Part shown: piece after piece, positions 1-64,000 of the stretch
How positions within the stretch are numbered: position 1 is the stretch's first letter
Layout: the number at the start of each line of letters is the position of its first letter
Origin: Syntrophus gentianae
GTDB taxonomy: Bacteria > Desulfobacterota > Syntrophia > Syntrophales > Syntrophaceae
Reading direction: 5' to 3'
Length of the DNA stretch: 64,000 nt
Assembly: GCF_900109885.1 (NCBI RefSeq)
Contig: NZ_FOBS01000007.1
Location: 1-64,000 of the forward strand
The notes under the pieces: model-generated
Database searches by the model: none
Seen by the model: the letters and a program-made list of their open reading frames with translations, nothing else
What the model was told of the DNA's origin: nothing
Program-made: the position numbers and the translations under genes

Positions 1-441
1 ACATAAGGATGGCCATTTCTCATGTGGAAGTGTGAAATGTCTCCCCAAGTTCAAAAGGGTACGCTGACGTACCTGTTTGCCGATACGCTCCGAAGAAACC
101 AGTCGGTAGGTAAAGTAAGATTCCCCTGGCGTAGTCGCACTTCCGGTTTTTGTTTGGCGGATAAACATGGAGGCGGTATACAGGAATCGGGCCTCAATGT
201 CAAGTAGCCAATATATTTTATGGCACTACATTGGCGGTTTTGACACCCCTCCATTGATTTTATTGGACTTTTCACCATCGAAATGCCAAATATCGACGAA
301 AAATGGAGCATCGGTGTTAAAGATGGGGTAGGACCGCCAATTCAGCCTGCACTCTCAATAATTAAGATTGCATATTTATGATGGGAGGGCAGAGATGGTC
401 TTTTTATCGGGTAAAGTAAGGCTGGTGTGAAAGAATGCGCC
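1..441. other. Stretch without a convincing gene
   Basis: I see no supportable gene here. Short overlapping reading frames exist on both strands between about 20 and 310, but none has a good ribosome-binding site or a recognisable motif. The segment lies downstream of the minus-strand activase gene, so it is either 3' flanking DNA or the eroded end of something to the left of the window. Confidence 0.5.
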
Positions 442-1296
442 TCAGTCGGATGAACCGAGAAGATGAATGGCTTCCAGGATGCGCGGGCGGGTTTCCAGGG
501 GGAGGTTGTTCTGCCGGGCTTTTTCCACGAGGTCCCGTCCCATCAGCGCGGCGCCGAGGGCGCCGGTGATCAGGGGATTTTCGGGGATGAGGAGATCGCC
601 GTTAAGGTACTCCCGCAGGGCGGCGATAAGCCCCTTGTTTTTGCTGCCGCCGCCCGTCAGAACGACGGGTTTTTCCAGGCGGAGCCGGTGGGCCATCCGG
701 CTGATCCGGTCCGCAAGGGAACGATGGACCCCGGCCAGGAGGTCCGGGACGGGAATCCCCTGGGCCAGGCTGGAGGCTACTTCCTGCTGGGCCCAGATCG
801 TACAGAGGTTGCTGATCGTTGCCGGGGAGGTGCTCTGCAGGGAGAGATCGCCCACCGCTTCCAGGGGGATGTTCAGGGTATCGGCGATGATTTCGATGAA
901 TCGGCCGCTGCCGGCGGCGCACTTGTCATTCATGATGAAGTCGTGGGGACGCCCCTGGCTGTCGATGCGGATGGCCTTGCTGTCCTGTCCCCCAACATCG
1001 ATCACCGTCCGGGCTTCGGGAAAGAGGAAGTGAATTCCCCGGGCATGGCAGGTGATTTCCGTGATCTGCCGGTCGGCAAAGGGAACGTTGATGCGGCCGT
1101 AGCCGGTGGCGACAACGTAGGAGATGGCTTCGAAGGCGAGTCCTGCCTGGTCGAGGGCTTCCTCCATCACCTTGTTGGCCAGCCTGCGCTGTTCCGCACC
1201 CGTTGGTCCGATGACCGAGGCGGCAATCCCCTCGCCGAGGATCACCGCCTTGGTCATGGTTGAACCGATATCAATGCCTGCGAAGTATTCCGCCAT
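442..1296 (-). CDS. BadF/BadG/BcrA/BcrD-family ATPase (activase), complete motifs
   Basis: ASKHA-fold ATPase of the kind that drives one electron at low potential into a 2-hydroxyacyl-CoA dehydratase or an ATP-dependent benzoyl-CoA reductase. The first phosphate motif GIDIGSTMTK lies near the N-terminus and the second, VDVGGQDSK, near residue 105. The two cysteines expected to hold the [4Fe-4S] cluster across a dimer are in NDKCAAGSGRF and SNLCTIWAQQ, and an adenosine motif LTGGGSKNKG follows. Length (about 284 residues) is normal. I prefer the ATG at 1296 because the protein then opens MAEYFAGIDIG; a TTG nine bases upstream is possible. It is the last of four closely packed genes, 14 bases after its neighbour. 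By size and position it could match BzdQ of bzd-type benzoyl-CoA reductases. Confidence 0.85.
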   Translation of the reverse strand: MAEYFAGIDIGSTMTKAVILGEGIAASVIGPTGAEQRRLANKVMEEALDQAGLAFEAISYVVATGYGRINVPFADRQITEITCHARGIHFLFPEARTVIDVGGQDSKAIRIDSQGRPHDFIMNDKCAAGSGRFIEIIADTLNIPLEAVGDLSLQSTSPATISNLCTIWAQQEVASSLAQGIPVPDLLAGVHRSLADRISRMAHRLRLEKPVVLTGGGSKNKGLIAALREYLNGDLLIPENPLITGALGAALMGRDLVEKARQNNLPLETRPRILEAIHLLGSSD

Positions 1297-1310
1297 TTCG
1301 CACAATCATC

Positions 1311-2714
1311 TCAGGCCGCCCGGTTGGTCCGGACGGATTCCAGGGTTTCAATGAAGGCGTCGATCTTGTTGCGGGTATCAATCTCGGAGTAGGAAGTGAT
1401 ATCGATGATGTCGCTTTCCAGAATCAGGGAAGGCACCTCGCGGTTGGTCTTCTCTTTCTGTCCTCCGGAACCCATCATCAGGATCGGGATGGGCTTGTAG
1501 ATCTTGGCCAGCTGCTTCAACTGCCAGATGAGGCCGACGTGCCAGGTCCGGCAGGAAAAGGCCTGATGGACAACGATTCCGTCGATGTCGTATTCCTCGA
1601 CCCAGTTGATGAGGCGCTCCACGTCGGGTTCCGATCCAGGGCGTTTCCGGGCCTTGTCGTACCAGAAGGTCCAGTATCCGAGCCACCGCCAGGCGAGACG
1701 CTCCACGGGATCGCTGGTCTTGGGGAGATCCATTTCATCCAGGGGCATGACCAAGCGATAGGTGGTCTCCACGGGGAACGTGGCCCCCTTGCTGTTGAAG
1801 TAGTTGAAATCGTTCAGGGCGTACCAGGCGGGAAGTCCGCCGCCCCACATCAGCCGGTACTTTTCCTCTTCGACTTCGCCTTCGCCCTTGGCGATCTTTT
1901 CCTTCAATTCCTTCTTGAGATCGGAGAAGAAATTGTAGGATTCCTGGGTGGCCATCATGAAGTTCAGGGGAACCATCGTGTTCATGGCGTCGCCGGTTCC
2001 CATGGGGCTTGGCTTGGCCTTGCGCAGCTCATAGGTTTCGTGGACCAGGTTCCAGATGCGGTCGCTCAGATCCACCCGCTCGCTCAGGCGGTCGTAATCC
2101 ATCTTCTTTCCCGTCATTTTTTCCACAAAGGCGATGAGGCCGCGCAATTCCTTGACAATATAACGGTGATAGTAGCCCAGGATTTCCCTGTGATCGCGGT
2201 CTCTCTGGAACAGGGGGTAGGGGAGATCGATGTTGTAGATCGGGATGTCCGGCATGAACTGCTGTGAGGCCTGGTACCACTTGGCCCTCGGGTCACAGAG
2301 GATCTGACCGGTTTGAATCATGAAGTCAGGCCTCGCCTGGCCGCCCCAGGGGGCGTCGGGGGGCGTCTCACCCAGCTCCTCGCGCCACTGGTCATAGCCG
2401 ATGCCGCAGAGGGCGTAGGTGCACAGGGAGCGGGAGAGTCCCAGCGATTCCGCCCGCTGCATGAAGCGTTCGGCATCCCGCTTCGCGCCGCAGACGCCTG
2501 CGAAATTTTCGGTCCACACCGGCAGGACATCCATCGCCCGGAGAATCTCCTCATGGTGGCAGCAGATGAACGTATAAGCCAGTTTATGGGTGCCTTCCTT
2601 CCTGGCCCTATTTGTACCGGCGATAAATTCCTTAACCATGGGGCCGATGGAGGCGGCTGCATGGGTTGCAGTCATTCTTTTCTGGGGTTTCTTTTCTTTC
2701 TTTTCTTCTGTCAT
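1311..2714 (-). CDS. 2-hydroxyacyl-CoA dehydratase / benzoyl-CoA reductase large subunit (BcrB/BzdO-like)
   Basis: 467-residue member of the HgdB/BcrB/BcrC family, whose pairs of subunits hold the catalytic iron-sulfur clusters. Conserved-looking segments are CCHHEEILRAMDVLP near the start, a middle NFMMATQESY stretch, and HQAFSCRTWH near residue 390 with a cysteine in the expected cluster region. The C-terminus LESDIIDITSYSEIDTRNKIDAFIE is characteristic of the family. The N-terminus is lysine-rich. The ATG at 2714 has a clear GGAGGA ribosome-binding site. Substrate is not readable from sequence: a dearomatising acyl-CoA reductase fits best with two partner ATPases, but a 2-hydroxyacyl-CoA dehydratase is possible. 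Confidence 0.8.
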   Translation of the reverse strand: MTEEKKEKKPQKRMTATHAAASIGPMVKEFIAGTNRARKEGTHKLAYTFICCHHEEILRAMDVLPVWTENFAGVCGAKRDAERFMQRAESLGLSRSLCTYALCGIGYDQWREELGETPPDAPWGGQARPDFMIQTGQILCDPRAKWYQASQQFMPDIPIYNIDLPYPLFQRDRDHREILGYYHRYIVKELRGLIAFVEKMTGKKMDYDRLSERVDLSDRIWNLVHETYELRKAKPSPMGTGDAMNTMVPLNFMMATQESYNFFSDLKKELKEKIAKGEGEVEEEKYRLMWGGGLPAWYALNDFNYFNSKGATFPVETTYRLVMPLDEMDLPKTSDPVERLAWRWLGYWTFWYDKARKRPGSEPDVERLINWVEEYDIDGIVVHQAFSCRTWHVGLIWQLKQLAKIYKPIPILMMGSGGQKEKTNREVPSLILESDIIDITSYSEIDTRNKIDAFIETLESVRTNRAA

Positions 2715-2744
2715 TGCTCTGTCCTCCTTATGCCGGCATGGCCG

Positions 2745-3905
2745 CTAGCCGATCATTTCCAGGAAAGCCTGGATGCGTGTCTTCAATTGTCCGATGGTTC
2801 CCGCCGAATAGGTGTCTTCAAGACAGAGGAGCGGGATATTGAGGGATTCGTAGTAGGCCTTTCTCGCCGGGACTTCGAATCCAAAGGGATCGCAGTACTT
2901 GTACAGGTAAAGAATGGCGCCGTTGGCGGCAAACTCCTTTGCCCGTGCGCCGATGTCGCCAAAGCGATCCTCGGCGTCGCCGGCAAAGGTGCCGGCGGTG
3001 TTTTCCCGGTATGTCTTGGGACAATTGAGCTTGTCCAGGTAGCGACGGGCCAGGGAGGCCACCGGATCGCCCTCTTCATCGGCAAGGGGCCACAGATCCC
3101 GCGTGCCCATGCAGGTCGTGTCGATCACCACATTGCCGCCGTTTTCTTCGACGATGCCGGAAATGGCGAGATGATCCACGCAGGGGCCGTCCAGGAGAAT
3201 CCGGGGACCTTTCTTGACCGGGGCTTCCGTCCGCCTGCCCAGTTCGGCCAGGACTTCGTCGAAGAGGGAATTGGCTTCTTCAACCGGTAGGCTTGCCCCG
3301 ACGGCCAGAACCTTCTGCAGTTCCGCTGCGGAAATCAGCGGGGGATCGGCCTTTTTAAATTCATACAGGGCCCGGGTTTTGGTCCGATTTTCATTGTGCA
3401 GCCGGATGGCTTCCTGAAGATCTGCATCGGAAATGGGCTTTCCCGTGAAATCTTCCAGGCTCTTCCTGTACGACTGGAGTTCCTCCTTGAAATATTCGTG
3501 GGAAGATTCCTTCACGACACTGGGCGTATTGACGAAGTGAAAGTAGGGAAAATTGAGGGAATAACTCCACACGCTGTAGCTTCTCACCATGCTGTCGCAT
3601 CCGTGGGGGATCACGATGCCGGAGAGAAAGTCGTATCGGTCCTTGACGCAGAGATCAAAACAACTCCGGATAAAGGGGCAGACGATTGTCTCCAGGAGGG
3701 AATCCCCTTTGGTGATGGGTTCGTGGATATCACCGCGAATCCGGAAGGGGATACATCCGGCAGCCGTGATAAATTCGAGCGGAACAAAAGAGCAGATGTA
3801 ACCGATCGCCTTTTTCCCGCCGGCGCATAGTTCCTTTGCCCGGATTCCATAATTTTCGTACTGTCTTTCCACCTCTGCCATGATGTTGTTCTTCGTATCG
3901 CTCAT
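2745..3905 (-). CDS. 2-hydroxyacyl-CoA dehydratase / benzoyl-CoA reductase small subunit (BcrC/BzdN-like)
   Basis: 386-residue partner subunit in the same family as its downstream neighbour. Visible features are IGYICSFVPLEFITAAG near residue 35, cysteines around CPFIRSCFDLC and IPHGCDSMVRSY (residues about 75-110), LDGPCVDHLAISG near 238, and a C-terminal YKYCDPFGFEVP segment followed by LEDTYSAGTIGQLKTR. These are the family's usual cluster-binding and CoA-site regions. Start at 3905 has a GGAGGGAG site. The gap of 30 bases to the next gene suggests one transcript and a heterodimer with the 467-residue subunit. Confidence 0.82.
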   Translation of the reverse strand: MSDTKNNIMAEVERQYENYGIRAKELCAGGKKAIGYICSFVPLEFITAAGCIPFRIRGDIHEPITKGDSLLETIVCPFIRSCFDLCVKDRYDFLSGIVIPHGCDSMVRSYSVWSYSLNFPYFHFVNTPSVVKESSHEYFKEELQSYRKSLEDFTGKPISDADLQEAIRLHNENRTKTRALYEFKKADPPLISAAELQKVLAVGASLPVEEANSLFDEVLAELGRRTEAPVKKGPRILLDGPCVDHLAISGIVEENGGNVVIDTTCMGTRDLWPLADEEGDPVASLARRYLDKLNCPKTYRENTAGTFAGDAEDRFGDIGARAKEFAANGAILYLYKYCDPFGFEVPARKAYYESLNIPLLCLEDTYSAGTIGQLKTRIQAFLEMIG

Positions 3906-3960
3906 TAAACTCCCTCCTCTTTTTTAACGACAGAACTTAGTATTTCCAACCCGTCGTTCT

Positions 3961-4749
3961 TCAGATTCCTTGCGACAGGCTTTTCTCCCGCGCCAGCAGT
4001 GCCGCGCCAAGGGCGGCGGTGAACAGGGGATTCGAAGGCACTCTGACCGGGATACGCAGGCTGTCCTCCAGGGCCTGGACCAGACCGGCGTCTACCGCCC
4101 CGCCACCGGTCAGAACCACATCCGGTTCGATTCCCACTCGTTCCGCCAGGCTGGCAAGCTGGGCAGCCAATGCCCGATGCACACCGGCCAGAAGGTCTTC
4201 CTTGGCCACGCCTTCCGCGATCAGGGATACGGCTTCGGATTCAGAAAAAACAACACACCCCGTGCTGAAGTCCACCTTGCTTCGGGATTTCAGAGAAAGC
4301 GGACCGATCTCCTCCAACTTGACCCGCAGGACCTTCGCCATGATCAGTAACAAACGGCCACTGCCTCCGGCACATTTCCCGCTCAAAAGGAAATTATGGA
4401 CATGACCCTCGCCATCCATGCGCAGGACTTTGCTGTAAAGATCCCCGCAATCGAGAACGGTTCGGGCTGAAGGAAGTAGAAAGGCGACCCCTCTGCCCTG
4501 ACAGGTGATATCCGGTTTTTCTTCATCGGCGAACAAGACCTGCTTTGCTCCGTAACCTGTGGCCATGACGAAGGATAAACCCGAAGGTGCTATTCCGGCC
4601 CTGGACAGCAGGGTGTCTCTGACCTGCTCGGCGGCTCCCCGGTAATCTCCGCCGGAGGGACAGGCAAAGGAAGCCTGAACGGATTGATCCTCCAGCAGGA
4701 CCCCTTTCGCGGAAAAAGATCCGATATCGATACCCAGAAAAAAAGCCAT
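3961..4749 (-). CDS. Second BadF/BcrA-type ATPase with an altered phosphate motif
   Basis: 262-residue ASKHA ATPase, first gene of the four-gene set. It keeps GIDIGSFSAK at the N-terminus, the two cluster cysteines (Cys126 in SGKCAGGSGR, Cys165 in STGCVVFSE) and an adenosine motif LTGGGAVDAG. Where the neighbour at 442-1296 reads VDVGGQDSK, this one reads LDCGDLYSK, so the Gly-Gly-Gln-Asp of the second phosphate loop is gone. A pair of dissimilar activases with similar lengths is what bzd-type (BzdP/BzdQ) and bcr-type (BcrA/BcrD) benzoyl-CoA reductases have; dehydratases usually use one homodimer. Whether this copy still hydrolyses ATP is uncertain. Confidence 0.78.
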   Translation of the reverse strand: MAFFLGIDIGSFSAKGVLLEDQSVQASFACPSGGDYRGAAEQVRDTLLSRAGIAPSGLSFVMATGYGAKQVLFADEEKPDITCQGRGVAFLLPSARTVLDCGDLYSKVLRMDGEGHVHNFLLSGKCAGGSGRLLLIMAKVLRVKLEEIGPLSLKSRSKVDFSTGCVVFSESEAVSLIAEGVAKEDLLAGVHRALAAQLASLAERVGIEPDVVLTGGGAVDAGLVQALEDSLRIPVRVPSNPLFTAALGAALLAREKSLSQGI

Positions 4750-5238
4750 CGTTTAACTCAGCGTGATTATTTGTCGTTCTTATTGCTTAAAACTCTTTGC
4801 GGTGCGTCTTCTGAAAGCGGAATCATAGGGGAAGCCGTCTACTTTATCGGGAAAGATATCGAGTGCAAACGCGTTGCTTCCGGCCAGCACTTCGCTATCC
4901 TTTGAAAGGATCAGACGGATCCGCCTTTGCCTTTCCTGGGGAAGCGATGCGGGATCTTTGACTCGAGGCGCAAAAGATCAAGCCGACAAGCCAGTGACTT
5001 AAAACAAAGTATGGGGAGTGTCAATCAAAAAATCAGAGAGATGCCCCGTTGTTCATGGCTTGGACAGGAGGGGTTTTCTCCGGTGGCTCGGGAGCGTCCC
5101 CCTGAAGGAGAGTAGCGTTAGATCCGGAAAAGTTTCGACTGGTCACGGCATAAAATTTGTTGTAGGTATCTTGTCGCAAGTTAAGTTTTCTGGAAAGAAT
5201 GATCATTATAAAATCCTGAAAATAGAGAGAATTTAAAA
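4750..5238. other. Divergent intergenic region, no gene seen
   Basis: Nearly 490 bases separate the start of the four-gene reductase cluster (minus) from the sirtuin gene (plus). I find no tRNA, no conserved ORF and no clear riboswitch. The last 80 bases before the sirtuin gene are AT-rich and probably hold its promoter, but no good -35/-10 pair stands out. The space is large enough for the cluster's promoter and operator. Confidence 0.45.
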
Positions 5239-6030
5239 ATGACGGAAGAAGGGTTGGAGAAAAAGATCCGTGCCGTTGCGGACATGATCTGCGAGGCCGG
5301 AAAGGTCGTGGTCTTTACCGGGGCGGGCGTCAGCACCGAGTCGGGCATTCCTGATTTTCGCAGTCCGGGAGGATTATGGGACCGGTTTGATCCCGATGAT
5401 TTCACGATCCAGAAGTTTCTCCGCAGCGCGCAGACGCGAAGGAAACAGTGGCGGATTCTGATCGAGGGAGGCGCTTTTGCGGAAGCGCAACCCAACCGGG
5501 CCCATCTGGCCGTGGCCGAACTGGAGAAACTGGGGAAGCTGCGGTGCGTCATTACCCAGAATATTGATAATCTGCATCAGAAGGCAGGAAATGCGCCGGA
5601 AAGGGTGTACGAACTCCATGGCAACATGCGCTGGCTTAAATGTCTGAGCTGCGGCGACCGGATTTCCGTACCCGACATGCTTCAGAGGACGGCATTAAGA
5701 GAATTGGATGGATTTCCCTTCTGTGAGCGATGCCAGGGCCTGTTGAAACCGGATGTGATTTTTTTTGGAGAGGCTCTTCCGGAGGACACCCTGCGGGAGG
5801 CGACTTATGAGGCGAGCAACTGCGACCTGATGCTGGTTATCGGTTCTTCCCTGGTGGTTTATCCGGCGGCTTATATGCCCCAATATGCAAAAGATGTCGG
5901 TGCAAAGCTGGTGATCATCAATCGGGAAGAGACGCCCTATGATGCGGAGGCGGACATCCTCCTCCAGGGTGGTGCGGGGGAGATGATGACCCGGATCCTG
6001 GCGGCGGTCAAGGATCAAATCGATCTATAG
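5239..6030 (+). CDS. Sir2-family NAD-dependent protein deacylase (sirtuin)
   Basis: 263-residue class III deacylase that removes acyl groups from lysines using NAD, releasing nicotinamide and O-acyl-ADP-ribose. The NAD-binding motif GAGVSTESGIPDFRS is at about residues 28-42 and TQNIDNLHQKAG at 107-116. The catalytic histidine is His127 in ELHGNM. Zinc cysteines are Cys135, Cys138, Cys162 and Cys165. FFGEALP follows at about 175. Length is typical of bacterial CobB. The Nudix and histone-deacetylase-like genes 1-2 kb downstream, and a Pat-type acetyltransferase at 20.7 kb, suggest an acyl-lysine control theme, but they do not form one operon. Confidence 0.93.
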   Translation: MTEEGLEKKIRAVADMICEAGKVVVFTGAGVSTESGIPDFRSPGGLWDRFDPDDFTIQKFLRSAQTRRKQWRILIEGGAFAEAQPNRAHLAVAELEKLGKLRCVITQNIDNLHQKAGNAPERVYELHGNMRWLKCLSCGDRISVPDMLQRTALRELDGFPFCERCQGLLKPDVIFFGEALPEDTLREATYEASNCDLMLVIGSSLVVYPAAYMPQYAKDVGAKLVIINREETPYDAEADILLQGGAGEMMTRILAAVKDQIDL

Positions 6031-6048
6031 TTTTTTCCAATCGGTATT

Positions 6049-6702
6049 TCAGGAGTCCAGGGTTGTTAAGCCCTCCCGGATGGCATATTTGATTAATTCG
6101 GCCACGCTGCCGGCTCCAAGTTTCTGGGCAATGTTCCGCCGGTGGGTTTCCACGGTCTTCACACTGACACGCAGGGTCTTGGCAATCTGTTTGGCCGTCA
6201 TGCCTTCCGCAAGCAGCTGGAGAAGTTCTCTTTCCCGCGCCGTCAGTTCCGAGGAGACGGAGACCGATGGTTTCGCTTCCTTGTGCACATAATTTCTAAC
6301 GACGATATCGGTAATGGTGGGGCTTAGATAGGTGTGGTTTTCCAGGACGGTGTGAATGGCGCTGACGAGTTCTTCAAAGGCGCAGTCCTTTAAGAGATAC
6401 CCTGCGGCGCCTGCTTCCAGCATGCCTACGACAAAATGGCGATCGGTATGCATGGAGAGGGCAATGACTTTGATTCCGGGAAAGTCGGAGGTGATCCTCC
6501 TTGTGGCATCGATGCCGTTCATGTCCGGCATGGAGATGTCCATGATAATGACCTGCGGATGCAGCTCTTTGGCCAGGGTTATTGCTTTTTGTCCATTTTC
6601 CGCCTCTGCGACAACATTCATATTCCCGTGGTTTTCAATGAGAATACGTAAGCCGTCACGGACTATTTTGTGATCGTCGGCAAGAAGAACATTGACAGCC
6701 AT
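6049..6702 (-). CDS. NarL/LuxR-type response regulator
   Basis: 217-residue two-component regulator. The receiver domain (about 1-120) has the acidic pocket ADD at 8-10, the phosphoacceptor Asp55 in VIIMDISMPDMNG, and a conserved lysine in YLLKDCAFEEL. The C-terminal LuxR-type helix-turn-helix (about 150-212) contains LTARERELLQLLAEGMTAKQIA and VKTVETHRRNIAQKLG. No partner kinase is adjacent. It converges on the sirtuin gene with 18 bases between the stops. Confidence 0.92.
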   Translation of the reverse strand: MAVNVLLADDHKIVRDGLRILIENHGNMNVVAEAENGQKAITLAKELHPQVIIMDISMPDMNGIDATRRITSDFPGIKVIALSMHTDRHFVVGMLEAGAAGYLLKDCAFEELVSAIHTVLENHTYLSPTITDIVVRNYVHKEAKPSVSVSSELTARERELLQLLAEGMTAKQIAKTLRVSVKTVETHRRNIAQKLGAGSVAELIKYAIREGLTTLDS

Positions 6703-7081
6703 TTTCCCTTTCTCCTTATTATTTTAATTTGTCATTTTTACCATAGAAGTGCTGGGCCGGTCACACTTTTTTATACCTCCTCTATCATTAAAAAAGGAGA
6801 AAAAAATACATCCTCAAGAAACATTGTGACAGTGCCTGAAAGGTCTTGCGGAGAGTGAATTTTATCACAATCTTAAGTCTTGCTTATATTACAGTCCGAG
6901 TTTCGTTCCAATAAGGGGAAAACCGTATTATGTCAGGGAAAAATTACTGATATTTGATTCAGTCAAAGGATTAGAAAAATTAGGGCGGTTATTGAACTTC
7001 CTACCAGGTAAAGAACGCATTGTAACGATTAGGGAAATGTGCTATTTTTTGTCATATTTTCTCAGGGCGGGTGTATTTTTT
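6703..7081. other. AT-rich divergent intergenic region
   Basis: About 380 bases between the response-regulator start and the Nudix start. It is clearly richer in A and T than the flanking genes and must hold the promoters for both. I see no RNA gene or confident promoter. A TTG-started extension of the Nudix frame reaches back to 6992, but it lacks family similarity. Confidence 0.4.
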
Positions 7082-7510
7082 ATGTCGAAACGGGAATATC
7101 CGGATTGCCCTCGCGTGGGCGTTGGCGCAATTGTCGTCCGGGAGGGGAGGATTCTCCTGGTAAAACGCGCGGCGGAACCGAACAGGGGATTGTGGGCCAT
7201 ACCGGGAGGCTCTCTGAAATTGGGGGAAACCTTGAAGGAAGGAGCGGAACGGGAAGTTTTGGAAGAAACGGGCATTGTCGTGGAGGCAAAGCACCCCGTA
7301 TATGCCTTCGACCTGCTGGAAAGGGACCAGGAGGGTAGCTTTCGCTTTCATTTCGTCATTGTGGATATGCTGGCCGATTATATTCGAGGGGACCTGAAAG
7401 CCGCCGATGATGCCCTGGATGCCCGCTGGCTTTTACCAGAAGACCTGGAACAGGTTGATTTGTCGACTTCCACGGTAAAAATTCTCAGGCACATCAAATT
7501 TTATGGTTAG
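7082..7510 (+). CDS. Nudix hydrolase (ADP-ribose pyrophosphatase-like)
   Basis: 142-residue Nudix protein that would cleave a nucleoside diphosphate linked to another moiety, with Mg. The Nudix box fits GX5EX7REUXEEXGU exactly, from Gly43 in PGGSLKLGE to REVLEETGI (residues 57-65). I place the start at the ATG at 7082 (MSKREYPDCPRVGVGA), the usual N-terminus of this subgroup; upstream residues look unrelated. No strong ribosome-binding site is visible. Substrate is an inference: subgroup resemblance and the nearby sirtuin would fit ADP-ribose, but NTP or NADH substrates are equally open. Confidence 0.88.
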   Translation: MSKREYPDCPRVGVGAIVVREGRILLVKRAAEPNRGLWAIPGGSLKLGETLKEGAEREVLEETGIVVEAKHPVYAFDLLERDQEGSFRFHFVIVDMLADYIRGDLKAADDALDARWLLPEDLEQVDLSTSTVKILRHIKFYG

Positions 7511-7608
7511 TCTTTTTTTCCGGACAGGGAGAGGCCTTTCCGAATCGTTGAGCCGTTGTCGACCATCTGCTATCGAAGGGACATATCTTGGAGGAGGTGT
7601 CGAAAATC

Positions 7609-8355
7609 ATGAAAGTCATTTATCATGATGATTTTTGTCAATGCTACACGACGGATCCGGCCGCGGCTTCAGGCAGGATGGAAGCCGTTGTGGAAGCGAT
7701 CAGCGGCCGGGTTGATTTTCTTAAAGCTGAACCGGCCGAAGAATCTGATATTTCGGCCGTTCATACCGAATCGCACATTGCTCTGGTTGAAAGGGAAGGG
7801 CTCTATGACATTGCCGCGCTGGCTGCAGGCGGGGCCATTATGGCTGCTGAAATCGGGATGAACGAACCCTGTTTTGCCCTGATCCGGCCTCCGGGTCACC
7901 ATGCCTCCGCCGGCAGCGCCTGGGGATTCTGTTATTTCAATAATATGGCCATTGCCTTGGAAAAATTGAAAAGGGAAGGAAAGATCGTCAAGGCCTTTCT
8001 TCTGGACTTTGATCTTCATTTCGGTGATGGTACGGTGAATATCCTGGAACGGAAGGAATATGTAACTATTTATAATCCTTCATCCTGCGACAGGAATGAA
8101 TATCTCAGGGATATTGAAAAAAAATTGTCTTCGGCGTCTTTCGATATCATCGCCGTTTCCGCCGGGTTCGATAATCACAGGGAAGACTGGGGTGGGCTTT
8201 TGACGACGGAGGATTATAAAACCATCGGGCATATGGTCTGGAAAATCTGCCAGAAGAAGCGGTGTGGATGCTTCGCCGTTCTTGAGGGGGGGTATAACCA
8301 TCGGGTTCTGGGGACAAACGTCCTGGCGTTTCTTGAAGGCATCGAGGGCCTTTGA
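7609..8355 (+). CDS. Histone-deacetylase-family amidohydrolase (class II/AcuC-like)
   Basis: 248-residue zinc-dependent deacetylase fold. Signature segments: RPPGHHAS with the catalytic histidine pair, GFCYFNNMAIA, the zinc ligands in DFDLHFGDGT, and a further zinc aspartate in SAGFDNHRED; LEGGYN closes the site. Bacterial members act on acetylated proteins or small acetyl-amides such as polyamines or acetoin-linked targets; which applies here is not readable. The ATG at 7609 is preceded by GGAGG with good spacing, so it is preferred over an upstream TTG at 7588. It lies 98 bases after the Nudix gene, possibly in the same transcript. Confidence 0.9.
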   Translation: MKVIYHDDFCQCYTTDPAAASGRMEAVVEAISGRVDFLKAEPAEESDISAVHTESHIALVEREGLYDIAALAAGGAIMAAEIGMNEPCFALIRPPGHHASAGSAWGFCYFNNMAIALEKLKREGKIVKAFLLDFDLHFGDGTVNILERKEYVTIYNPSSCDRNEYLRDIEKKLSSASFDIIAVSAGFDNHREDWGGLLTTEDYKTIGHMVWKICQKKRCGCFAVLEGGYNHRVLGTNVLAFLEGIEGL

Positions 8356-8370
8356 CGAAATTCCTTTTAA

Positions 8371-8490
8371 ACCAAATTGCATTTCGAAGGATAACAAGGC
8401 GGCAAGGAGGAAGCAATGCAGGCGTATAGAAAATACGTTGAGGAGCCGACGACGAAGCCAACGCAGTTAGCCGAAGAAAGGCAACTTGGT
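8371..8490 (+). repeat. Intergenic hairpin repeat, copy A
   Basis: A 120-base element between convergent genes. The ends ACCAAATTGC (8371-8380) and GCAACTTGGT (8481-8490) are inverted repeats with one mismatch. The core begins AACAAGGCGGCAAGGAG and contains a central hairpin CGTAT-agaa-ATACG, then GAGGAGCCGACGACGAAGCC. Copies B (18397-18516, opposite orientation, also 120 bases) and C (44476-44597) share the core. It could act as a structured RNA tail or a REP-like mobile repeat. Confidence 0.85.
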
Positions 8491-8496
8491 GTGGGA

Positions 8497-9867
8497 TCAT
8501 TTCCCGATGCAGAAGGATGAGAAGATGCGATCCAGGATCTCTTCCGTGGCCGTTTCCCCTCCGATTTCTCCAAGCGCTTCCAGGGCTTCCCGCACATCCA
8601 GTGCAGCAAACTCAGGAGATAAACCGTCCTCGAGGCTGTTTCGCGCCTGGGCAACAAATTTCAACGTTTTCTCCAGAGCCATTTTCTGCCGCAGGCTGGA
8701 AATCACAATTTCCCCATCCTGAATTCCCGCCCTGTCCATGACCAGACGGCGGATCTTCTCTTTCAAAGCCGGGATGCCCTCTCCGAATTTCGCGGAGATC
8801 CAGAGCGGAGACGTTCCGGGAAAACAGGCTGTGATTTCTTCTTCTCCCAAGCGGTGATCCAGATCGGTTTTGTTGATGACGGGCAGTACGTTATAATCCG
8901 CGAGCCGTTTCAGGAGATCCCGATCTTCCTCCGTCAGAGAGCTGCTCCCGTCAAAGAGAAGGATCACGCCATCGGCGGCGGCCAGTTTTTCCCAGACCAT
9001 CCGGATCCCTTCCTGTTCAATCCTGTCTTCCGGAGGACGGATGCCGGCGGTGTCAATCAGCCGGATGGACAGCCCCTGGATGTTGATTGCCTCTTCTATG
9101 AAATCGCGGGTCGTCCCCGGTATCGGCGTGACAATCGCCCGCTTTTCTCCCAGAAGACAATTCAGAAGACTTGATTTTCCCGTATTCGGTTTACCGGCAA
9201 TCACCACGGCAGCGCCATGGCGGTCTATTTTCCCCTGATCATAGGTCCGAAGCAGGATCTCGATGTGTTCGGAAAGGGACTGGAGTTTTGCCGGCGTTTC
9301 AGCAGCAGGGGATTCCACATCCTCCGAAAATTCGATCTCCGTCTCCAGCAGGGCCAGAATATCGATCAGCATTTTCCGCAGGACATCGATCTTTTGTTTC
9401 AACTTGCCTTTAAGGTGCGCCACGGCGGTTTCGAGCCCCCGCGAGGTGCGGGCCGAAATCACGTCGCCGATCGCTTCCGCCTGGGTCAGGTCGATCCGGT
9501 CATGAAGAAAGGCCCGCCGGGTGAATTCCCCCGGTTCGGCAAGGCGGGCGCCGGCCTCAAGGACCGCCGAAAGGACGGCTTCAAGAATCAGGATGCCGCC
9601 ATGGCAGAAAATTTCCAGGGTATCCTCGCCTGTGAAGGAGGAGGGGGCTTTCATCAGACTGACCAGGACTTCATCGAGAACCTGTCCGGTCGTCGGAGCG
9701 ATCAGGTCTCCATGATAAAGTCGGCGGGGTTGATAACGGGATATTCGATGAGAGGATTGAAAGAGGCGAAAAAGGATGCTTTCCGACTTCGGCCCGCTGA
9801 TACGAACGATTCCTATACCGCCGACACCGGCGGGCGTAGCGATGGCGGCGATGGTGTCTTCCAGCAT
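8497..9867 (-). CDS. tRNA modification GTPase MnmE
   Basis: 456-residue MnmE, which with MnmG modifies the wobble uridine (xm5U34) of several tRNAs using a folate C1 unit. The N-terminal tetrahydrofolate-binding domain starts DTIAAIATPAGVGGIGIVRISG. The G domain shows GKPNTGKSSLLN (G1), PGTTRD (G2), DTAGIR (G3) and NKTD (G4). The C-terminus is the invariant CIGK, with the catalytic cysteine. It sits in the usual block mnmE-jag-yidC-yidD-rnpA-rpmH, all transcribed the same way, and is the promoter-distal gene. Confidence 0.97.
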   Translation of the reverse strand: MLEDTIAAIATPAGVGGIGIVRISGPKSESILFRLFQSSHRISRYQPRRLYHGDLIAPTTGQVLDEVLVSLMKAPSSFTGEDTLEIFCHGGILILEAVLSAVLEAGARLAEPGEFTRRAFLHDRIDLTQAEAIGDVISARTSRGLETAVAHLKGKLKQKIDVLRKMLIDILALLETEIEFSEDVESPAAETPAKLQSLSEHIEILLRTYDQGKIDRHGAAVVIAGKPNTGKSSLLNCLLGEKRAIVTPIPGTTRDFIEEAINIQGLSIRLIDTAGIRPPEDRIEQEGIRMVWEKLAAADGVILLFDGSSSLTEEDRDLLKRLADYNVLPVINKTDLDHRLGEEEITACFPGTSPLWISAKFGEGIPALKEKIRRLVMDRAGIQDGEIVISSLRQKMALEKTLKFVAQARNSLEDGLSPEFAALDVREALEALGEIGGETATEEILDRIFSSFCIGK

Positions 9868-9908
9868 GGCGATCTTTCAGACTTAAAAAGGGGTTCGTAC
9901 CTCTTTTT

Positions 9909-10736
9909 TTATGGCCGAGGTTCCCGGTTGGCGATCTTTGCCGGAAGAATCACAATTTTGCGGTATTCACCCTCACCTCTGCTCTTGGTCACGATGGTGT
10001 CGTCATTCTGAAGAGCCAGATGAATGATCCGGCGATCGTGGGCGTTCATGTGGCCAACGGTGACCGGTTTCCTTGTTTTTTTCACCTTTTCGGCAAATTC
10101 CCTGGCCAGGGAGTTCAAGGATTCCTCCCGCCGCTGCCGATAGGATTCGGTATCAACGATGATCAATTTGCGTTCATCATGGATTTTCGTGGCCGCCTTG
10201 TTGACAATATACTGGATGGCATCGAGATTCTGTCCCCGTTTGCCGATGAGCAACCCGCCGCCGTCGCCGTTGATGGTCAGAATGATCGTGTCCGGGGTTT
10301 CTTCAAGGCTGACGGTGAAATCAAGATGCATTCTCTGCAGGATGCCCTCCAGGAGGCTTTTTGCCCTCTGGGCCAGAGATGCGTTATCTCCCTGAACCTC
10401 AGGAACTGCCGGGGCTACAGGAACTGCCGCGACTTCCCGAACCGAGGGAGGCGGAACGAGCGGAGCGGGTGGAGCGGGCGGTTGAAGCTCTTCCCTGACC
10501 GGTGAGGGCCGGACGACCTCCTCTTTTTTTAAAAGTTCAAAGGGCGCTTCCAGGTCAAGGCCCAGAGACAATCGGCTGGCTTTGATCTTTGCCTTTTTGG
10601 ACCCCAGTCCCAGGAATCCTGCTGAACCTTCCGAAATAATTTCGATATTCAATTTTTCTCGGGAAACGTTGAATTCCGTGCAGGCCTTTTCTATTGCTTC
10701 ATCAATGGTTTTGGCTTCAATTTCAATGGTATCCAT
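9909..10736 (-). CDS. Jag/KhpB RNA-binding protein
   Basis: 275-residue protein with the Jag N-terminal domain (about 1-50, IEIEAKTIDEAIEKACTEF), a proline-rich linker (about 75-115), a KH domain with the loop IGKRGQNLDAIQYI (about 165-178), and a C-terminal R3H domain with RREESLNSLAREFAEKV and RRIIHLALQ. Jag binds RNA and in Gram-positives works with KhpA. Its conserved place beside yidC is the basis for the old name SpoIIIJ-associated. The start is at 10736, 20 bases after the yidC stop. Confidence 0.94.
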   Translation of the reverse strand: MDTIEIEAKTIDEAIEKACTEFNVSREKLNIEIISEGSAGFLGLGSKKAKIKASRLSLGLDLEAPFELLKKEEVVRPSPVREELQPPAPPAPLVPPPSVREVAAVPVAPAVPEVQGDNASLAQRAKSLLEGILQRMHLDFTVSLEETPDTIILTINGDGGGLLIGKRGQNLDAIQYIVNKAATKIHDERKLIIVDTESYRQRREESLNSLAREFAEKVKKTRKPVTVGHMNAHDRRIIHLALQNDDTIVTKSRGEGEYRKIVILPAKIANREPRP

Positions 10737-10756
10737 TTTTGCACCCTGAGTCGTAG

Positions 10757-12403
10757 TTATGCTCGTTTGTTGACGTAATACTGCTGTCCGATGCTGAGGA
10801 GATTGTTAAACAGCCAGTAGATGACCAGCCCGGAGGGAAAAGTGAGAAACATGAAGGTGAAGACGACGGGCATGAAGAGCATGATCTTCGCCTGGGTAGG
10901 GTCTCCGGACACGGGCGTCATTTTCTGCTGAATAAACATCGTCGCCCCCATGATCAGCGGCGTAATGTAATAGGGGTCTTTTTCAGACAGATCCTGAATC
11001 CACCAGAAAAAGGGAGAGTGGCGCAGTTCGATGGCATACAGAAGGGCCTTGTAGAGGCCGAAAAATACGGGGATCTGGATGATCATCGGCAGACACCCCC
11101 CCATGGGATTGACTTTATAGGCCTTGTAAAGCGCCATGGTTTCCTGGCTCAGTCTTGCTTTGTCGTCCTTGTATTTCTCTTTCAGCGCCTGCATCTTCGG
11201 CTGAAGTTTCTGCATTTCCTTCATGGATTTGTAACTCTTGTTTCCCAGAGGCCAGAAGAGGATCTTGATCAGGATCGTCAGGATAATAATGGCGATGCCA
11301 TAGTTCTGAACATAGGAGTAGAGGAACTTCAGGGACACGAGAAGCGGCATGGCCAGCCATTTCAGCCAGGAACCGAAATCGATGGCATTTTCCAGGCCTG
11401 CTCCGAGGCTCTTGAGAATATCGTAATCCTTTGGCCCCAGGAAGAGAGTGTAACTGAAGAAACCGGCCTGACCGGGAGGGATGATGTTCTTGGGGCCTTT
11501 CAGACCGGTGGAGACCATGTTCGTGGTGCCTTCCTTGGAAAGCAAAAGACTCGTTAAAGAGGGATTCTGGGGAATCATGGCGGCAAGAAAATATTTGCTC
11601 TCGAATCCGGCCCAGGTTACATCCGGTCCCAGGACTTTGGCAGTCTCCATCTTCTTGACGCTTTCCCGTTCAACATCTTTGGCAATATAGGATACCGGAC
11701 CGACATGACCGTAACTGTCTTCCTTGACGTTCGGATTGACGTACTGGTTCCAGAAGAGCACAATTTCCTGGCTCAGGGGGACGTCGGAGAGGTTATAGGC
11801 CCGGACTTCCATCTCGATGACGTATTTCTGGGGGTAAAAGGTGTAAATCTTTTCAATCTTGATTTTACCCGGCCAGGTTTGAACAAAGGTCAACCGGCGG
11901 GGTTCGGCGGTCGACTTCAGATCGAGGGCTGTCGCGTCGGCTTGATAAAGTGCGGCAGGGGAAACATCAATGCTGGAGGCCGGAAAGGAGAGACTCAATG
12001 GATAAGGCATGGTCTCCTTGACATCAACAAGCTCGACCGGCTTGGAATCAGCGGCGATGGTCTCCCGGTATTTCTTCAACGCAAAGGATTTCAGCGCGCC
12101 CCCCCGAGTGGTAAATACGGCGGAATACAAGGGGGTGTCGATGGAAATCTCCTGCTCCTTTACATTCGCGTCCTCTGCCTGGAGAGGCATGCCCCCCTGG
12201 CTGGCAACGGCGCCGACAGTCGGAGAGGGGCTGACGGACGTCGAGGGTGAAACGGTGGATTTCGGCTGAACAACGGTGGTTGTGCCTTTTCCCTGAGTAG
12301 CGGGTTGTGGTTTTGAGGGCTGCGCCGGTTTGTAGAAAAACAGCTGATAAACCAAAAGTACAGCCGAGGAAAGGACGATGGCCAGTATCGCCTTTTTGTC
12401 CAT
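10757..12403 (-). CDS. Membrane protein insertase YidC
   Basis: 548-residue YidC of the Gram-negative type. An N-terminal membrane segment (about 5-20) is followed by a Ser/Thr/Pro-rich linker, a large periplasmic beta domain (about 80-340), then the conserved insertase core with PLGNKSYKSMKEMQKLQP, the cytoplasmic helical hairpin, MGGCLPMIIQIPVFFGLYK and a last segment ending FPSGLVIYWLFNNLLSIGQQ. It inserts inner-membrane proteins alone or with Sec. The next gene upstream, yidD, is its usual companion. Confidence 0.97.
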   Translation of the reverse strand: MDKKAILAIVLSSAVLLVYQLFFYKPAQPSKPQPATQGKGTTTVVQPKSTVSPSTSVSPSPTVGAVASQGGMPLQAEDANVKEQEISIDTPLYSAVFTTRGGALKSFALKKYRETIAADSKPVELVDVKETMPYPLSLSFPASSIDVSPAALYQADATALDLKSTAEPRRLTFVQTWPGKIKIEKIYTFYPQKYVIEMEVRAYNLSDVPLSQEIVLFWNQYVNPNVKEDSYGHVGPVSYIAKDVERESVKKMETAKVLGPDVTWAGFESKYFLAAMIPQNPSLTSLLLSKEGTTNMVSTGLKGPKNIIPPGQAGFFSYTLFLGPKDYDILKSLGAGLENAIDFGSWLKWLAMPLLVSLKFLYSYVQNYGIAIIILTILIKILFWPLGNKSYKSMKEMQKLQPKMQALKEKYKDDKARLSQETMALYKAYKVNPMGGCLPMIIQIPVFFGLYKALLYAIELRHSPFFWWIQDLSEKDPYYITPLIMGATMFIQQKMTPVSGDPTQAKIMLFMPVVFTFMFLTFPSGLVIYWLFNNLLSIGQQYYVNKRA

Positions 12404-12458
12404 TAAGAACCTCCGTTTATTTCGTAGTTACGGTATGCCGGCATTTCCCCGCCATTAT

Positions 12459-12683
12459 CTAACGCACCGGATCGTAGCCGCCCGGATGGAATGGATGGCA
12501 TTTGAGCAGACGGAGCAATGCAAGCCGGGAACCTTTCAGAGGACCATGTTGCCGAAGCGCGATAACCGCATACTCGGAGCAGGAAGGATAAAAACGGCAA
12601 CAGGGGGCAAACAGGGGGGATATCAATATCTGATAAATGCGGATAAGGAAAATAAAGATCTTCGCAAAAAATTTCCTGGTCAT
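12459..12683 (-). CDS. Membrane protein insertion efficiency factor YidD
   Basis: 74-residue YidD. The family signature is plain: [26 protein letters not shown] with conserved cysteines, a [27 protein letters not shown] stretch, and a single N-terminal amphipathic/membrane helix. Its start overlaps the rnpA stop by four bases (ATGA type), so translation is probably coupled. Confidence 0.95.
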
Positions 12684-13042
12684 TCTTGAGGAATATTCTG
12701 AGGTTTTTTTGTCAGCAATACACCCAGCTCCCTGCAGACATCAGCATATTTCATTAACGATGTATTACCTTTGGCAATGATAACGATATCCTGAGAAGAT
12801 GCTTTAAACCTGTCTTTGTTCAGTCTGAAAAATTCTCGAATCAGCCGCTTGGTCCTGTTTCTCTTGACGGCATTCCCGATCTTTTTTGTTACAGCAACTC
12901 CAAGCCTTAAAACTCCCAGATCATTTTCGGCGACAACGACCGTGAAATGCCTTGAATAACTTCGCTTTCCACGCTGATAGATCTGCAGGTAACTTTTTCG
13001 CTTCCTGATCCGTTCATTCTTTTTCAGGGTCAGCTTTTTCAT
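12680..13042 (-). CDS. Ribonuclease P protein component
   Basis: 120-residue RnpA, the protein part of RNase P that matures tRNA 5' ends. It opens [18 protein letters not shown], has an [10 protein letters not shown] segment, and carries the RNR-type motif as [21 protein letters not shown] near the middle. I take the ATG at 13042; a TTG at 13060 would add six residues, and neither has a strong ribosome-binding site. It lies between rpmH and yidD in the classic order. Confidence 0.95.
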
Positions 13043-13103
13043 CTGCTGCAGACCAGGCAATAGTTCAGGGCGTTCGCAGGCAACCTCTCTCCTTCCGGGA
13101 GGA

Positions 13104-13241
13104 TCAAACCGTGAGACGCTTCCTGCCTTTGGCCCTTCTTCGGCTCAGTACCAGCCTGCCCCCTCTTGTGGACATCCTGGTGCGAAATCCATGGGTCCTT
13201 TTTCTCTTCAGATTGCTTTTGTTCCTTAAATTGATTTTCAT
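13104..13241 (-). CDS. 50S ribosomal protein L34
   Basis: 45-residue L34. The C-terminal KGRKRLTV and the central [15 protein letters not shown] are diagnostic. The ATG at 13241 gives [10 protein letters not shown] and a normal length, with GGGATGA just upstream; a longer frame reaching 13304 is spurious. It is the first gene of the block. In many bacteria dnaA lies on the other side of rpmH; here a TolC-like gene does. Confidence 0.96.
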
Positions 13242-13364
13242 AAATTCATCCCGTGAGCAAATTAGTAAGCCACTCCATAAATCATAGAGCCGTTTTGTTG
13301 TCAAGATTAAAATCCCGACGGCATCCGGCTGTTGATAAAAGAAGGGGCTTGTCTTTGTTCGAGG

Positions 13365-13409
13365 AACCGTTTATTCCATCGGAAAGAAGTTCCCGAGGAA
13401 TAAACGGTT
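13365..13409. repeat. Perfect inverted repeat upstream of rpmH
   Basis: AACCGTTTATTCC (13365-13377) and its exact complement GGAATAAACGGTT (13397-13409) are separated by 19 bases in the divergent region between rpmH and the TolC-like gene. There is no following T-run in either direction, so a regulatory or operator role is more likely than a terminator. This is sequence observation only. Confidence 0.6.
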
Positions 13410-13529
13410 GGAACATTCTGCCAGACATTGTAAAATGATGCAAAAAAGAATCATGACTTGCTGATGTTGAAAAGATCACGCTTATCTAAAGTAACTCCGA
13501 TGTCGGACATATTTCTCTGGGGGTAGAGC

Positions 13530-14897
13530 ATGATTGGACGGAAGCTGGAATTTTTAAAGATCCTGGGAGTTGCGCTGGTTGGGCTGCTGCTGGCCGGAAT
13601 GGCATGCCGGCCTGTTTTTGCAGGTGAACCCCAGGCAACGATCAGTTTGAAGGAGAGCATCGAGGAGGCCTTGAGGAAGAGCGCAACCCTTCACTCGGCG
13701 AAGGAGGGCGTCCAGGTTGCGGAAGCCCAGCGCAAGGAGGCCTTCACCGCTTTTCTGCCGAGGTTCAGTACCTCGTACAGTTACAAACGCCTGCATGAAA
13801 ACCCCGAATTCAACTCCTTTATCCCACTTCTTAACAACAGGCCTTTTACCGTTCAGTCCGGAACAAAGGACAATTATAACTGGGCCGTTGAAGTTCGCCA
13901 ACCGCTCTTTTCCGGCGGGGGGATTCTGGCCAACTATCAGGTCTATTCGGTCGGCCTGGAGGCGGTCCGCCAGGAGGAGCGGACAGCCGTTCTAGATCTG
14001 GTCCTGGAAGTCCAGACGGCCTACCTGAACATCGTCAAGGCGGAAAAGCTCCGGGAGGTTGCTGCGTCGTCCTTGGATCGCCTGACCGCTCACCGGGACA
14101 TGACCCGGCATTTCTACGAGGTGGGCGTGGTTCCCCGGAACGACCTCCTCTATGCCGAGGTGGAACTGGCCAACGGGCAGCAGGCGCTGCTCCGCGCGGA
14201 AAACGGAGTGGCGATGGCGAAGGCGAAATTCAACACGCTGCTGAGACGAACCATGGACACGCCGGTTTCCGTTGAGGACATTCTGGCCTATGCGCCTTAC
14301 AACAAAGCCTTTGACGACTGTCTGAAAACGGCTCTGGAGAAAAGAACGGAGATCAAAACGTATAATTTCAAGGTGGAGCAGGCCCAGAAATCCGTTCAAC
14401 TGGCCAGAAGCGAATATTACCCGGCGGTCAATCTCGTGGGCAATTATTCCCGGTTTGGCGACGATCCCGGGGTTTCTGGCAGCCCTTATCAGGATTCGGA
14501 AAGCTGGTACGTCATGGCCATGGCCAACTGGAACTTCTGGGAGTGGGGAAAAACAAAAAATCGCGTCGATGCCAGCCTCAGCAGAGAACGTCAGGCGAAT
14601 GACGCCCTGGTGAACGTTCGCGATTCCATTTCCCTGGAGCTGAAAAATGCCTGGCTGCTTCTGAAGGAAGCGGAAAAACAGATTGCCGTCAGCCGGACGG
14701 CCGTGGTGCAGGCTGAAGAAAATTATCGGATCAATACGGAACGATACCGGGAACAGGTTTCCACCGCCACCGATGTGATTGACGCCCAGACATTGCTGAC
14801 AAAGGCGAATTCGGACCACACCCAGGCCCTGAGCGATTATCAGATTTCCCTGGCCCGTCTGAAGCGGGCAATGGGCCTGGAGTATGATCAGGACTGA
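13530..14897 (+). CDS. TolC-family outer-membrane channel protein
   Basis: 455-residue outer-membrane efflux protein. A signal peptide (VALVGLLLAGMACRPVFAG) is cleaved near residue 35. Two repeats of long coiled-coil helices and short strands follow, as in TolC/CusC. The second half is marked by QAQKSVQLARSEYYPAVNLVGNY, then VRDSISLELKNAWLLLKEAEKQI, and it ends LARLKRAMGLEYDQD. No MFP or RND pump gene is nearby. The next gene, a P-type ATPase, begins nine bases after the stop, implying co-transcription. Confidence 0.92.
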   Translation: MIGRKLEFLKILGVALVGLLLAGMACRPVFAGEPQATISLKESIEEALRKSATLHSAKEGVQVAEAQRKEAFTAFLPRFSTSYSYKRLHENPEFNSFIPLLNNRPFTVQSGTKDNYNWAVEVRQPLFSGGGILANYQVYSVGLEAVRQEERTAVLDLVLEVQTAYLNIVKAEKLREVAASSLDRLTAHRDMTRHFYEVGVVPRNDLLYAEVELANGQQALLRAENGVAMAKAKFNTLLRRTMDTPVSVEDILAYAPYNKAFDDCLKTALEKRTEIKTYNFKVEQAQKSVQLARSEYYPAVNLVGNYSRFGDDPGVSGSPYQDSESWYVMAMANWNFWEWGKTKNRVDASLSRERQANDALVNVRDSISLELKNAWLLLKEAEKQIAVSRTAVVQAEENYRINTERYREQVSTATDVIDAQTLLTKANSDHTQALSDYQISLARLKRAMGLEYDQD

Positions 14898-14906
14898 GGA
14901 AAAACC

Positions 14907-17540
14907 ATGACCTGGCACCGGAAGGATACGAACCGGATTTTTTCGGACTTGAGGACGTCATCCGAGGGACTGTCCTCCGGCGAAGCCGCTGCGCGATTGA
15001 AGCAGTACGGTCCGAACGAGTTAATTGAAAAGAAGGGGAAATCGCCTTTCCGGATGTTCCTGGATCAGTTCCGGGACTTCATGATCCTGGTCCTGATTGC
15101 CGCCGCCGTTATTGCCGGCTTCATCGGAGATCTCTCCGATACGATTGCCATTGTTGTGATTGTGATCGTCAATGCAGTGATCGGCTTTGTTCAGGAATAC
15201 CGGGCGGAAAAGGCCATGGAGGCCCTGAAGAAGATGGCGGCGCCTACGGCGACCGTTCTTCGGGACGGTCAGCCGGGGACAGCACCCGCTTCCGAACTCG
15301 TACCCGGGGATCTGGTCGTTCTGGAGGCGGGGAGGATTGTGCCGGCCGATATGCGTCTCATCGAGACGGCGCATCTGAAAGTGGAGGAAGCCGCCCTCAC
15401 GGGAGAATCGGCGCCGGTGGAAAAATCCGCCGAGGTCTTGACGGAGGAAGAAGTCCCGCTGGGGGACAGGAAAAACATGGCCTATAAGGGCACCTTCGTG
15501 ACGTACGGCCGGGGGGCCGGGATTGTGGCGGAAACGGCGATGAACACGGAGTTCGGTAAGATTGCCGCCATGCTCCAGGCAGATGAGGAAGGAAAGACGC
15601 CTCTCCAGAAACGGCTGGAAACGTTCGGCCGGAAACTCGCCCTGTCCGTCCTTGTGATCTGCGTTGTGGTCCTGGGGATCGGCCTTTTGCGGGGCGAACA
15701 GCCGCTGTTGATGCTCCTGACCGCCATCTCCCTGGCTGTCGCCGCCATTCCTGAAGCCCTGCCCGCTGTCATCACGATTGCCCTCGCTCTCGGGGCGAAG
15801 AAGCTGATCAAACTGAAGGCCCTCATCCGGAAACTCCCCGCCGTAGAAACCCTGGGGTCGGTGACCTACATCTGCTCCGACAAGACCGGCACCCTGACCT
15901 TGAATCGGATGACGGTGGAAGAGCTGTTCTTCAACGGTCGCCGTATCGCGGCGGAAGACTTTGCCGCCGGGATAGAGGAAGAGGGCGCCGCTTCTGTCTT
16001 TCTGAGCGCCCTGGCCCTGAGCAACGACGCCCAGGCGGGGAATGGGGGGGAAGTCCTGGGCGATCCGACGGAGACCGCCTTGTATCGTGTTGCGGAAAAG
16101 TCTGGATACGATAAGGCGGACCTGGAAAAAACGCACCGCCGGGTGGCGGAGATACCCTTTGATTCTGAAAGAAAGTGCATGACAACCTTCCATGAATGGG
16201 AGGGCGGACTGGTGTCATTCACCAAGGGAGCCGTCGATGTCCTGGTGGAAAAATCCAGAGACATGATGATGCCTGAGAGTCCAATGCCCATCGATCTCGG
16301 GAGAATTAAAGGACTCAACGAATCGATGGCCGCCGGCGGTATGAGGGTGCTCTGCTTCGCCATGAGGAGATGGGATCGCCTTCCCGACGACATGTCTCCG
16401 GGAAATGTTGAAAAGGAAATGACGATGATCGGTCTGGTCGGCATGATCGATCCTCCCCGGGAAGAGGCGGGAGCGGCTGTTGCTCTGTGCCGGTCGGCCG
16501 GCATCAAGACGGTGATGATCACCGGGGATCACCCCGCCACGGCTCAGGCGATCGCCCGAAAACTCGGGATACTCGATGGTGACGGTCAGGCCGTGATGAC
16601 GGGAACGGAACTGGAAAAACTTTCCCTGGAGGAATTCGAGGAAAGGGTTGAGCATATCCGGGTCTATGCCCGGGTGGCTCCGGAACAGAAGCTCAAGATC
16701 GTCAAGGCGCTCCAGGACAGGGGGCAGTACGTTGCCATGACCGGCGACGGGGTGAACGACGCCCCGGCGTTGAAGCGGGCGGACATCGGCATTGCGATGG
16801 GAATCACCGGAACGGATGTTTCCAAGGAAGCGGCCTCCATGATCCTTCTCGATGACAATTTCGCCTCCATTGTAAACGCCGTTAAGGAAGGCCGGAAGAT
16901 CTATGACAACATTCGAAAATTCGTCAAATACCTTCTTACGACCAACTCCGGCGAGATCTGGACCCTTTTCCTCGCGCCGGTGGTGGGGCTGCCGATTCCC
17001 CTGCTGCCCATTCAGATTCTCTGGATCAATCTCGTCACCGACGGTCTTCCCGCCTTGGCGCTGTCCCTGGAACCGGCCGAGGGAGACGTCATGAATCGCC
17101 CCCCCCGGCATCCTCAGGAAAGCATCTTTGCCGGCGGCCTTGGCTTTCATGCCATCTGGGTCGGTCTTCTGATGGCGGGGATCGTTCTTTTTCTTTTATT
17201 CTGGTCGATCCGGACGGACAATCCCCATTGGCAGACCATGGTGTTCACATTTCTCTGTCTGACCCAGTTGGGCAATGTCCTGGCCATCCGGTCGGAAAGA
17301 GAGTCGCTCTTCAAAATCGGCCTCTTCTCCAACAGTTACCTCCTCGGCGCCGTCCTGCTCACCTTTCTCCTGCAGATGGCGACGGTCTATGTGCCCGTCT
17401 TGAATCCCGTCTTCAAGACGGTGCCTCTGACCCTGGAGGAAACGCTCTTTACGGTCAGCCTGTCGTCGATCGTATTTTTTGCCGTGGAGATTGAAAAACT
17501 GGTCAAGCGGCGGAAGGGTGAAGTCAGCGTCACAGCTTGA
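14907..17540 (+). CDS. Cation-transporting P-type ATPase, calcium type (P2A-like)
   Basis: 877-residue ion pump. The N-terminal cation ATPase domain begins near residue 10, with the actuator TGES loop in EAALTGESAPVEK. The phosphorylation motif CSDKTGTLT is near residue 328, FTKGAVD lies in the nucleotide domain, TGDGVNDAPALK is the hinge, and the C-terminal membrane domain follows. Ion-site residues match calcium pumps with one site: PEALPAV in M4, TTNSGEIW in M5 and NLVTDGLPALAL in M6. It would expel Ca (or Mn) from the cytoplasm. Pairing with a TolC-like gene is unusual for this pump class. Confidence 0.92.
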   Translation: MTWHRKDTNRIFSDLRTSSEGLSSGEAAARLKQYGPNELIEKKGKSPFRMFLDQFRDFMILVLIAAAVIAGFIGDLSDTIAIVVIVIVNAVIGFVQEYRAEKAMEALKKMAAPTATVLRDGQPGTAPASELVPGDLVVLEAGRIVPADMRLIETAHLKVEEAALTGESAPVEKSAEVLTEEEVPLGDRKNMAYKGTFVTYGRGAGIVAETAMNTEFGKIAAMLQADEEGKTPLQKRLETFGRKLALSVLVICVVVLGIGLLRGEQPLLMLLTAISLAVAAIPEALPAVITIALALGAKKLIKLKALIRKLPAVETLGSVTYICSDKTGTLTLNRMTVEELFFNGRRIAAEDFAAGIEEEGAASVFLSALALSNDAQAGNGGEVLGDPTETALYRVAEKSGYDKADLEKTHRRVAEIPFDSERKCMTTFHEWEGGLVSFTKGAVDVLVEKSRDMMMPESPMPIDLGRIKGLNESMAAGGMRVLCFAMRRWDRLPDDMSPGNVEKEMTMIGLVGMIDPPREEAGAAVALCRSAGIKTVMITGDHPATAQAIARKLGILDGDGQAVMTGTELEKLSLEEFEERVEHIRVYARVAPEQKLKIVKALQDRGQYVAMTGDGVNDAPALKRADIGIAMGITGTDVSKEAASMILLDDNFASIVNAVKEGRKIYDNIRKFVKYLLTTNSGEIWTLFLAPVVGLPIPLLPIQILWINLVTDGLPALALSLEPAEGDVMNRPPRHPQESIFAGGLGFHAIWVGLLMAGIVLFLLFWSIRTDNPHWQTMVFTFLCLTQLGNVLAIRSERESLFKIGLFSNSYLLGAVLLTFLLQMATVYVPVLNPVFKTVPLTLEETLFTVSLSSIVFFAVEIEKLVKRRKGEVSVTA

Positions 17541-18369
17541 GGAGGCGACGCGCATTTCCGCCCAGGATCAAATCCTTCTGCTCCGGGGTCAGGGGGAGCT
17601 TCCGGACGGCCTCCAGGTTCTGGGCGAGATCGGCCACGCCGGGCCAGTCCGATCCGTAAATGACCTTATGGGCGATTCTCCCCAGTTCGGGAAAGTATTT
17701 CAAGAGATTGTGAGGCGGCAGACCGGCGATTTCCAGAAAGACGTTTTTGTGCATTTTTGTGAGAAAATACGCCCGATCGTACCAGAAGCCGCGCCCCCCG
17801 TGGACCATCAAGAGCTTCAAGCGGGGGAAATCCACGGCGACATCGTCGAGGTAGAGGGGATCGCCGTACTTAAGCCGGGCGCCCTCGAACACGGAGCTTC
17901 CCGTATGGAGCATGATGGGGATTTCTCTTTCCTGGGCCACGGCATAGAGGGGATAAAGCTTGGCGTCATTGGGATAGAAATGCTGATAGGTCGGATAGAG
18001 CTTGAGGCCCCGGAAGCCGAACCGGGAAATGAGGTCCTCGAGCTTTTCCGCCGGGGCCAGGTCCGTTGCGGGATTGATGCTGGCAAAGGGGATCAGTTCC
18101 GGCCTTCCCGAACAGAACGCCGCAACGGATTCGTTGGTGCAGATTCCTGTGGTGATGGGACACAATTCCGCCATGACGACCGCATAGTCGATGCCGCTTT
18201 CCTTGAGCAGACCGACGAAGGCTTCCGGATCGCTGTATCGCGTGCGGAATTCTTCGAAATCGCATCGCTGGCCGACAATTTCCGCTATCCAGCCCAGGGC
18301 GGAAGGCTGGAAGCTTTCGTAGGTAAGGGGATGCATGTGGAAATCGATGACGACCGATTTTTCGGGCAT
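17530..18369 (-). CDS. Amidohydrolase-2 family metal-dependent hydrolase
   Basis: 279-residue TIM-barrel enzyme of the family that includes ACMSD and 2-pyrone-4,6-dicarboxylate hydrolase. Metal and active-site residues visible: His-Met-His at IDFHMHPL, a lysine in GLKLYPTYQHF, His in MLHTGSS, His in LLMVHGGRG, and Asp in YGSDWPG. The C-terminus LGGNARRLLKL is typical. The substrate is unknown; a decarboxylation or lactone/amide hydrolysis is possible. Its 3' end overlaps that of the P-type ATPase by 11 bases in convergent orientation. Confidence 0.88.
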   Translation of the reverse strand: MPEKSVVIDFHMHPLTYESFQPSALGWIAEIVGQRCDFEEFRTRYSDPEAFVGLLKESGIDYAVVMAELCPITTGICTNESVAAFCSGRPELIPFASINPATDLAPAEKLEDLISRFGFRGLKLYPTYQHFYPNDAKLYPLYAVAQEREIPIMLHTGSSVFEGARLKYGDPLYLDDVAVDFPRLKLLMVHGGRGFWYDRAYFLTKMHKNVFLEIAGLPPHNLLKYFPELGRIAHKVIYGSDWPGVADLAQNLEAVRKLPLTPEQKDLILGGNARRLLKL

Positions 18370-18396
18370 AGTCCGATCCCTCCTCCGATTCCTTGC

Positions 18397-18516
18397 ACCT
18401 AGTTGCCTTCATTCGGTTAGCTGCGTTGGTTTCGTCGTCGGCTCCTCGACGTATTCCATATACGACTGTGTCGCCTTCTCCTTGCCGCCTTGTTAACCCT
18501 TTGAATGCAACCTGGT
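18397..18516 (-). repeat. Intergenic hairpin repeat, copy B
   Basis: 120-base element in the opposite orientation to copy A. In plus-strand terms the arms are ACCTAGTTGC (18397-18406) and GCAACCTGGT (18507-18516), complementary except at two positions. Reading the minus strand, the core is AACAAGGCGGCAAGGAG, a central CGTAT/ATACG hairpin, then GAGGAGCCGACGACGAAACC. It touches the last base of the next gene's stop codon, which suggests it would be transcribed as that gene's 3' tail. Confidence 0.85.
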
Positions 18517-19679
18517 TAGATGTCCCTGCTTGCCAGCAGGGATGGCTTGCCGAGTGACATCTTGAAATATTCCAGCATCAATTCCGAAAGGATCTGTTCC
18601 TTCGGGGTATTGGCATAGGCGCTTCCCTGTTTTGCCGCCGGAGCTGCGACGTTGATTTTCCGGCTTGCCAACTGCTGTCGGGCCTGCTGCAAGGTGGCAT
18701 ATTTGTCGTCCAGAACGTTTCGGGGCAATGCCGAAAGTTTCAGGTAAGTCGAGGCGACCTGGTTGGGAGGGGGGAGCTTCGGTGATTCCAGGACGATTTT
18801 GGTACTTCGAGCATGGCGTTGCAGCCCCTTGAGGACATGCTTCGATTCGGCGAAATTGATCCCGGACCATCCGGCGCGAATCCAGGAAAAAAAGCCGGAT
18901 CGAACCGTGGACGACGAAGAGCCCGGGACGTAAACGCCCACGGAAAAATAGTCGTAGATGTAGGATTTGACCCAGCCCAGGCCGGTTTTCGCCGAGCCCG
19001 TTTCTCCCGAATAATAGTAATTCCAGTCGTCGTCATTTCCCAGGATGATGCCCTTTTTCCCCACATCGGAGATATCCGTCTGTTTTGAAACGGAGATGAG
19101 CACCTGCCGTCCTTTGTGCTTGAGAAGGATGAGCGTCTTTTTGAGATCGTATTTGTAATAAACCCCGGTGTTGAGGTCCGGTGTGATCCCCACATGTTCC
19201 AGACCGCGCAGGACGAGCGGCTGCCCGTCGTGCGCGGTGAGGTCGCAGAGACTGGAGAAATTTCTCGGATTCCCCTGGGCGTCGACCCACTGGGAATACC
19301 GGAGTGAAGAGGGACTCGTAAGGACCGATGGAATCTGTTTGTTGAAGGAATATTTCAGAAAACTGGGGAAGTCGATCCGCGTATCGAATTCATAATAGGC
19401 CCCTGCGGCATTCCGGTTTGTCGGCAGGGACGCTTCCTTGTTCGATTTGGGTCCGAGGACATAATCCACGAGGGTGGCAATGGCCTGGGAATCGAGGCCG
19501 ACTCTGGGATCGATACAGAATTGGACAAGCTTCATGGCCGCGGCGGGGATGGGGTTGGAGCTGTCCGAGAGGGAAAGGGCCAGGGCGGGGTTATGCTGAA
19601 GGACGGTCAGCAGTAAAATCATTAGAACAACGCAGAACCTCTTGATGCCGGAGACCGGCCGGGGATTTCTTTTTTTCAT
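18516..19679 (-). CDS. Exported protein of unknown function
   Basis: 387-residue protein I do not recognise. A basic n-region and hydrophobic core (RFCVVLMILLLTVLQHNPALA) make a signal peptide cleaved near residue 35. The body is soluble, with an FDTRIDFPSFLKYSFN segment, a region rich in Tyr/Asp (NDDDWNYYYSGETGS), and two short helical stretches near the C-terminus. No lipobox or later membrane segment is seen. Likely periplasmic. It is followed directly by repeat copy B; the neighbours give no functional clue. Confidence 0.75.
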   Translation of the reverse strand: MKKRNPRPVSGIKRFCVVLMILLLTVLQHNPALALSLSDSSNPIPAAAMKLVQFCIDPRVGLDSQAIATLVDYVLGPKSNKEASLPTNRNAAGAYYEFDTRIDFPSFLKYSFNKQIPSVLTSPSSLRYSQWVDAQGNPRNFSSLCDLTAHDGQPLVLRGLEHVGITPDLNTGVYYKYDLKKTLILLKHKGRQVLISVSKQTDISDVGKKGIILGNDDDWNYYYSGETGSAKTGLGWVKSYIYDYFSVGVYVPGSSSSTVRSGFFSWIRAGWSGINFAESKHVLKGLQRHARSTKIVLESPKLPPPNQVASTYLKLSALPRNVLDDKYATLQQARQQLASRKINVAAPAAKQGSAYANTPKEQILSELMLEYFKMSLGKPSLLASRDI

Positions 19680-19830
19680 GATCGATCTTCTTAATCGGTT
19701 AAACCGATTCCTCCTATGTTTTTTTACATACCATACTTATCGGGAAAATAGCAGGGTTGATTCTTCTGTGCGGCCCTCTCCTGCCGACGAAGCCGACACC
19801 GCCAGCCACACAAAGGCGTCCTGGCGAATA

Positions 19831-20688
19831 TTACAGCTTTTCGACTTTGTATCCCTTCTGCCGCAGGGCCTCGAGGATTCCGTCGGGTCCCACCAGGTGG
19901 CCGACCCCGACCAGGATAAATTCCTTCTGGGGTGTCTGCGCATAGGCATCGATGAGGGGCAACCAGTTCGAATTGCGATCTGTCAGCAGCCTTTTATAGA
20001 ATTTTGGTTCTTTTTTAAGGTCGGCAACCATCACATCCTCCAGCTTTCCGGTATCGCCTTTTTTCCAGGCATCGACGAGGTTTTCATAGGACTGCTTGAT
20101 GGATCTCAATTCATTCAGCGTATGAGTCACAAATCCATCCTCATCCCCTTGTCCCAGTTCTGCTATAAAATCCATTTGTTCCTCAACCGTCTCCAGTCCT
20201 TCTGTAAGCTTCCCGTCCCGTTTTGCCTGGTTGTAAAAGTACAGATCAACGCCTTCCTGGGTCACCTTCAGTTTCAACAGTTCGATCGTCTCCAGCATGA
20301 AGGCAAGCATGCCCGGCTTGAAAATGTTGAGCGTTTCGATGGAAATTCCGTTGGCAGCACAGTATTCCTGCAGCGATTGATATGTCCGCGGCGAGAGGTG
20401 CTGCTCCAGTGTGGAACCATTGGTGTAGATCGTTTTCAACATTAACTTCTGCAGTGTCTCGGGCTTGTTGTACTCACCGATATCCGTTTCAAAAACAAGG
20501 AGGTCGGCTGCCCGGTAGGCCTTGTCGAATTCCGGAGGAAGGGGAAAATCCGAGGGACGCAGGATATGGCATGTGCCTCCCAGAAAGAGGATGGAATTCC
20601 CCCTTTCGATCTTCCAAACCGACGTTTCCGCAGGAGACGATGAGCAAAACAGAAAAACCAGACAAACTCCCAGAAAGATCTTTTTCAT
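19831..20688 (-). CDS. TraB/GumN-family protein
   Basis: 285-residue exported member of the TraB/PrgY/GumN (Tiki-like) family, some of which are metalloproteases. A signal peptide spans about 1-20 (IFLGVCLVFLFCSSSPA). The paired family motifs are GGTCHILRPSDFPLP near residue 38 and GVGHLVGPDG near the C-terminus, each with a Gly-x-x-His or Gly-His element. A conserved glutamate is in VFETDI. Its start is 27 bases after the Pat-type gene's stop, so the two may be co-transcribed. Confidence 0.85.
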   Translation of the reverse strand: MKKIFLGVCLVFLFCSSSPAETSVWKIERGNSILFLGGTCHILRPSDFPLPPEFDKAYRAADLLVFETDIGEYNKPETLQKLMLKTIYTNGSTLEQHLSPRTYQSLQEYCAANGISIETLNIFKPGMLAFMLETIELLKLKVTQEGVDLYFYNQAKRDGKLTEGLETVEEQMDFIAELGQGDEDGFVTHTLNELRSIKQSYENLVDAWKKGDTGKLEDVMVADLKKEPKFYKRLLTDRNSNWLPLIDAYAQTPQKEFILVGVGHLVGPDGILEALRQKGYKVEKL

Positions 20689-20715
20689 TTCCTGCTCCAG
20701 AGAGAATCCTTGAAA

Positions 20716-23421
20716 TTATTTTAAACGAAGGGAGACCACCTGCGTTCCCCCCTGCGCCCACTTTTTTGAAAACCCCAGCTTCCTGGCGAGACCAATCATT
20801 TTATCGTTCTCACTCATGATCTGCCCATCGATTTCGTTGAGGCTCTTTTCCCTTCCGTATCCGATGATAAGATTCAGCAGTTTGGACGCCAGTCCTTTTC
20901 TCTGAAAATCATCATGGACGAGAAGGGCAAATTCCCCTGCGTTTTTGTCGGCGTCCACATGAAGGGATCCCACGGCAATGATTCTTCTTCGCCCATTTTC
21001 CGATATTTCCGCAACGATGGCCAGGTGCCGGTCGTAGTCCGTGTCGCACAAAAGAACGAGCCATTCGTGGGTGATGCGGGTCGTGGCGGAGAAGAACCTT
21101 GTCCGCAGGGTTTCTTCCGACAGACTCGAGAGAAACTCCCGTGTCAGGGGTTCATCCTCCGGCTTGATCGGCCTCAGCACGACCTCGGTTCCGTCCTTGA
21201 ACTTCCAGTCCTCGACAAGATGGGTCGGGTAAGGGGAGATGATCAGATGAGGATATTTTGAGGCGTAGTTGATGCTCAGCCAGTCTTCAACAGAGGTGGT
21301 TTCAAGAACGATGCGGACATCACGGGCACAGGGCATGCCTTTGGCGATGACCAGTGGATTGATGTCGATTTCGGCAATTTCAGGAAAATCCACGAGCAGA
21401 TAGGAAAAATTCACGAGGATTTCTTCAAGGGCTTCAAGGTTCGCAGGCCCTTTTCCCCGGTAGCCTTGAATCAACCTGTATGCCTTTGTTTCTTCCATCA
21501 ACCGTTTGGCCAGTGTCCGGTTCAGGGGAGGCAGGCCGATGGAGAAATCCCGGATAAGGTCCGCATTGATCCCTCCCATGCCGAAAAAAATAACGGAACC
21601 GAAATCCTGATCTCTTTTGGAGCCGAGAATCAGCTTGTAATCCACGTCTTCAATCATCTTTTGAAGGGATATTCCTTCAAAAGGCAACCCCGGCGCCCGT
21701 TCTTCGATCTCTCTCATCATGCGCGTGTAGGCTTCCTCGATCTGCTCATCGGAAGAAATCCCCGTAATCACGCCACCCACGTCTTTCCTGTAGGGAATCT
21801 GCGCTGATACGACTTTAATGACGACGGGATACCCGATTTCCCTTGCCGCCCGAAGGGCCTCTTCTCGAGTGTGTACCGTCCGGGAAGGGGTTGAGGGGAT
21901 GGCGTAATTGTCCAGAAACTCTGACGACTCTTGTTCGGTTAAAATCGATCTTCCCTCCGCAAGGGCCTGATGGATGATCCCTCCCAGTTTCTGTTTCGAG
22001 GGGGCCTTGCGCTCCGGCAATTCCGCCGGGGTTTCGTAGAGGAGATCAAGGTTCCTCTTGTAGTTGAACATGTTGAGGTAGGACCGGACGGCTTCCTCGG
22101 GAGTCGGATAGGTGGGGATATCGTTGGCGATGAGGAGCTCTCTGGCCTTTCTAACCTGCGCTCCCCCGATCCAGGCGGCGATGATCGGTTTTCCGGTCTT
22201 CTTCGCACTGTCGATCACCGCCCTGGCAACATCTTCCGGTCCGGCGATGTTCATGGGGGCGTAAATGACCAGAACCCCATCGACGCCCGGATCATGAAGG
22301 CAGGCGCTGATGGCCTGCGAATAGCCGGCGGTATCGGTTCGCCCGAGCACATCGACCGGATTGCCCTCGCTCCATTGGGGCGGCAGGGTGTTCTTCAAAA
22401 TGCCGATGGTTTCGGGAGAAAGCCGGGCCGGTTCCCCCCCGAACTCGATCAGGGCGTCCGTCGCCATGAGGCCGGCGCCGGCGTAGGCAAACTCGAGACC
22501 GGCAGCCGTCACGATGGCCAGCCTCGGTCCCCCGGGCATTTTCTTGGAATCGAGAACTCTGGCGGTGTGAAATAAACCCGCGATGGACTTGACCCGAACA
22601 ACGCCGGCCCGTTTAAACGCCGCCTCATAGACGGCATCGTTGCCGGTCAGGGGCGCCCAGGTGGAGAATTTCTCCGCTTTTGCCTTTTCGGCGAATCTTC
22701 CCGGCTTGAGGACGACAATGGGCTTCCGGAGGGCGAAGGCCCTGGCCGCGCTCATGAATTTCTTCGCGTCCCTCACACTTTCCATGTAGATCAGGATGCT
22801 CCTCGTATCCCAGTCCTCGCTGAGGAAGTCGATGAGATCCCCGAAGCCGATATCCGTCATCGAGCCGAGGGAGGCAATCATGCTGAAGCCGACATGGGCA
22901 TAGCTCGCCCAGCTCAGGATCGTACTGCTGAGGGAGGCGCTTTCGGAGATGAAGGCAATGTTGCCGGGGGGAGGCGAGTCCGCGACAAAGGTGACATTGA
23001 GTCCCGCATCGGGCCGCACGAAACCGAGACAGTTCGGACCGAGAATCCGCATGGCGTATCGCTTGCGAATGTCAGAGATCTGTTGTTCCAGAAGTGCTCC
23101 CTCGGCGCCCGTTTCCCGAAATCCGGCCGAGATGATCACCGCGCCATCCACGCCGGCTTTTCCGCATTCCTCCATTAAACCAGGCACCCCTTTCGCCGGG
23201 GTGGCGATCACCGCGAGATCGACGTGTTTGGGGACGCTGCCGATATCAGGATAGCTTTTGAGGTTAAGCAGGGTCTCCTTGTTCGGATTGATGGGAAAGA
23301 TCTTCCTGTCTTTCGCCTTGAGAAGGTTGGTCAGGATGATCTGGCCGACCGAACCCTGCCGGTCCGATGCGCCAATCAGGGCGATGCTTTTTGGATCAAA
23401 GACACTGGAAAGGGTTGCCAT
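20716..23421 (-). CDS. Pat-type protein acetyltransferase: CoA-ligase-like domain fused to GNAT
   Basis: 901-residue fusion: NDP-forming acyl-CoA-synthetase-like CoA-binding and ligase domains (about 1-460), an ATP-grasp domain (about 480-690, with PVVIKVVS) and a C-terminal GNAT domain (about 730-900, RKGLASKLLNLIIGYGREKSL). In catalytic ADP-forming synthetases the segment after VVLKPGR carries a phosphorylated histidine in a SHTGAL-like motif. Here it reads FSTWAPLTGND, with no histidine. As in Salmonella Pat, this suggests the ligase part is regulatory and the GNAT domain acetylates lysines, classically of acyl-CoA synthetases. Targets here are inferred. Confidence 0.88.
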   Translation of the reverse strand: MATLSSVFDPKSIALIGASDRQGSVGQIILTNLLKAKDRKIFPINPNKETLLNLKSYPDIGSVPKHVDLAVIATPAKGVPGLMEECGKAGVDGAVIISAGFRETGAEGALLEQQISDIRKRYAMRILGPNCLGFVRPDAGLNVTFVADSPPPGNIAFISESASLSSTILSWASYAHVGFSMIASLGSMTDIGFGDLIDFLSEDWDTRSILIYMESVRDAKKFMSAARAFALRKPIVVLKPGRFAEKAKAEKFSTWAPLTGNDAVYEAAFKRAGVVRVKSIAGLFHTARVLDSKKMPGGPRLAIVTAAGLEFAYAGAGLMATDALIEFGGEPARLSPETIGILKNTLPPQWSEGNPVDVLGRTDTAGYSQAISACLHDPGVDGVLVIYAPMNIAGPEDVARAVIDSAKKTGKPIIAAWIGGAQVRKARELLIANDIPTYPTPEEAVRSYLNMFNYKRNLDLLYETPAELPERKAPSKQKLGGIIHQALAEGRSILTEQESSEFLDNYAIPSTPSRTVHTREEALRAAREIGYPVVIKVVSAQIPYRKDVGGVITGISSDEQIEEAYTRMMREIEERAPGLPFEGISLQKMIEDVDYKLILGSKRDQDFGSVIFFGMGGINADLIRDFSIGLPPLNRTLAKRLMEETKAYRLIQGYRGKGPANLEALEEILVNFSYLLVDFPEIAEIDINPLVIAKGMPCARDVRIVLETTSVEDWLSINYASKYPHLIISPYPTHLVEDWKFKDGTEVVLRPIKPEDEPLTREFLSSLSEETLRTRFFSATTRITHEWLVLLCDTDYDRHLAIVAEISENGRRRIIAVGSLHVDADKNAGEFALLVHDDFQRKGLASKLLNLIIGYGREKSLNEIDGQIMSENDKMIGLARKLGFSKKWAQGGTQVVSLRLK

Positions 23422-23700
23422 CTGCTGCCTCTGTTTACCTTTGCAGAGACTGAGCTTGTCAGCTTCTGTCTTTAGATGGGGCTCCGTACGAGCGAATGGT
23501 TTTTCTACCGCCAGCTTGGTCCGCCGCGGGTTGTTGAGAAAAAGATTGGATGAATTCTATTGAAGAACTCTGAAGTTCGCAAATTCTTTTTTTCTCGTCC
23601 AGAGAGACCCGTCCAACTTGAGGTAGTAATGCCAACGGATTGGTGCTATTCAGTATCTTTGTTCTGTTGATTTTCGGGGATCTTGTGGGAGAAAGAAGCG

Positions 23701-25698
23701 ATGAAACCCTTTCGTATCGAAACGGAGTTCGAACCCCGGGGAGATCAGCCCCAGGCGGTTGAGAAACTGGTTGAAGGGGTGCGGCGGGGGCTGCCTCATC
23801 AGGTTCTGATGGGGGTCACGGGATCGGGTAAAACCTTTACCGTTGCCAAGGTGATCGAGGCCGTGCAGAAGCCCACACTCGTCATCGCCCACAACAAAAC
23901 CCTGGCCGCCCAGCTCTACGGGGAGTTCAAGGGTCTCTTCCCCGGGAATGCCGTCGAATACTTCGTCAGTTACTACGATTATTATCAGCCCGAGGCCTAC
24001 ATCCCCAGCACGGACACCTACATCGAGAAGGATTCCTCGATCAACGACGATATCGACAAGCTGCGCCATTCGGCGACCCATTCCCTTCTGGAGCGCCGGG
24101 ATGTCATCATCGTGGCCAGCGTTTCCTGCATCTACGGTCTGGGTTCTCCCGAGGCTTACCAGGGCCTGCTCCTGGAACTGGAAACCGGCATGGACCTGTC
24201 CCGGGAAACGATGCTGCGGAGGCTGGTCGATATTCAATACGAACGGAACGACGTGGACTTTCACCGGGGGACCTTCCGCGTCCGGGGCGATGTGGTGGAG
24301 GTTTTTCCCCCTTACGAAGAGGAGCGGGCGATCCGGGTGGAATTTTTCGGCGATACCGTGGATGCCCTGTCCTTCGTCGATCCCCTGCGGGGCCGGAAAC
24401 TGCAGGTCCTGGAGCGGATCGCCGTCTATCCGGGGAGCCACTATGTGACCACCCGGGACAACCTCAACCGGGCCATTGCCGCAATCCGGGAGGAACTGCA
24501 GGAGCGGCTGGCGGAATTGCGGGCTGAAGACAAGCTGCTGGAGGTCCAGCGCCTGGAACAGCGGACCAACTTCGACATCGAGATGATGGAGGAGATGGGG
24601 TACTGCCAGGGGATCGAGAATTACTCCCGTCATCTCACCGGCCGGGCCCCCGGTGAACCGCCGCCCACCCTGGTGGAGTATCTGCCGAAGGACGCCCTGA
24701 TTGTGCTGGACGAGAGTCACGTCACGGTCCCCCAGCTGATCGGGATGTACCGGGGCGACCGGTCGAGAAAGGAAACCCTCGTCAAGTTCGGGTTCCGCCT
24801 TCCCTCCGCCCTGGACAACCGTCCGTTGAGATTCGAGGAATACGAAAAATTCCCTCAGCAGCGGCTCTACATCTCGGCGACGCCCGCGGCCTATGAACTG
24901 GAAAAGGCGGGCCGACGGGTTGTGGAGCAGATCATCCGCCCCACGGGGCTGATGGACCCGGAGATTATCGTCCGCCCCGTGTCCGGACAGGTAGATGACC
25001 TCCTGGTTGAAATCCGCCGCCGCGTGGAGAAGAAGGAACGGGTGCTGGTGACCACCCTGACCAAACGGATGGCGGAGAATCTGTCGACCTACTACGAAGG
25101 ATTGGGTGTGAAGGTGAAATATCTCCATTCCGATGTTCAGACCCTGGAGCGGGTCGGCATTCTCCGCGACCTGCGATTGGGGGAGTTCGACGTGCTGGTC
25201 GGCGTCAATCTCCTGCGGGAAGGTCTCGATATCCCGGAAGTCTCGCTCGTGGCGATCCTGGATGCCGACAAGGAAGGGTTCCTCCGTTCGGAGCGCTCCC
25301 TGATTCAGACCAGCGGCAGGGCGGCGCGAAATGTGGCCGGTCAGGTCATCATGTATGCCGACACGATAACCCGTTCCATTTCGGCCTGCCTCAGAGAGAC
25401 CGAAAGACGCCGGGCCCTGCAGGATCAGTACAACCGGGAGCATTCCATCACGCCGGAGTCCATCCGGAAATCCATTGACAACATCCTGAGTTCCATCTAC
25501 GAGGCGGATTATGCATCGGTGCCGGTCGTGGCCGAGGAAAAAGCGGCCTACCTGTCAGATGCGGACCTGGAAAAGACGATCCGGCGGCTGAAGGCGGAGA
25601 TGAAGGAGGCGGCCAAGGGACTGGAATTCGAGAAAGCGGCGCACCTGCGGGATGAGATCAAGGCCCTGACCGACCTGAAGCTGGAAATGGGAAAATGA
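23701..25698 (+). CDS. Excinuclease ABC subunit B
   Basis: 665-residue UvrB. It has Walker [11 protein letters not shown], the beta-hairpin region [24 protein letters not shown] box VLDESHV, helicase motifs V-VI ([13 protein letters not shown] and QTSGRAARN) and a C-terminal UVR motif ([25 protein letters not shown]) for UvrC contact. The ATG at 23701 follows GGGAGAAAG with good spacing and gives the usual [17 protein letters not shown] start. I looked for a LexA box in the 280-base upstream region and could not identify one. Confidence 0.98.
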
Positions 25699-25716
25699 CC
25701 GGGAAACGGGAAGGCA

Positions 25717-25755
25717 AAGAAAAGGGGAAGGCTTTGTCGGCTTTCCCCTTTTCTT
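25717..25755. terminator. Hairpin terminator between uvrB and the chemoreceptor gene
   Basis: AAGAAAAGGGGAAGGC (25717-25732) pairs with GCTTTCCCCTTTTCTT (25740-25755) around a seven-base loop, one mismatch in sixteen. A-rich and T-rich flanks on both sides suit termination in both directions between these convergent genes. Confidence 0.75.
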
Positions 25756-25793
25756 CAAGAAGTCCCCGGTGAGATTTCCGGATCTTCTTTTGA

Positions 25794-27563
25794 TCAGGCT
25801 GGTCTGCCGCCCCTTGCCGTTACTTTTGACGGATTTCTGGAATCGTTGGTCCCACCGCTTATCAGTTGCGTCAGTTCGCCGATGTGGGCTCTCATCTGGG
25901 CGGCCTGGGTATTCATCTGCTCCGCCGCACTGGCCGATTCTTCGGCGCTGGCCGCAGTCTGCTGAATCACCCGGTCCAGTTCTCCCACCGCCTTGTTGAT
26001 CTGCCCGATTCCCTGGGCCTGCTCCCGGGAAGCCGCCGTAATCTCCTCGATCAGACTTCCGACTTTGGCGGAAATTTCGACATTCTCCTTGAAGGCCTGC
26101 TGTGTCTGCTCCGTCAGAGCATGGCTCTTCTTGACCGTTGTGATCGTATTCTCGATAAGGCCGGAGGTGCTTTTCGCCGCCTCGGCCGCCCGCATGGCCA
26201 GGTTGCGAACTTCATCGGCGACGACGGCAAATCCGGCCCCTGCCTCTCCGGCACGGGCTGCCTCCACTGCTGCATTGAGGGCCAGGAGATTGGTCTGGAA
26301 GGCAATCTCGTCAATGGTTTTGACAATCTTTCCCGTTTCTTCGCTCGTCTTCATCGCTTCCTGCACGGCGGCTGCCATCTGGTGAACATGGCCGTTCACC
26401 TTCTCCACGATCTTCACAACCTCCGCCATAAGGGAACTGGCCTGGTCAGCGTTGCCGGCATTCTGCTTGGTCATGGAGGACATCTCTTCCATGGAGGAGG
26501 AAGTTTCCTCCAAAGTGGAGGCCTGTTCCGATGCCCCTTCGGCGAGGCTCTGGCTGGCGGATTCGACCTGGTCTGCTGCTGCTGACACCTCGTCGGCGCC
26601 TTGATTCAGGTACCCTATTTTTCCCAGGATCGGCCGGGCAATGGCGCCTGCCAGGAAAAAGCCAAGAATGGCCATGGCGCTCCCCACAAGAATGCCGACT
26701 CCCAGAATCGTCAAGATCATGGAACGGAGCATCGTTTCCATTGCTGTACGGTCTTTTCCGATAAAGAACATTCCGGCGATCTTGCCATCTGCGCCGATAA
26801 CCGGCCAGTAGGCCGTATTGTAGTTTTTGCCGACGATCTTGTTGCGGTTCAGGAACTGCTGCCCTTTCTGCAGAACCGTTTCAATGACCTGGGGATTGTC
26901 CATCTTCGTTCCGATCAGACGTTTACCGTCCTGCTCCAGCGTGGTGGACACCCGTTCGGCTCCCTTAAAAATGGTGCAATCGGTCCCGAAGGTTTTCTTG
27001 ATCCCGTCAACGAAACGATTCGTAGAGGTCAAATTCATTCCGGTCGTCACTGTGCCGATGATGCGGCCATCCGCTATGACGGGGGCTCCGGCCCTCAGAC
27101 TGAATTTTTCCTCGGCCCCCTCTTCAATCCCGGTCGTCGTTTCCCCGGACAGGGCTTTATTCACAATGGCCTGATCTTTTGCGCTATCCCCGGCTTTATC
27201 CGAGTGTCCCCGCGCCAGTACATTCCCCTGGGAATCGGTCAAGGTTACAAAGTCCATCGCATTCTTCGAAAGAAGGGTTTTGGCAATTGCCTGGAAGCGG
27301 CCCGTTTCTTTTTCCTTCAGCGTCGTGACCAGATCAGGATCAACGGCCATTGCTGCAGCCTGTTTCTTTGTCTTGTCAATGGTCTCCTGAATGTTCCCTT
27401 GAACGGCTCCGGCAGTTATTGCCATTTCTTTTTCCGCCTGCTTATCAAGACCGCTTGATACAAAATAATACACCATCCCCAGCGACGAAAAGCCGACAAC
27501 ACCCACCGTCAAAAAAACCAAACCGACAATCTTCAATGACAGGGACAACCTTATTTTTTTCAT
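25794..27563 (-). CDS. Methyl-accepting chemotaxis protein with a periplasmic Cache domain
   Basis: 589-residue chemoreceptor. The first membrane helix is near residues 10-32 ([28 protein letters not shown]). A periplasmic single-Cache domain follows (about 35-280), with [21 protein letters not shown] and [21 protein letters not shown]. The second helix is near 290-320 ([20 protein letters not shown]). The signalling tip motif is [20 protein letters not shown]. No CheR-docking pentapeptide is seen at the C-terminus. The ATG at 27563 follows AAAGGAG, and its ATGA overlaps the stop of a 37-codon gene upstream. Confidence 0.93.
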
Positions 27564-27673
27564 GTTCTTACAATCTCCTTTCCGCACTTGTTCCACATCA
27601 GAGGTATCATCCAGGGGAGAGCCTGGTTCACCATGAAATCCATCGTCTGGTTTGTAAGTCTTATCTTTTCCAT
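27560..27673 (-). CDS. 37-residue small protein coupled to the chemoreceptor
   Basis: Short gene with a strong ribosome-binding site (AAAAAAGGAG seven bases before the ATG at 27673). It encodes [20 protein letters not shown] then [17 protein letters not shown]. Its TGA overlaps the chemoreceptor ATG as ATGA, the arrangement of translational coupling. The middle is hydrophobic (four Met, two Trp, two Pro), so membrane association is possible. I recognise no family. It might be only a leader peptide controlling the receptor; coding evidence is the start signal, exact overlap and uninterrupted frame. Confidence 0.6.
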
Positions 27674-27759
27674 TATCGATCTCCTTTTTTGGACTCTATT
27701 TTTTGACTTATTTTCCTCCTCTCCGAGTTGATCGTTTTGAAAATTGCAGCCGGAAAAGC

Positions 27760-27775
27760 AGCAATAAAAATGCCA
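27760..27775 (-). promoter_or_regulatory. Sigma-54 promoter upstream of the small gene and chemoreceptor
   Basis: On the minus strand the site reads TGGCATTTTTATTGCT, matching the consensus TGGCACN5TTGCW with the exact GG-N10-GC spacing. A transcript would start near 27748 and leave a 5' leader of about 75 bases before the small gene. Assignment rests on consensus match alone. Confidence 0.6.
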
Positions 27776-27937
27776 GCAACAATGATTCGGCAGGTTTTAT
27801 CTTTCTTGAAATTGTTGGACAAATGACCCAATGAAACCATCTCTGAAGGCGTTTTGATGGGCCAAAGGATTGAAGACGAGAGGGGGCGTGCGAAGACGAG
27901 AGGAGATCGTCCTAATTTTTATCGTGCTTTCAGTTTC

Positions 27938-29584
27938 TTACCGGGTCATGACGAGTCTCTGCTCGCCTCTGGGCACGTACCATTTGATGAAATTGTGACT
28001 GATGCCCAGCGGGGCCAGTTCGATTCCCCGGAAGCGGGCCTGAACGATGGGCAGGGAATCGGGGACGTAAAGAAAGGTGTAGGGCTGCTCTTCTGCCAGG
28101 ATTTCCTGAATCCGGTCATAGTATCTTTTCCGCTCCTTCAGATCGAAGGCGCCGCGTCCCTTTTCCAGGAGCCGGTCCACCTCTTCATTCTTAAAGGAGG
28201 TGAAATTCAATTCCTGGGGGCCGGTCTTGCTGGAATGCCAGACATCATAGAGGTCGGGGTCGAGGGGAATCGACCAGCCCAGGATCGTGGCGTCGAAGCG
28301 CCGTTTGTTGATGAAATCGTTGACAAAGGCAGCCCATTCCACGACGCGGATTTTGACGGAAATGCCGATTTCGGCGAGGCGGCGCTGAATGATTTCGGCA
28401 CACTTGGAGCGGACTTCGTTGCCTTGGTTGACCAGGAGTTCGAAGGCAAAGGGCTGGCCGTTCCTGTCTAGGATCCCGTCGCCGTTGGAGTCCCGCCAGC
28501 CGGCTTCGGCCAGCAGGGCACGGGCCTTTGCAGGATCGTGGGGAAAGAGCATGACCTTCGGGTTATAGGCCCAGGTCCCCGGCTTGAAGGGGCCGGTAGA
28601 GGGCTGTCCCAGCCCCAGCAGGACCCCCTGGATGATTTCCTCCTTGTCGATGGCCAGGGTCAGGGCCTGACGGACCCGTCGGTCGGCGAAGAGGGGATTT
28701 TTGAGATTGTAGCCGACGAAGGTATAGGTGAAGGAGAGATAGCGGAATTTGTTGTACTCCCGGTGGAACAGAGGGTTTTCCGTCTGCCGCGTGTATTGCA
28801 GCGGCGTCAGGCCCATCCGGTCAATGCCGCCGGCGCGCAGTTCCAGGAACATGGTGGCCATGTCCGGGATGATGCGCATAATGTAGCCGTCGATGTACGG
28901 CCTGCCTTCGAAATAGTCCGGATTGGAGACCAGGACGATTTTCTGACCGGTCACCCATTCCTTGAATTTGTAAGGCCCCGTCCCGATGGGTTTCCGGGCC
29001 AGGGGCGTTTTGGTGATGTCCTGCCCGGCCAGAAGATGCTTGGGAAGAATGGCGCTGCCCCAGCTCATCAGGGCGGGGGCAAAAGGCTTGTCATAGGAGA
29101 CCCGGAAGGTATGAGCGTCCAGTACTTCCGCCTTTTTTACCTTGAGAAAATCGCCGGCGTAGGCCGTGGGGGTTTTGGGATCGATGGTGAGCTGGTAGGT
29201 AAAGAGGACATCCTCGGCGTTAAAGGGGTGGCCGTCATGCCAGCGGATATTGGAACGGAGGTGGAAGGTGATGACCAGACCATCCGGGGAGATGTCCCAG
29301 GATTCGGCCAGATCGCCGATAATATTCAGATTCTTGTCGTATTTGACCAGTCCGTTGTAGATGAGACCGGCGATGTCGTGGGAGGTGGAGTCCGAAGAGA
29401 GCAGGGGAATCAGGTTGCTGGCGTCCCCGATGGATCCGTCGACGATGATGTCGCCGTAAGCCGGCGTTCCGGAGGACTGTTGCCGGGTTTTCTGGGGTTT
29501 TCCGTCGGTCGGGCTGCATCCGGCCAATCCGCCGGCAAGGATAAAAAGACCGATCAGAAGAAAGGATAAAAATGAGGATTTCAT
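27938..29584 (-). CDS. ABC-transporter solute-binding lipoprotein (DppA/OppA family)
   Basis: 548-residue substrate-binding protein for peptides, nickel or similar ligands (SBP_bac_5). A lipoprotein signal peptide ends LAGGLAGC with the lipidated cysteine near residue 23. Family segments include LAESWDISPDGLVITFHLRS, WHDGHPFNAEDVLFTYQ, GTGPYKFKEW, RRVRQALTLAIDKEEII and a C-terminal LPIVQARFRGIELAPLG. No permease or ATPase genes are adjacent, so its transporter partners lie elsewhere or it has another role. The ligand is not deducible. Confidence 0.92.
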   Translation of the reverse strand: MKSSFLSFLLIGLFILAGGLAGCSPTDGKPQKTRQQSSGTPAYGDIIVDGSIGDASNLIPLLSSDSTSHDIAGLIYNGLVKYDKNLNIIGDLAESWDISPDGLVITFHLRSNIRWHDGHPFNAEDVLFTYQLTIDPKTPTAYAGDFLKVKKAEVLDAHTFRVSYDKPFAPALMSWGSAILPKHLLAGQDITKTPLARKPIGTGPYKFKEWVTGQKIVLVSNPDYFEGRPYIDGYIMRIIPDMATMFLELRAGGIDRMGLTPLQYTRQTENPLFHREYNKFRYLSFTYTFVGYNLKNPLFADRRVRQALTLAIDKEEIIQGVLLGLGQPSTGPFKPGTWAYNPKVMLFPHDPAKARALLAEAGWRDSNGDGILDRNGQPFAFELLVNQGNEVRSKCAEIIQRRLAEIGISVKIRVVEWAAFVNDFINKRRFDATILGWSIPLDPDLYDVWHSSKTGPQELNFTSFKNEEVDRLLEKGRGAFDLKERKRYYDRIQEILAEEQPYTFLYVPDSLPIVQARFRGIELAPLGISHNFIKWYVPRGEQRLVMTR

Positions 29585-29640
29585 GAACCGGGAAGGTAGC
29601 TTAGAGAGACTCTTTTTGCAACAGAATTTCAGACGCCCTC

Positions 29641-31221
29641 CTACGAGAAGGCTCTCAGCAACATCGCGAGCCTTCCTTTTTTGTTCTTCAACCCCAGCTT
29701 GGACCGGATATTTTCCCGGTGAAATTCGATGACCCGTTGCTTCGCATTTAAAAGATCCGCGATTTCCTTCGAAGTCTTGCCCTCCTTCACCAGATAGGCA
29801 ATCTGGATCTCTTTCTTGGTGAGGTTCAAAAAACTCGACGTCAGTTTCTGGGTAAAGGGGGAAGCGATTTCCATGAGGTGGGCCTCCGCCATTTCGACAG
29901 ACCCCAGCTGGTCTTCGCGCAGGGGCGATTTCTTCAGCTTCTCGAGGTAGGGCAGGACCTGTTTCTGGATATTGGTCAGGAATCTTTCCTTTAATTCCTC
30001 CTGGTCCCTTTCCAGGGTATTGAGCAGGACCTTCAGGGTTGTATTGACTTCCATGAGATTCTGCGCCTTGATCCGCAATTCCCTTTCTCGATTGATCAAG
30101 GCCTCTTCGGCTCGCTTCCTTTCGGTAATGTCCTCCACGATCCCTTCCAGGTAGGCTGAGGTGCCATCCTGTCTGACCACTTTATGGATTGCCAGCTTCC
30201 CGATCATGATGTTTCCGTCCTTGCGGAGATAGGGCTGTTCGGCATAGAACCAGTCCTGCTGTTCCAGGGCGGCGAGCAGTTTGGCACGGTTTCGAGGATC
30301 GGCGTGAATCTGCGTGGCGGTATCCGTAATGGTTGAGATCACTTCTTCCCTCGATTCATAACCGAGCATGGCGGCATAGGCCTTGTTGATCCGCAGGAAT
30401 TTGCCTTCCAGGGTGGTTTGAAACATGCCGATCGAGGCATTTTCAAAGAGGTTCCGATACATGGCCTCGCTTTCCAAAAGGGCGTTTTCCGCCTTCTTAC
30501 TTTCCGTCCGATCGGTGATGGCCACAACAACGGAAAGCATCCGTCCCTGCTTATCGCGGTTCGATGCGGCTCTCACTTCTCCCCAGCGCAGGGTGCCGTC
30601 CTTCCGGATGAAATAGATTTCTTCGGTAAACCCGTTGATCTTACCGTTTTTCTGCTGAACAATCAGATTCTCGATCTGCTCGACGTAGTCCGGGTGAACG
30701 ATCTCCGTCGTCATCTGCCTGTCTTTCAGCTCTTCCCAGGTATAGCCGAGAAATTCAAGATAGTTGTCATTGACATGGCGATAATAGGCCTGCGGGTCAA
30801 GGTTGACAATCGCAATCCCTGCGTTCTCAAAAAGGGTCTGGTAAAGCGTCTCGCTTTCGTGAAGGGCCTTTTCCGCTTCTTTCAGCGGGGTAATATCCAT
30901 GATGGAGGCCACGCTTTTTTTTGTTCCCGGAATCATGGCCACGGTCATGTAGACATCATGGAGAAAGCCATGGCGGTCAACGAGCTTTAATTCGTATTTT
31001 TGGGGGACGGATTCCGGATCAATTCTTCTTCGCCTGTGGTAATCCATCAGACGTTCCAGATCTTCATCCAGAATAAGATCTCTCCAGCTTTTCTTTCCTT
31101 CGGTTTCTTCCCTGGTATAGTGAAGCAGCTTTTCAAATTCGGCATTGGCCAGCAGGATTGTGGTGTCCTCATCAAAAATCACGGTGGCGTTCCCGGTGTT
31201 TTCAAAGATGGTTTGATACAT
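29641..31221 (-). CDS. Triple-PAS regulator with LuxR-type helix-turn-helix
   Basis: 526-residue cytoplasmic sensor-regulator: three PAS domains (about 1-115, 125-245, 250-375), a coiled-coil linker (about 376-455) and a C-terminal LuxR/GerE DNA-binding domain with LTKKEIQIAYLVKEGKTSKEIA and KQRVIEFHRENIRSKLGLKNKKG. No kinase domain is present, so PAS sensing would act directly on DNA binding. The last ~277 residues are about 90% identical to those of the FIST-PAS regulator at 48296-50908. The start codon is uncertain because the first PAS domain begins at once and no strong ribosome-binding site is seen. Confidence 0.88.
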   Translation of the reverse strand: MYQTIFENTGNATVIFDEDTTILLANAEFEKLLHYTREETEGKKSWRDLILDEDLERLMDYHRRRRIDPESVPQKYELKLVDRHGFLHDVYMTVAMIPGTKKSVASIMDITPLKEAEKALHESETLYQTLFENAGIAIVNLDPQAYYRHVNDNYLEFLGYTWEELKDRQMTTEIVHPDYVEQIENLIVQQKNGKINGFTEEIYFIRKDGTLRWGEVRAASNRDKQGRMLSVVVAITDRTESKKAENALLESEAMYRNLFENASIGMFQTTLEGKFLRINKAYAAMLGYESREEVISTITDTATQIHADPRNRAKLLAALEQQDWFYAEQPYLRKDGNIMIGKLAIHKVVRQDGTSAYLEGIVEDITERKRAEEALINRERELRIKAQNLMEVNTTLKVLLNTLERDQEELKERFLTNIQKQVLPYLEKLKKSPLREDQLGSVEMAEAHLMEIASPFTQKLTSSFLNLTKKEIQIAYLVKEGKTSKEIADLLNAKQRVIEFHRENIRSKLGLKNKKGRLAMLLRAFS

Positions 31222-31493
31222 GGTCTTGGACTCAATTGCTCTTTCTTAATCTTATTCCATGGGGCGCGCGTTTCATCCCACAGTAGCTAAAATTTGTCAC
31301 GTTAAAATTAAAAATTCTTATCAGAAAAAGGAACGGTCTCTTCGCCTTTATCCCAGTTTTTTGCTGGAATATGTTCCGTAATCTAACCGTGTTGTAATAT
31401 TCGCACAATATGAAAGGATAGAGCCCATCCGGCGAGACATGAAGGGCATGACCCTGTCGCTCAGGGGATATTTAAAAAAGGAGGAAACGGAAC

Positions 31494-31694
31494 ATGGCTG
31501 CGAAGGAAAGAACCACTGGAAAGGACAAAATCCTGCGAATGCGAAAAAGTAGATTCTTCGGTTTCACCAACGCAATCCTGAGCAATACGACGGTTTATTT
31601 GAATCCTTGTACGGAAAACAATAGCAGTTTTTCTGTCGAAGAGATGGCCCTGTTCGCCGCTGTGACGAAAAACTTCAGCAACAAGAATTCATAG
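31494..31694 (+). CDS. Small hypothetical protein
   Basis: 66-residue frame with a very good ribosome-binding site (AAGGAGG nine bases before ATG). The N-terminus is basic (MAAKERTTGKDKILRMRKS), the rest neutral and Asn/Ser-rich (FTNAILSNTT, FAAVTKNFSNKNS). No signal peptide, membrane helix or known motif. It stands alone between minus-strand genes, so it has its own promoter if real. Confidence 0.5.
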   Translation: MAAKERTTGKDKILRMRKSRFFGFTNAILSNTTVYLNPCTENNSSFSVEEMALFAAVTKNFSNKNS

Positions 31695-31714
31695 GATACG
31701 GAAGGAGCCTCTTC

Positions 31715-32995
31715 TTAATTCCTGAATATCCAATGCTCCATCAGAAGTACGGCTGTAATCCCCACCACAAAACCATTTCCGAGGATTGGTCGCAGGACGG
31801 CCGGCAGACCGGAAAGAAAGGCTGCCGGCAGAAAGGCAGTGATCGTGGCCAGCATGAGCGGCAGGCCGATGATCAGGCCGTCCGATAACTGGAATTCCTC
31901 GATGGACTCAAAGAGCATCATCAGGCCCGCCGAGATTTGCGAAGAGAGAATGTAGATCAGAATCGTTCCCACCACAATAGACGGGACACCGGAAAGAAAA
32001 CCGATGGCTGCCGGGGAAAAGGACATCAGGAGAAGCAGAGCAGCCGTCGGCATCATGGCAACCCGGGAGGCACAGCCGGTGGCAGCGATCACCCCGGGAC
32101 TGAGAGAATAATTTACCGGTCCGATCACCCCGAAAAAACCAGACAGCATATTCGACAGCCCCGTGACCAGGATTCCGCGATTGATCCGCTTTTCCGCATC
32201 AGCAGGCTTCAACAGCTCATTCATGGACTGGATGGAGCCCAGGTCGTTGACAAATAATGCCAGAAAGCAAACCAGGAAGGAGATCAGGACCCCTGCATCG
32301 AAAGACAGCCCGAAGGTGAGGTGTTTAAAGAAGCCGGATACCGGCGGTAATTTGGGAATCTGTTCCGTCCCGAATGTGTCCGGAAAGAGCGCGAACCAGG
32401 CAAGACTTCCCGCCGCCATGGCCCAGATGATCAGGGTGGATTTCCAGACACCGGGAAGAAATCGGTTTGCAGCAAAGAGGGTGAATACCAGGGCCAGGGA
32501 AAAGAGGACGTGAGCAAGGGGGCTCGCCGGCTCCGTAACGGCTGTAATCAGGTTTACAAGCGATGGAGCCAGCGTAAAGGCAATCAGGATCAGGACAACG
32601 GCTACGACTCTGGGGCTGAAGAGCTTCTTCGGGTAACTCAGCATACCCGTTGCACTGGCAAGGGAGAGAATCAGCCCTCCAAGGAGAATGGCAGAATAAA
32701 CCGTATCAGCAGGATGTCCCGCGCCGGAAAGAATCCCGACCAGCAGAATGGTGGATGGGCCGACGATCAGCGGCATCCGGTGTCCCAGGAATAGCTGCGC
32801 CATCAGAGAAACCGCCATGACGAACAGGAGTTTCTGCAGATAAACCATTTGGTCGAGGTAAGTGGCAAAATGGAATTCGCCGGTGATTTTCCCGAGGACA
32901 ATGATGGTGGGAAGCGTGATGGCAAACCACTGAAAACCATAGAGAAGAGTCTCTCCGAGAGGAGGCCGTTCATAGAGGCCATACTTGAATTGCAT
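31715..32995 (-). CDS. Nucleobase:cation symporter-2 (uracil/xanthine permease family)
   Basis: 426-residue polytopic permease. About 12-14 hydrophobic segments are visible. The N-terminus LGETLLYGFQWFAITLPTIIVLG and the TGLSNMLSGFFGVIGPVNYSLSPG region correspond to the family's signature helices, where the motif is normally NxGxxxxT-like; here it is NYSLSPG. It would import uracil, xanthine or another purine by proton symport. Substrate class is uncertain because the key motif departs from well-studied members. Confidence 0.85.
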   Translation of the reverse strand: MQFKYGLYERPPLGETLLYGFQWFAITLPTIIVLGKITGEFHFATYLDQMVYLQKLLFVMAVSLMAQLFLGHRMPLIVGPSTILLVGILSGAGHPADTVYSAILLGGLILSLASATGMLSYPKKLFSPRVVAVVLILIAFTLAPSLVNLITAVTEPASPLAHVLFSLALVFTLFAANRFLPGVWKSTLIIWAMAAGSLAWFALFPDTFGTEQIPKLPPVSGFFKHLTFGLSFDAGVLISFLVCFLALFVNDLGSIQSMNELLKPADAEKRINRGILVTGLSNMLSGFFGVIGPVNYSLSPGVIAATGCASRVAMMPTAALLLLMSFSPAAIGFLSGVPSIVVGTILIYILSSQISAGLMMLFESIEEFQLSDGLIIGLPLMLATITAFLPAAFLSGLPAVLRPILGNGFVVGITAVLLMEHWIFRN

Positions 32996-33271
32996 ATCGG
33001 GGATGTCCTTTTCATAATATATCCATCAACAGATGGGATGCAGATTCTATAACACAATCCCCTATGAATTTTTGCTATAAATCGTACCCGATCCGCCATC
33101 TCCATGCAGGAAGACGGACATCGCTTTCTTCCTGGAGATTTCCGGATAAAATAAGTTGACTATTGTGATTGTGACGTCATAGAAAGGAGAAAACAGAAGC
33201 GGTATTCTCTGTAATCGTTGAAATTTAAAACTATATAAGGACTTCCGTCATCATCCCGGATACGATTCCCT

Positions 33272-34990
33272 ATGAAAAACATGACAAAAAACGCAACGGT
33301 CCTTCTCCGGAGGGAAATTCCACCCCTAAAATCCCGCAACATGCGCATCGCCGGCGAAGTGCAGCACAAGCATTCCTGGCCCACAACCCCCGGGGCATTT
33401 TTCCGGATCTATAAAGATGAACCCCTTTCCCTGGAAATGACCTTCCCGGAAGGAAACCCTTCCTATCGGGTCATGCTCTATACAAATCTGCTGGGGACGT
33501 CAGAGGAGTGGGGTGAGATCGAATTCCGCAATAATCTGTCCGGAAACTATACCCTTTCGGTATTCCCGTCGAAATGCGGAATCTTTCTCTTCAAAATCAA
33601 GTATTCTCCGGACAACGGGAAGACGTGGTACTGGGACCGATGTCCAGTCGCCAAAGTCATCGTCGATCCGGAGGTTGCCAAGGACATCAGGATGTATACC
33701 ATGATCCCCAGTGTTTCCGGTCATATAGGGGACTGGATCTCTGCGCTGGATCACATCCGGGATCTTGGCTTCAACACGGTTCATCTCCTCCCCGTGACGA
33801 CGATGGATTATTCCGAAAGTCCTTATGCCGCCGCGGATCTTTTCAGCATCGATCCCTCCTTCCTCGATCCCTCCGATCCGAGGAACGGCCTCGATCAATT
33901 TGAAGCGTTTATCTGTGCGGCCCGTCAAAAAGGGATCAAGATCTGTGTGGATCTCGTCCTGAACCACCTCGGCATTTCCAGCCAGGTTGCCCGGCACTGC
34001 CCGGAATGGTTCATGGGGGATCACGACGAGCCCGATGGTCTCCTTCGGGCGGGCTGTTGGCACATGAACAAGTGGATCCGGTGGGAGGACCTGGGGGTCA
34101 TCCAGTATGATCAACCCGAACCAAGCATACGGGAGGAGCTGTGGTCATACATGAAGCGGTATGCCCTGTTCTGGGCGAACTATGCCGCCTATACCGGCGG
34201 AATGATCCGTCTCGACAATCTCCACTCCAGCCATCCGGGATTTATCGAGGAATTGATCCGCACCCTGCGCAGTGCCTATCCGGACCTTATCGTTCAGGCG
34301 GAATTCTTTTCCGATTCCAACACGCTTCTGAAAACTTCGGCCAAGTGCGAGCTCAATCTGCTGTTGGCCAATCCCTGGGAGCACCCCTTTGCCGAAAATC
34401 TGCGCGAATACCTGCGCTACCTTCACGAAATCAGCAGGAATATCCGTTTTCTCACCCCGATCACGACCCATGACACAGGTGCGCCGGCACAGTTGTATGG
34501 AACACCGGATGCCGCCGTGCCCCGTTATTTCACCCTGGCCCTCCTTGCCACGGGACAGACCGGCATGGTCCAGGGAACGGAACACGGCGCGCTCGAAAAG
34601 ATCGATTTTATCGGGCGAAAGCACTCCGTATCCTTTCCCACGCCTAACCGCCACAATGCCTTGATCCGGAAAATCAACAACCTTCTCCATAACTTCGCCC
34701 TCTTTCATGAGGGAGGGAACATCCGTTTCGTGGACCAGGGGCATGGCGCGCTTATTGCTGCCATCCGGGAAGGTCGGAAAAATCCCAAAGAAAAGTTTCT
34801 GCTTGTTTCAAATCTGGACACGGTTAATACTTATCAAATAACCTTTCCCCTGTCCGACATGCTGCTGCAGAAGGGCAGTTGTCGGCTGCAGGAGATGATC
34901 AAGGGCGAGACGATTCTCCTGGAAGACGGCAATGGCCTGGAGATTGAAGTGGAACCCTGCGGCCTGCGGGCTTATCGAATTTCATCGTGA
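33272..34990 (+). CDS. GH13-like alpha-amylase family protein
   Basis: 572-residue protein: an N-terminal beta-sandwich (about 25-145, ending YSPDNGKTWYWDRCPVAKVIVDP), a (beta/alpha)8 catalytic barrel (about 150-470) and a C-terminal beta domain. GH13 regions are present: CVDLVLNHLG (region I), MIRLDNLHSS with nucleophile Asp315 (II), VQAEFF with acid/base Glu344 (III) and TTHDTG with Asp401 (IV). All three catalytic carboxylates are intact. Resemblance in layout is to maltosyltransferases or glycogen-active enzymes. No glycogen genes are adjacent and no signal peptide is seen. The ribosome-binding site is weak. Confidence 0.8.
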   Translation: MKNMTKNATVLLRREIPPLKSRNMRIAGEVQHKHSWPTTPGAFFRIYKDEPLSLEMTFPEGNPSYRVMLYTNLLGTSEEWGEIEFRNNLSGNYTLSVFPSKCGIFLFKIKYSPDNGKTWYWDRCPVAKVIVDPEVAKDIRMYTMIPSVSGHIGDWISALDHIRDLGFNTVHLLPVTTMDYSESPYAAADLFSIDPSFLDPSDPRNGLDQFEAFICAARQKGIKICVDLVLNHLGISSQVARHCPEWFMGDHDEPDGLLRAGCWHMNKWIRWEDLGVIQYDQPEPSIREELWSYMKRYALFWANYAAYTGGMIRLDNLHSSHPGFIEELIRTLRSAYPDLIVQAEFFSDSNTLLKTSAKCELNLLLANPWEHPFAENLREYLRYLHEISRNIRFLTPITTHDTGAPAQLYGTPDAAVPRYFTLALLATGQTGMVQGTEHGALEKIDFIGRKHSVSFPTPNRHNALIRKINNLLHNFALFHEGGNIRFVDQGHGALIAAIREGRKNPKEKFLLVSNLDTVNTYQITFPLSDMLLQKGSCRLQEMIKGETILLEDGNGLEIEVEPCGLRAYRISS

Positions 34991-35103
34991 TCCGGGGGGG
35001 AGCCGGCCGTCATTCTGACTCTCTTCCGAAGTTGTAACAGCAAACTCAATTCCCAGACATAGCCGTTCCGGCTGAATCTTCAGGATGGCGGAGGAACAAG
35101 GGC

Positions 35104-38100
35104 ATGATTAGAGTAAAAATAGATGGCAGAAAGTATATTGCGAAGGACGGTGCGACCATCATCGATACGGCCCGGGCCGTCGGCATTGATATCCCTGCCT
35201 TGGGATACGACCCTCGTGTGAGTCCGCCGAGCGGTGTTGAAGCGGCCTTTGTGGAAGTGACCGAGGGGGGTAAAACGAGGTTCCTCTCGGCGACCTCGAC
35301 CCTGGTTCAGGACGGCATGGCCGTTCGTACGGACTCGGACGCCCTGCGGAACTACCGGAAAATTTATCTCCAGGCCCTTCTTCGCCATCATTACGGCGAT
35401 TGTGTGGCTCCCTGCGTCCTGCGATGTCCGGCCCATATCGACATTCAAAAATACATTTATTTCGTGGATTCCGGAAATTACCAGGAAGCCCTGGAGGTGA
35501 TCAAGGAGCGCAACCCCCTTCCCGCCGTCTGCGGACGGATTTGCCCGCACCCCTGCGAGACCGAGTGCCGCCGCAATGCCTTGGACGGTCCGGTCAATAT
35601 CAACGGGATCAAGCGGTTTGTTGCCGATTGGGATCGCTATCAGCCTTTTCCCTACCAGCCGGATTGCCAGCCGGATACTGGATTCCGGGTCGCCGTCGTC
35701 GGCGCTGGACCCGCAGGATTGTCCGCCGCCTGGTTCCTGAGACGAAAAGGCCACCAGGTGACCCTTTTCGAGATGCAGGAGGCCGCCGGCGGGATGCTGC
35801 GCTGGGGCATCCCCTTTTATCGACTGCCGGAAAAGGAACTCGATGAGGAAATTCAAGCCATTGTCGATCTGGGTGCTGAGATTCGATACAACAAAAAACT
35901 GGGCCGGGATTTCACCCTGGATTCCTTGAAAAAAGACGGCTACTCGGCTGTGTTCGTCGGACTAGGGGCGCAGAAGGCGACGGCCATCGGCGTGGAAGGG
36001 GAAAACCTGCCCGGCGTCCTGTCCGGTCTCGATTTTCTCGCCGGCCTTGCCCGAAACGAAAGACCGGAGCTGGGCCAGCGCGTCATCGTCCTGGGAGGCG
36101 GCAATACGGCCATGGATGCGGCCCGCAGCGCCGTACGGCTCGGCGCGAAGGATGTAACCGTCATCTATCGAAGGACGCGGCATGAAATGCCGGCACAGGA
36201 ACTGGAAGTCGAAGAAGCCCTTGAAGAGGGTGTTCATATGCAGTTCCTGACGGCGCCGGTTTCCATCGAGGCCTCGTCGGGGATGCTGCGCTTAAATTGC
36301 ATCCGGATGTCCCTCGGGGAACCGGATGCAAGCGGACGACGCAGGCCGGAGCCTGTCGCTGGTTCCGAATTTTCGATTCTGGCTGCCACCATCATCTCCG
36401 CGATCGGTCAGGCCGTAGACGGGGCCTGCCTGGGCAAGGAAGAACTGCTGAATTCCCGGGGACAGGTGGAAGCCGATCCGGTCACGCTTCAAACGGCCGT
36501 GCCCTGGGTTTTTTCCGGCGGGGATTGCGTGACGGGGCCCGACATCGCAATCGCCGCCATCGGCGCTGGACGGAGGGCGGCGGAGGCCATTGATCAGTAC
36601 CTTTTAAAAGGAATGGTTGAACAGCCGGAAGAGCCTTATACCTGCATGAAAGGGGAATGGCAAAGCCTTCCGGCAGAGGCGTTTGCCGACGTAGCTCTTC
36701 TAGACCGTCAGGAGATACCCGTCCATCCGCCCGAGGCGCGGATTCGGAATTTCGATGAAACCACGACGACCTGGAATCCGGAGAAGGCCATGGCCGAGGC
36801 CTCACGCTGTCTGTCCTGTGGCTGCACGGAACGGTACGAGTGCACCTTGAGAAATTATGCCACTCAATACGGCGTGACCTTCGAAGCTCTGGAGAAAACG
36901 ACCCCCTTGCCCATTGATGCGAATCACCCGATCATCACCCGGGACACGGGGAAGTGTATCCTGTGCGGCCTGTGTCTGAAGGTCTGCCGGGAAATGGAGG
37001 GTGTTTCGGCCCTGAGCTTCTATGAAACGAACAATGTGCTGACCATCGGGCCCAATGACCATCGCCCGCTGGATTTGACCACGTGTGTTGCCTGCGGTCA
37101 CTGCACCACGGTATGCCCGACCGGCGCCCTGACGCTGAAGCCAACGCTCCCCCACGTGTACCGGGCGATCCACGATCCGGAACTGACCGTAGTCGCTCAG
37201 ATTGCGCCGGCTGTCCGGGCGGCGTTCCGTGAATATTACGCGATCGATGCCGCCGATGTCATGCCGGTTTTGAGCGCGGGATTGAAGCAGCTCGGCTTTG
37301 ATTACGTATTCGATACCTGCTGGGCGGCTGATCTCACCATCATGGAGGAGGGCACGGAATTTCTCAGCCGTCTTGCCGAAGGCGGGGTCCTGCCCCAGAT
37401 TACCTCCTGCTGTCCTGCCTGGGTGAACTATTGCGAAAAGATGGCGCCGGACATCCTGCCCCATCTTTCTTCCTGTAAATCCCCGCAACAGATGTTCGGG
37501 GCCGTCATGAAGCAGTATTTCGCCAAGCAGCTCAATGTTCGGCCCGAGTTGCTCTATTTTGTCTCGATCATGCCCTGCAATGCCAAGAAATATGAGGCCA
37601 AGCGGCCGGAATTTCAAACAGACGGCATCCCCGACGTAGACATGGTCCTGACGACCAATGATGTCATCGCCATGTTCAGGGAAAGGCACATCGATCCCCA
37701 TGTCCTGTCGCCGGTTCCCCTCGATGATCTGTTCGGGAAAGTCAGCGGTGCGGGGATCATCTTCGGCGCCAGCGGCGGCGTGGCGGAGGCTGCCTTGCGC
37801 CTGGCGGCGGAGCGGGTAACGGGCAGACGTATGGAAGGCTTTGCCTATGAGGGCGTCCGGGGGCTCCAGGGCGTCAAGGAAACCACCGTGGTTCTTGGAG
37901 ATTCCCAGGTACGCCTGGCGGTGGTCAGTGGCTTGCAGAACGCCCAGAACCTGATCGACCGCATTCGTTCGGGAGACGCCCCCTATGACCTCATCGAAGT
38001 GATGGCCTGTCCCGGAGGCTGCATCAACGGGTCGGGGAATCCCGCTCCGCTTTTGACCAGCGACACGGAGCAGCGTCTCGATGTCCTCTATCGGCTCGAT

Positions 38101-38538
38101 GAGGATGCGGCGATTCGAACCAGTCAGGATAACCCGTCCGTACAGGACATCTATGCCAACTGGCTGGGACAACCTTACAGCGAGATCTCCCATCATGCCC
38201 TGCACACGACTTACCGCCGTCGCTCCATGCGGGTTCAGGAAACGGCAGAAAAGCCCCGGGAGCAGATGCCGGTCATCGAAGTGGGGGTCTGTATCGGAAC
38301 GAACTGCTATGTCAAGGGATCGTGGAAGCTGCTGGAAGGCCTTGCCGCTGACCTGAGGAGACGGGGGCTATCGGAGCGATTCCGCATCAAGGCCAGATTC
38401 TGTACCGGTGAATGTGCCGGAGGGCCGAACATTACGATTGGACAGGAAATTATCTCGGGTGTCGATCCGAATGCGGCATCGGCCTTTACGGAGGAACGCC
38501 TGCTGCCCTTGCTGGACGTGAAAAGGAGGGAGGATTAA
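35104..38538 (+). CDS. [FeFe] hydrogenase fused to a GltD-like NAD(P)H module
   Basis: 1144-residue fusion. In order: a 2Fe-2S-ferredoxin-like domain (1-90) that has lost all four cysteines; a GltD/DPYD-type Fe-S domain (Cys100, 104, 108 and a CGRICPHPCETEC run); an FAD/NAD(P)H domain (VVGAGPAGLSAA, LGGGNTAMDAARSA); a CLSCGC linker; two [4Fe-4S] motifs (Cys618/621/624/628 and Cys661/664/667/671); and the H-cluster domain. The H-cluster keeps TSCCPAW (Cys769/770), MPCNAKKYE (Cys825) and ACPGGC (Cys969/973). A C-terminal NuoE-like [2Fe-2S] domain has Cys1063/1068/1100/1104. It should couple NAD(P)H to H2. Layout fits the glutamate-synthase-linked class (HydDB group A2, from memory). Confidence 0.93.
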   Translation: MIRVKIDGRKYIAKDGATIIDTARAVGIDIPALGYDPRVSPPSGVEAAFVEVTEGGKTRFLSATSTLVQDGMAVRTDSDALRNYRKIYLQALLRHHYGDCVAPCVLRCPAHIDIQKYIYFVDSGNYQEALEVIKERNPLPAVCGRICPHPCETECRRNALDGPVNINGIKRFVADWDRYQPFPYQPDCQPDTGFRVAVVGAGPAGLSAAWFLRRKGHQVTLFEMQEAAGGMLRWGIPFYRLPEKELDEEIQAIVDLGAEIRYNKKLGRDFTLDSLKKDGYSAVFVGLGAQKATAIGVEGENLPGVLSGLDFLAGLARNERPELGQRVIVLGGGNTAMDAARSAVRLGAKDVTVIYRRTRHEMPAQELEVEEALEEGVHMQFLTAPVSIEASSGMLRLNCIRMSLGEPDASGRRRPEPVAGSEFSILAATIISAIGQAVDGACLGKEELLNSRGQVEADPVTLQTAVPWVFSGGDCVTGPDIAIAAIGAGRRAAEAIDQYLLKGMVEQPEEPYTCMKGEWQSLPAEAFADVALLDRQEIPVHPPEARIRNFDETTTTWNPEKAMAEASRCLSCGCTERYECTLRNYATQYGVTFEALEKTTPLPIDANHPIITRDTGKCILCGLCLKVCREMEGVSALSFYETNNVLTIGPNDHRPLDLTTCVACGHCTTVCPTGALTLKPTLPHVYRAIHDPELTVVAQIAPAVRAAFREYYAIDAADVMPVLSAGLKQLGFDYVFDTCWAADLTIMEEGTEFLSRLAEGGVLPQITSCCPAWVNYCEKMAPDILPHLSSCKSPQQMFGAVMKQYFAKQLNVRPELLYFVSIMPCNAKKYEAKRPEFQTDGIPDVDMVLTTNDVIAMFRERHIDPHVLSPVPLDDLFGKVSGAGIIFGASGGVAEAALRLAAERVTGRRMEGFAYEGVRGLQGVKETTVVLGDSQVRLAVVSGLQNAQNLIDRIRSGDAPYDLIEVMACPGGCINGSGNPAPLLTSDTEQRLDVLYRLDEDAAIRTSQDNPSVQDIYANWLGQPYSEISHHALHTTYRRRSMRVQETAEKPREQMPVIEVGVCIGTNCYVKGSWKLLEGLAADLRRRGLSERFRIKARFCTGECAGGPNITIGQEIISGVDPNAASAFTEERLLPLLDVKRRED

Positions 38539-38541
38539 ACC

Positions 38542-39741
38542 ATGTTGACTTCGGAAGTTCTGGAAAAATACGCGGAGGTGCTGGTCTGGGGGTTGACGAC
38601 CGCCCGGAAGCAAAAGTTTAAAAAAGGGGATATCGTGCTGATTCAGTTCGATCTTCCCGCCCTGTCTCTGGCCGAGGTGCTGTACGCGAAGCTGATTGAC
38701 CGGGGGATGAATGCCCTCCAGCGCATGAGTCTGACTTCGTCCATGGAACACGCCTTCTATTCCCGGTCAAACCCGAAGCAACTCGTTTTCATCCCTCCCG
38801 GCGAAAAGGAGCTGTACGGTCATCTGAACGGCAGGATTTATCTTCATGCGCCGGAATCGCTCACCCATCTGGCGGACGTCGATCCCGCCGTCATCGCCAA
38901 GGCGCAGCTTTCCCGCAAACCCCTGCGGGATATCTTCAATGAACGCGAAGATCAGGGCGTTTACGCCTGGACCCTCTGCACCGTCCCTACGGAGGACATG
39001 GCGAAGAAGGCCGGTCTGTCTCTGGAGGATTACACCGTCCAGTTGATCCGGGCCTGTTATCTCGACGAAGAGCGCCCGGTCGAAAAGTGGACATCGATCT
39101 ATCGGGAAGTGGGCGAAATCAAGGCCTGGTTGAATCGTCTTCCCGTCCGCGCTTTCAGGGTTGCCTCGGATCATATGGATTTGAGGATCACCCCCGGAGA
39201 CAGACGCAAATGGATCGGAATTTCCGGCCACAACATCCCCAGCTTCGAAATCTTTCTTTCCCCGGATTGGCGGGGAACAGAAGGGACGTATTACGCCAAC
39301 CAGCCTTCCTTCCGCATGGGGAATTACGTCGAAGGCGTGCGGCTCCGCTTTGAGAAAGGCCGGGCTGTTTCCGTCGAGGCGCAGAAAGGGCAGGATTTTA
39401 CCGTCAAGCAGCTTGCCATGGACAGGGGTGCTGCCCAGGTCGGCGAGTTTTCCCTTACCGACCGGCGCTTCTCCCGGATCGACCGCTTCATGGCGGATAC
39501 CCTTTTTGATGAAAACTACGGCGGAGACTACGGGAACTGCCACATTGCCGTGGGCGCCTCCTATTCGGATACCTACGCCGGCGATCCGGCGGAGCTGGAT
39601 AAGAAAAAGAAACGGACGCTGGGATTCAATGATTCCGCCCTGCACTGGGATCTGGTAAATACGGAGCCCAAAGCCGTCACGGCGGAATTGACGACGGGGG
39701 AGAAGATTCTCATCTATGAAAACGGGGAGTTCCGTTATTGA
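38542..39741 (+). CDS. M29-family aminopeptidase
   Basis: 399-residue metallo-aminopeptidase related to thermophilic aminopeptidases AmpT/AmpS. The family's metal ligands can be placed: Glu in IPSFEIFLSP, Glu in AQVGEFSLTD, His in GNCHIAVGASY, and His-x-Asp in ALHWDLVNTEP, with the catalytic tyrosine in SYSDTY. It removes N-terminal residues from peptides in the cytoplasm. It starts three bases after the hydrogenase stop with GGAGGGAGG upstream, so the two are almost certainly co-transcribed. Confidence 0.93.
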   Translation: MLTSEVLEKYAEVLVWGLTTARKQKFKKGDIVLIQFDLPALSLAEVLYAKLIDRGMNALQRMSLTSSMEHAFYSRSNPKQLVFIPPGEKELYGHLNGRIYLHAPESLTHLADVDPAVIAKAQLSRKPLRDIFNEREDQGVYAWTLCTVPTEDMAKKAGLSLEDYTVQLIRACYLDEERPVEKWTSIYREVGEIKAWLNRLPVRAFRVASDHMDLRITPGDRRKWIGISGHNIPSFEIFLSPDWRGTEGTYYANQPSFRMGNYVEGVRLRFEKGRAVSVEAQKGQDFTVKQLAMDRGAAQVGEFSLTDRRFSRIDRFMADTLFDENYGGDYGNCHIAVGASYSDTYAGDPAELDKKKKRTLGFNDSALHWDLVNTEPKAVTAELTTGEKILIYENGEFRY

Positions 39742-39789
39742 GGCCGGTGGTGGACAGATCTTCTGTAATTTGAAAGAGGGATAGAAGCC

Positions 39790-40266
39790 ATGCAGACCTT
39801 CCTGCCCTATCCCGATTTCCGCCGGTCTCTCCAGACCCTCGATTACAAAAGGCTCGGGAAGCAGCGGGTCGAGGCCTTCCAGCTGATCCGGGCCATTACG
39901 GTCGGGACGGGCTGGAGCCGGCATCCCGCCGCCCGGATGTGGACGGGTTATCTCAATGCCCTGAAACTCTATTACAACCTGGCCATCGATGAATGGAAAA
40001 GTCGAGGCTACCGGAATAAAATGAAAAAAATGGCCATCGAGGGGGAGATTGTCCTGCCCCCCTGGTTTGGCGACGAGGCTTTTCACGCCGCGCACCGGTC
40101 CAACCTCCTGCGGAAAGATCCCGTTTATTATGGACAGTTCGGTTGGGAGGAGCCACCGACGCTCCCCTATGTCTGGAACGAGGAGAAATGGCAGAAGCCT
40201 TTCAAGGATATCCCTGAGGGGGAAAGCGATTACGAAGAAAAGGAGGAGAACCATGGGTACGGGTAG
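39790..40266 (+). CDS. MSMEG_6728 / pyrimidine-dimer-glycosylase-like family protein
   Basis: 158-residue cytoplasmic protein. The opening MQTFLPYPDFRRSLQTLDYKRLGKQRVEA and the later HPAARMWTGY and FHAAHRSNLLRKDPVYYGQF are hallmarks of a family annotated as MSMEG_6728-like, related in fold to T4 endonuclease V (Pyr_excise). A base-excision role is plausible but untested for this branch. The ribosome-binding site is AGAGGGA. The acidic C-terminal tail overlaps the next gene by 14 bases. Confidence 0.75.
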   Translation: MQTFLPYPDFRRSLQTLDYKRLGKQRVEAFQLIRAITVGTGWSRHPAARMWTGYLNALKLYYNLAIDEWKSRGYRNKMKKMAIEGEIVLPPWFGDEAFHAAHRSNLLRKDPVYYGQFGWEEPPTLPYVWNEEKWQKPFKDIPEGESDYEEKEENHGYG

Positions 40267-40552
40267 ATTGTTGCTGGCTGGAATCGTTTGGGTTGTTCTT
40301 GCCGGCGCCGGTTTTGCTGCGGAGCCGGTAAGGCAGATCAATTCCTGTGAAGCTGGAAAGCTTCCTGAACTGGCGGACCTGATCGCATCGGAAACAAAGG
40401 ACAGTATTAAGAAAGCCCATTACCCGGAGGAGGTTTCTCAGATCATCGGGCAGGCGCAGATGGATTTCCTGCGGATTCTGATTCGACAGAACAACGAAAT
40501 TCTTCGTCAGAACAACGAAATTCTTCAACATCTCCGAAAAGAGAACAAATAG
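40253..40552 (+). CDS. Small exported protein with a tandem C-terminal heptad
   Basis: 99-residue protein with a signal peptide (LLLAGIVWVVLAGAGFAAE) cleaved near residue 22. The mature part is helical and ends in two copies of RQNNEIL (encoded by near-identical 21-base units) and then QHLRKENK, consistent with a short coiled coil. One cysteine lies in INSCEAG. AAGGAGGAG precedes the ATG at 40253. It overlaps the upstream gene by 14 bases, implying coupling. Function unknown; a periplasmic oligomeric protein is likely. Confidence 0.72.
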   Translation: MGTGRLLLAGIVWVVLAGAGFAAEPVRQINSCEAGKLPELADLIASETKDSIKKAHYPEEVSQIIGQAQMDFLRILIRQNNEILRQNNEILQHLRKENK

Positions 40553-40612
40553 ATTTTTTTAACGGAATAAAAATACGGTCCCAGGACGACAGGAGGAAAA
40601 GACAATTCAGGC

Positions 40613-42706
40613 ATGAACGATAGAATAGAAAAAATGATCTCTGGAAATACAGCCGAAACCCGCCATAATCCCCTCTTCGGCAGAAAGGGGTGGTCTTATT
40701 TCCGGGGTTTCCTGCTCATCCTGCTGCTCATTCTGTTTCTGCCCCTTTCCTCCGTATCTGAAAACCTTTCCTGCCGCCGCCTGCCCATGGTGATGGACGG
40801 ATTCCTGGCCAACCATTACGCGATCAAGACGATAACGCCTGAAGTCAAGACGCATGCCATCGAGCAGATGATCAAGGGTCTCGACCCTTCTAAAACGATG
40901 TTGTATTCGTCCGATGTGGAAAGATTGAAGCCGATTCTATACGGCTTGTTTGCAAGCATGCAGAGAGGCGACTGCGCCGCGCTGAGGCCGGTCTACGACG
41001 TGCTGGTCGCGAGGGCGCGGGAGAACGAGGATCTGGTCCGGAAGATTCTGGGACCGGACTATCGGCTCGACGAGACCGCGGAGCTGATGATCAACGTCAA
41101 CAAGCGATCCTATGTGAAGACGAAGGCGGAAAAGCGTGAGCTTCTGAGAAAGATCGTGCAGTTTCGCATCGAGAACACCCTGCAGGCGGGCATCGACCTC
41201 GCAGAGGCCAGGAAACAGCAGATCCATCATTACGAGTTACAGACCAGGCGGGTTGTCGAACGCAATCCCGAAAAACTCCTGACGAATGCCGCCGAAGCCT
41301 TTGCCCTGGCCCTCGATCCGCACACGAGTTATCTGTCTCCGGAAAGATTCGAGGATTTACAGATCTCGATGCAGCTTTCCCTGGAGGGAATCGGGGCCAT
41401 CCTCAGCAGCGACAACGGGTTTACCGTCATTGAGGAGTTGACGGCCGGCGGAAGCGCCTCGCGATCGGGTCAGCTGAAGCCGAAAGACAAGATCATCGCC
41501 GTGGCCCAGGAAGGGGAAAGGCCCGTTAATGTCATCGACATGGACCTGCATGACGTGATCAAGATGATCCGTGGCAGGAAGGGCACACGGGTAACCCTGA
41601 CCATCCTGCGCCAGGAGGAACGGACCTCCCGATTCAACGCCACGATCACGCGCGATAAGGTGGAACTCAAGGAGCAGGAGGCCAGAATTGAATATGTGAC
41701 GCGAAAAGCCGGGGGAAGGGAGTATACCTTCGGCGTAATCGATCTTCCTTCGTTCTATGGCGACGAGAAGGAAAAGAAATCCTGTTCTGAAGACGTGAAG
41801 AGCCTCCTCGCGGAGGCCAGACAACGTCATGTTGACGGAATTGTGCTGGACCTTTCCCGCAATGGCGGGGGGCTGCTCAAGGAGGCGGTGCGCCTTTCCG
41901 GTCTTTTCGTCCACAAGGGCGGAATTGTAGCGACCAGGGACGGTCTGGGGCAGGTGACGGTTCTTGCCAATGGTCCTGCCGTCGTAGGGCCGACAAGCCA
42001 TAAGAACAAATGGATGAGCTTGCCCGAGGAAGATCCCCGTGCGCTGTATATGGGACCCCTCGTTGTGCTGACGAGCCGGATGAGCGCATCGGCCAGCGAA
42101 ATCGTTGCGGGTGCTCTCAAGGACTATGCTCGGGCGGTGATCGTAGGTTCGGACCACACCTTCGGCAAGGGGTCCGTGCAGGTCATGATGCCGCTGCCCT
42201 GGAATCTGGGCGGCATGACCGTCACCACGGGGATGTTCTTTCTGCCAGGCGGCAGATCCACACAAAAGACCGGCGTGGAAGCAGATCTGAAGCTGCCCAT
42301 CTGGTCCACGCTCGAAGACGTTGGGGAAACGGCCCTGGATTACCCCCTGCCGGCCCAGGCGATTCCGCCGTTCCTCGGCGTGCCGGGGAACGGGGCGCCC
42401 TTATGGAAACCCCTTAAGCAGTCCCTGCTTGCGGAACTGGCGGCAAGGTCCAAGGCAAGGGTCGCCAAAGAACCGAAATTTGCCGAGATCATCAAGGGCA
42501 ACAGGGAGGCGGCTGCCAGAAAAGGCATTATCCGGCTTGCCGACTTACGCAAAGACATGGCAAAGGAAAACGGCATCAAGAAGAAGGAGACCTACACCGA
42601 GCTCAAACAGAAGGCCAGGGAACAGTACGCCCCCTTCGTGGACGAGAGCGTCAACGTACTCCTTGATATGGTGACCATGGGTTATGCCTATTCCCCGAGA
42701 AGCTGA
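40613..42706 (+). CDS. Carboxy-terminal (tail-specific) protease Prc/CtpA, S41 family
   Basis: 697-residue periplasmic protease. An N-terminal hydrophobic segment (GFLLILLLILFLPLSSV) is a signal or anchor. A helical N-terminal domain is followed by the DPHTSYLSPE segment, a PDZ domain (about 245-330, SLEGIGAILSSDNGFTVIEEL) and the S41 catalytic core. The catalytic Ser is in SASASEIVAGALKDY and Lys in TFGKGSVQ, both present, and a C-terminal DUF3340-like region follows. It degrades or trims proteins with exposed C-termini in the envelope. Confidence 0.93.
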   Translation: MNDRIEKMISGNTAETRHNPLFGRKGWSYFRGFLLILLLILFLPLSSVSENLSCRRLPMVMDGFLANHYAIKTITPEVKTHAIEQMIKGLDPSKTMLYSSDVERLKPILYGLFASMQRGDCAALRPVYDVLVARARENEDLVRKILGPDYRLDETAELMINVNKRSYVKTKAEKRELLRKIVQFRIENTLQAGIDLAEARKQQIHHYELQTRRVVERNPEKLLTNAAEAFALALDPHTSYLSPERFEDLQISMQLSLEGIGAILSSDNGFTVIEELTAGGSASRSGQLKPKDKIIAVAQEGERPVNVIDMDLHDVIKMIRGRKGTRVTLTILRQEERTSRFNATITRDKVELKEQEARIEYVTRKAGGREYTFGVIDLPSFYGDEKEKKSCSEDVKSLLAEARQRHVDGIVLDLSRNGGGLLKEAVRLSGLFVHKGGIVATRDGLGQVTVLANGPAVVGPTSHKNKWMSLPEEDPRALYMGPLVVLTSRMSASASEIVAGALKDYARAVIVGSDHTFGKGSVQVMMPLPWNLGGMTVTTGMFFLPGGRSTQKTGVEADLKLPIWSTLEDVGETALDYPLPAQAIPPFLGVPGNGAPLWKPLKQSLLAELAARSKARVAKEPKFAEIIKGNREAAARKGIIRLADLRKDMAKENGIKKKETYTELKQKAREQYAPFVDESVNVLLDMVTMGYAYSPRS

Positions 42707-42794
42707 TCAGCCTCCAAAAGGAACATCCGAACCCATCCCTTATCCTGACGCGTAAGAATTTTAGAGAAAAATAATACCTGACATTCCCAATTGT

Positions 42795-42821
42795 TTGACA
42801 GGTTATGATGGTGTATACAAT
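42795..42821 (+). promoter_or_regulatory. Possible sigma-70 promoter for the VPLPA-CTERM gene
   Basis: TTGACA (42795-42800) is a perfect -35. The best -10 is TACAAT (42816-42821), at a short spacing of 15 bases. A long leader of about 110 bases follows. No sigma-54 element, often seen for PEP-CTERM genes, was found. Confidence 0.35.
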
Positions 42822-42936
42822 ACTCAGGCTTTGAGTCGTCGTGATAAAGAAGCCTTTCCGTTTCTGGAGGTTGGATCATAAAAAGCATCTACAATCGGAT
42901 CACGTCAACGAATCATTGAATTAAGGAGGAGACGCA

Positions 42937-43617
42937 ATGAAAAAAACATCCCGAGATCGACTTTCCTTTGTTTGTTTATTGTTAATGGCCCTTGCCTTGA
43001 TATCAGCGGTAATATCACCCACCTGTCAAGCGGCGACCGTCAACCCGATCAGTTACGACATGATCAATGGCGGCAACAGCTCCCTGAACACAAGCCTGCG
43101 GGATGACTCTTATACCGGCGGTACGGGGAATCCGGCAGTTGCCTACAGTGCTCTGGCCGGCGGATTGGGTGATCTGACGGATGGTATTGTTGCGACCGGC
43201 AACTGGGATACGCAACCAGGGTCTTATGTCGGGTGGAAAGACAATGTCGTCGCAAATCCGACCATCACCTTTCACTTTGCCACCCCGGTTCATATCACAA
43301 GCTTCGGGATTCATTTCAACAGCTGGTATCGCCCCAGCAGCGTTACCATAAGCGATGAAGGTGGTTCCTCCTTCAACTTCGCCGTTCCGTACAGCGGCTC
43401 ACACGAATGGATCAATTTCAGTTCCGTGGATCTGGCGGATGACCTGATCAGAGTGGTCCTTAATGACGACAAAACGGCCTGGAATAAAGACTGGATTCTC
43501 ATCAGTGAGGTGCGTTTCGAAGGTCAACCGGTTCCACTTCCGGGCGCGGTTCTCTTCCTGGGTTCAGGATTGATGAGCCTGTTGGCATTGAGAAAGAAAT
43601 TCAGAGGTCATTGCTAA
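42937..43617 (+). CDS. VPLPA-CTERM sorted exported protein
   Basis: 226-residue surface or exopolysaccharide-associated protein. A signal peptide (VCLLLMALALISAVISPTCQA) ends near residue 33. The mature part looks like a beta-sandwich with GNWDTQPGSYVGW and an ITFHFATPVHITSFGIHF strand, as in discoidin-like PEP-CTERM proteins. The C-terminus is VPLPGAVLFLGSGLMSLLAL then RKKFRGHC: the short sorting motif, one hydrophobic helix and basic tail recognised by exosortase. No exosortase gene is in the window. AAGGAGGAG precedes the ATG. Confidence 0.85.
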   Translation: MKKTSRDRLSFVCLLLMALALISAVISPTCQAATVNPISYDMINGGNSSLNTSLRDDSYTGGTGNPAVAYSALAGGLGDLTDGIVATGNWDTQPGSYVGWKDNVVANPTITFHFATPVHITSFGIHFNSWYRPSSVTISDEGGSSFNFAVPYSGSHEWINFSSVDLADDLIRVVLNDDKTAWNKDWILISEVRFEGQPVPLPGAVLFLGSGLMSLLALRKKFRGHC

Positions 43618-43625
43618 TCGATCCA

Positions 43626-43670
43626 GGACGGCCGCGGAGAGAGCTAAAAGCTTCTTTCCGGCGGCTGTCC
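43626..43670 (+). terminator. GC-rich hairpin after the VPLPA-CTERM gene
   Basis: The two arms GGACGGCCGCGGA (from 43626) and TCCGGCGGCTGTCC (to 43670) can pair with small irregularities around an AT loop. It lies 8 bases after the stop. The T-run is poor, so this may be a weak or Rho-assisted terminator. Confidence 0.5.
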
Positions 43671-43883
43671 TCAACCATCCCCGAGATTCAAAGCTCCTCT
43701 CCGCTGCTAAATTTCCTTTGACCGGCAGGATTCTCCTGCCTTATACTCAAATCACCATACATCAATGACTTATCAAAGTTAAACGACCAATCTCCTGTTA
43801 TCTCAGGTGTGATGAAAGGTTGATGGAGAACTTGGTTTTTAACATTTTTTCCTGATGTATCGAGGAGGTTTCGGAGACAGGGT

Positions 43884-44474
43884 ATGCCGACTTGGCTGGT
43901 CATCACCTTTACGATTCTGGGGACGGCAGCCGTCCTCAAGCTTCTGCACGCCTTTGCCATCGTCGCCGTCCATCCGGTCACGCAGGGGGCCATGTATGTG
44001 TCAACAGCCCGGGTAAAGATCCGCAAGGCCCTCGATGCCGTCTCCATGAAACCCGGTGAGCTTCTCATCGACCTCGGCTGCGGAGACGGCAGGACCCTGC
44101 GCGAAGCCAGAAAACGCTACGGTGTGATCTGCCACGGCTTCGAAATTAACCCGCTGGCCTTTCTCAAGGCTAAACTCCTCACCTTCGGCAGAAAAGGCAC
44201 CAAAGTCTTTTATCGAAATTTCTGGGGGGTCGATCTCGGGAAGGCGGATGTCATTTCCTGTTACCTCTTTCCGGATGTCATGCAACGCCTGGAAAAGAAG
44301 CTTGCCGGGGAACTGGCTTGCGGCGCAAGGGTGATTTCCTTCAATTTCCCCATTCCGGGGTGGAAACCCTTGTCCATTCTCCGCGCAGAATCCAGACTCC
44401 ACAATGATCCGATCTTCATCTACCGCATCCCGGAGTCTCTTCCCGGGCGGCATTCGGCAGGTATTGACCCATAG
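43884..44474 (+). CDS. Membrane-anchored class I SAM-dependent methyltransferase
   Basis: 196-residue protein with one N-terminal membrane helix (WLVITFTILGTAAVLKLLHAFAIVAV), then a Rossmann methyltransferase domain. SAM motif I is IDLGCGDGRTLREA (about 62-75), motif II HGFEINPLAFLKA, and a later DVISCYLFPD. Similar small anchored enzymes exist in bacteria with unknown substrates; a lysine methyltransferase of the FAM173/ATPSCKMT kind has this layout. Substrate not deducible here. Confidence 0.8.
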   Translation: MPTWLVITFTILGTAAVLKLLHAFAIVAVHPVTQGAMYVSTARVKIRKALDAVSMKPGELLIDLGCGDGRTLREARKRYGVICHGFEINPLAFLKAKLLTFGRKGTKVFYRNFWGVDLGKADVISCYLFPDVMQRLEKKLAGELACGARVISFNFPIPGWKPLSILRAESRLHNDPIFIYRIPESLPGRHSAGIDP

Positions 44475-44475
44475 C

Positions 44476-44597
44476 TCCAATTCTAGATCAATGATGATAT
44501 CAAGGCGGCAAGGCAGAGGCGACGCAGTCGTACACAGGCGTACGTCGAGGAGCCGATAACGCAGCCAACGAAGATAGCGCTTTGATGTAGAATTGGA
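44476..44597 (+). repeat. Intergenic hairpin repeat, copy C
   Basis: 122-base element sharing the core of copies A and B (CAAGGCGGCAAGG, GAGGAGCCGATAACGCAGCC). Its arms are different: TCCAATTCTAGATCA (44476-44490) pairs with TGATGTAGAATTGGA (44583-44597). The central hairpin is CGTAC/GTACG where A and B have CGTAT/ATACG, so the pairing is kept by a compensating change. Confidence 0.85.
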
Positions 44598-44670
44598 AGA
44601 ACCCGGGATCGTTCCGACGAACCGATGCCGGCATTCCACGTTATTGGGAACCAGTCAAGAGGACCGCGTC

Positions 44671-45273
44671 ATGAATGCAGCTTTTTTATACAAGATGCTG
44701 AAATCTGTCGGGGTGTTTAGCAGCTTCATCCTGATTTTCTTTCCTGTTCCATGGATGGATGCCGGTGCGAAAGATTGGACTGTGACGATATACGGGGCGA
44801 TCCAGGCGCGCAGTGACTTTGACGAGATGTTCTATGATCCTGACTTCGACAACGATTACAAATTTATTGCCGTCGCCCTCAACAGAAAAATAGGTTCCTT
44901 CACAAAGCATATGGACTTCGAATGTGAGGCACAGGTCGTCAAGCACTTCGACGGGCAGAACCATATGGAATTCAACGGGCTTGTAATCGCCCGCTGGCTC
45001 ACCTTTCTGTGGGATGAGTACATTGACACGAGCCTGGCCGTAGGGGATGGACTTTCCTGGGCAACGGAAACGCCGAAACTTGAGGCTTTAGAGCACGAGA
45101 AGACCTCTGCCCTCTTGGATTATGTCCTTGTAGAGGTTTCCTTATCCCTGCCCCAGGCGCCGGAATGGAGCCTGGTATGGCGCATTCATCACCGTTCGGG
45201 CGTATTCGGCCTCTTCAACGGTGTCCATGGCGGCTCCAACGCCCTTGGTGTCGGATTGAGCTATCATTTCTGA
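44671..45273 (+). CDS. Outer-membrane beta-barrel protein, PagL-like (lipid A 3-O-deacylase family)
   Basis: 200-residue exported protein. The signal peptide covers about 1-30. Alternating beta-strand patterns fill the rest and the protein ends with the aromatic outer-membrane signature GLSYHF. Near the C-terminus the sequence WRIHHRSGVFGLFNGVHGGS has the His-x-Ser arrangement of PagL/acyloxyacyl-hydrolase-like enzymes, which trim acyl chains from lipid A. The ATG at 44671 is preferred over an upstream start because the signal peptide then comes first and AGAGGA precedes it. Catalysis is inferred. Confidence 0.65.
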   Translation: MNAAFLYKMLKSVGVFSSFILIFFPVPWMDAGAKDWTVTIYGAIQARSDFDEMFYDPDFDNDYKFIAVALNRKIGSFTKHMDFECEAQVVKHFDGQNHMEFNGLVIARWLTFLWDEYIDTSLAVGDGLSWATETPKLEALEHEKTSALLDYVLVEVSLSLPQAPEWSLVWRIHHRSGVFGLFNGVHGGSNALGVGLSYHF

Positions 45274-45333
45274 ACGGGCAAGGCAGACCGCATCGTCCCT
45301 CCCGAATAAAATCATTTTCCAGACCGATTCCGA

Positions 45334-45364
45334 CTTGACAACTTCAAATTGGTTGCCATGTTAT
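45334..45364 (+). promoter_or_regulatory. Heat-shock-like (sigma-32) promoter candidate for htpG
   Basis: CTTGACA (45334-45340) resembles the sigma-32 -35 box and TGCCATGTTAT (45354-45364) the CCCCATNT -10 box, with 13-16 bases between the cores. The same -35 also reads as TTGACA for sigma-70. The location 72 bases before htpG supports a real promoter; the sigma factor is a guess. Confidence 0.4.
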
Positions 45365-45436
45365 CGACGCACAGTTGCGCGATTTCCCCATCCAGAAATT
45401 TGGGGGTTATAAAATTTTTACCGTTGCGGAGGAATT

Positions 45437-47350
45437 ATGGAAAACCGGAAAGAATCTTGCCAGTTCAAGACGGAAATCAACCAATTGATGAAGATCATCA
45501 TTCATTCTTTGTATTCCCACCCGGAGATTTTTCTGAGAGAACTCATCTCCAACGCCTCGGACGCTCTCGACAAACTTCGTTTTCGGTCGCAACTGGAACC
45601 GGATATCCTCGGGACGGACACGGAATTCAAAATCGTCATCAAGGCCGATGGGTCATCGAGAACCCTGGAAGTATCCGACAACGGCATCGGGATGACCTAC
45701 GACGAGGTCGTCGAGAATATCGGGACCATTGCCAAGAGTGGGACGGCCGCCTTTGCGGAGGCCATGAAGGACGCAAATAAATATGATTCCCTTACTCCCG
45801 AGTTGATCGGACAGTTCGGCGTCGGCTTCTACAGCTCATTCATCGTCGCTGAAAAAGTCACCCTGATCACAAAGGCGGCGGGAAGCGACAAGGGAGTCAA
45901 ATGGGAATCTTCCGGAGACGGATCCTATACCATTGAAGAAACGGAAAAGGCCAGCCGGGGGACGTCGGTCCTCCTGAAACTGAAGAATGTGGAGAAGGAC
46001 GAGCAGGACTTTGCTGAGGAATGGACGATCCGAAGCGTCGTGAAGAAGCATTCGGATTTCGTCGCCTACCCGATTGTGATGGATGTGAAGAAGACAAAAC
46101 CCGTCCTGGACGCCGAGGGGAAACCGGATCCCGAAAAAACGGAAACGGTCGTCGAGGAGGAAGTCCTGAATTCCATGAAGGCCATCTGGGTCAAGGACAA
46201 GGCGGAGGTCTCGGAAGAGGAATACAACGAATTTTACAGTCACATCAGTCATGATTGGAATCCTCCGCATTCCCACCTCCATCTCAAACTGGAGGGCACA
46301 ACGGAATACAGCGCCCTGCTGTACATCCCTGCCAAGCTTCCCTTCGATTTCTTCATGCACGAGCGAAAACACGGCATCAATCTCTACTGCAAACGCGTCT
46401 TCATCATGGAAAACTGCACGGATCTGATGCCGCCTTATCTGGCCTTTATCAAGGGCGTTGTCGATGCGCCGGATCTCAATCTGAACGTGAGCCGGGAAAT
46501 CCTGCAGCAGAATGCCCTGGTCCGGAACATCAAGACGAATCTGGTGAAGAAGCTCCTGGACATGTTCGCAGGCATGGAGAAGGAAAAATACGAGTCCTTT
46601 TATGGAGAATTCGGGCACATCCTCAAGAGTGGAATCTCCGCTGATTTTGAGAATCGCGAGAAGATCGCCTCCCTGCTGCGATACAAGACAACAAAATCCG
46701 ACGGACAATGGGTCTCTCTGCAGGAATATATCAGTCGGATGAAGCCGGATCAGGAGGAGATTTACTACATCACCGGGGATAACCTGACGATGTTGCTCAA
46801 CAGCCCTCATCTTGAGCAGCTGAAGGAAAAGGACTACGAAGTCCTGCTGATGACCGATCCCATTGACGAATGGGTCATTCGGGATCTGCACGAGTTCGAG
46901 AAGAAGCGTTTTCGAAGTGCAGAGAAAGGCGATCTCGACTTGGGCGGGATTGACGATAAAAAGAAGGAGATATACAGCGCCCTGTTCGCCTATCTCAAAT
47001 CCTCTCTGGAAGAAAAGATCAAGGCAGTTAAACCGTCCACCCATCTGAAAGACTCTATCGCCTGTCTCTCCGGCGATTCGTATGACATGAGCGCCTTCAT
47101 GGAGAAAATCCTCAAGGCAAACGGTCAGGAAGTCCCGCAGATCAAGCGGGTCCTTGAGTTGAACGTGGACCACCCCCTGCTGGTAAAAATCAGGGCGATC
47201 TATGAACAGGACAGCGATGCGCCGGTTCTGAAGGACTACAGCAATTTTCTCTATGACCTGGCCGTCATCTCTGAAGGCGGCAAGCTGGACAATCCTTCCC
47301 TGTTCAGCAAAATGATCGGAGACCTGATGACGAATTCAGGCAGCGATTGA
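45437..47350 (+). CDS. Hsp90-family chaperone HtpG
   Basis: 637-residue cytosolic Hsp90. The GHKL ATPase domain carries ELISNASDALDKLR, SDNGIGMT and GQFGVGFYSSFIVA (the lid glycine box). The middle domain has the catalytic-loop NLNVSREILQQN with its arginine. The C-terminal dimerisation domain follows, without a eukaryotic MEEVD. Length is normal. Ribosome-binding site GGAGGA. A DnaJ-like gene follows after 59 bases, so the pair looks like a stress operon. Confidence 0.98.
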   Translation: MENRKESCQFKTEINQLMKIIIHSLYSHPEIFLRELISNASDALDKLRFRSQLEPDILGTDTEFKIVIKADGSSRTLEVSDNGIGMTYDEVVENIGTIAKSGTAAFAEAMKDANKYDSLTPELIGQFGVGFYSSFIVAEKVTLITKAAGSDKGVKWESSGDGSYTIEETEKASRGTSVLLKLKNVEKDEQDFAEEWTIRSVVKKHSDFVAYPIVMDVKKTKPVLDAEGKPDPEKTETVVEEEVLNSMKAIWVKDKAEVSEEEYNEFYSHISHDWNPPHSHLHLKLEGTTEYSALLYIPAKLPFDFFMHERKHGINLYCKRVFIMENCTDLMPPYLAFIKGVVDAPDLNLNVSREILQQNALVRNIKTNLVKKLLDMFAGMEKEKYESFYGEFGHILKSGISADFENREKIASLLRYKTTKSDGQWVSLQEYISRMKPDQEEIYYITGDNLTMLLNSPHLEQLKEKDYEVLLMTDPIDEWVIRDLHEFEKKRFRSAEKGDLDLGGIDDKKKEIYSALFAYLKSSLEEKIKAVKPSTHLKDSIACLSGDSYDMSAFMEKILKANGQEVPQIKRVLELNVDHPLLVKIRAIYEQDSDAPVLKDYSNFLYDLAVISEGGKLDNPSLFSKMIGDLMTNSGSD

Positions 47351-47409
47351 AAAATTACGGATGCCGACGGGGAAGAACTTGAGGAGTCCCTGACCGGAAA
47401 GAGAGAGCT

Positions 47410-48234
47410 ATGGAACAAAAAGACTACTATGACATCCTGGGGTTGACGAATGGGGCCGGGGAGAAGCAGATCCGGGACGCTTACCGCCGAATGGCCCTGC
47501 TGCATCATCCGGACAGAAACAGAGACAATCCGGAGGCGGCAGAGCGAATGAAGGAGATCAACGAGTCCTACGCCGTTCTATCCGATTCCCGGAAAAGAAG
47601 GGAATATGATGTTCTCCGGCAGGCCTATGGATCATCGGCCTACGGTCAGTTTCGGCAGACCCATTCCGATCAGGATATCTTTCGGGGATCGGATGTTCAG
47701 CAGATCTTTGAGGAATTGAGCCGTGCCTTCGGATTCCGGGGATTCGACGATATCTTCAGGGAATCTTACGGCGCCGGCTACCGGACTTTTGAGTTCAGGC
47801 AGCCGGGGGTGTTCGGCCGGGTCGTTGTGGGTGGCTTCGGGGACGGACAACGCGCCGGAAGAAGCGCTTCGCCGGTCGGGTATCTGGAGAAACTGATCCG
47901 ATACGGTCTGAGAAAAAAATGGGGCATTGAACTGCCTGAAAGGGGAAAGGATTTACAGGATTCCATCCTCCTTTCGCCTGACCAGGCGCGGCATGGGGGA
48001 AAAGTACGGTATTCGTCCGGTAGGACAGGAAGGGAACTCTTCGTGACCATCCCCTCGAACACGAGGGAGGGACGGCGATTGCGCCTGAAGGGAATGGGAG
48101 AGGGCGGACGGGCCGGCGGAGAGGCCGGTGACCTTTATGTGACGGTCCACGTTAGAAACGTTCTGCTGCAGAAAGCAAGTGAACTCTTCGCCAGGATCCG
48201 GTCTTTTCTGAGATCACGGTACAGTACCTCGTGA
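47410..48234 (+). CDS. DnaJ-like cochaperone (CbpA type)
   Basis: 274-residue J-protein. The J domain (about 1-70) contains YYDILGLTNGAGEKQIRDAYRR and the HPD tripeptide in LHHPDRNRDN. There is no zinc-finger domain. A Gly/Phe/Arg linker (about 75-160) leads to one C-terminal peptide-binding domain (DSILLSPDQARHGGKVRYSSG and LRLKGMGEGGRAGGEAGDLYVTVHV). It would pass substrates to DnaK. The single C-terminal domain is shorter than in CbpA proper. Confidence 0.88.
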   Translation: MEQKDYYDILGLTNGAGEKQIRDAYRRMALLHHPDRNRDNPEAAERMKEINESYAVLSDSRKRREYDVLRQAYGSSAYGQFRQTHSDQDIFRGSDVQQIFEELSRAFGFRGFDDIFRESYGAGYRTFEFRQPGVFGRVVVGGFGDGQRAGRSASPVGYLEKLIRYGLRKKWGIELPERGKDLQDSILLSPDQARHGGKVRYSSGRTGRELFVTIPSNTREGRRLRLKGMGEGGRAGGEAGDLYVTVHVRNVLLQKASELFARIRSFLRSRYSTS

Positions 48235-48295
48235 AGGTTGTCTGCTGGCTGATCAAAAGGGGACCATGAACGATTGAGATTCTCCGCCTTTCCTT

Positions 48296-50908
48296 TTACG
48301 AAAAGGATCGCAGCAACATCGCGAGTCTTCCCTTTTTGTTCTTCAACCCCAGCTTTAACCGGATATTTTCCCGGTGAAATTCAATGACCCGCTGCTTCGC
48401 ATTTAAAAGCTCAGCGATTTCCTTTGAAGTCTTGCCCTCCTTTACCAGACAGGCAATCTGGATCTCTTTCCTGGTGAGGTTCAGGAAACTCGAAGTCAGT
48501 TTCTGGGTGAAGGGGGAAGCAATTTCCAGGAGGTGGGTCTCCGCCATCTCAACGTACCCCTTCTGGTCTTCCAGCAGGGGGGATTTCTTCAGCTTCTCGA
48601 GGTAGGGGAGGACCTGGTTCTGGATATTGGTCAGGAATCTTTCTTTTAATTCCTCCTGATCCCTTTCCATGGTATCGAGCAGGACCTTCATGGTGGTATT
48701 GACTTCCATGAGATTCTGCGCCTTGATCCGCAGCTCCCTCTCTCGATTGAGTAGAGCTTCCTCGGCCCGCTTTCTTTCGGTAATGTCCTCCACGATCCCT
48801 TCCAGGTAGGCTGTGGCGCCGTCCTGTTTGACCACTTTTCGGATTGCCAGCTTCCCGATCATGATGCTCCCGTCCTTGCGGAGATAGGGCTGTTCGGCGT
48901 AGAACCAGCCCTGCTTCTCCAGGGCGGCCAGAAGCTCGGCACGATTTCGTGGTTCGGCGTGAACCTGGGTGGCGGTATCCGTAATGGTTGAGATGACCTC
49001 TTCCGTTGATTCGTAACCGAGCATGGCGGCATAGGCCTTGTTGATGCGCAGGAATTTTCCCTCCAGAGTGGTCTGAAACATGCCGATCGAAGCGTTTTCA
49101 AAGAGGTTCCGATACATGGCCTCGCTTTCCGCAAGGGCCTCTTCCGCGTGTTTCAGGTCCGTGATATCCGTTACAATCGCGACAATGCCTCCCAGGGACC
49201 CATCGGCTTTATAAAAAAGAGCTTTATGGATGATGTCATGATGGGCAGGGCCGTCTTTGGGGCGATTTTTCGATTCATAAACCACACTGCCGCCTTCATG
49301 AATCAATTCGGCATCCATCTTATGATGGACATCGATGAGATCTGCCGTCTTTATGTCTTGAACATCCTTTCCCAGGATTTCTTCCCGCCGAATATCCAGA
49401 TATTTCTCGAAGGCCTTGTTGCAGCCCAGGTACCTGCTGTTCTGGTCTTTATAAAAGACGGGATTGGGAATGGCGTCAATCAGGGCCTGGAGAAAACCCA
49501 CCTGTTCCGACAATTCCCTTTCCAACCGCTGCTGCTCGATAATACGGGCCTCTAGAATGCTGTGGAGGATCCGGCTTTCATGCGCCACCTGTGCGGCATA
49601 GGATAGTTCCTGCCCCAGGATCAGGACAACGATGGACTCGTTGTTGTGACGGCTGACATGATCATCATTCATCCCCTGTTCACCGGCAGAGTAGAATCCT
49701 GCCACCGGCACACCGGGCATTATTTCGGTGATTGCAGAGATCTCCCTGCCAATTCTTCCTTCCAGAAGGTGCATCCTCAGGAAGCATGAACAGACGAGGA
49801 TTGCAGCGGGACGGGTGATCCCGGACTGTGACATCGCCCGAAGCAGGGTGTCTTTTCCTGCCGCGACCATCTCATCCTCAAAGGATTCCATGAGGAAGAG
49901 GGTAGATCCTTCCGGGACGGGGTGGGCAAGGAGGATGCCCCCTTCGGGAGTAAGGCATCGAGGGACGAAGAGCGTATACTGGCCTAACATGTTACGAATG
50001 CCAAAGGGTTTTACCAGCTGTTCGAAGAGGGGCTTCCCTTCCAGGGATTCCCGGGGAAGGTCATGAAGCGCAGCAAATGCCTCGGCGGCAGGTTTTCCAT
50101 CCAGTTCCAGGACTTCGCGATCCCGGACTCTGGTGGCGACGGCTTTTTTTACCGTTGGATGAAAACCATGGCCCATGGCAATTCCGAATTTGAGACTGGT
50201 TTCGAAGACCGCAAGGACCATGCTGTCTCGATGGGCCTGATTTCCATAAAAGACGTAATTGCTTTCGCCTTCTGTCTGCCTGTCATCGCAGGCTGTTCCG
50301 CCGAAGAAAGGGATGCGTCCCCTGGAAAGGCGCTTGAGTTCTTCCAGGATTTCCGGGCTGTAGGAATCGGTATTCCGGGTGCTTGCCGGGGAAAGGAGGA
50401 TGGCAAAGGCTGAACGGCCTTCCTTGATCAGCTCATTATAAAGGGCGTCGCTCTGAGGGGAGAAAAAAGGACTGAGTTGTTCCTGTCCTACCGCTTCCCG
50501 CACAGCCTTCCGCCAGTCGTCAGATACCCGATGACCCAAGCCCACGCTGACCTTGAGAAAAGGCGAAGCCAGCACCATGACCACAACACTTCCGGAGGAG
50601 GTCCCGGTGCAGATTTCTCCTGCTGAACTGGCGCCGAACAGGGGCGCATTGCCCACCACCGTCCGGACGCCGGAAAGGATCTCGTCGAGTTGATAGGATA
50701 CCGGGGCGAAGAGGATCACCGCGGTCAGTGAGGCGGATGTAATGCCGGATATTGCCTGGCTTGCCGCATCTCTGCCGACCGCATAGGAATTCCTGCCGGA
50801 CGCCATGCCGCAGCCTACTTCGATGTTTGTTGAACTTTTTGCCGTTTTGTCTATTTGGTCCTTCACTGTCATATCGTTTACCGTAACCAGACCTGCTTTA
50901 TTTAGCAT
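48296..50908 (-). CDS. FIST-PAS-LuxR sensor-regulator
   Basis: 870-residue cytoplasmic protein: FIST N (about 30-230) and FIST C (about 245-390) sensory domains, thought to bind small ligands such as amino acids, a coiled segment, two PAS domains (about 470-590 and 600-720), a linker and a LuxR-type DNA-binding domain (about 800-870). The last ~277 residues are about 90% identical to the regulator at 29641-31221, only the N-terminal input differing. There is no kinase or receiver. It is divergent from the flavocytochrome gene and could control it. Confidence 0.88.
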   Translation of the reverse strand: MLNKAGLVTVNDMTVKDQIDKTAKSSTNIEVGCGMASGRNSYAVGRDAASQAISGITSASLTAVILFAPVSYQLDEILSGVRTVVGNAPLFGASSAGEICTGTSSGSVVVMVLASPFLKVSVGLGHRVSDDWRKAVREAVGQEQLSPFFSPQSDALYNELIKEGRSAFAILLSPASTRNTDSYSPEILEELKRLSRGRIPFFGGTACDDRQTEGESNYVFYGNQAHRDSMVLAVFETSLKFGIAMGHGFHPTVKKAVATRVRDREVLELDGKPAAEAFAALHDLPRESLEGKPLFEQLVKPFGIRNMLGQYTLFVPRCLTPEGGILLAHPVPEGSTLFLMESFEDEMVAAGKDTLLRAMSQSGITRPAAILVCSCFLRMHLLEGRIGREISAITEIMPGVPVAGFYSAGEQGMNDDHVSRHNNESIVVLILGQELSYAAQVAHESRILHSILEARIIEQQRLERELSEQVGFLQALIDAIPNPVFYKDQNSRYLGCNKAFEKYLDIRREEILGKDVQDIKTADLIDVHHKMDAELIHEGGSVVYESKNRPKDGPAHHDIIHKALFYKADGSLGGIVAIVTDITDLKHAEEALAESEAMYRNLFENASIGMFQTTLEGKFLRINKAYAAMLGYESTEEVISTITDTATQVHAEPRNRAELLAALEKQGWFYAEQPYLRKDGSIMIGKLAIRKVVKQDGATAYLEGIVEDITERKRAEEALLNRERELRIKAQNLMEVNTTMKVLLDTMERDQEELKERFLTNIQNQVLPYLEKLKKSPLLEDQKGYVEMAETHLLEIASPFTQKLTSSFLNLTRKEIQIACLVKEGKTSKEIAELLNAKQRVIEFHRENIRLKLGLKNKKGRLAMLLRSFS

Positions 50909-51069
50909 CGACTCAAGATAACGGCCGATGCCGGCAGGTCAATGTCCCCATTTCATGGCCAGGGTGCATTACCATAATATGTAAAAAAAGTTAATCAAAT
51001 TATAGTGCAGGCGCAGGATTCAGACCTTGGGGCGCTTCTTTCCCTTTGCGATGGCGGAATCGGCAACAA

Positions 51070-51098
51070 TTGACAATATTATAATTTTTCATTAATAT
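51070..51098 (+). promoter_or_regulatory. Strong sigma-70 promoter for the flavocytochrome c gene
   Basis: TTGACA (51070-51075), 17 bases of AT-rich spacer and TAATAT (51093-51098) make a near-consensus promoter. The start of transcription would be close to 51105, with a leader of about 93 bases before the ATG. Confidence 0.65.
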
Positions 51099-51197
51099 TG
51101 TGCTGCACGCCAGATCAGTAAAGTCAAGCCCCAGATCCAAGAAGATTCCCCAGGTCAATAATAGTCTCCATTTTTTTTCAAGAGAAAGGAGGTCCTC

Positions 51198-52967
51198 ATG
51201 AAATCGGTAAAATTCATGGCATCAACCCTGTTCGTAATTATGGTCCTGTTTGCATCGGTGTTTCTCTGGGCTGCGGCAAATGGTCCTTATCTAGCCGATG
51301 CCCACAAAGAAAAGGGATTAAATTGTGCGGCCTGTCATGGCGCAAAAATGGATGTTGATGATAACGAAACGACTGTAAACGCATCCTGTGTCCAGTGTCA
51401 CGGCTCGCTGGCAAAGGTGGCGGAAAAGTCCAAAGAAGCGATCAATGCGCACAAATCACATCTCGGCAACATGAGTTGCACCGTTTGTCACGCCGGGCAT
51501 ACCGATTCGACGACCTACTGTCTTAATTGCCATAATTTCGCTTTGAAAATACCCTTCGGCAAAGTCGCCGCCCGTGTGCCGTCGGTTACGCTGCCCGTTG
51601 TGAAAGAGGTCCCCGCGAACATTCGAACGGACAAGACGGATATTGTGATCATCGGAGCGGGGGCAACCGGTTTCACGGCGGCCATCACCGCCCACGACGG
51701 GGGCGCGAAGGTTATTCTTCTGGAGAAGATGCCCATTACCGGCGGCAACAGCCAGCTTGCTGCGGGCGGAATGAACGCCGCGGAGACAAGGATTCAGAAA
51801 GAAAAGGGCATCAAGGATTCGGTGGATCTCATGTATGAAGATACGATGAAAGGCGGAAAGAACATCAGTGATCCCGATCTGGTCAAAATCCTGGCGAAGG
51901 ATTCCGCGGCCGCTGTTGATTGGCTCACCTCCATTGGAGCCGATCTGAGCGATGTGGGACGATTGGGCGGGGCAAGTGTCGCCAGGGCTCACAGACCCAG
52001 AGGAGGGGCCGCCGTCGGTGCGAACATCACCCAGGTCCTTAAGAAAAATGCGGAAGACCGTAAGATCGACGTCCGGGTCAACAGCCGGGCGGTCCAGATT
52101 CTGGAGGACGGCAAGGGACACGTGACCGGCGTGCTGGTGGAAGGAAAACACAGCAAACTCTATAAGATTTCGGCCAAGGCCGTCATCATTGCCACCGGAG
52201 GGTTTTCCGCAAATCCCGAACGGGTGGCCTATTACCAGCCGGCGTACAAGGGAATGACCTCTTCCAATCAACCGGGTGCGACGGGAGATGGCATAAATCT
52301 CGGGGCGACGGCAGGCGGAGAGCTGGTCGATATGAAGCAGATACAGATACATCCCACAGTTGCCGCGGGCAGCCGCATCCTGATTACCGAAGCGGTGCGC
52401 GGCAATGGCGCCATTCTCGTGAATCGCGAAGGCAAGCGGTTTGTCAATGAAATGACGACCCGCGACGCTGCCTCTGCCGCCATCCTCGTCCAGACCGGCA
52501 AGTCAGCCTTTCTCGTCTATGACGAAGGAATTCGCAAGAGTCTCAAGCAGATAGAAGGTTATTTCCATCTGAATCTTGTGACCGCCGGCAATACCATTGC
52601 CGATCTGGCGACAAAGATCAAAGTTCCTGCAGCGGAACTCGAGGCAACCATCAACGCCTACAACAAGGCCGTTGACGAAAAAAACGATGCGGTGTTCAAA
52701 CGCCCGGATATGCCTCGGTCGCTCAAAACCCCCGGATTTTATGCCATTGAAATCACGCCCGGCGTGCACTACACCATGGGTGGCCTGAAGGTTGACACGA
52801 ATGCCCGGGTGATGGCCAAGGACGGCAAGCCCATTGTCGGGCTCTTTGCCGCCGGTGAGGGAACGGGGGGGGTTCATGGCGCAAACCGCCTGGGCGGGAA
52901 TTCCATCACGCAGACCATCGTCTTCGGAAAAATTGTAGGGGAGAAGGCCGCAAAATTTGTGAAGTAA
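51198..52967 (+). CDS. Tetraheme flavocytochrome c (fumarate-reductase-like)
   Basis: 589-residue periplasmic oxidoreductase. A signal peptide (about 1-30) is followed by a cytochrome domain with four CxxCH hemes (CAACHG, CVQCHG, CTVCHA, CLNCHN) and an FAD domain opening DIVIIGAGATGFTAAITA. Active-site segments resemble soluble fumarate reductases: HPTVAAGSRILITEAVRGNGA, NREGKRFVNEMTTRD, HYTMGGLKVDTNARV and GVHGANRLGGNSI. The substrate could be fumarate, an acrylate or cinnamate-type enoate, or urocanate. AAAGGAGGT precedes the ATG; no membrane partner gene is adjacent. Confidence 0.92.
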   Translation: MKSVKFMASTLFVIMVLFASVFLWAAANGPYLADAHKEKGLNCAACHGAKMDVDDNETTVNASCVQCHGSLAKVAEKSKEAINAHKSHLGNMSCTVCHAGHTDSTTYCLNCHNFALKIPFGKVAARVPSVTLPVVKEVPANIRTDKTDIVIIGAGATGFTAAITAHDGGAKVILLEKMPITGGNSQLAAGGMNAAETRIQKEKGIKDSVDLMYEDTMKGGKNISDPDLVKILAKDSAAAVDWLTSIGADLSDVGRLGGASVARAHRPRGGAAVGANITQVLKKNAEDRKIDVRVNSRAVQILEDGKGHVTGVLVEGKHSKLYKISAKAVIIATGGFSANPERVAYYQPAYKGMTSSNQPGATGDGINLGATAGGELVDMKQIQIHPTVAAGSRILITEAVRGNGAILVNREGKRFVNEMTTRDAASAAILVQTGKSAFLVYDEGIRKSLKQIEGYFHLNLVTAGNTIADLATKIKVPAAELEATINAYNKAVDEKNDAVFKRPDMPRSLKTPGFYAIEITPGVHYTMGGLKVDTNARVMAKDGKPIVGLFAAGEGTGGVHGANRLGGNSITQTIVFGKIVGEKAAKFVK

Positions 52968-52998
52968 GGGCAAAGAGCGGATCTACTCAATTTATTGT

Positions 52999-53047
52999 GG
53001 GGACATAACATTTAAGTCCAGCCTTTGTGCTTAAGTGTTATGTCCCC
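52999..53047. repeat. Long perfect-stem inverted repeat
   Basis: GGGGACATAACATTTAAG (52999-53016) and CTTAAGTGTTATGTCCCC (53030-53047) pair over all 18 positions if one G-U pair is allowed, around a 13-base loop. There is no T-run after it, and GGGGACATAACA-type arms recall REP-like palindromes moved by REP-associated transposases. It lies 32 bases after the flavocytochrome stop. Confidence 0.75.
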
Positions 53048-53189
53048 TGTATGTATCAAAAAATTTGCCATTTCAACCAACATCCAAGATTTTCAAGAAT
53101 ATTTCATCCCGTCATTCATCCTTTCCTGCCAAACCACGAAGTAGAGCATGCTTTATGGAATCATAAATATATTTTAGCTGCATTGTAAC

Positions 53190-53205
53190 TGGCATAATCC
53201 ATGCT
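53190..53205 (+). promoter_or_regulatory. Sigma-54-like site upstream of the second chemoreceptor
   Basis: TGGCATAATCCATGCT keeps the TGGCA block and the exact GG-N10-GC spacing, with one mismatch in the -12 block. It closely resembles the site found before the other chemoreceptor (27760-27775). The leader would be about 245 bases, which weakens the case. Confidence 0.4.
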
Positions 53206-53462
53206 TTGAATATCGGCGATTCCGCTTGTAAATAGAATTACGCAAAAGATTTTCTTTGAGCCTTTCATTTCTTTTTAGTCTGACTCCGGCGTTTGAGCTC
53301 GAGAATTATGGACTTAAAACGCCAGTTCCATCTTGTTTTTCTGTTTCCTGTTATCGCAGTATGTTCGTCTTGTATTACTTGAACCTGGGTTTATTTCCTC
53401 AAAATCAGATTCTGGGAACCTTTTGGCACTCCGCAGAATTAAAAAAAACAAGGAGATTAGGC

Positions 53463-55103
53463 ATGAGAAACATGAAGTTGAGCGTAAAGTTAATTGTCGG
53501 ATTTTTGGCGGTTGCGTTGGTTGCGTTAATCATTGGTGTGCTCGGCATCACTCAGATCAAGAAAATAGCCAATGACAGCGAGAGGATGTACAGTGAAAAC
53601 GTCGTTTCTCTGGACCAGATCGACGAGGCCAATTCTACTTTTCTAAACCTCAGAACCGCACTGATTTACAGCATCGTAAAAAAATTCACCCTTGGACAGG
53701 ATGTCAGCAGCTTACCCGCGACTGTCAAGGAAGCAAATGATAAGATAGACGAGGCGGGAAAAGCATTTTCGAAAAACATCAATTCTGAGGAAAGCCGGAA
53801 AATATTTGAAGATATCAAGACAGCACGTGCCCAGTATACAATCTCTGCCGGTAAGCTTGTGGAAGCCGTTACGGCCGGCAACAAAGAAGCGACCATGGAG
53901 CTTTGCAAGGAACTGGCGGCTACCGGCAAGCAGGTCACTGAAAACTTTAAGAAGCTTGCTGACATGAATCAGGACCTGGCAAAGAACAAGGCAACGGGAA
54001 ACTCCAAAATAGCTGATCGGGCCGTGTGGATCACGGTTATCATTACGGCACTTGGTATCGCGATGGCCGTAGGATTGGGCATTCTGTTGTCCATTTCCAT
54101 TACCAGACCGATAAGTCAGGTTGTTTCCGGACTTTCCGACGGGGCGGAACAGGTATCCGCAGCAGCCTCTCAGGTTGCTTCTTCCAGCCAACTCCTCGCT
54201 GAAGGATCATCTGAACAGGCGGCTTCCCTGGAAGAAACCTCATCCTCCCTGGAAGAAATTTCCGCCATGACCAAGCAGAATGCCGATAACGCCAATCAAA
54301 CCAAGTCCTTGATGGACGAAGTGGGTCAGTATCAGACTCACACCCGTCAACAGCTGGAAAACCTTGTAGGAGCCATTTCAGATGCGGTCAAGTCCAGTGA
54401 AGAAACGAACAAAATCATCAAGACGATCGACGAGATTGCTTTTCAGACAAATCTGCTGGCTTTGAATGCCGCAGTTGAGGCTGCCCGGGCCGGCGAGGCG
54501 GGTGCCGGATTTGCCGTGGTTGCCGAGGAGGTCAGAAATCTGGCGATGAGATCCGCAGAAGCTGCAAAGAATACAAGCACCCTGATTGAAAACACGATCA
54601 AGGCCATTGAAAAAGGAAACGAATCAACCCAACTGACTCAGAACGCCTTTTCGGAACAAATGGGGGCGGCCCGTAAAATCAAGGAACTGATCAATGAAAT
54701 TGCCGCTGCATCCTCCGAACAGTTCCACGGCATTTCCCAGGTCAACATCGCTGTCGCCGAGATGGATAAGGTCACACAGCAGACGGCAGCCAATGCGGAA
54801 GAGTCGGCAAGCGCTTCTGAGGAATTGAATGCACAGGCGGAACAGATGAAGGGATATGTCTCTGATCTGGTTCACATTGTAGGGGGAGCTTCATCTGGGG
54901 CCACTGCGAATGGAGGCAGGCGCGGTGTTTCTTCTCTGCTGAAAGTCCCTGCCCTTGAAAGCAAAAACAATATAAAGAAAGCCTTGATACCAGACTTTAT
55001 GAGCCGGTCGAAAGGCAAGGGTCAGTCGTTTGCGGGCAATACCAGGACGATATCTCCCGAACAAGTTCTTCCATTGAAGGACGACGATTTTACAGAGTTT
55101 TAA
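53463..55103 (+). CDS. Methyl-accepting chemotaxis protein with a four-helix-bundle sensor
   Basis: 546-residue chemoreceptor. First membrane helix about 8-28 ([20 protein letters not shown]), periplasmic four-helix-bundle domain (about 30-185), second helix about 190-212 ([20 protein letters not shown]), then HAMP and a signalling domain with the tip [20 protein letters not shown]. The C-terminal tail is long and ends KDDDFTEF. The ATG at 53463 follows AAGGAG at eight bases. Signalling-domain sequence is close to the receptor at 25794-27563 but the sensors are unrelated. Confidence 0.92.
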
Positions 55104-55124
55104 TCGACTTTTACCTCACCTAAT

Positions 55125-55165
55125 GCCCGCCGGGGAAAAAGCCCCTTTCCCGGTGGGCATCTTTT
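55125..55165 (+). terminator. Rho-independent terminator after the second chemoreceptor
   Basis: GCCCGCCGGGGAAA (from 55125) pairs with TTTCCCGGTGGGC (to 55158), followed by ATCTTTTT. The stem is strong and the T-run good. It also separates the convergent gene at 55174-55602. Confidence 0.85.
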
Positions 55166-55173
55166 TGATTCCA

Positions 55174-55602
55174 TTACCTCTCTTCGGACATAACGGGATA
55201 GATCGTTATAACGGATGATCCCTCAAGCAATGGCCGGAAATAACCAGTGGAAGAATCTGAACGGTTTACATAGACGACGACAAGCGATTTTTCTTTTACC
55301 CGTATGGGTAATTGCCCCTGAGAATGACGGCGTACTTTACCTGTTTTGACCTGCCGGTTTGACATCAGGATGCGGATCGTATCTTCAGGCTTCACCCTTT
55401 CCAGCCCCTTGACCGTATGTCTGACTTCAAGAACAAAATGCGGGATCGTGTTATCTGCATGGATACTCTTGACGACGCCGATTACAATCAAATCAGCCTC
55501 CAGGTTTCGACGGGCTATTGCCTCCGGCGGTGCGATGGCACTGGCAAAAACAGGGATCAGTAAACTCAGAACCACGAAAGATGAGAAAACATATTTAAAC
55601 AT
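55174..55602 (-). CDS. Small exported protein of unknown function
   Basis: 142-residue protein with a clear signal peptide (FVVLSLLIPVFASA). The mature part looks like a small beta-barrel, with VIGVVKSIHADNTIPHFVLEVR and KEKSLVVVYVNRS segments reminiscent of OB-fold-like exported proteins. I recognise no family and the neighbours say nothing about function. It is the last ordinary gene before the cassette region. Confidence 0.72.
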   Translation of the reverse strand: MFKYVFSSFVVLSLLIPVFASAIAPPEAIARRNLEADLIVIGVVKSIHADNTIPHFVLEVRHTVKGLERVKPEDTIRILMSNRQVKTGKVRRHSQGQLPIRVKEKSLVVVYVNRSDSSTGYFRPLLEGSSVITIYPVMSEER

Positions 55603-55971
55603 TTTTATCTCTCCTTATAAAATATGAAAAGGACGATGGACGCAACCGGCGCTGATTGCATCCTTAATCTGAAAGCGGTAGATTGATGATTCGATACCGT
55701 ATCAAAAATTCAAATAAAAAAATAGAGATGCAAACAAGTACTTCCTGAAATCGGTTAAACGTGATGATTGTAAAGATAGCTTGATTTCAATCCGCAATTG
55801 ACAAATTTTCCACAAATTGCGAAGTTCGTTTTTTATCCTTATTACCATGATATCCAAAATCTTCTAGATGACTAGCGACCTGAAATTATGAAATATTTCA
55901 CTTTTTTGGCAAATTATCATGTGGTATGTTGACAACAAAAAATCGGAAAAAGCGAACTTCGTATATTAATT
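55603..55971. other. AT-rich region before the cassette array
   Basis: About 370 bases of markedly AT-rich DNA with no gene. GCGAAGTTCGTTTTTT (55819-55834) and AAAAAGCGAACTTCGT (55947-55962) are inverted arms 112 bases apart, 14 of 16 complementary. The right arm ends ten bases before the first recombination-type core GTTAGCT at 55972. It could be an attI-like site, the decayed attC of a lost cassette, or the promoter region of the array. No integrase reading frame is present. Confidence 0.5.
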
Positions 55972-55995
55972 GTTAGCTTGAAAGAAGGACGAAAT

Positions 55996-56334
55996 ATGAT
56001 TTTATGAACGGCAACGATAATAATTCTTGCTGCATTACTATCGGCATGCGCCTCTGGGACACAGGTTTTACGTCAAGTCGATCCCGGAATGTCATCTGCC
56101 CAAGTAGAACAAATCATGGGCAAGCGTGATGGGTGTTCTTCTGTTGAACATGATGGCCGCACATATACGCTGTATCAGTATATAAACAGGTATTGCAACT
56201 GGAACCAATCCATGTGGGATAAATGCGACTTTTTCATAATATTTAAAGATGATCACGTTATTGAAACAGGTGTTAAAGACGTCAGGTCGACGAATCCTAA
56301 TATGCAGTTTATGTACATATTCAGACAGCCATAG
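55996..56334 (+). pseudogene. Lipoprotein gene with a stop at codon 4
   Basis: A good ribosome-binding site (AAGGA) precedes ATG at 55996, but the frame reads Met-Ile-Leu-TGA and then continues as TATIIILAALLSAC, a lipoprotein signal peptide with lipobox LSAC. The mature part has DPGMSSAQVEQIMGK, like SmpA/BamE-type small lipoproteins, and ends at 56334. A single CGA-to-TGA change would explain it; a two-base loss after a second ATG at 56004 is the alternative. An unbroken inner ATG at 56089 would give an 81-residue cytosolic fragment without the signal. Confidence 0.7.
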
Positions 56335-56355
56335 ATAAACGGATCGACAGAAAAC

Positions 56356-57081
56356 ATGCCATGCAGATTATGCAATGAGAATAAGCCCCTCATGGAATCT
56401 CATATATTTCCAGAATGGCTTTACAGCCCGCTTTACGATGAAAATCATCGATTCTTTGTTCTTTCCACTGATGCAAACAAAAGAAGAGGCACCCGGCCAA
56501 AGGGAATCTATGAAAGGCTTTTATGCCATGAATGTGAACAGCGGCTTAGCAGGTGGGAAGGATACGCAAGGAATGTCTTTTTAGAATTGCCATTAAAAGT
56601 TATTGAGGATAATCGAGCGTTTGTATTTGCAGGTCTGAATTACGCTTCTTTTAAACTATTCCAAATGTCCTTGATTTGGCGAGCATCAATTTCAGACAGA
56701 CCTGAGGTACACAGGATCGACTTGGGTCCTCATTCAGAGAAAATTCGAAAAATGCTGTACGAGGAACTACCTGGAGAAGTTTATGAATACGGCTCAATTC
56801 TGATGCTGCCAGCGTTGAGCCAACAACTAATGCAGCAATTTGTGTATCCCCCTGAAAGGCTTCCCAGAAAGATAGACGGTCACACGGCCTATCGGGCAAT
56901 TTTGGGCGGTTTATTCTGGCTATTCATTGTTTCGAATCATTCGTCACGTGTTCCTCATGAAGTGTTTCTTTCAGAAAACGGGAATCTTCCTGTTTTCAAG
57001 GTTGGAGGGCCGGCCGTAATGTTCATGCAGCAATTAGCATCCGATTTCTTTGCGGCAGGCATGTTGAACAACCCGAAATAA
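56356..57081 (+). CDS. Cassette protein with HNH-like zinc motifs
   Basis: 241-residue protein. The N-terminus MPCRLCNENKPLMESHIFPEW holds a CxxC and a Ser-His pair, and LLCHECEQRLSRWEG a second CxxC, together the layout of a zinc-stabilised HNH/treble-clef nuclease-like domain. The rest (about 75-241) is mixed and unrecognised, with one hydrophobic stretch ILGGLFWLFIVSNHS. Whether it cuts DNA is unknown. It starts 21 bases after the lipoprotein frame and ends just before attC1. Intact and probably the functional cargo of the cassette. Confidence 0.7.
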   Translation: MPCRLCNENKPLMESHIFPEWLYSPLYDENHRFFVLSTDANKRRGTRPKGIYERLLCHECEQRLSRWEGYARNVFLELPLKVIEDNRAFVFAGLNYASFKLFQMSLIWRASISDRPEVHRIDLGPHSEKIRKMLYEELPGEVYEYGSILMLPALSQQLMQQFVYPPERLPRKIDGHTAYRAILGGLFWLFIVSNHSSRVPHEVFLSENGNLPVFKVGGPAVMFMQQLASDFFAAGMLNNPK

Positions 57082-57091
57082 TGAATAAAGC

Positions 57092-57178
57092 AGCTAACAA
57101 CAGCATGAACTCGGACTGGGAAAAACTGCGCAGCTTCGCTATGCAGCTTTTCCCATCCGGTTATGCTGAGCGTTATGG
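57092..57178 (+). repeat. attC recombination site 1
   Basis: An imperfect palindrome of about 87 bases. R'' is AGCTAAC (57092-57098), L'' is AGCATGAAC (57102-57110), L' is GGTTATGCT (57159-57167) and R' is GTTATGG (57172-57178). L'' and L' pair except for one unpaired G in L'', the extrahelical base typical of attC. Inside, CGGACTGGGAAAA pairs with TTTTCCCATCCGG. The G-TT crossover would be at 57172/57173. Confidence 0.82.
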
Positions 57179-57194
57179 TCAGAGGAATGGAACA

Positions 57195-57542
57195 ATGAAA
57201 ATCGCAAAGAATTCGATAGTTCCCTTCGACTTCGAGGGACTGCAAATAATTGACTACACGTCGAAAACCAACCGCTCGTCATCCATAGCGGAGATCATGG
57301 TTCTCCCCGGCGCCAGTCATCCGAAAGCCTATTCAAACAGGTCCGTCAAGTACTGATATGTTGTTTCGGGACGCGTCGAATTCGGTGTTGAAGACAACCT
57401 GTCCGAACTCATTGCTGGCAATGTCTGCGTCATCCCCAAAGGGCAACGGTTCTCATATCGGAATACGTCGAAAGAAACCGCGAAGCTCGTCTTGGTGCAT
57501 ACTCCTTCTTTCGATCTTGAATCCGAAGTACTTGAAAAATGA
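57195..57542 (+). pseudogene. Cupin-domain protein gene with one in-frame TGA
   Basis: The frame from ATG 57195 gives a cupin-like protein (about 115 codons) interrupted only by TGA at codon 54 (57354-57356). Before it: GASHPKAYSNRSVKY; after it: YVVSGRVEFGVED, IPKGQRFSYRNTSKETAKLVLVH and a normal TGA stop. The join KY-x-YVVSGRVEF is the typical cupin motif 1 to strand transition, where Tyr, Cys or Trp would fit. One substitution (for example TGG or TGC to TGA) explains it. No selenocysteine-type hairpin is evident after the TGA. Confidence 0.75.
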
Positions 57543-57577
57543 CGAAAAGCCTGTGAAGAAGAACGACGAAAAGAGCG

Positions 57578-57605
57578 CCATAACGAATAAGGTGATGAAC
57601 GTCAA
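57578..57605 (+). repeat. Left half of attC site 2
   Basis: R'' CCATAAC (57578-57584) is the exact complement of the GTTATGG that starts cassette 2. It is followed by an eight-base spacer-like stretch and L'' GTGATGAAC. No complementary L'/R' half is found before the istB remnant or in the 160 bases after it. Confidence 0.65.
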
Positions 57606-57681
57606 CTATTTTTTCCGATGAACGACAATTATAATTCCCGTTTTTGACTGTTGAATACAGCAGCTGAAACGAGGGAACTTA

Positions 57682-58152
57682 TCAGCTGCTAAATGCCAAA
57701 TTATGTTTTTGCGGCTCTGATTGAACCGATGGAATAGCAGCGGTTTCCTTTGTTTTTTGGGATTGCTCCAATCGGTAGCTGGATAAGTTCAACTCCAGGA
57801 TAACGCTGTGATGGACCAATCGGTCAATAGCTGCTGCCGTGGTCATGGGATCTTTAAAGATCTGCTCCCATTTTGAGAACGGCAAATTGCTGGTGATCAT
57901 TATGCTGCTACGCTCATAGCGGTCGGCAAGAAGAGTGAAGAGCACTTCCATCTCCTCTCGGCTTTGCTGCACGTAGCCGATGTCGTCAACGACCAAGGCC
58001 TCATATTTCGCATACTGCTTGAGAACGCGCGCCAGTTTCAGATCACGTTTGGCAATGAGCAGTTCCTGCACCAGCAGGCTGCAGGGAATAAAACGAACCT
58101 GTCGGCCCTGGTGAATCAATTCCTGAGCAATCGCGCACAAGAGGTGAGTGCG
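57682..58152 (-). pseudogene. istB remnant of an IS21-family insertion sequence
   Basis: About 156 codons of the IS21 helper ATPase IstB. Present: THLLCAIAQELIHQGRQVRF just after the Walker A loop, Walker B ALVVDDIGYVQQS, and TSNLPFSKWEQIFKD with the C-terminal DRLVHHSVILELNLSSYR. The Walker A motif and everything N-terminal are missing; similarity stops at about 58152. istA is absent. The remnant sits where the right half of attC2 should be, so it either inserted there or marks a deletion joint. Confidence 0.82.
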
Positions 58153-58212
58153 CTGTTAATCTTTCCGTATATCTTTGCAGAAGGGGAAACAGACAGAACT
58201 GTAGAATTACTT

Positions 58213-58219
58213 GTTAGCG
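58213..58219 (+). repeat. Candidate left core of cassette 3
   Basis: GTTAGCG, 82 bases before the HEPN-like gene, resembles the cores at 55972 (GTTAGCT) and 57172 (GTTATGG). Its complement matches the inner box AGCTAAC of the attC after the gene at six of seven bases. A GCCCC-TTT-GGGGC hairpin follows at once. Confidence 0.5.
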
Positions 58220-58300
58220 CCTCACGCCCCTTTGGGGCGGTTTATCAGAAAGTAGATTTGTCGAACTTACTCAGAAGCTGAATGACAGAGGGGTACAAAG

Positions 58301-59863
58301 ATGACATTACCGATTGACCTCAACCGCGAAGAAAACCACCTTGTCAACGCTACTGTGATTGTGGGAGACAATGAAATTAGGGGCGTTCCTTGTAAGATAT
58401 ATCTACCCGAACGAATTCATGAAAAGCCATCCATAGTTCTCAAGCCAGTAAAGGATGATGCCAATAGAATAATGGCTTCCTGGAAAGGTGCACTCAAAGC
58501 GACCATCTATGGCTTCGACAGAGAAATCCAGACCACTATCGAGGCTCCGCAGGTCTATTTTTCGGGGGCATCTACAAAATACTGGGGTGACGGTGTTTCT
58601 GGTACCACTGTACCTGGTGAACCACAAGATCTCCACATAATCCATCACCTGAAAAACGACGATTCCCGAAACGGGACTCATATTGTGTTCTGGATCAGCC
58701 CGAACAAATTTCTGACGCCCTTTGTTGTGCTCTCTAGTTCGTATGCTGGGGAAATCAAGTGCGAGCACGCGACGGAACTATCGTTCACCATAAAGGGCGG
58801 GCGCAAACTCGTCTTTGAAAAACACTTTCGCCAAAAAACCGAAAAGAACCATGACATAGTGCGGTGGTCATTCCTGGTCGCGTGCACGGAAATAGAAAGC
58901 CCCGCCAATGACGCCACCACCATCAAGAACGGCATAATGCAGGACATAGATGACTTCTTGTTAGTAGCGTCATTCGCTGCAAACCAGCGTACAGCGTGCC
59001 TAGGATGGACCGCGGTTGACAGAAATGCACATACGACATTTTACCGAGGAAACTACACGTTTCCTCAGCCAGACGATAGCAATAGCCTTGAAGACGGGAT
59101 CATAGATATCAAAGAATTTCAGGAATTCATGGAAACGTTTTACCCTTCATTCCTGTATTTCGAGAATAAGCTTGCACTCCGCAACTCTCTCAATGCTGCG
59201 GTGCCTTCCAAATCCCGCACGCTGGAGACTTCTTTCCTGAACATGTTCGCTGGACTGGAAACCCTCATCTTGGACTTCAAACGGAGAAAAGGCCTAGAAT
59301 TCGTTCTGCCTGAACCTTCTTGGACTGACCTCAAAAAATATCTCAAAACCTGTATAAAGAAATCCACCGAGCCGAAGGTTGAGAAGGCGCAACGAGCATC
59401 GATCTACACTAAGCTTGGAGAATTGAACCGCGTATCGCTCAGAGAAGCTTTTGACGAGTTTTGCAAAGCGTATTCAATTGGTCTTACAGACTTGTGGCCT
59501 GTCTTTGCCGACAACCAAGAGACAGGCCTTTGCGACATAAGTAACAAGCTCATTCATGGAGACCCATTTCCGCACGATTTGATTGCGGCTCTGTCCATAG
59601 CTCGTGAACACATGGAGTATGTCCTGCAACGGGCAATACTTGGTGTTTTGGGCTGGAACGTTAAGAAGACAAAGATAAATCCGGCCTACCTTCGGGTGAA
59701 CCTCTGCGCCATTAAGGAATTACCAGCAGCAAAAGAGACGCTTTCTGCGTACGTGAACAGCGAAGAACCATCAGAAGTAACAGCCCTTCGAGAGCCGGAT
59801 GCTATGTCAATGCCGAAGCTTTGCGAGGACGACACGGGACAACCCGATATTGACGGAAGCTAA
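58301..59863 (+). CDS. HEPN/ApeA-like protein (candidate defence factor)
   Basis: 520-residue protein without a signal peptide. The first ~270 residues form a beta-rich domain (VNATVIVGDNEIRGVPCKIYL, GTHIVFWISPN). From about 300 it is helical: RTLETSFLNMFAGLETLILDF, LNRVSLREAFDEF, then SNKLIHGDPFP at about 414-424 and REHMEYVLQRAILGVLGW. This layout matches ApeA-type proteins, whose C-terminal HEPN domain is an RNase with RX4-6H. Here Ser414 stands where the Arg of R-N-x-x-x-H would be; His419 is kept. Assignment is by pattern only. Its stop codon lies at the intron boundary. Confidence 0.6.
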   Translation: MTLPIDLNREENHLVNATVIVGDNEIRGVPCKIYLPERIHEKPSIVLKPVKDDANRIMASWKGALKATIYGFDREIQTTIEAPQVYFSGASTKYWGDGVSGTTVPGEPQDLHIIHHLKNDDSRNGTHIVFWISPNKFLTPFVVLSSSYAGEIKCEHATELSFTIKGGRKLVFEKHFRQKTEKNHDIVRWSFLVACTEIESPANDATTIKNGIMQDIDDFLLVASFAANQRTACLGWTAVDRNAHTTFYRGNYTFPQPDDSNSLEDGIIDIKEFQEFMETFYPSFLYFENKLALRNSLNAAVPSKSRTLETSFLNMFAGLETLILDFKRRKGLEFVLPEPSWTDLKKYLKTCIKKSTEPKVEKAQRASIYTKLGELNRVSLREAFDEFCKAYSIGLTDLWPVFADNQETGLCDISNKLIHGDPFPHDLIAALSIAREHMEYVLQRAILGVLGWNVKKTKINPAYLRVNLCAIKELPAAKETLSAYVNSEEPSEVTALREPDAMSMPKLCEDDTGQPDIDGS

Positions 59864-61767
59864 TCGGGTAGCCGGGGGTTTTTCTCCCCCAGCCCCCACA
59901 CCACCCGGCATGCGGGTCCGCACCGGGCGGTTCACAGAGATTACCGGTCCGTAGCCGGGTAGTGAATTTGAACCCACAGCTCTTTGACAGATAGAAGCCC
60001 TTGATCCTTGAGCCATTTGTTGGTCATTCCCGTTTGCGTTGCCAATGTCCGGGACAAATGCCATGGACCTTTGCGGCTGATCGCCACAGAGATAGCCACA
60101 TGGAGAGTTGTTCCCAGTTTGCAAAGCTCCCGTACCTTGGTTCTTGCCCAGCGCCACTGTTTGAAGTAGCACATTCGCAAGCGCCTTCTCAGCCAGGAGT
60201 CTATTTCCGGAATCGGCCTATAATATTCCGAAATCCCGAAGTAGTTCATCCAGCCGCGGAGATATTCGGCAAGCTTCTGATACCGATAGCCCATGGAGAC
60301 AAACCAGGACCGACCGGTCAGCTCTTTGACCCTTCGCTTGAATTCACGGAAGGCTTTCTCCGACCAGTGAATCTTGGTTCCACGGAAAGTGAAGCCAAGA
60401 AAGACAGCCTGATTTGTCGGGACGACTCGGCTTTTCTCCTCGTTGACCTTGAGTTTGAGGGTGCGTTCCAGGAAGCGTTTCAGGCTTCCCATGACCCGTT
60501 CGCCCGCCCGTCGGCTTTTCACCAGAACGATGAAGTCGTCGGCATAGCGAACAAAACGATGTCCACGCTTCTCAAGCTCTTTATCGAGATCATCCAGGAA
60601 AATGTTGGCAAGTAATGGTTACAAGGGACCACCCGGTGTGACTCCCAGGTGGGTTTCCTGCAAGCGGTCCTGGTTAATTACTCCGGCACGCAAGTATTTT
60701 CCGATCAGGCGCAGTAACCGTTTATCGCGTACTTTTCGCGCCACACGGTGCATCAGGACATCGTGGTTGACTGTGTCGAAAAACTTCGGCAGGTCCATAT
60801 CGACGGCGATGCGATAGCCTTCACGGATGTACGCGCGAACCTTGTACACCGCATGATGGGCGGACCGTCCAGGACGGAAACCGAAGCTTGAATCCGAAAA
60901 GGTCGGTTCAAAGATCGGAGTCAAAACCTGAGCGATGGCCTGTTGGATCAGCCGGTCGAGAACGGTCGGGATGCCCAGAGGACGAGTTCCCCCTGTTGGT
61001 TTTGGAATCTCTACCCGTCGTACCGGTGAGGGTTGATACTTACCTGTTAAAAGAGATTCGCGAATTCCGGTCCAGAAAGGTCTGGTATGGTCTGGAAACT
61101 GCTCGATGGCGATGCCATCGATACCGGGTGCGCCGCGATTGGCCTTTACCCTTTTCCAAGCCACTGCCATGTTCTCTTTGGAAAGAATCCACTCCAGCAA
61201 GCGCTCATTTGGGTCGTACGATTCCACGATGCGCCCCATGGGCACTTCTCCGTACGGATTCATCATGTCCTGAGAGCTCATAGAGGTTCTTCCCTTCTCT
61301 GTGTTCGGCCCTTCGGCGGGGTAAGTCTTTCCCGGCTTTTCTCCTTTCGCCGGGCTTGTTTCCTCTCGCCTAATATGGCCTCTGCTGACTCCTGTCCGGC
61401 CCTCCGCCATGTTGCCATGACGGGCGCCACTCCCGGAGGAGTTGCAAACCGGGCAGGTCTCCCCGGACTCTTTTCAGTACCCCCTTGAGGGGTATAAGAA
61501 CGTAAACTGTGACTATGCAACCGCAGCATTTACCGTATCTCCCGAATCCAGGGCTTTTTCATGTCGTGCTGACTTACCCGGAGACTCAGCCTTGTATGTT
61601 GTTTCTGTTCGTCGGCTCATAGCTTTGCACTCCGGCTTCCTTCGGACGGTCTCTCACAGTTCCGCCCTTGCCTTCGACTAGTACTTGTGTCAATGTATAA
61701 AGCATTGACAGGATTCACATACAGGGGGCTTTCACCCCATAAGTTCACGCCCGTGCCGGGCGTACAC
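59864..61767 (-). mobile_element. Class C group II intron inserted in attC (class C-attC type)
   Basis: About 1.9 kb, transcribed opposite to the cassette genes. The 5' end reads GTGTACGCCCGGCACGGGC (from 61767), a class C start. The 3' end has the domain V/VI pair: CGGTGCGGACCCGCATGCCG, a GGGGGAGAAAAACCCCC hairpin and a CTACCCGAT end (about 59864-59930). The boundaries are good to one or two bases. The ribozyme 5' domains occupy about 61290-61767 and the reverse transcriptase lies in domain IV. Insertion into the bottom strand of attC is the known habit of this subgroup. Confidence 0.82.
59941..61281 (-). pseudogene. Group II intron reverse transcriptase/maturase, one nonsense codon
   Basis: 446 codons from the ATG at 61281 (MSSQDMMNPYGEVP), with RT blocks GKYQPSPVRRVEIPKPTGGTRPLGIP, FGFRPGRSAHHAV, VDMDLPKFFDTVNHD, GVTPGGPL-stop-PLLANIFLDDLD and the catalytic YADD in FVRYADDFIVLVKS. 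The maturase domain with YLRGWMNYFGISE follows. The only break is TAA at codon 221 (60619-60621), where the family has Ser (GGPLSPLL), so a single TCA-to-TAA change inactivated it. There is no endonuclease domain, as usual for class C. Confidence 0.88.
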
Positions 61768-61830
61768 CACAGCATCAACTCGGACTGGCAATTCCGCTGC
61801 GCTCCATTGCCAGCCGGTTACGCGGAACAG
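61768..61830 (+). repeat. Right part of attC site 3
   Basis: CAGCATCAACTCGGACTGGC (from 61770) and GCCAGCCGGTTACGC (61809-61823) form the stem, again with one unpaired base (C) in L''. It is closely related to attC1: the segment AGCAT-n-AACTCGGACTGG is common to both. R'' lies on the other side of the intron at about 59857-59863. R' is not recognisable. Confidence 0.68.
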
Positions 61831-61859
61831 GTCAGAACAGTGCTGTAAGGAGGTGACGA

Positions 61860-64000
61860 ATGAGTGATTACCGTCTTTCCGAGTTGCTTGACTTGACCAT
61901 CATGCAGAAGATGGCTGATGCGCACTACCAGGCAGCAGGCATGCCCATCGGGATCATCGATGCCCTCGACGGTTCGATCCTCGTTGGATCCGGCTGGCAG
62001 GATATATGTGTCAAATTCCACCGCGCCTATCCGGATTCACTTCGACGCTGCCAGGAGAGTGACGATTTCATCAAGGGCCGCCTTGTCGAAGGCGAGGCCT
62101 GTCAGTATAAATGCAAAAACGGGCTCTGGGACATAGGCATACCGATCGTAGTAGCCCGACGTCATCTGGCAACCATGTTTCTGGGGCAGTTTTTTTATGA
62201 AGGAGAGGCCCCTGATCGGGGCTTCTTTATCAACTTGGCTCATGAATTGAGTTTTGATGTTGATGAATATCTTGCAGCACTCGACCGGGTGCCGGTCTTT
62301 AGCCGCGAAAAAGTCCATGACATAGTCGAATACGACAAGGCGCTGGTGCGTTTTATCAGTGATCTTGGAGAACATGCGCTCTCGAAAATCAAGGCGGACA
62401 AGATAATTCGTGAAAATGAGCGGAGGTTTTACGCCATATTTGACCAGTCCTACCAATTGCTCTGGTCGATATCCATCGACGGCAGAGTCCTGGAAGTAAA
62501 TAAAACGGCCTTGAAAGTTGGCGGCGTTGAAGAGGTGGATGTCATCGGCAAACCTTTCTGGGAAACTTCCTGGTGGGCGCATTCACCTGTACTGCAGGAA
62601 AAACTCCGTCTGGCGGTTCAGCAGGTTGCGAATGGTGAGGTTATCCGATTTGAAGCAACCTACCCCGCCACCGATGGGAGTCTCTACTATTTTGATTTTT
62701 CACTAAAACCAATAATAGATGAAGCAGGGAAGGTTGTTCTACTGATAGGGGACGGTCAGAATATCACCGAACGTAAGAGGGCGGAGGAGGAGCTTTCAGA
62801 CAATTCCCGGTTCTTTGAAAATATGGATAGGGTCAACCGGGCCATGCAGGGGACGAATGATCTTGATCAGATGATGAGCAATGTTCTCGACGTCCTTCTT
62901 TCGATCTTCGATTGTGACAGGGCGTGGCTGGTCTATCCGTGCGATCCCGAAGCCGCTTCGTGGCGAGTTTCGATGGAGCGTAACCGGCCGGATTATCCCG
63001 GTGCCTTGGATATGGGAGTTGATGAGGTTCCCATGGATTCGGATGTAGTCAAGGTGTTCCAAACAATGAGGGCCTCCAGCGAACCTGTGACATTCGGTCA
63101 CGGATCTGATCAGCCGCTGGTGGGAGAGGTTCCGGAGCGTCTCCGCGAACAGTCCCAAATTGCGATCACCTTGTACCCCAAAGTAGGCAAACCCTGGCTC
63201 TTTGGACTACACCAGTGCTCATACCAGCGGGTCTGGAGACTGGAGGAAAAGAAGCTTATACAGGAGATCGGCAGGCGTTTGACCGACGGTCTAACAAGTC
63301 TGTTGGCCTATCGCGAACTGCATGACAGCGAAGAACTCTACCACTCATTGTTCGATAACATGCTGAACGGATTTGCGTATTGCCGGATGATTTTTGATCA
63401 AGGGAGGCCAAAAGATTTCATCTGCCTTGAGGTGAACAATGCCTTTGAATCATTAACAGGGTTGAAGAATGTTATCGGGAAAAAAGTATCTGAAGTAATC
63501 CCGGGCATACAAGAGTCAGATCCGGAACTGTTCGAAATCTTGGGAAGGGTGGCTTCAACAGGCAACCCCGAGAGGTCTGAAATCTATGTGAAAGCCTTAG
63601 AGCAGTGGCTTGCGATCTCCGTGTACAACCCTGGAGAAGAATGCTTTACGGTTGTATTCGACGTTATCACCGAGCACAAGCGGTCTGAAGAGAAGCTGAT
63701 GAGTCAGATGGAGTTCGTCACAACGCTCCTGGATACTATCCCCAACCCTGTCTTCTACAAGGATTGTCAGGGTCGATATATCAGTTGTAATCGCGCCTTT
63801 GAGCAGTTCTATGGGATGTTGAGAGAGGAAATAGCTGGGAAGACTGTATACGAGATTGCACCAAAGGAAATAGCCGATGAATATCGCCGAAAAGACGATG
63901 AGCTCTTCGTGCACCCGGGGACGCAGACGTACGAGTGGGCTGTGCAGTCCGCCGATGGGGTCCGGCACGATGTCATCTACCACAAAGCCACCTTTGACGG
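61860..64000 (+). CDS. PocR-PAS-GAF-PAS sensor protein, incomplete at window end
   Basis: Open frame of at least 713 codons, cut by the window. It begins with a PocR ligand-binding domain (about 5-170; MQKMADAHYQAAGMPIGIID, CQESDDF, GEACQYKCKNGLWDIGIPI with its conserved cysteines). Then follow a PAS domain (about 190-310), a GAF domain (about 325-470), a second PAS (about 480-615) and a third PAS starting near 620 (FVTTLLDTIPNPVFYKDCQGRY). The output domain, probably a histidine kinase, is beyond the window. The ATG at 61860 has an ideal AAGGAGGTGA, 20-30 bases after the last attC half. Confidence 0.88.
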   Translation, partial: MSDYRLSELLDLTIMQKMADAHYQAAGMPIGIIDALDGSILVGSGWQDICVKFHRAYPDSLRRCQESDDFIKGRLVEGEACQYKCKNGLWDIGIPIVVARRHLATMFLGQFFYEGEAPDRGFFINLAHELSFDVDEYLAALDRVPVFSREKVHDIVEYDKALVRFISDLGEHALSKIKADKIIRENERRFYAIFDQSYQLLWSISIDGRVLEVNKTALKVGGVEEVDVIGKPFWETSWWAHSPVLQEKLRLAVQQVANGEVIRFEATYPATDGSLYYFDFSLKPIIDEAGKVVLLIGDGQNITERKRAEEELSDNSRFFENMDRVNRAMQGTNDLDQMMSNVLDVLLSIFDCDRAWLVYPCDPEAASWRVSMERNRPDYPGALDMGVDEVPMDSDVVKVFQTMRASSEPVTFGHGSDQPLVGEVPERLREQSQIAITLYPKVGKPWLFGLHQCSYQRVWRLEEKKLIQEIGRRLTDGLTSLLAYRELHDSEELYHSLFDNMLNGFAYCRMIFDQGRPKDFICLEVNNAFESLTGLKNVIGKKVSEVIPGIQESDPELFEILGRVASTGNPERSEIYVKALEQWLAISVYNPGEECFTVVFDVITEHKRSEEKLMSQMEFVTTLLDTIPNPVFYKDCQGRYISCNRAFEQFYGMLREEIAGKTVYEIAPKEIADEYRRKDDELFVHPGTQTYEWAVQSADGVRHDVIYHKATFD

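What the first reader, a model, noticed from the sequence alone, without database searches (positions are those of the whole stretch)
55973..61830. Decayed integron cassette array without an integrase in an anaerobic deltaproteobacterium
Three cassettes can be drawn from core sites alone. Cassette 1 starts GTTAGCT (55972) and its attC inner box is AGCTAAC (57092), an exact complement. Cassette 2 starts GTTATGG (57172) and its inner box is CCATAAC (57578), again exact. Cassette 3 starts near GTTAGCG (58213) and its inner box, once an intron is removed, is AGCTAAC. Matching two independent heptamer pairs by chance within short ORF-attC units is unlikely. All cassette genes face one way, start close to the left core and end close to attC. 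No integrase is visible.
Basis: partly seen in the sequence, partly recalled or inferred. Interest (0 to 1): 0.9.

Follow-up and report, generated by a model that had tools for sequence, protein, structure and literature searches.

The report
Orphan attI-headed integron cassette remnant
The stretch is a real but decayed integron cassette array that lacks an integrase beside it yet begins with its own cassette-docking site (attI); the same docking site is scattered in up to about a dozen copies through related Syntrophales genomes, each copy in front of a different captured gene and usually with no integrase next to it.

Summary
The array is real. attC1 (57092-57178) is hit by an attC covariance model built without any sequence of this genome (E 3.4e-5 in 10 kb). 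An attC in the intact integron of a same-genus genome is 87% identical to it. A relative of the cassette 1 protein sits in its own cassette in another genome of the order. The third attC is split by a group IIC-attC intron whose ends (59863, 61765) are confirmed by other copies.

It is 84% identical to the attI beside a broken intI on another contig of this genome, and the same attI type flanks intact intI genes in relatives. A second, different attI (58159-58216) precedes cassette 3.

This attI occurs at five or more places in this genome and in 55 of 155 Syntrophales genomes, with up to 13 copies each. Of 66 loci read with flanks, 3 have intI upstream. The genomes with most copies (11-13) have no detectable integron integrase. 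First genes behind 64 copies are almost all unrelated; 21 of 35 testable first cassettes show exact head-tail complementarity of 7 nt or more. The window array is one decayed member of a dispersed, mostly integrase-less set of attI-headed arrays. How these spread is unresolved.

The parts
55737..55830 (+). Left element (LE) shared with other integrase-less attI copies; overlaps the left part of attI
   Evidence: nhmmer E 5e-20 (the model includes this copy); aligned with C18 and C6 copies
55799..55974 (+). attI (type A), the integron docking site at the left edge of the array
   Evidence: 84% identical to the stretch between the intI pseudogene and first cassette on contig C2; same type beside intact intI in G063
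55820..55828 (+). Left 9-bp palindrome CGAAGTTCG of attI-A
   Evidence: sequence; co-varies with the right box across copies
55953..55961 (+). Right 9-bp palindrome CGAACTTCG of attI-A, followed by TATATTAATTGTT
   Evidence: sequence; co-variation
55972..57171 (+). Cassette 1, head GTTAGCT, tail AGCTAAC (exact 7-nt complement)
55996..56334 (+). Small lipoprotein-like gene in cassette 1, broken by TGA at codon 4
   Evidence: translation; weak OsmE-like match E 0.0024
56356..57081 (+). 241-aa CxxC..H..CxxC (HNH-like, by eye) protein gene in cassette 1
   Evidence: homologue lies in its own cassette in G007; no Pfam or PADLOC family above cut-off
57092..57178 (+). attC1
   Evidence: covariance model E 3.4e-5 in 10 kb; 87% identical to an attC of the intact integron of G001
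57172..57584 (+). Cassette 2, head GTTATGG, tail CCATAAC; rest of its attC not recognisable
   Evidence: sequence; no covariance hit
57195..57542 (+). Cupin-domain gene broken by a TGA
   Evidence: translation; Cupin_2 E 7e-8
57682..58140 (-). Fragment of an IS21-family istB helper gene
   Evidence: PF01695 profile positions 110-237 of 238, E 2e-38
58159..58216 (+). Second attI-like site (type B) directly before cassette 3
   Evidence: 79% identical to the stretch next to intact intI in G001; also matched near a partial intI in G009
58213..59862 (+). Cassette 3, head GTTAGCG, up to the intron junction
   Evidence: sequence; head and tail complementary over 6 nt
58301..59863 (+). 520-aa protein gene of cassette 3, no known family
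   Evidence: no homologue in 154 genomes of the order
59863..61765 (-). Group IIC-attC intron inserted in the bottom strand of attC3
   Evidence: Rfam RF02001 and RF01998; several other copies end at exactly the same 5' position, one at the same 3' position
59941..61410 (-). Intron reverse transcriptase/maturase gene, broken by TAA in GGPL*PLLANIFL
   Evidence: about 54% identical to reverse transcriptases of introns in class 1 integrons
61766..61830 (+). Right part of attC3; its R' GTT is missing
   Evidence: rejoined flanks align to attC1 and to the G001 attC

Best explanation
The stretch is a dead, attI-headed integron cassette array without a cis integrase. It is one of at least five attI-A-headed arrays scattered through this genome, and such arrays are scattered likewise through related Syntrophales. 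Shown: the attI, the cassette boundaries, one intact attC, an intron-split attC, broken genes, and the dispersed attI copies in front of mostly unrelated cassettes. Inferred: cassettes were captured at these attI sites by ordinary attI x attC recombination, by an IntI made elsewhere in the cell or by one since lost. After that the array decayed. The only integron integrase gene found in this genome broke, nonsense codons arose in two cassette genes, an IS21 element came and left an istB fragment near a second attI (type B), and a group IIC-attC intron landed in the last attC.
For: attI homology inside the genome and attI-A next to intact intI in G063. Covariance hit on attC1. Same-type attC in the intact same-genus integron. 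Head-tail complementarity in 21 of 35 first cassettes against 1 of 35 in the control. Only 3 homologous pairs among 64 first genes. Copy counts per genome with a zero reversed-pattern control. 3 of 66 attI-A loci with intI upstream. Intron ends and attC target sites in other copies.
Against: No recombination was measured. attI is assigned by position and homology only. The genomes richest in attI-A have no detectable integron integrase, so capture in trans cannot be current there. Most relatives are fragmented metagenome assemblies. My attI search used a conserved core, so the conservation of that core is partly selected for. Loci with flanks were drawn mainly from attI-rich genomes.
Confidence: 0.82

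Rival explanations
1. Each attI-headed array is the stump of a separate complete integron that lost its own intI by deletion, as in an ordinary CALIN; there is no dispersal of an integrase-less unit.
For: G054 carries an intI with a large internal deletion at the locus where G063 has an intact one. The intI on contig C2 of this genome is decayed.
Against: Window, C18, C6 and two G001 copies share the same left-hand sequence where intI should be. A related left element precedes attI in 26 of 66 loci across families, which points to a shared integrase-less ancestor.
Confidence: 0.35
2. The cassettes reached these places by off-target insertion at simple genomic sites (attG type), and the shared upstream sequence is only a promoter repeat.
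For: From general knowledge, IntI can insert cassettes at non-attI sites, and dispersed arrays without intI are common.
Against: The shared sequence spans 160-200 bp, equals the attI beside intact intI genes, and ends at the GTT of the cassette.
Confidence: 0.06
3. Chance: GTT/AAC boxes and ORFs in ordinary chromosome.
For: 7-mer boxes alone are weak; cassette 2 has no covariance support.
Against: Covariance hit, attI homology within the genome down to E 1e-72, intron in attC, cassette-borne homologue.
Confidence: 0.02

Closest known systems
[quoted passage not shown] IntegronFinder, PMC9024848)
   Same: Cassettes with attC, no intI beside them, few attC, signs of decay
   Different: Here the array starts with an attI, has only one intact plus one intron-split attC, and belongs to a dispersed set of attI copies in one genome
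Complete sedentary chromosomal integron
   Same: attI type, attC type and cassette layout; intact examples in G001 and G063
   Different: No intI in cis; several attI copies per genome instead of one
Group IIC-attC introns (e.g. in class 1 integrons of pIMP4_000369 and pVIM_Pse-KSS14; PMC7923331)
   Same: Inserted in the attC bottom strand against the cassette direction at TTGT/T or close to it; related reverse transcriptase
   Different: Only about 54% protein identity; reverse transcriptase broken by a stop in the window
attI-type and delta-attI gene cassettes of mobile integrons (PMC12901181)
   Same: attI sequence found away from its own integrase next to cassettes
   Different: There attI or attI pieces stand in for attC at cassette ends; here the whole attI region heads arrays at many chromosomal places

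Membership tests
Integron (complete) | intI gene in cis beside attI | tested here: not met
   No intI hit upstream of the window attI; only a broken intI on contig C2
Integron (complete) | attI site followed by the first cassette | tested here: met
Integron (complete) | cassettes bounded by attC sites | tested here: met
   attC1 by covariance model; attC3 after joining flanks
Integron (complete) | attI x attC recombination by IntI | not testable with these tools
   Only indirect: head-tail complementarity
CALIN | no integron integrase nearby | tested here: met
CALIN | at least two attC sites (IntegronFinder 2 default) | tested here: inconclusive
   One intact attC plus one split by an intron; the R2 covariance model finds only the first
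Group IIC-attC intron | group II ribozyme domains and maturase reverse transcriptase | tested here: met
Group IIC-attC intron | insertion in attC bottom strand, opposite to cassette genes, at TTGT/T | tested here: met
   Window junction TGGT/T (one mismatch); copies in G001 and contig C13 at TTGT after attC-like stem-loops
Group IIC-attC intron | subclass assignment by reverse transcriptase phylogeny | not tested
   Only protein similarity to integron-borne introns; no tree built

The most novel reading that the evidence does not exclude
Syntrophales have a distributed integron: an integrase-less unit (left element - attI - right element) that has spread over the chromosome as a mobile docking station, filled with cassettes in trans by an IntI encoded elsewhere, so that one cell keeps many separately promoted small arrays.
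Probability: 0.35. Interest if true: 0.85.

Novelty: new variant of a known kind. Interest (0 to 1): 0.6.

Why it matters
attI is treated as a single site next to intI, and software finds integrase-less arrays by their attC sites alone. Many attI copies without intI in one genome bear directly on where integrase-less cassette clusters come from, and they make it testable whether a cell can run many docking sites with one integrase. They also suggest that integron content in Syntrophales is easily undercounted.

Tried and rejected
Rfam gave no attC hit here, so own covariance models were built; the first (R1) contained the window's attC and was replaced by R2, which contains no sequence of this genome. 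A simple attC fold scan found attC1 but also weak chance hits.

A search for an empty or syntenic site by the left neighbour gene found no homologue in 40 relatives; the right neighbour could not be searched as chosen because the frame was wrong. Conserved RNA structure in the right element: none predicted. Target-site duplications around the left and right elements: none evident by eye. attI-A core in viral contigs: none. No defence family for the window cassette proteins tested. Paper searches for several or orphan attI sites in one genome found nothing relevant.

Full report
CHECK OF THE OBSERVATION. A simple fold scan found attC1 at 57092-57178. A covariance model built from 18 attCs of other genomes (R2) hits the same 87 bases at E 3.4e-5 in 10 kb with filters off. 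The intact integron of the same-genus genome G001 (its contig C90 matches Syntrophus sp. PtaU1.Bin005 by length and hit position) holds an attC 87% identical to it. A relative of the cassette 1 protein (40% identity) lies in G007 directly before an attC (E 7e-10), with head GTTAGCAT and tail ATGCTAAC. Cassette 2 rests on boxes only. Cassette 3 has a 6-nt head-tail match.

THE INTRON. Rfam finds group II domains at 61342-61663 minus. The intron is 59863-61765: several other copies in this genome and its genus end at exactly the same 5' base, and one ends at the same 3' base. In G001 and on contig C13 the 5' exon is an attC-like bottom strand ending TTGT. Its reverse transcriptase is about 54% identical to those of introns that lie next to cassettes, against their direction, in class 1 integrons, and it carries a TAA in the GGPL*PLLANIFL motif. 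This matches the described IIC-attC behaviour (PMC7923331). Joining the flanks restores AGCTAAC and a sequence alignable to attC1, but the right GTT is missing.

TIGR02249 finds an integron integrase gene broken by frameshifts and a TAA on contig C2. Between it and its first cassette lies a stretch 84% identical to window 55799-55974. In G063 the same attI type lies beside an intact 458-aa intI with five attCs after it. So the window array begins with an attI. A second stretch, 58159-58216, is 79% identical to the stretch beside the intact intI of G001, and a similar match lies near a partial intI in G009. An istB fragment lies just before it.

DISPERSED attI. The window attI has copies on contigs C18, C2, C6 and C46 and degenerate ones on C36 and C17; a further core match is on C55. 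Behind C18, C2 and C46 the first cassette head is the exact 7-8 nt complement of its attC tail. Over the order, the 30-base core with up to 3 mismatches is in 55 of 155 genomes, up to 13 per genome, with none for the reversed pattern. Outside the order it is rare: 3 further genomes among 395 sampled from the phylum at up to 2 mismatches. Genomes with 11-13 copies (G059, G060, G068, G072) have no TIGR02249 match at E 1e-26 or better, while several with 1-8 copies have one or two intI. Of 66 loci with flanks, 3 have intI upstream (one intact, one frameshifted, one internally deleted) and 26 share a left element; one locus is counted in both. First genes behind 64 copies give 3 homologous pairs. 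Heads and tails of first cassettes match over 7 nt or more in 21 of 35, against 1 of 35 in the same-attC control and 5% in mismatched pairs.

ANATOMY OF THE UNIT. attI-A has two 9-bp palindromes that co-vary between left and right (CGAAGTTCG, CCAACTTGG, CCCATTGGG types; a few exceptions) and ends TATATTAATTGTT. Integrase-less copies share a left element that often starts ACTTCTTCCTG, and arrays often end in a right element directly after the GTT of the last attC. The right element is probably the original downstream half of the docking site. How the unit spreads is unknown; I saw no target duplications.

JUDGEMENT. The window feature is a dead remnant of a known kind. The dispersed attI copies are the unusual part: a new variant of integron organisation whose mechanism is inferred, not shown. 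Main limits: fragmented metagenome assemblies, attI assigned by homology, loci drawn mainly from attI-rich genomes, and no recombination data.

Noticed in passing
L160 8783-9328 (G054:C55), minus-strand array: intI with a large in-frame internal deletion (profile 4-73 joined to 361-431), next to the same neighbour gene as the intact intI of G063.
   Followed up: partly
L158 3259-5804 (G001:C90) and L179 8047-9594: attI-A copies stand directly before hsdM-like type I methyltransferase genes, too large for a usual cassette.
   Followed up: no
window 55820-55828 and 55953-55961 and the other copies: The two palindromic 9-mers of attI-A change together between lineages, as expected for two sites read by one protein.
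   Followed up: partly
L071, L144, L145, L156 and others: Left and right elements often meet head to tail and contain a similar TTTCAAnnnGTAATC motif; possible repeat unit of unknown origin.
   Followed up: partly
L256 (C13:45132-45441), L258 (C2:241165-241345): Fragments of the same intron elsewhere in this genome; the C13 copy follows an attC-like stem-loop, hinting at further cassette remnants.
   Followed up: no
L210 (MWCE01000002.1, labelled Bacteroidetes ADurb.Bin234): A perfect attI-A core on a contig assigned to Bacteroidetes, probably a binning error.
   Followed up: no
L051 9595-10452 (C6): The first gene behind the C6 attI looks like a TIR-domain protein (judged from sequence, not scored on its own).
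   Followed up: no

Follow-up and report, generated by a model that had tools for sequence, protein, structure and literature searches.

A rare ApeA-related HEPN protein with an altered motif in what looks like a decaying attC cluster of Syntrophus gentianae

The described systems closest to the protein considered here are ApeA, a bacterial anti-phage RNase, and other defence proteins with a HEPN domain, for which the RNase motif is Rx4-6H. According to PMC3710099, the RNases that were tested require the histidine, and KEN and PrrC need the arginine as well. The same paper notes that some HEPN families have lost the arginine (Parep1/8) or may use alternative sites, and that these may still act. 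PMC13405049 describes an anti-phage HEPN protein without the canonical motif, which has a dispersed site in which the distant residues H64 and R122 are both needed; it also cites a preprint that, going by its title, deals with the activation of ApeA by deoxydinucleotides. In S. aureus, the phage-borne HEPN protein Tha responds to a phage tail protein, which activates it, and it depends on the motif histidine (PMC11087260).

We have analyzed a window of 64,000 nucleotides from Syntrophus gentianae (contig NZ_FOBS01000007.1, positions 1 to 64,000), in which one gene encodes a predicted HEPN protein (Table 1). The initial annotation had given its coordinates, a length of 520 residues and the motif SNKLIHGD, and all three proved correct when the sequence was read again. 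The frame is intact, with zero internal stops, and the position of the arginine in Rx4-6H is occupied by Ser414, which is encoded by AGT. The proposed division into a beta-rich N-terminal half and a helical C-terminal half agrees with DSSP assignments on an AlphaFold2 model of very low confidence (pLDDT 35), in which strands extend to about residue 198 and helices begin at residue 205. The GC content of the gene is 0.478 and its GC3 is 0.525. With gene names assigned by eye, this GC content is below that of the HtpG, flavoprotein and PAS protein genes and of the gene at 35104, about equal to that of a chemoreceptor gene and above that of the gene at 56356. Promoter-like matches were not enriched over shuffles (2 found, shuffle mean 2.6).

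Table 1. Positions of the HEPN gene, its motif and the neighboring elements in the window.
Feature	Position	Strand	Remarks
Preceding cassette gene, 241 aa	56356..57081	+	CxxC and CHxCE; phrog_19960 at E 1.5e-18
attC1	57089..57178	+	Strong hairpin enclosed by GCTAAC ... GTTATGG arms
Cupin-like cassette ORF, broken into two frames	57195-57621	+	Directly after attC1; named by eye
Truncated IS21 helper ATPase IstB	57682..58140	-	125/232 profile positions; between attC1 and the HEPN gene
HEPN gene	58301..59863	+	ATG, 520 aa; ORF reading, profile comparison and phrog_22870 match
Helical region, residues about 201-453, ApeA-aligned	58901..59659	+	hhalign profile comparison
Altered HEPN motif DISNKLIHGD, residues 412-421	59534..59563	+	Ser414 at the Arg position, His419 retained; in register with ApeA RNYYTH / RNYLTH
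attC2 left half, GCTAA	59859..59863	+	Overlaps the HEPN-ORF stop codon; read from the sequence
Group II intron in attC2	59863..61767	-	Rfam RF02001 and RF01998; RT Pfam match; ends placed by eye
attC2 right half	61768..61828	+	Diverged R' box; shared motif

None of the Pfam, PADLOC and NCBIfam models matched the 520-residue protein at E<=10. It does match phrog_22870 of PHROGs v4 (E 9.4e-32), with residues 124-465 aligned to profile positions 123-456 of 481, that is, over most of the profile length. A tblastn search of 50,697 phage records with the window protein found no member of the phrog_22870 type, and a literature search on the name phrog_22870 found nothing. A PDB sequence search with the window protein returned chance-level rows only, with no match to 3jrt or to any HEPN chain, and so a solved relative identifiable by sequence was rejected.

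The sole full-length relative that we found is encoded in a Syntrophaceae bacterium UBA1163 metagenome-assembled genome (DBZJ01000240.1; locus L004:95-1531) and is 33% identical. It resembles the window protein over nearly the full length, but has DIRNKLVHGE at the motif and a shorter C-terminal tail, and it also matches phrog_22870 (E 1.3e-15). Its gene is convergent with a methylase gene of the restriction-modification type, the product of which has matches to Eco57I, TaqI_C and N6_Mtase. Four Xanthomonas campestris plasmids carry a C-terminal relative, found by tblastn in the plasmid collection at E 5e-3. When the C-terminal fragment was the query, nine plasmid records were returned, namely the four from Xanthomonas (4e-4) and a further five with E values of 0.9 or higher; the UBA1163 protein as the query found none. 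The Xanthomonas protein (WP_274361204.1) aligns pairwise with the window protein at E 4e-10 and matches phrog_22870 at E 0.011. Its homology is C-terminal, the N-terminal half has diverged and its FRNDLFH keeps the arginine.

Other members are few. Two of the 395 genomes in a phylum sample have a match, namely the window's own genome and G192 (contig C39 of G192 and DBZJ01000240.1, which agree in length and in the place of the match, are taken as one contig), and profile searches of further genome sets gave one match each at the level of the order (1/155) and class (1/155) and in two other sets (1/17 and 1/23). Every one of these genome-set matches is to the window's own genome or to G192, and two scans of genome contigs found one locus, that of UBA1163. 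Scans of viral contigs with the window-protein family found no relatives, nor did tblastn searches of phages with the window protein and the UBA1163 protein; the C-terminal fragment returned two rows from Mycobacterium phages, both at the level of chance (E 5). The family is rare, and the few members found are on mobile or defence-flavored DNA.

The relation to ApeA was measured against 14 ApeA proteins (A5). Of 28 plasmid ApeA records, 12 were retrieved. The partial ApeA locus L012, present in alignment A3, was left out of A5, and the ApeA fragments L007 and L009 were also unused. All 14 proteins match both ApeA Pfam models (PF18739 and PF18862), and the motif arginine and histidine are each kept in 13. 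The protein that has lost both (L008:556-2067) reads GNMLSD at the motif, yet it matches both Pfam models.

In our own hhalign runs against the profile of these 14 sequences, made with a column rule different from that of the standard tool, a two-row profile (A1) scored 50.7 (prob 84) and a three-row profile (A4) scored 56.6 (prob 90); the tool itself gave prob 71 and 87, respectively. For comparison, the best of 100 column shuffles per query scored 25.0 (A1) and 22.8 (A4), reversed controls scored 15.7 and 21.9, and the best of 12 control ORFs from the window scored 20.8. Taken singly, the window protein scored 47.3 (prob 80), the UBA1163 protein 40.1 (prob 53) and the Xanthomonas protein 29.7 (prob 8). 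The alignment covers window residues 209-455 and ApeA residues 202-452 (149-453 and 287-455 in other runs), with SNKLIH in register on the ApeA motif. The signal is carried by the C-terminal piece, residues 286-470, which gave prob 89 and 92. The N-terminal half (residues 1-205 and 1-285) gave prob 0.07-0.2 against the ApeA profile, the values for residues 1-205 being 0.07 and 0.08, and it has no detectable relation to ApeA_NTD1. In a comparison of ApeA with two other HEPN families, taken from the same phylum, the A4 C-terminal piece matched ApeA at prob 94 over 159 columns, Swt1 at prob 75 over 30 columns and RiboL-PSP at prob 8; the true scores were 50.7, 35.5 and 24.3, against maxima of 18.7, 20.9 and 19.0 in 40 shuffles per target.

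As far as sequence profiles go, the protein belongs to the HEPN superfamily, its C-terminal half is soundly identified as a HEPN domain, and of the three HEPN families tested, none comes nearly as close as ApeA. The Rx4-6H motif is incomplete, with the histidine kept and a serine for the arginine, but this does not exclude HEPN membership, since the superfamily admits members without the arginine in the treatment of PMC3710099 cited above. Full ApeA membership, in contrast, was rejected on the Pfam results, the protein being below the cut-off of HEPN_Apea (PF18739) and without a match to it or to ApeA_NTD1 (PF18862) at E<=10, and on an N-terminal half that has no detectable relation to ApeA. 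The suggestion of an ApeA-like protein, possibly an undescribed ApeA branch, would thus hold for the HEPN half and not for ApeA proper. On these profile comparisons the family is best named ApeA-related and kept separate from ApeA proper, from which it is distant, and it is unlisted.

Structure modeling added little. The AlphaFold2 model made with the window protein and the UBA1163 protein had a mean pLDDT of 35.1, and the one made with residues 200-470, the UBA1163 protein and four ApeA sequences from viral contigs had 40.2. A Foldseek search with the second model gave no match at E<=0.001, and because matches from a model of such confidence are meaningless, we count this result as evidence for neither side.

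The initial annotation had noted the absence of the arginine from SNKLIHGD, which is true of the window copy, but both relatives found retain R-x4-H (RNKLVHG in UBA1163 and RNDLFH in Xanthomonas), and the absence does not characterize the branch. The UBA1163 codon is AGA, a single-base difference from the AGT of the window gene. Because both relatives keep the motif, the arginine is probably ancestral, which is the simplest reading of three sequences, and its loss looks specific to the window copy. His419, Asn415 and Glu320 of the window protein are kept in comparison with the UBA1163 protein. Two basic residues, Lys416 and Arg377, are conserved or lie close to the motif in the sequence; however, the UBA1163 protein has both of them in addition to the motif arginine, and so neither is marked as a substitute. 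With no evident substitute, Ser414 would leave the window copy catalytically weak or dead.

The initial annotation had also described the gene as cassette-borne, and here the two sides differ. The bottom strand of attC1 (57089-57172) folds at -22.8 kcal/mol (z -5.2), with none of 200 shuffles as low, and attC1 is convincing. On the other side, attC2 is degraded and split by an intron, the hairpin that it forms on the bottom strand is weak (z -1.9), and when its flanks are joined the fold is no better than shuffles (z -0.5). The sequence CAGCATSAACTCGGACTGG is common to attC1 and the attC-like half-site past the group II intron, with 2 sites in the window and 0.05 expected. Since a scan of the window with a strict attC pattern found none, the attC claim rests on this repeated motif and on the fold. 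The stretch from attC1 to the gene also contains a fragment of IstB and a cupin-like frame that is broken. Taken together, the HEPN gene is likely to be cassette-borne, on the evidence of a single good attC and of a second one that is degraded and split by the intron.

The intron interrupts attC2 at the HEPN stop codon and is oriented opposite to the cassette genes. Group IIC-attC introns insert in the R'' box of the attC bottom strand, opposite to the cassette, according to PMC7923331; the orientation and position of this putative group IIC intron agree with that rule, and its TTGT/T target is inexact. Its reverse transcriptase frame contains YADD and one in-frame stop. The best match to an integron integrase in the genome (G000:C2:44576-45529; L040 and L041) is on another contig, in pieces and with a stop. 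The in-frame stop of the reverse transcriptase, the truncated IstB, the broken cupin-like frame and the split integrase elsewhere are the reasons why the locus resembles a short, decaying attC cluster that lacks its integrase. At the two edges of the cluster, the product encoded just before attC1 is possibly an HNH-like nuclease, and a long sensor-like frame with PAS-like repeats, recognized by eye, lies directly after attC2 (61861-64000, + strand) and runs off the window.

We consider it fairly probable that the window gene belongs to a rare, separate, ApeA-related family of single-protein anti-phage effectors and that the window copy is weak or dead. What is observed is the HEPN identity, the affinity to ApeA, R-x4-H in two relatives, the restriction-modification neighbor in UBA1163 and the change from arginine to serine here. 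The proposed mechanism is modeled on ApeA and other HEPN effectors: a signal of infection would be perceived by the beta-rich N-terminal half, and the C-terminal HEPN domain would dimerize and cut RNA, stopping the cell; the role of the family would be phage defence by abortive infection. The sensor and HEPN logic of Tha and ApeA may thus extend to this family, although the profile and family comparisons tied the N-terminal half to no sensor. The copy with Ser414 would be carried along in a cassette block that is decaying. A point against this is that the 520-codon frame stays open amid broken neighbors, as it might if selection acted on a protein that is active or useful in some other way, or merely if the gene arrived recently. 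Another is that HEPN families without the arginine may still act (PMC3710099) and that an anti-phage HEPN protein can lack the canonical motif (PMC13405049).

A bolder version of the same idea, in which an undescribed single-gene defence effector joins a non-ApeA sensor to an ApeA-type HEPN domain and the cassette copy works without the arginine, either through a changed active site or in the role of a catalytically dead sensor that binds RNA, seems rather unlikely to us. Its two variants can also be weighed as explanations of the window protein alone. If the protein were an active RNase with a changed layout, another basic residue would replace the arginine at position 414 in the dimer cleft. 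The open frame, the retained His419, Asn415 and Glu320, and the presence of Lys416 and Arg377 in both proteins would allow this, and PMC3710099 and PMC13405049 offer precedents for displaced active residues; however, the arginine-bearing relative has the same two basic residues, no new substitute is evident, and KEN and PrrC need the arginine, so that we regard an active RNase as improbable. We give as little credence to a catalytically dead HEPN protein kept as a regulator, whether a decoy, an RNA binder or a dampener of an active relative: an intact ORF with a single catalytic residue lost would suit it, and inactive HEPN domains may serve to bind RNA, as PMC3710099 proposes, but the genome has a single match, and thus no active paralogue, and the surroundings are in decay. 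Finally, a HEPN toxin of the usual integron-cassette kind, with no connection to phages and acting in stress dormancy as proposed for the 3jrt family, would fit the upstream attC and the integron cassette HEPN with a dormancy role described in PMC3710099, but is very unlikely given the PDB result, a size and architecture that follow ApeA, and relatives that lie on plasmids or close to a restriction-modification gene (settings judged without an attC search).

The family that we continue to favor, one of ApeA-related effectors with a weakened or dead copy in the window, marks a group that escapes the present models of Pfam, PADLOC and NCBIfam. If it is true that the N-terminal half senses a non-ApeA signal, HEPN halves of this type would be combined with different sensors. 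The natural difference between arginine and serine also provides a direct test of the need for the arginine in the ApeA-related branch.

In comparison with known systems, the window protein differs from ApeA (the Cas13-ApeA of PADLOC) in having no Pfam or PADLOC match, an N-terminal half with no detectable relation and a serine in place of the motif arginine; what the two have in common is a similar length and a co-linear C-terminal HEPN half, with 14-15% identity in the profile alignments. Phrog_22870, which both the window and UBA1163 proteins match, is a family of phage proteins without an assigned function in PHROGs. The HEPN protein of the Type IX retron (retron-Kva2; PMC13405049) is an anti-phage HEPN-type protein that likewise lacks the canonical motif; unlike the window protein, it is a component of a retron complex, and its active histidine and arginine are known and are both needed.

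Follow-up and report, generated by a model that had tools for sequence, protein, structure and literature searches.

A group IIC-attC intron with an interrupted protein gene splits an attC site of Syntrophus gentianae

The minus strand of positions 59863-61765 in the window, the whole analyzed stretch of 64,000 nucleotides from Syntrophus gentianae (contig NZ_FOBS01000007.1), is a group IIC intron, complete and 1,903 nt long, as indicated by Rfam and by copies in related genomes. It splits the R'' box of the attC site behind cassette 3 of an integron array, and its intron-encoded protein (IEP) is interrupted by one in-frame stop codon (Table 1). With high confidence, this arrangement is best explained by retrohoming of the intron into the R'' box of the cassette attC, which would have disabled the site, and a subsequent nonsense mutation in the IEP gene.

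Table 1. Features of the intron, the split attC, and the surrounding integron array.
Feature	Positions	Strand	Evidence and remarks
attI/leader region	55799-55974	+	84% identity to the leader next to the broken intI of contig C2
attC1, intact; R'' AGCTAAC at 57092, R' GTTATGG at 57172	57092-57178	+	Fold, sequence alignment
R'' of cassette 2, CCATAAC	57578-57584	+	Sequence; exact complement of the cassette start GTTATGG (57172)
Cassette 3 gene, 520 aa	58301-59863	+	ORF
Split attC, first part of R'', AGCTA	59858-59862	+	Sequence; alignment to attC1
Group IIC-attC intron, 5' GTACGCCCGG ... CTACCCGAT 3'	59863-61765	-	Rfam; filled and empty aadA1 attC; aligned copies of relatives
Domains V and VI, CGC catalytic triad, bulged A at 59869	59863-59932	-	Rfam Intron_gpII; fold
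IEP (RT and maturase domain), interrupted by one in-frame TAA	59941-61410	-	ORF reading, profile searches
In-frame TAA; serine codon TCA/TCG/TCC in relatives (GGPL-S-PLLAN)	60619-60621	-	Alignment
Domains II-IV region, Rfam group-II-D1D4-1	61308-61426	-	Rfam
Domain I region, Rfam group-II-D1D4-3	61499-61663	-	Rfam, 114 bits
EBS1 tetramer ACGA, facing IBS1 TGGT at 61766-61769	61564-61567	-	Alignment; pairing by inspection
Split attC, remainder: AC of R'', L'' (ACTCGGACTGGC), loop, L' (GCCAGCCGGTTA)	61766-61835	+	Fold; attC1 alignment

Identity and ends of the intron

A sequence-only reading of the window had assigned the element to the class C group II introns and had placed it opposite to the cassette genes. 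The Rfam domains, the fold of domains V and VI, and the RT/maturase character of the IEP agree with this class, and the cassette genes are indeed on the plus strand. The Rfam matches for the regions of domain I, domains II-IV, and domains V/VI follow each other in the correct order along the intron. Domains V and VI both fold as expected (z = -4.35). The fold shows the CGC triad and a two-base bulge as well as the bulged A, which lies 7 nt from the 3' end. A CGC triad in domain V is a mark of class C; here, it was read off the alignment.

The earlier placement of the ends at 59864 and 61767 was roughly right but not exact, since the GT on the 5' side belongs to the exon and the 3' end was off by one base. 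In an alignment with the relatives, the conserved block stops at CTACCCGAT (59863) in nearly all copies. Positioning of the 5' end needs outside evidence because the preceding GT is conserved as well, as part of the target. This evidence came from the aadA1 attC on plasmids. With a slash marking each exon-intron or exon-exon junction, the filled site reads ...GAATTGT/GTACGCCC...CTACCCGAT/TAGACATT (in a shorter reading, GAATTGT/GTACGCCC ... CTACCCGAT/TAGAC). The empty site is GAATTGTTAGACATT, with at least 80% query coverage in 2,070 plasmid records, or, in a second rendering from these records, GAATTGTTAGAC. By homology, this pair sets the ends of the window's intron at 59863-61765, with GTACGCCCGG as the 5' end at 61765, and it rules out GTGTACG at 61767 as the intron start. 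A slide by one base would be possible in principle, but group II introns start with GU and end with AY, and the ends 59863-61765 are preferred because they fit this rule.

The intron-encoded protein

The IEP matches TIGR04416 at 411 bits. When read through the stop codon, it contains an RVT_1 and a GIIM domain with a weakly matching, overlapping RdRP_1 but no endonuclease domain. A serine codon occupies the position of the TAA in every relative inspected. Due to this in-frame stop, the copy in the window is probably immobile and, short of a related protein acting in trans, probably stranded. Among the other IEPs in the genome, none is close, the next nearest being 37% identical.

The nonsense codon might alternatively be a sequencing error in a fully active intron, because the rest of the intron is complete, a single changed base suffices, and the assembly is a draft of 71 contigs. 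This is unlikely. The change is a substitution and not an indel in a homopolymer, the genome is without another close IEP and holds only fragments of related introns, and the Rfam score of domain I is below that of several relatives, as in decay.

The integron array and the split attC

The array begins at an attI, recognized by homology, and its first cassette starts with GTTAGCT at 55972. No match to intI was found on the contig of the window, in which only a few codons of this gene are left, and contig C2 carries the genome's single intI-like gene, which is broken across frames and contains an internal TAA. Excision of a cassette follows the logic that the cassette start is complementary to its own R''. 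This is the case for cassette 1, whose start GTTAGCT and R'' AGCTAAC are exact complements, and for the R'' of cassette 2 (Table 1). The remainder of the cassette 2 attC is lost beside a remnant of an IS21 istB. This truncated istB (57682-58140, minus strand) seems to replace most of that attC. Cassette 2 itself (57189-57540) encodes a protein that appears cupin-like by eye, although it has no family match; a TGA interrupts the frame at about 57354, and the gene is likely a pseudogene. With intI lost from the window and the cassette 2 attC lost beside the istB remnant, the array looks old and decaying.

The protein of cassette 3 had no match in Pfam, NCBIfam, or PADLOC and no homologue in the 155 genomes of the order. 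The stop codon TAA of its gene overlaps R'' and is kept with or without the intron, because the intron end likewise supplies an A at this place.

Removal of the intron yields the site GGAAGCTA/ACCACAGCATCAACTCGG, in which the R'' box AGCTAAC is restored; at the split site, this motif is present only once the intron is removed. In the rejoined top strand, GGAAGCTA/ACCACAGCATCAACTCGGACTGG, the stretch from R'' to L'' has the same length as in attC1, GCAGCTAACAACAGCATGAACTCGGACTGG, and nearly identical letters. Thus, the earlier claim that joining the exons restores AGCTAAC and gives a near match to the start of attC1 held in the alignment with attC1, and the corrected ends give a better rejoined site than the ends proposed before. 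Splicing at these ends would join the exons as GGAAGCTA/ACCACAGC.

The split attC contains R'', L'', and L'. Its L'' CCAGTCCGAGTT is identical to that of attC1, and the L box folds as in attC1, including the unpaired bases. The R' box could not be recognized in the fold or in the alignment to attC1, the GTTATGG end being lost, and the rejoined strand folds the L box only. A covariance model from 18 attC sites obtained no base pairs, with arms misaligned due to the loop lengths, and was replaced by a DNA search. In the genus Syntrophus, there was an empty attC of the same type, 90% identical to attC1 and ending in ...GATGCGGTTGTTATGC, but cassette 3 without the intron was found neither in the genus nor in the 155 genomes of the order. 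The empty site is consequently deduced from homologous attCs and not from this locus.

The target site in related introns

DNA matches to the intron were present in 75 of the 155 genomes of the order. The 5' junction motif, with one mismatch allowed, occurred in 26 of 154 genomes, compared to none for the reversed control. From the relatives and the plasmids, distinct exons only were collected, 68 on the 5' side and 59 on the 3' side, giving the junction consensus T(T/G)GT/T(A/G)(G/T). In the 5' exons, position -4 is T (91%), -3 is T (78%) or G (22%), -2 is G (97%), and -1 is T (94%); in the 3' exons, +1 is T (97%), +2 is A (63%) or G (24%), and +3 is G (68%) or T (24%). This is the core GTTRRRY of the attC R'' box, read on the bottom strand and cut after GT. 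The junction in the window did not arise by chance, because the identical junction recurs in these exons. The window's target is TGGT/T; TGGT is found in 11 and TTGT in 48 of the 5' exons. The published target consensus of group IIC-attC introns is TTGT/T (PMC7923331). The junction in the window agrees with it and with the use of the attC bottom strand, and the earlier statement that the target choice is that reported for class C-attC introns was therefore correct.

The pairing of EBS1 with IBS1 holds across the family. In most copies, EBS1 is ACAA and complementary to TTGT, but in the window, ACGA and TGGT pair at only three of the four positions. Locus L032 combines EBS1 ACCA with IBS1 TGGT, although such a covariation occurred in too few introns to count. 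Upstream of this short IBS1-EBS1 pairing, the L-box hairpin stands in place of IBS2. A strict R' motif at the right distance was present in 24 of the 68 5' exons, compared to 5% in shuffled sequences. Complementarity between R' and R'' in matched versus swapped exon pairs was uninformative as a test (45.0 versus 43.1, standard deviation 3.9), because the RRRY of R' in an integrated array belongs to the next cassette.

Members of the family also occur outside attC sites. Three 100% identical introns of 1,884 nt with an intact protein were located in L044 (1916-3799 and 4437-6320) and L045 (1078-2961). The L044 pair sits in neighboring attCs on a deltaproteobacterial contig, and the L045 copy, from a Bacteroidetes bin, follows a plain palindrome. 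Their identity means either recent movement or mis-binning. As judged by the L045 insertion, the family does not insert exclusively into attC. The genome that contains the window also harbors truncated 5' fragments of related introns, in L002 (1501-1812), L003 (1501-1683), and L005 (1501-1532). The L002 fragment follows an attC hairpin, and that in L005 comprises only about 32 bp.

Origin of the split site

Judged from the intron family, the intron RNA, together with the IEP, most likely entered the attC by reverse splicing into its bottom strand in the folded state, with the hairpin of the attC and the EBS1-IBS1 pairing as guides. The insertion point would be in the R'' box, after GT and before TRRRY. 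Such a simple insertion implies that the intron-free site of cassette 3 would have been GGAAGCTAACCACAGC. After insertion, cassette 3 would have been cut off from the rest of its attC. Since R'' is now 1.9 kb away from its partner boxes, the split attC is probably closed to the integrase. The IEP would later have gained the nonsense codon; the resulting copy is probably no longer mobile and probably splices poorly.

Three features speak against a simple insertion: the IBS1-EBS1 pairing at three of four positions, the unrecognizable R', and the missing intron-free cassette 3. Recombination between two intron copies may instead have joined the intron and an attC half to cassette 3, which in this case never owned this attC (for the cassette-formation model of Leon and Roy, see PMC7923331). 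The degenerate R' side, the lack of an empty copy of cassette 3 among the genomes searched, and the other intron fragments in the genome, at attC and non-attC places, would agree with such an event. It is nevertheless highly unlikely, because the 3' exon TAGCTTCC completes a proper R'' core, as simple insertion would, and the stop codon of cassette 3 overlaps R'' as in ordinary cassettes.

That the target was an ordinary terminator-like hairpin merely resembling an attC is hardly credible: class C introns often insert after terminators (PMC4424553) and an intron identical to two attC copies sits after the non-attC palindrome in L045, but L'' is an exact copy of that of attC1, the L box folds as in attC1 with its unpaired bases, and R'' is restored. 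Retrohoming into an attC remains the preferred explanation. The earlier reading had gone further and regarded the intron as an internal proof that the element behind cassette 3 is an attC. With R'', L'', and L' present, this was slightly too strong, because the R' half is degenerate and the family also enters a non-attC palindrome. The intron is strong, yet not absolute, proof of a working attC.

Related introns without a protein gene

A protein gene is missing from most of the copies in the order that retain both ends. ORF-less copies of 490-760 nt are those in L017, L032, L039, L102 to L105, L107, and L108, and the ORF-less introns in L017, L032, L039, L102, L103, L104, L107, and L108 are mostly positioned in attC-like sites. 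Those in L032, L039, and L104 match all three Rfam models. The domain I scores of the ORF-less introns in L102, L032, L105, and L104 were 135-140 bits, compared to 132-137 bits for the protein-encoding introns in L014, L131, and L132, and 114 bits for the window's intron. One remnant of domain IV is common to L032, L039, L102, and L108, which come from four genomes and three families. The mean pairwise identity of these four fell from 90% in domains V-VI to 77% in domain I and 68% in the domain IV remnant. This gradient would be as expected for a ribozyme under constraint after loss of the gene. Two miniatures, in L110 (403-582, plus strand, 180 nt) and L111 (403-523, counted on the minus strand, 121 nt), possess both ends, little else, and proper attC junctions; they cannot be ribozymes.

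No RT match was present in the metagenome-assembled genome (MAG) of L039, which is 99% complete, and the other MAGs have distant ones. A review describes ORF-less group II introns as rare in bacteria, with a related protein present in nearly all cases (PMC4424553). Incompleteness of MAGs and mis-binning are the main caveats here. With these caveats, the full ribozyme, the varied cassette sites, the occurrence in several families, and at least one near-complete MAG with no detectable intron protein could tentatively be read as a persistent lineage of ORF-less IIC-attC introns in the Syntrophales, which would be non-autonomous and depend for their spread on cassette transfer or on proteins supplied by other cells. 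This is possible rather than probable. No description of ORF-less IIC-attC introns was found in the literature searched, where most subscription papers are missing.

Comparison with known systems

The intron in the window is a clean but ordinary member of the known IIC-attC family. Most known cases come from resistance integrons, and to these it adds a chromosomal one of the Syntrophales type. The junctions collected from about 60 distinct sites allow the target rule to be drawn as a logo. The ORF-less relatives, which were less expected, would matter more. They offer a natural set for testing mobilization in trans and the idea that such introns help to build cassettes. Promoters of IIC-attC introns and cassette formation are treated in PMC7923331 and PMC8876359; no outward sigma-70 type promoter was found in or beside the intron of the window.

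The closest relative, on contig JAURXV010000164 of a Syntrophales MAG (L043, which equals L014), is 88% identical over the whole intron and 87% in the IEP, which belongs to the same clade, and it also sits in an attC. Its IEP is intact, whereas that of the window is broken. The plasmid-borne IIC-attC introns of the S.ma.I2 kind, found in class 1 integron arrays by aadA1, dfrA14, blaGES-24, and blaIMP-38, have the same ends as the window's intron and share with it the TTGT/T target, the attC bottom strand, the opposite orientation, and the RT/maturase. In contrast, the broken IEP of the window is only 52-55% identical to theirs, which form a separate clade, and its host is a chromosome of the Syntrophales kind. 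The nearest IEPs come from attC-inserted introns; the deep forks to the plasmid clade are unresolved in the tree. Introns of the GsI-IIC type, which follow terminators, possess a homologous RT/maturase (E = 1e-139 to the solved GsI-IIC RT), but their target is a terminator, while that of the intron in the window is an attC.
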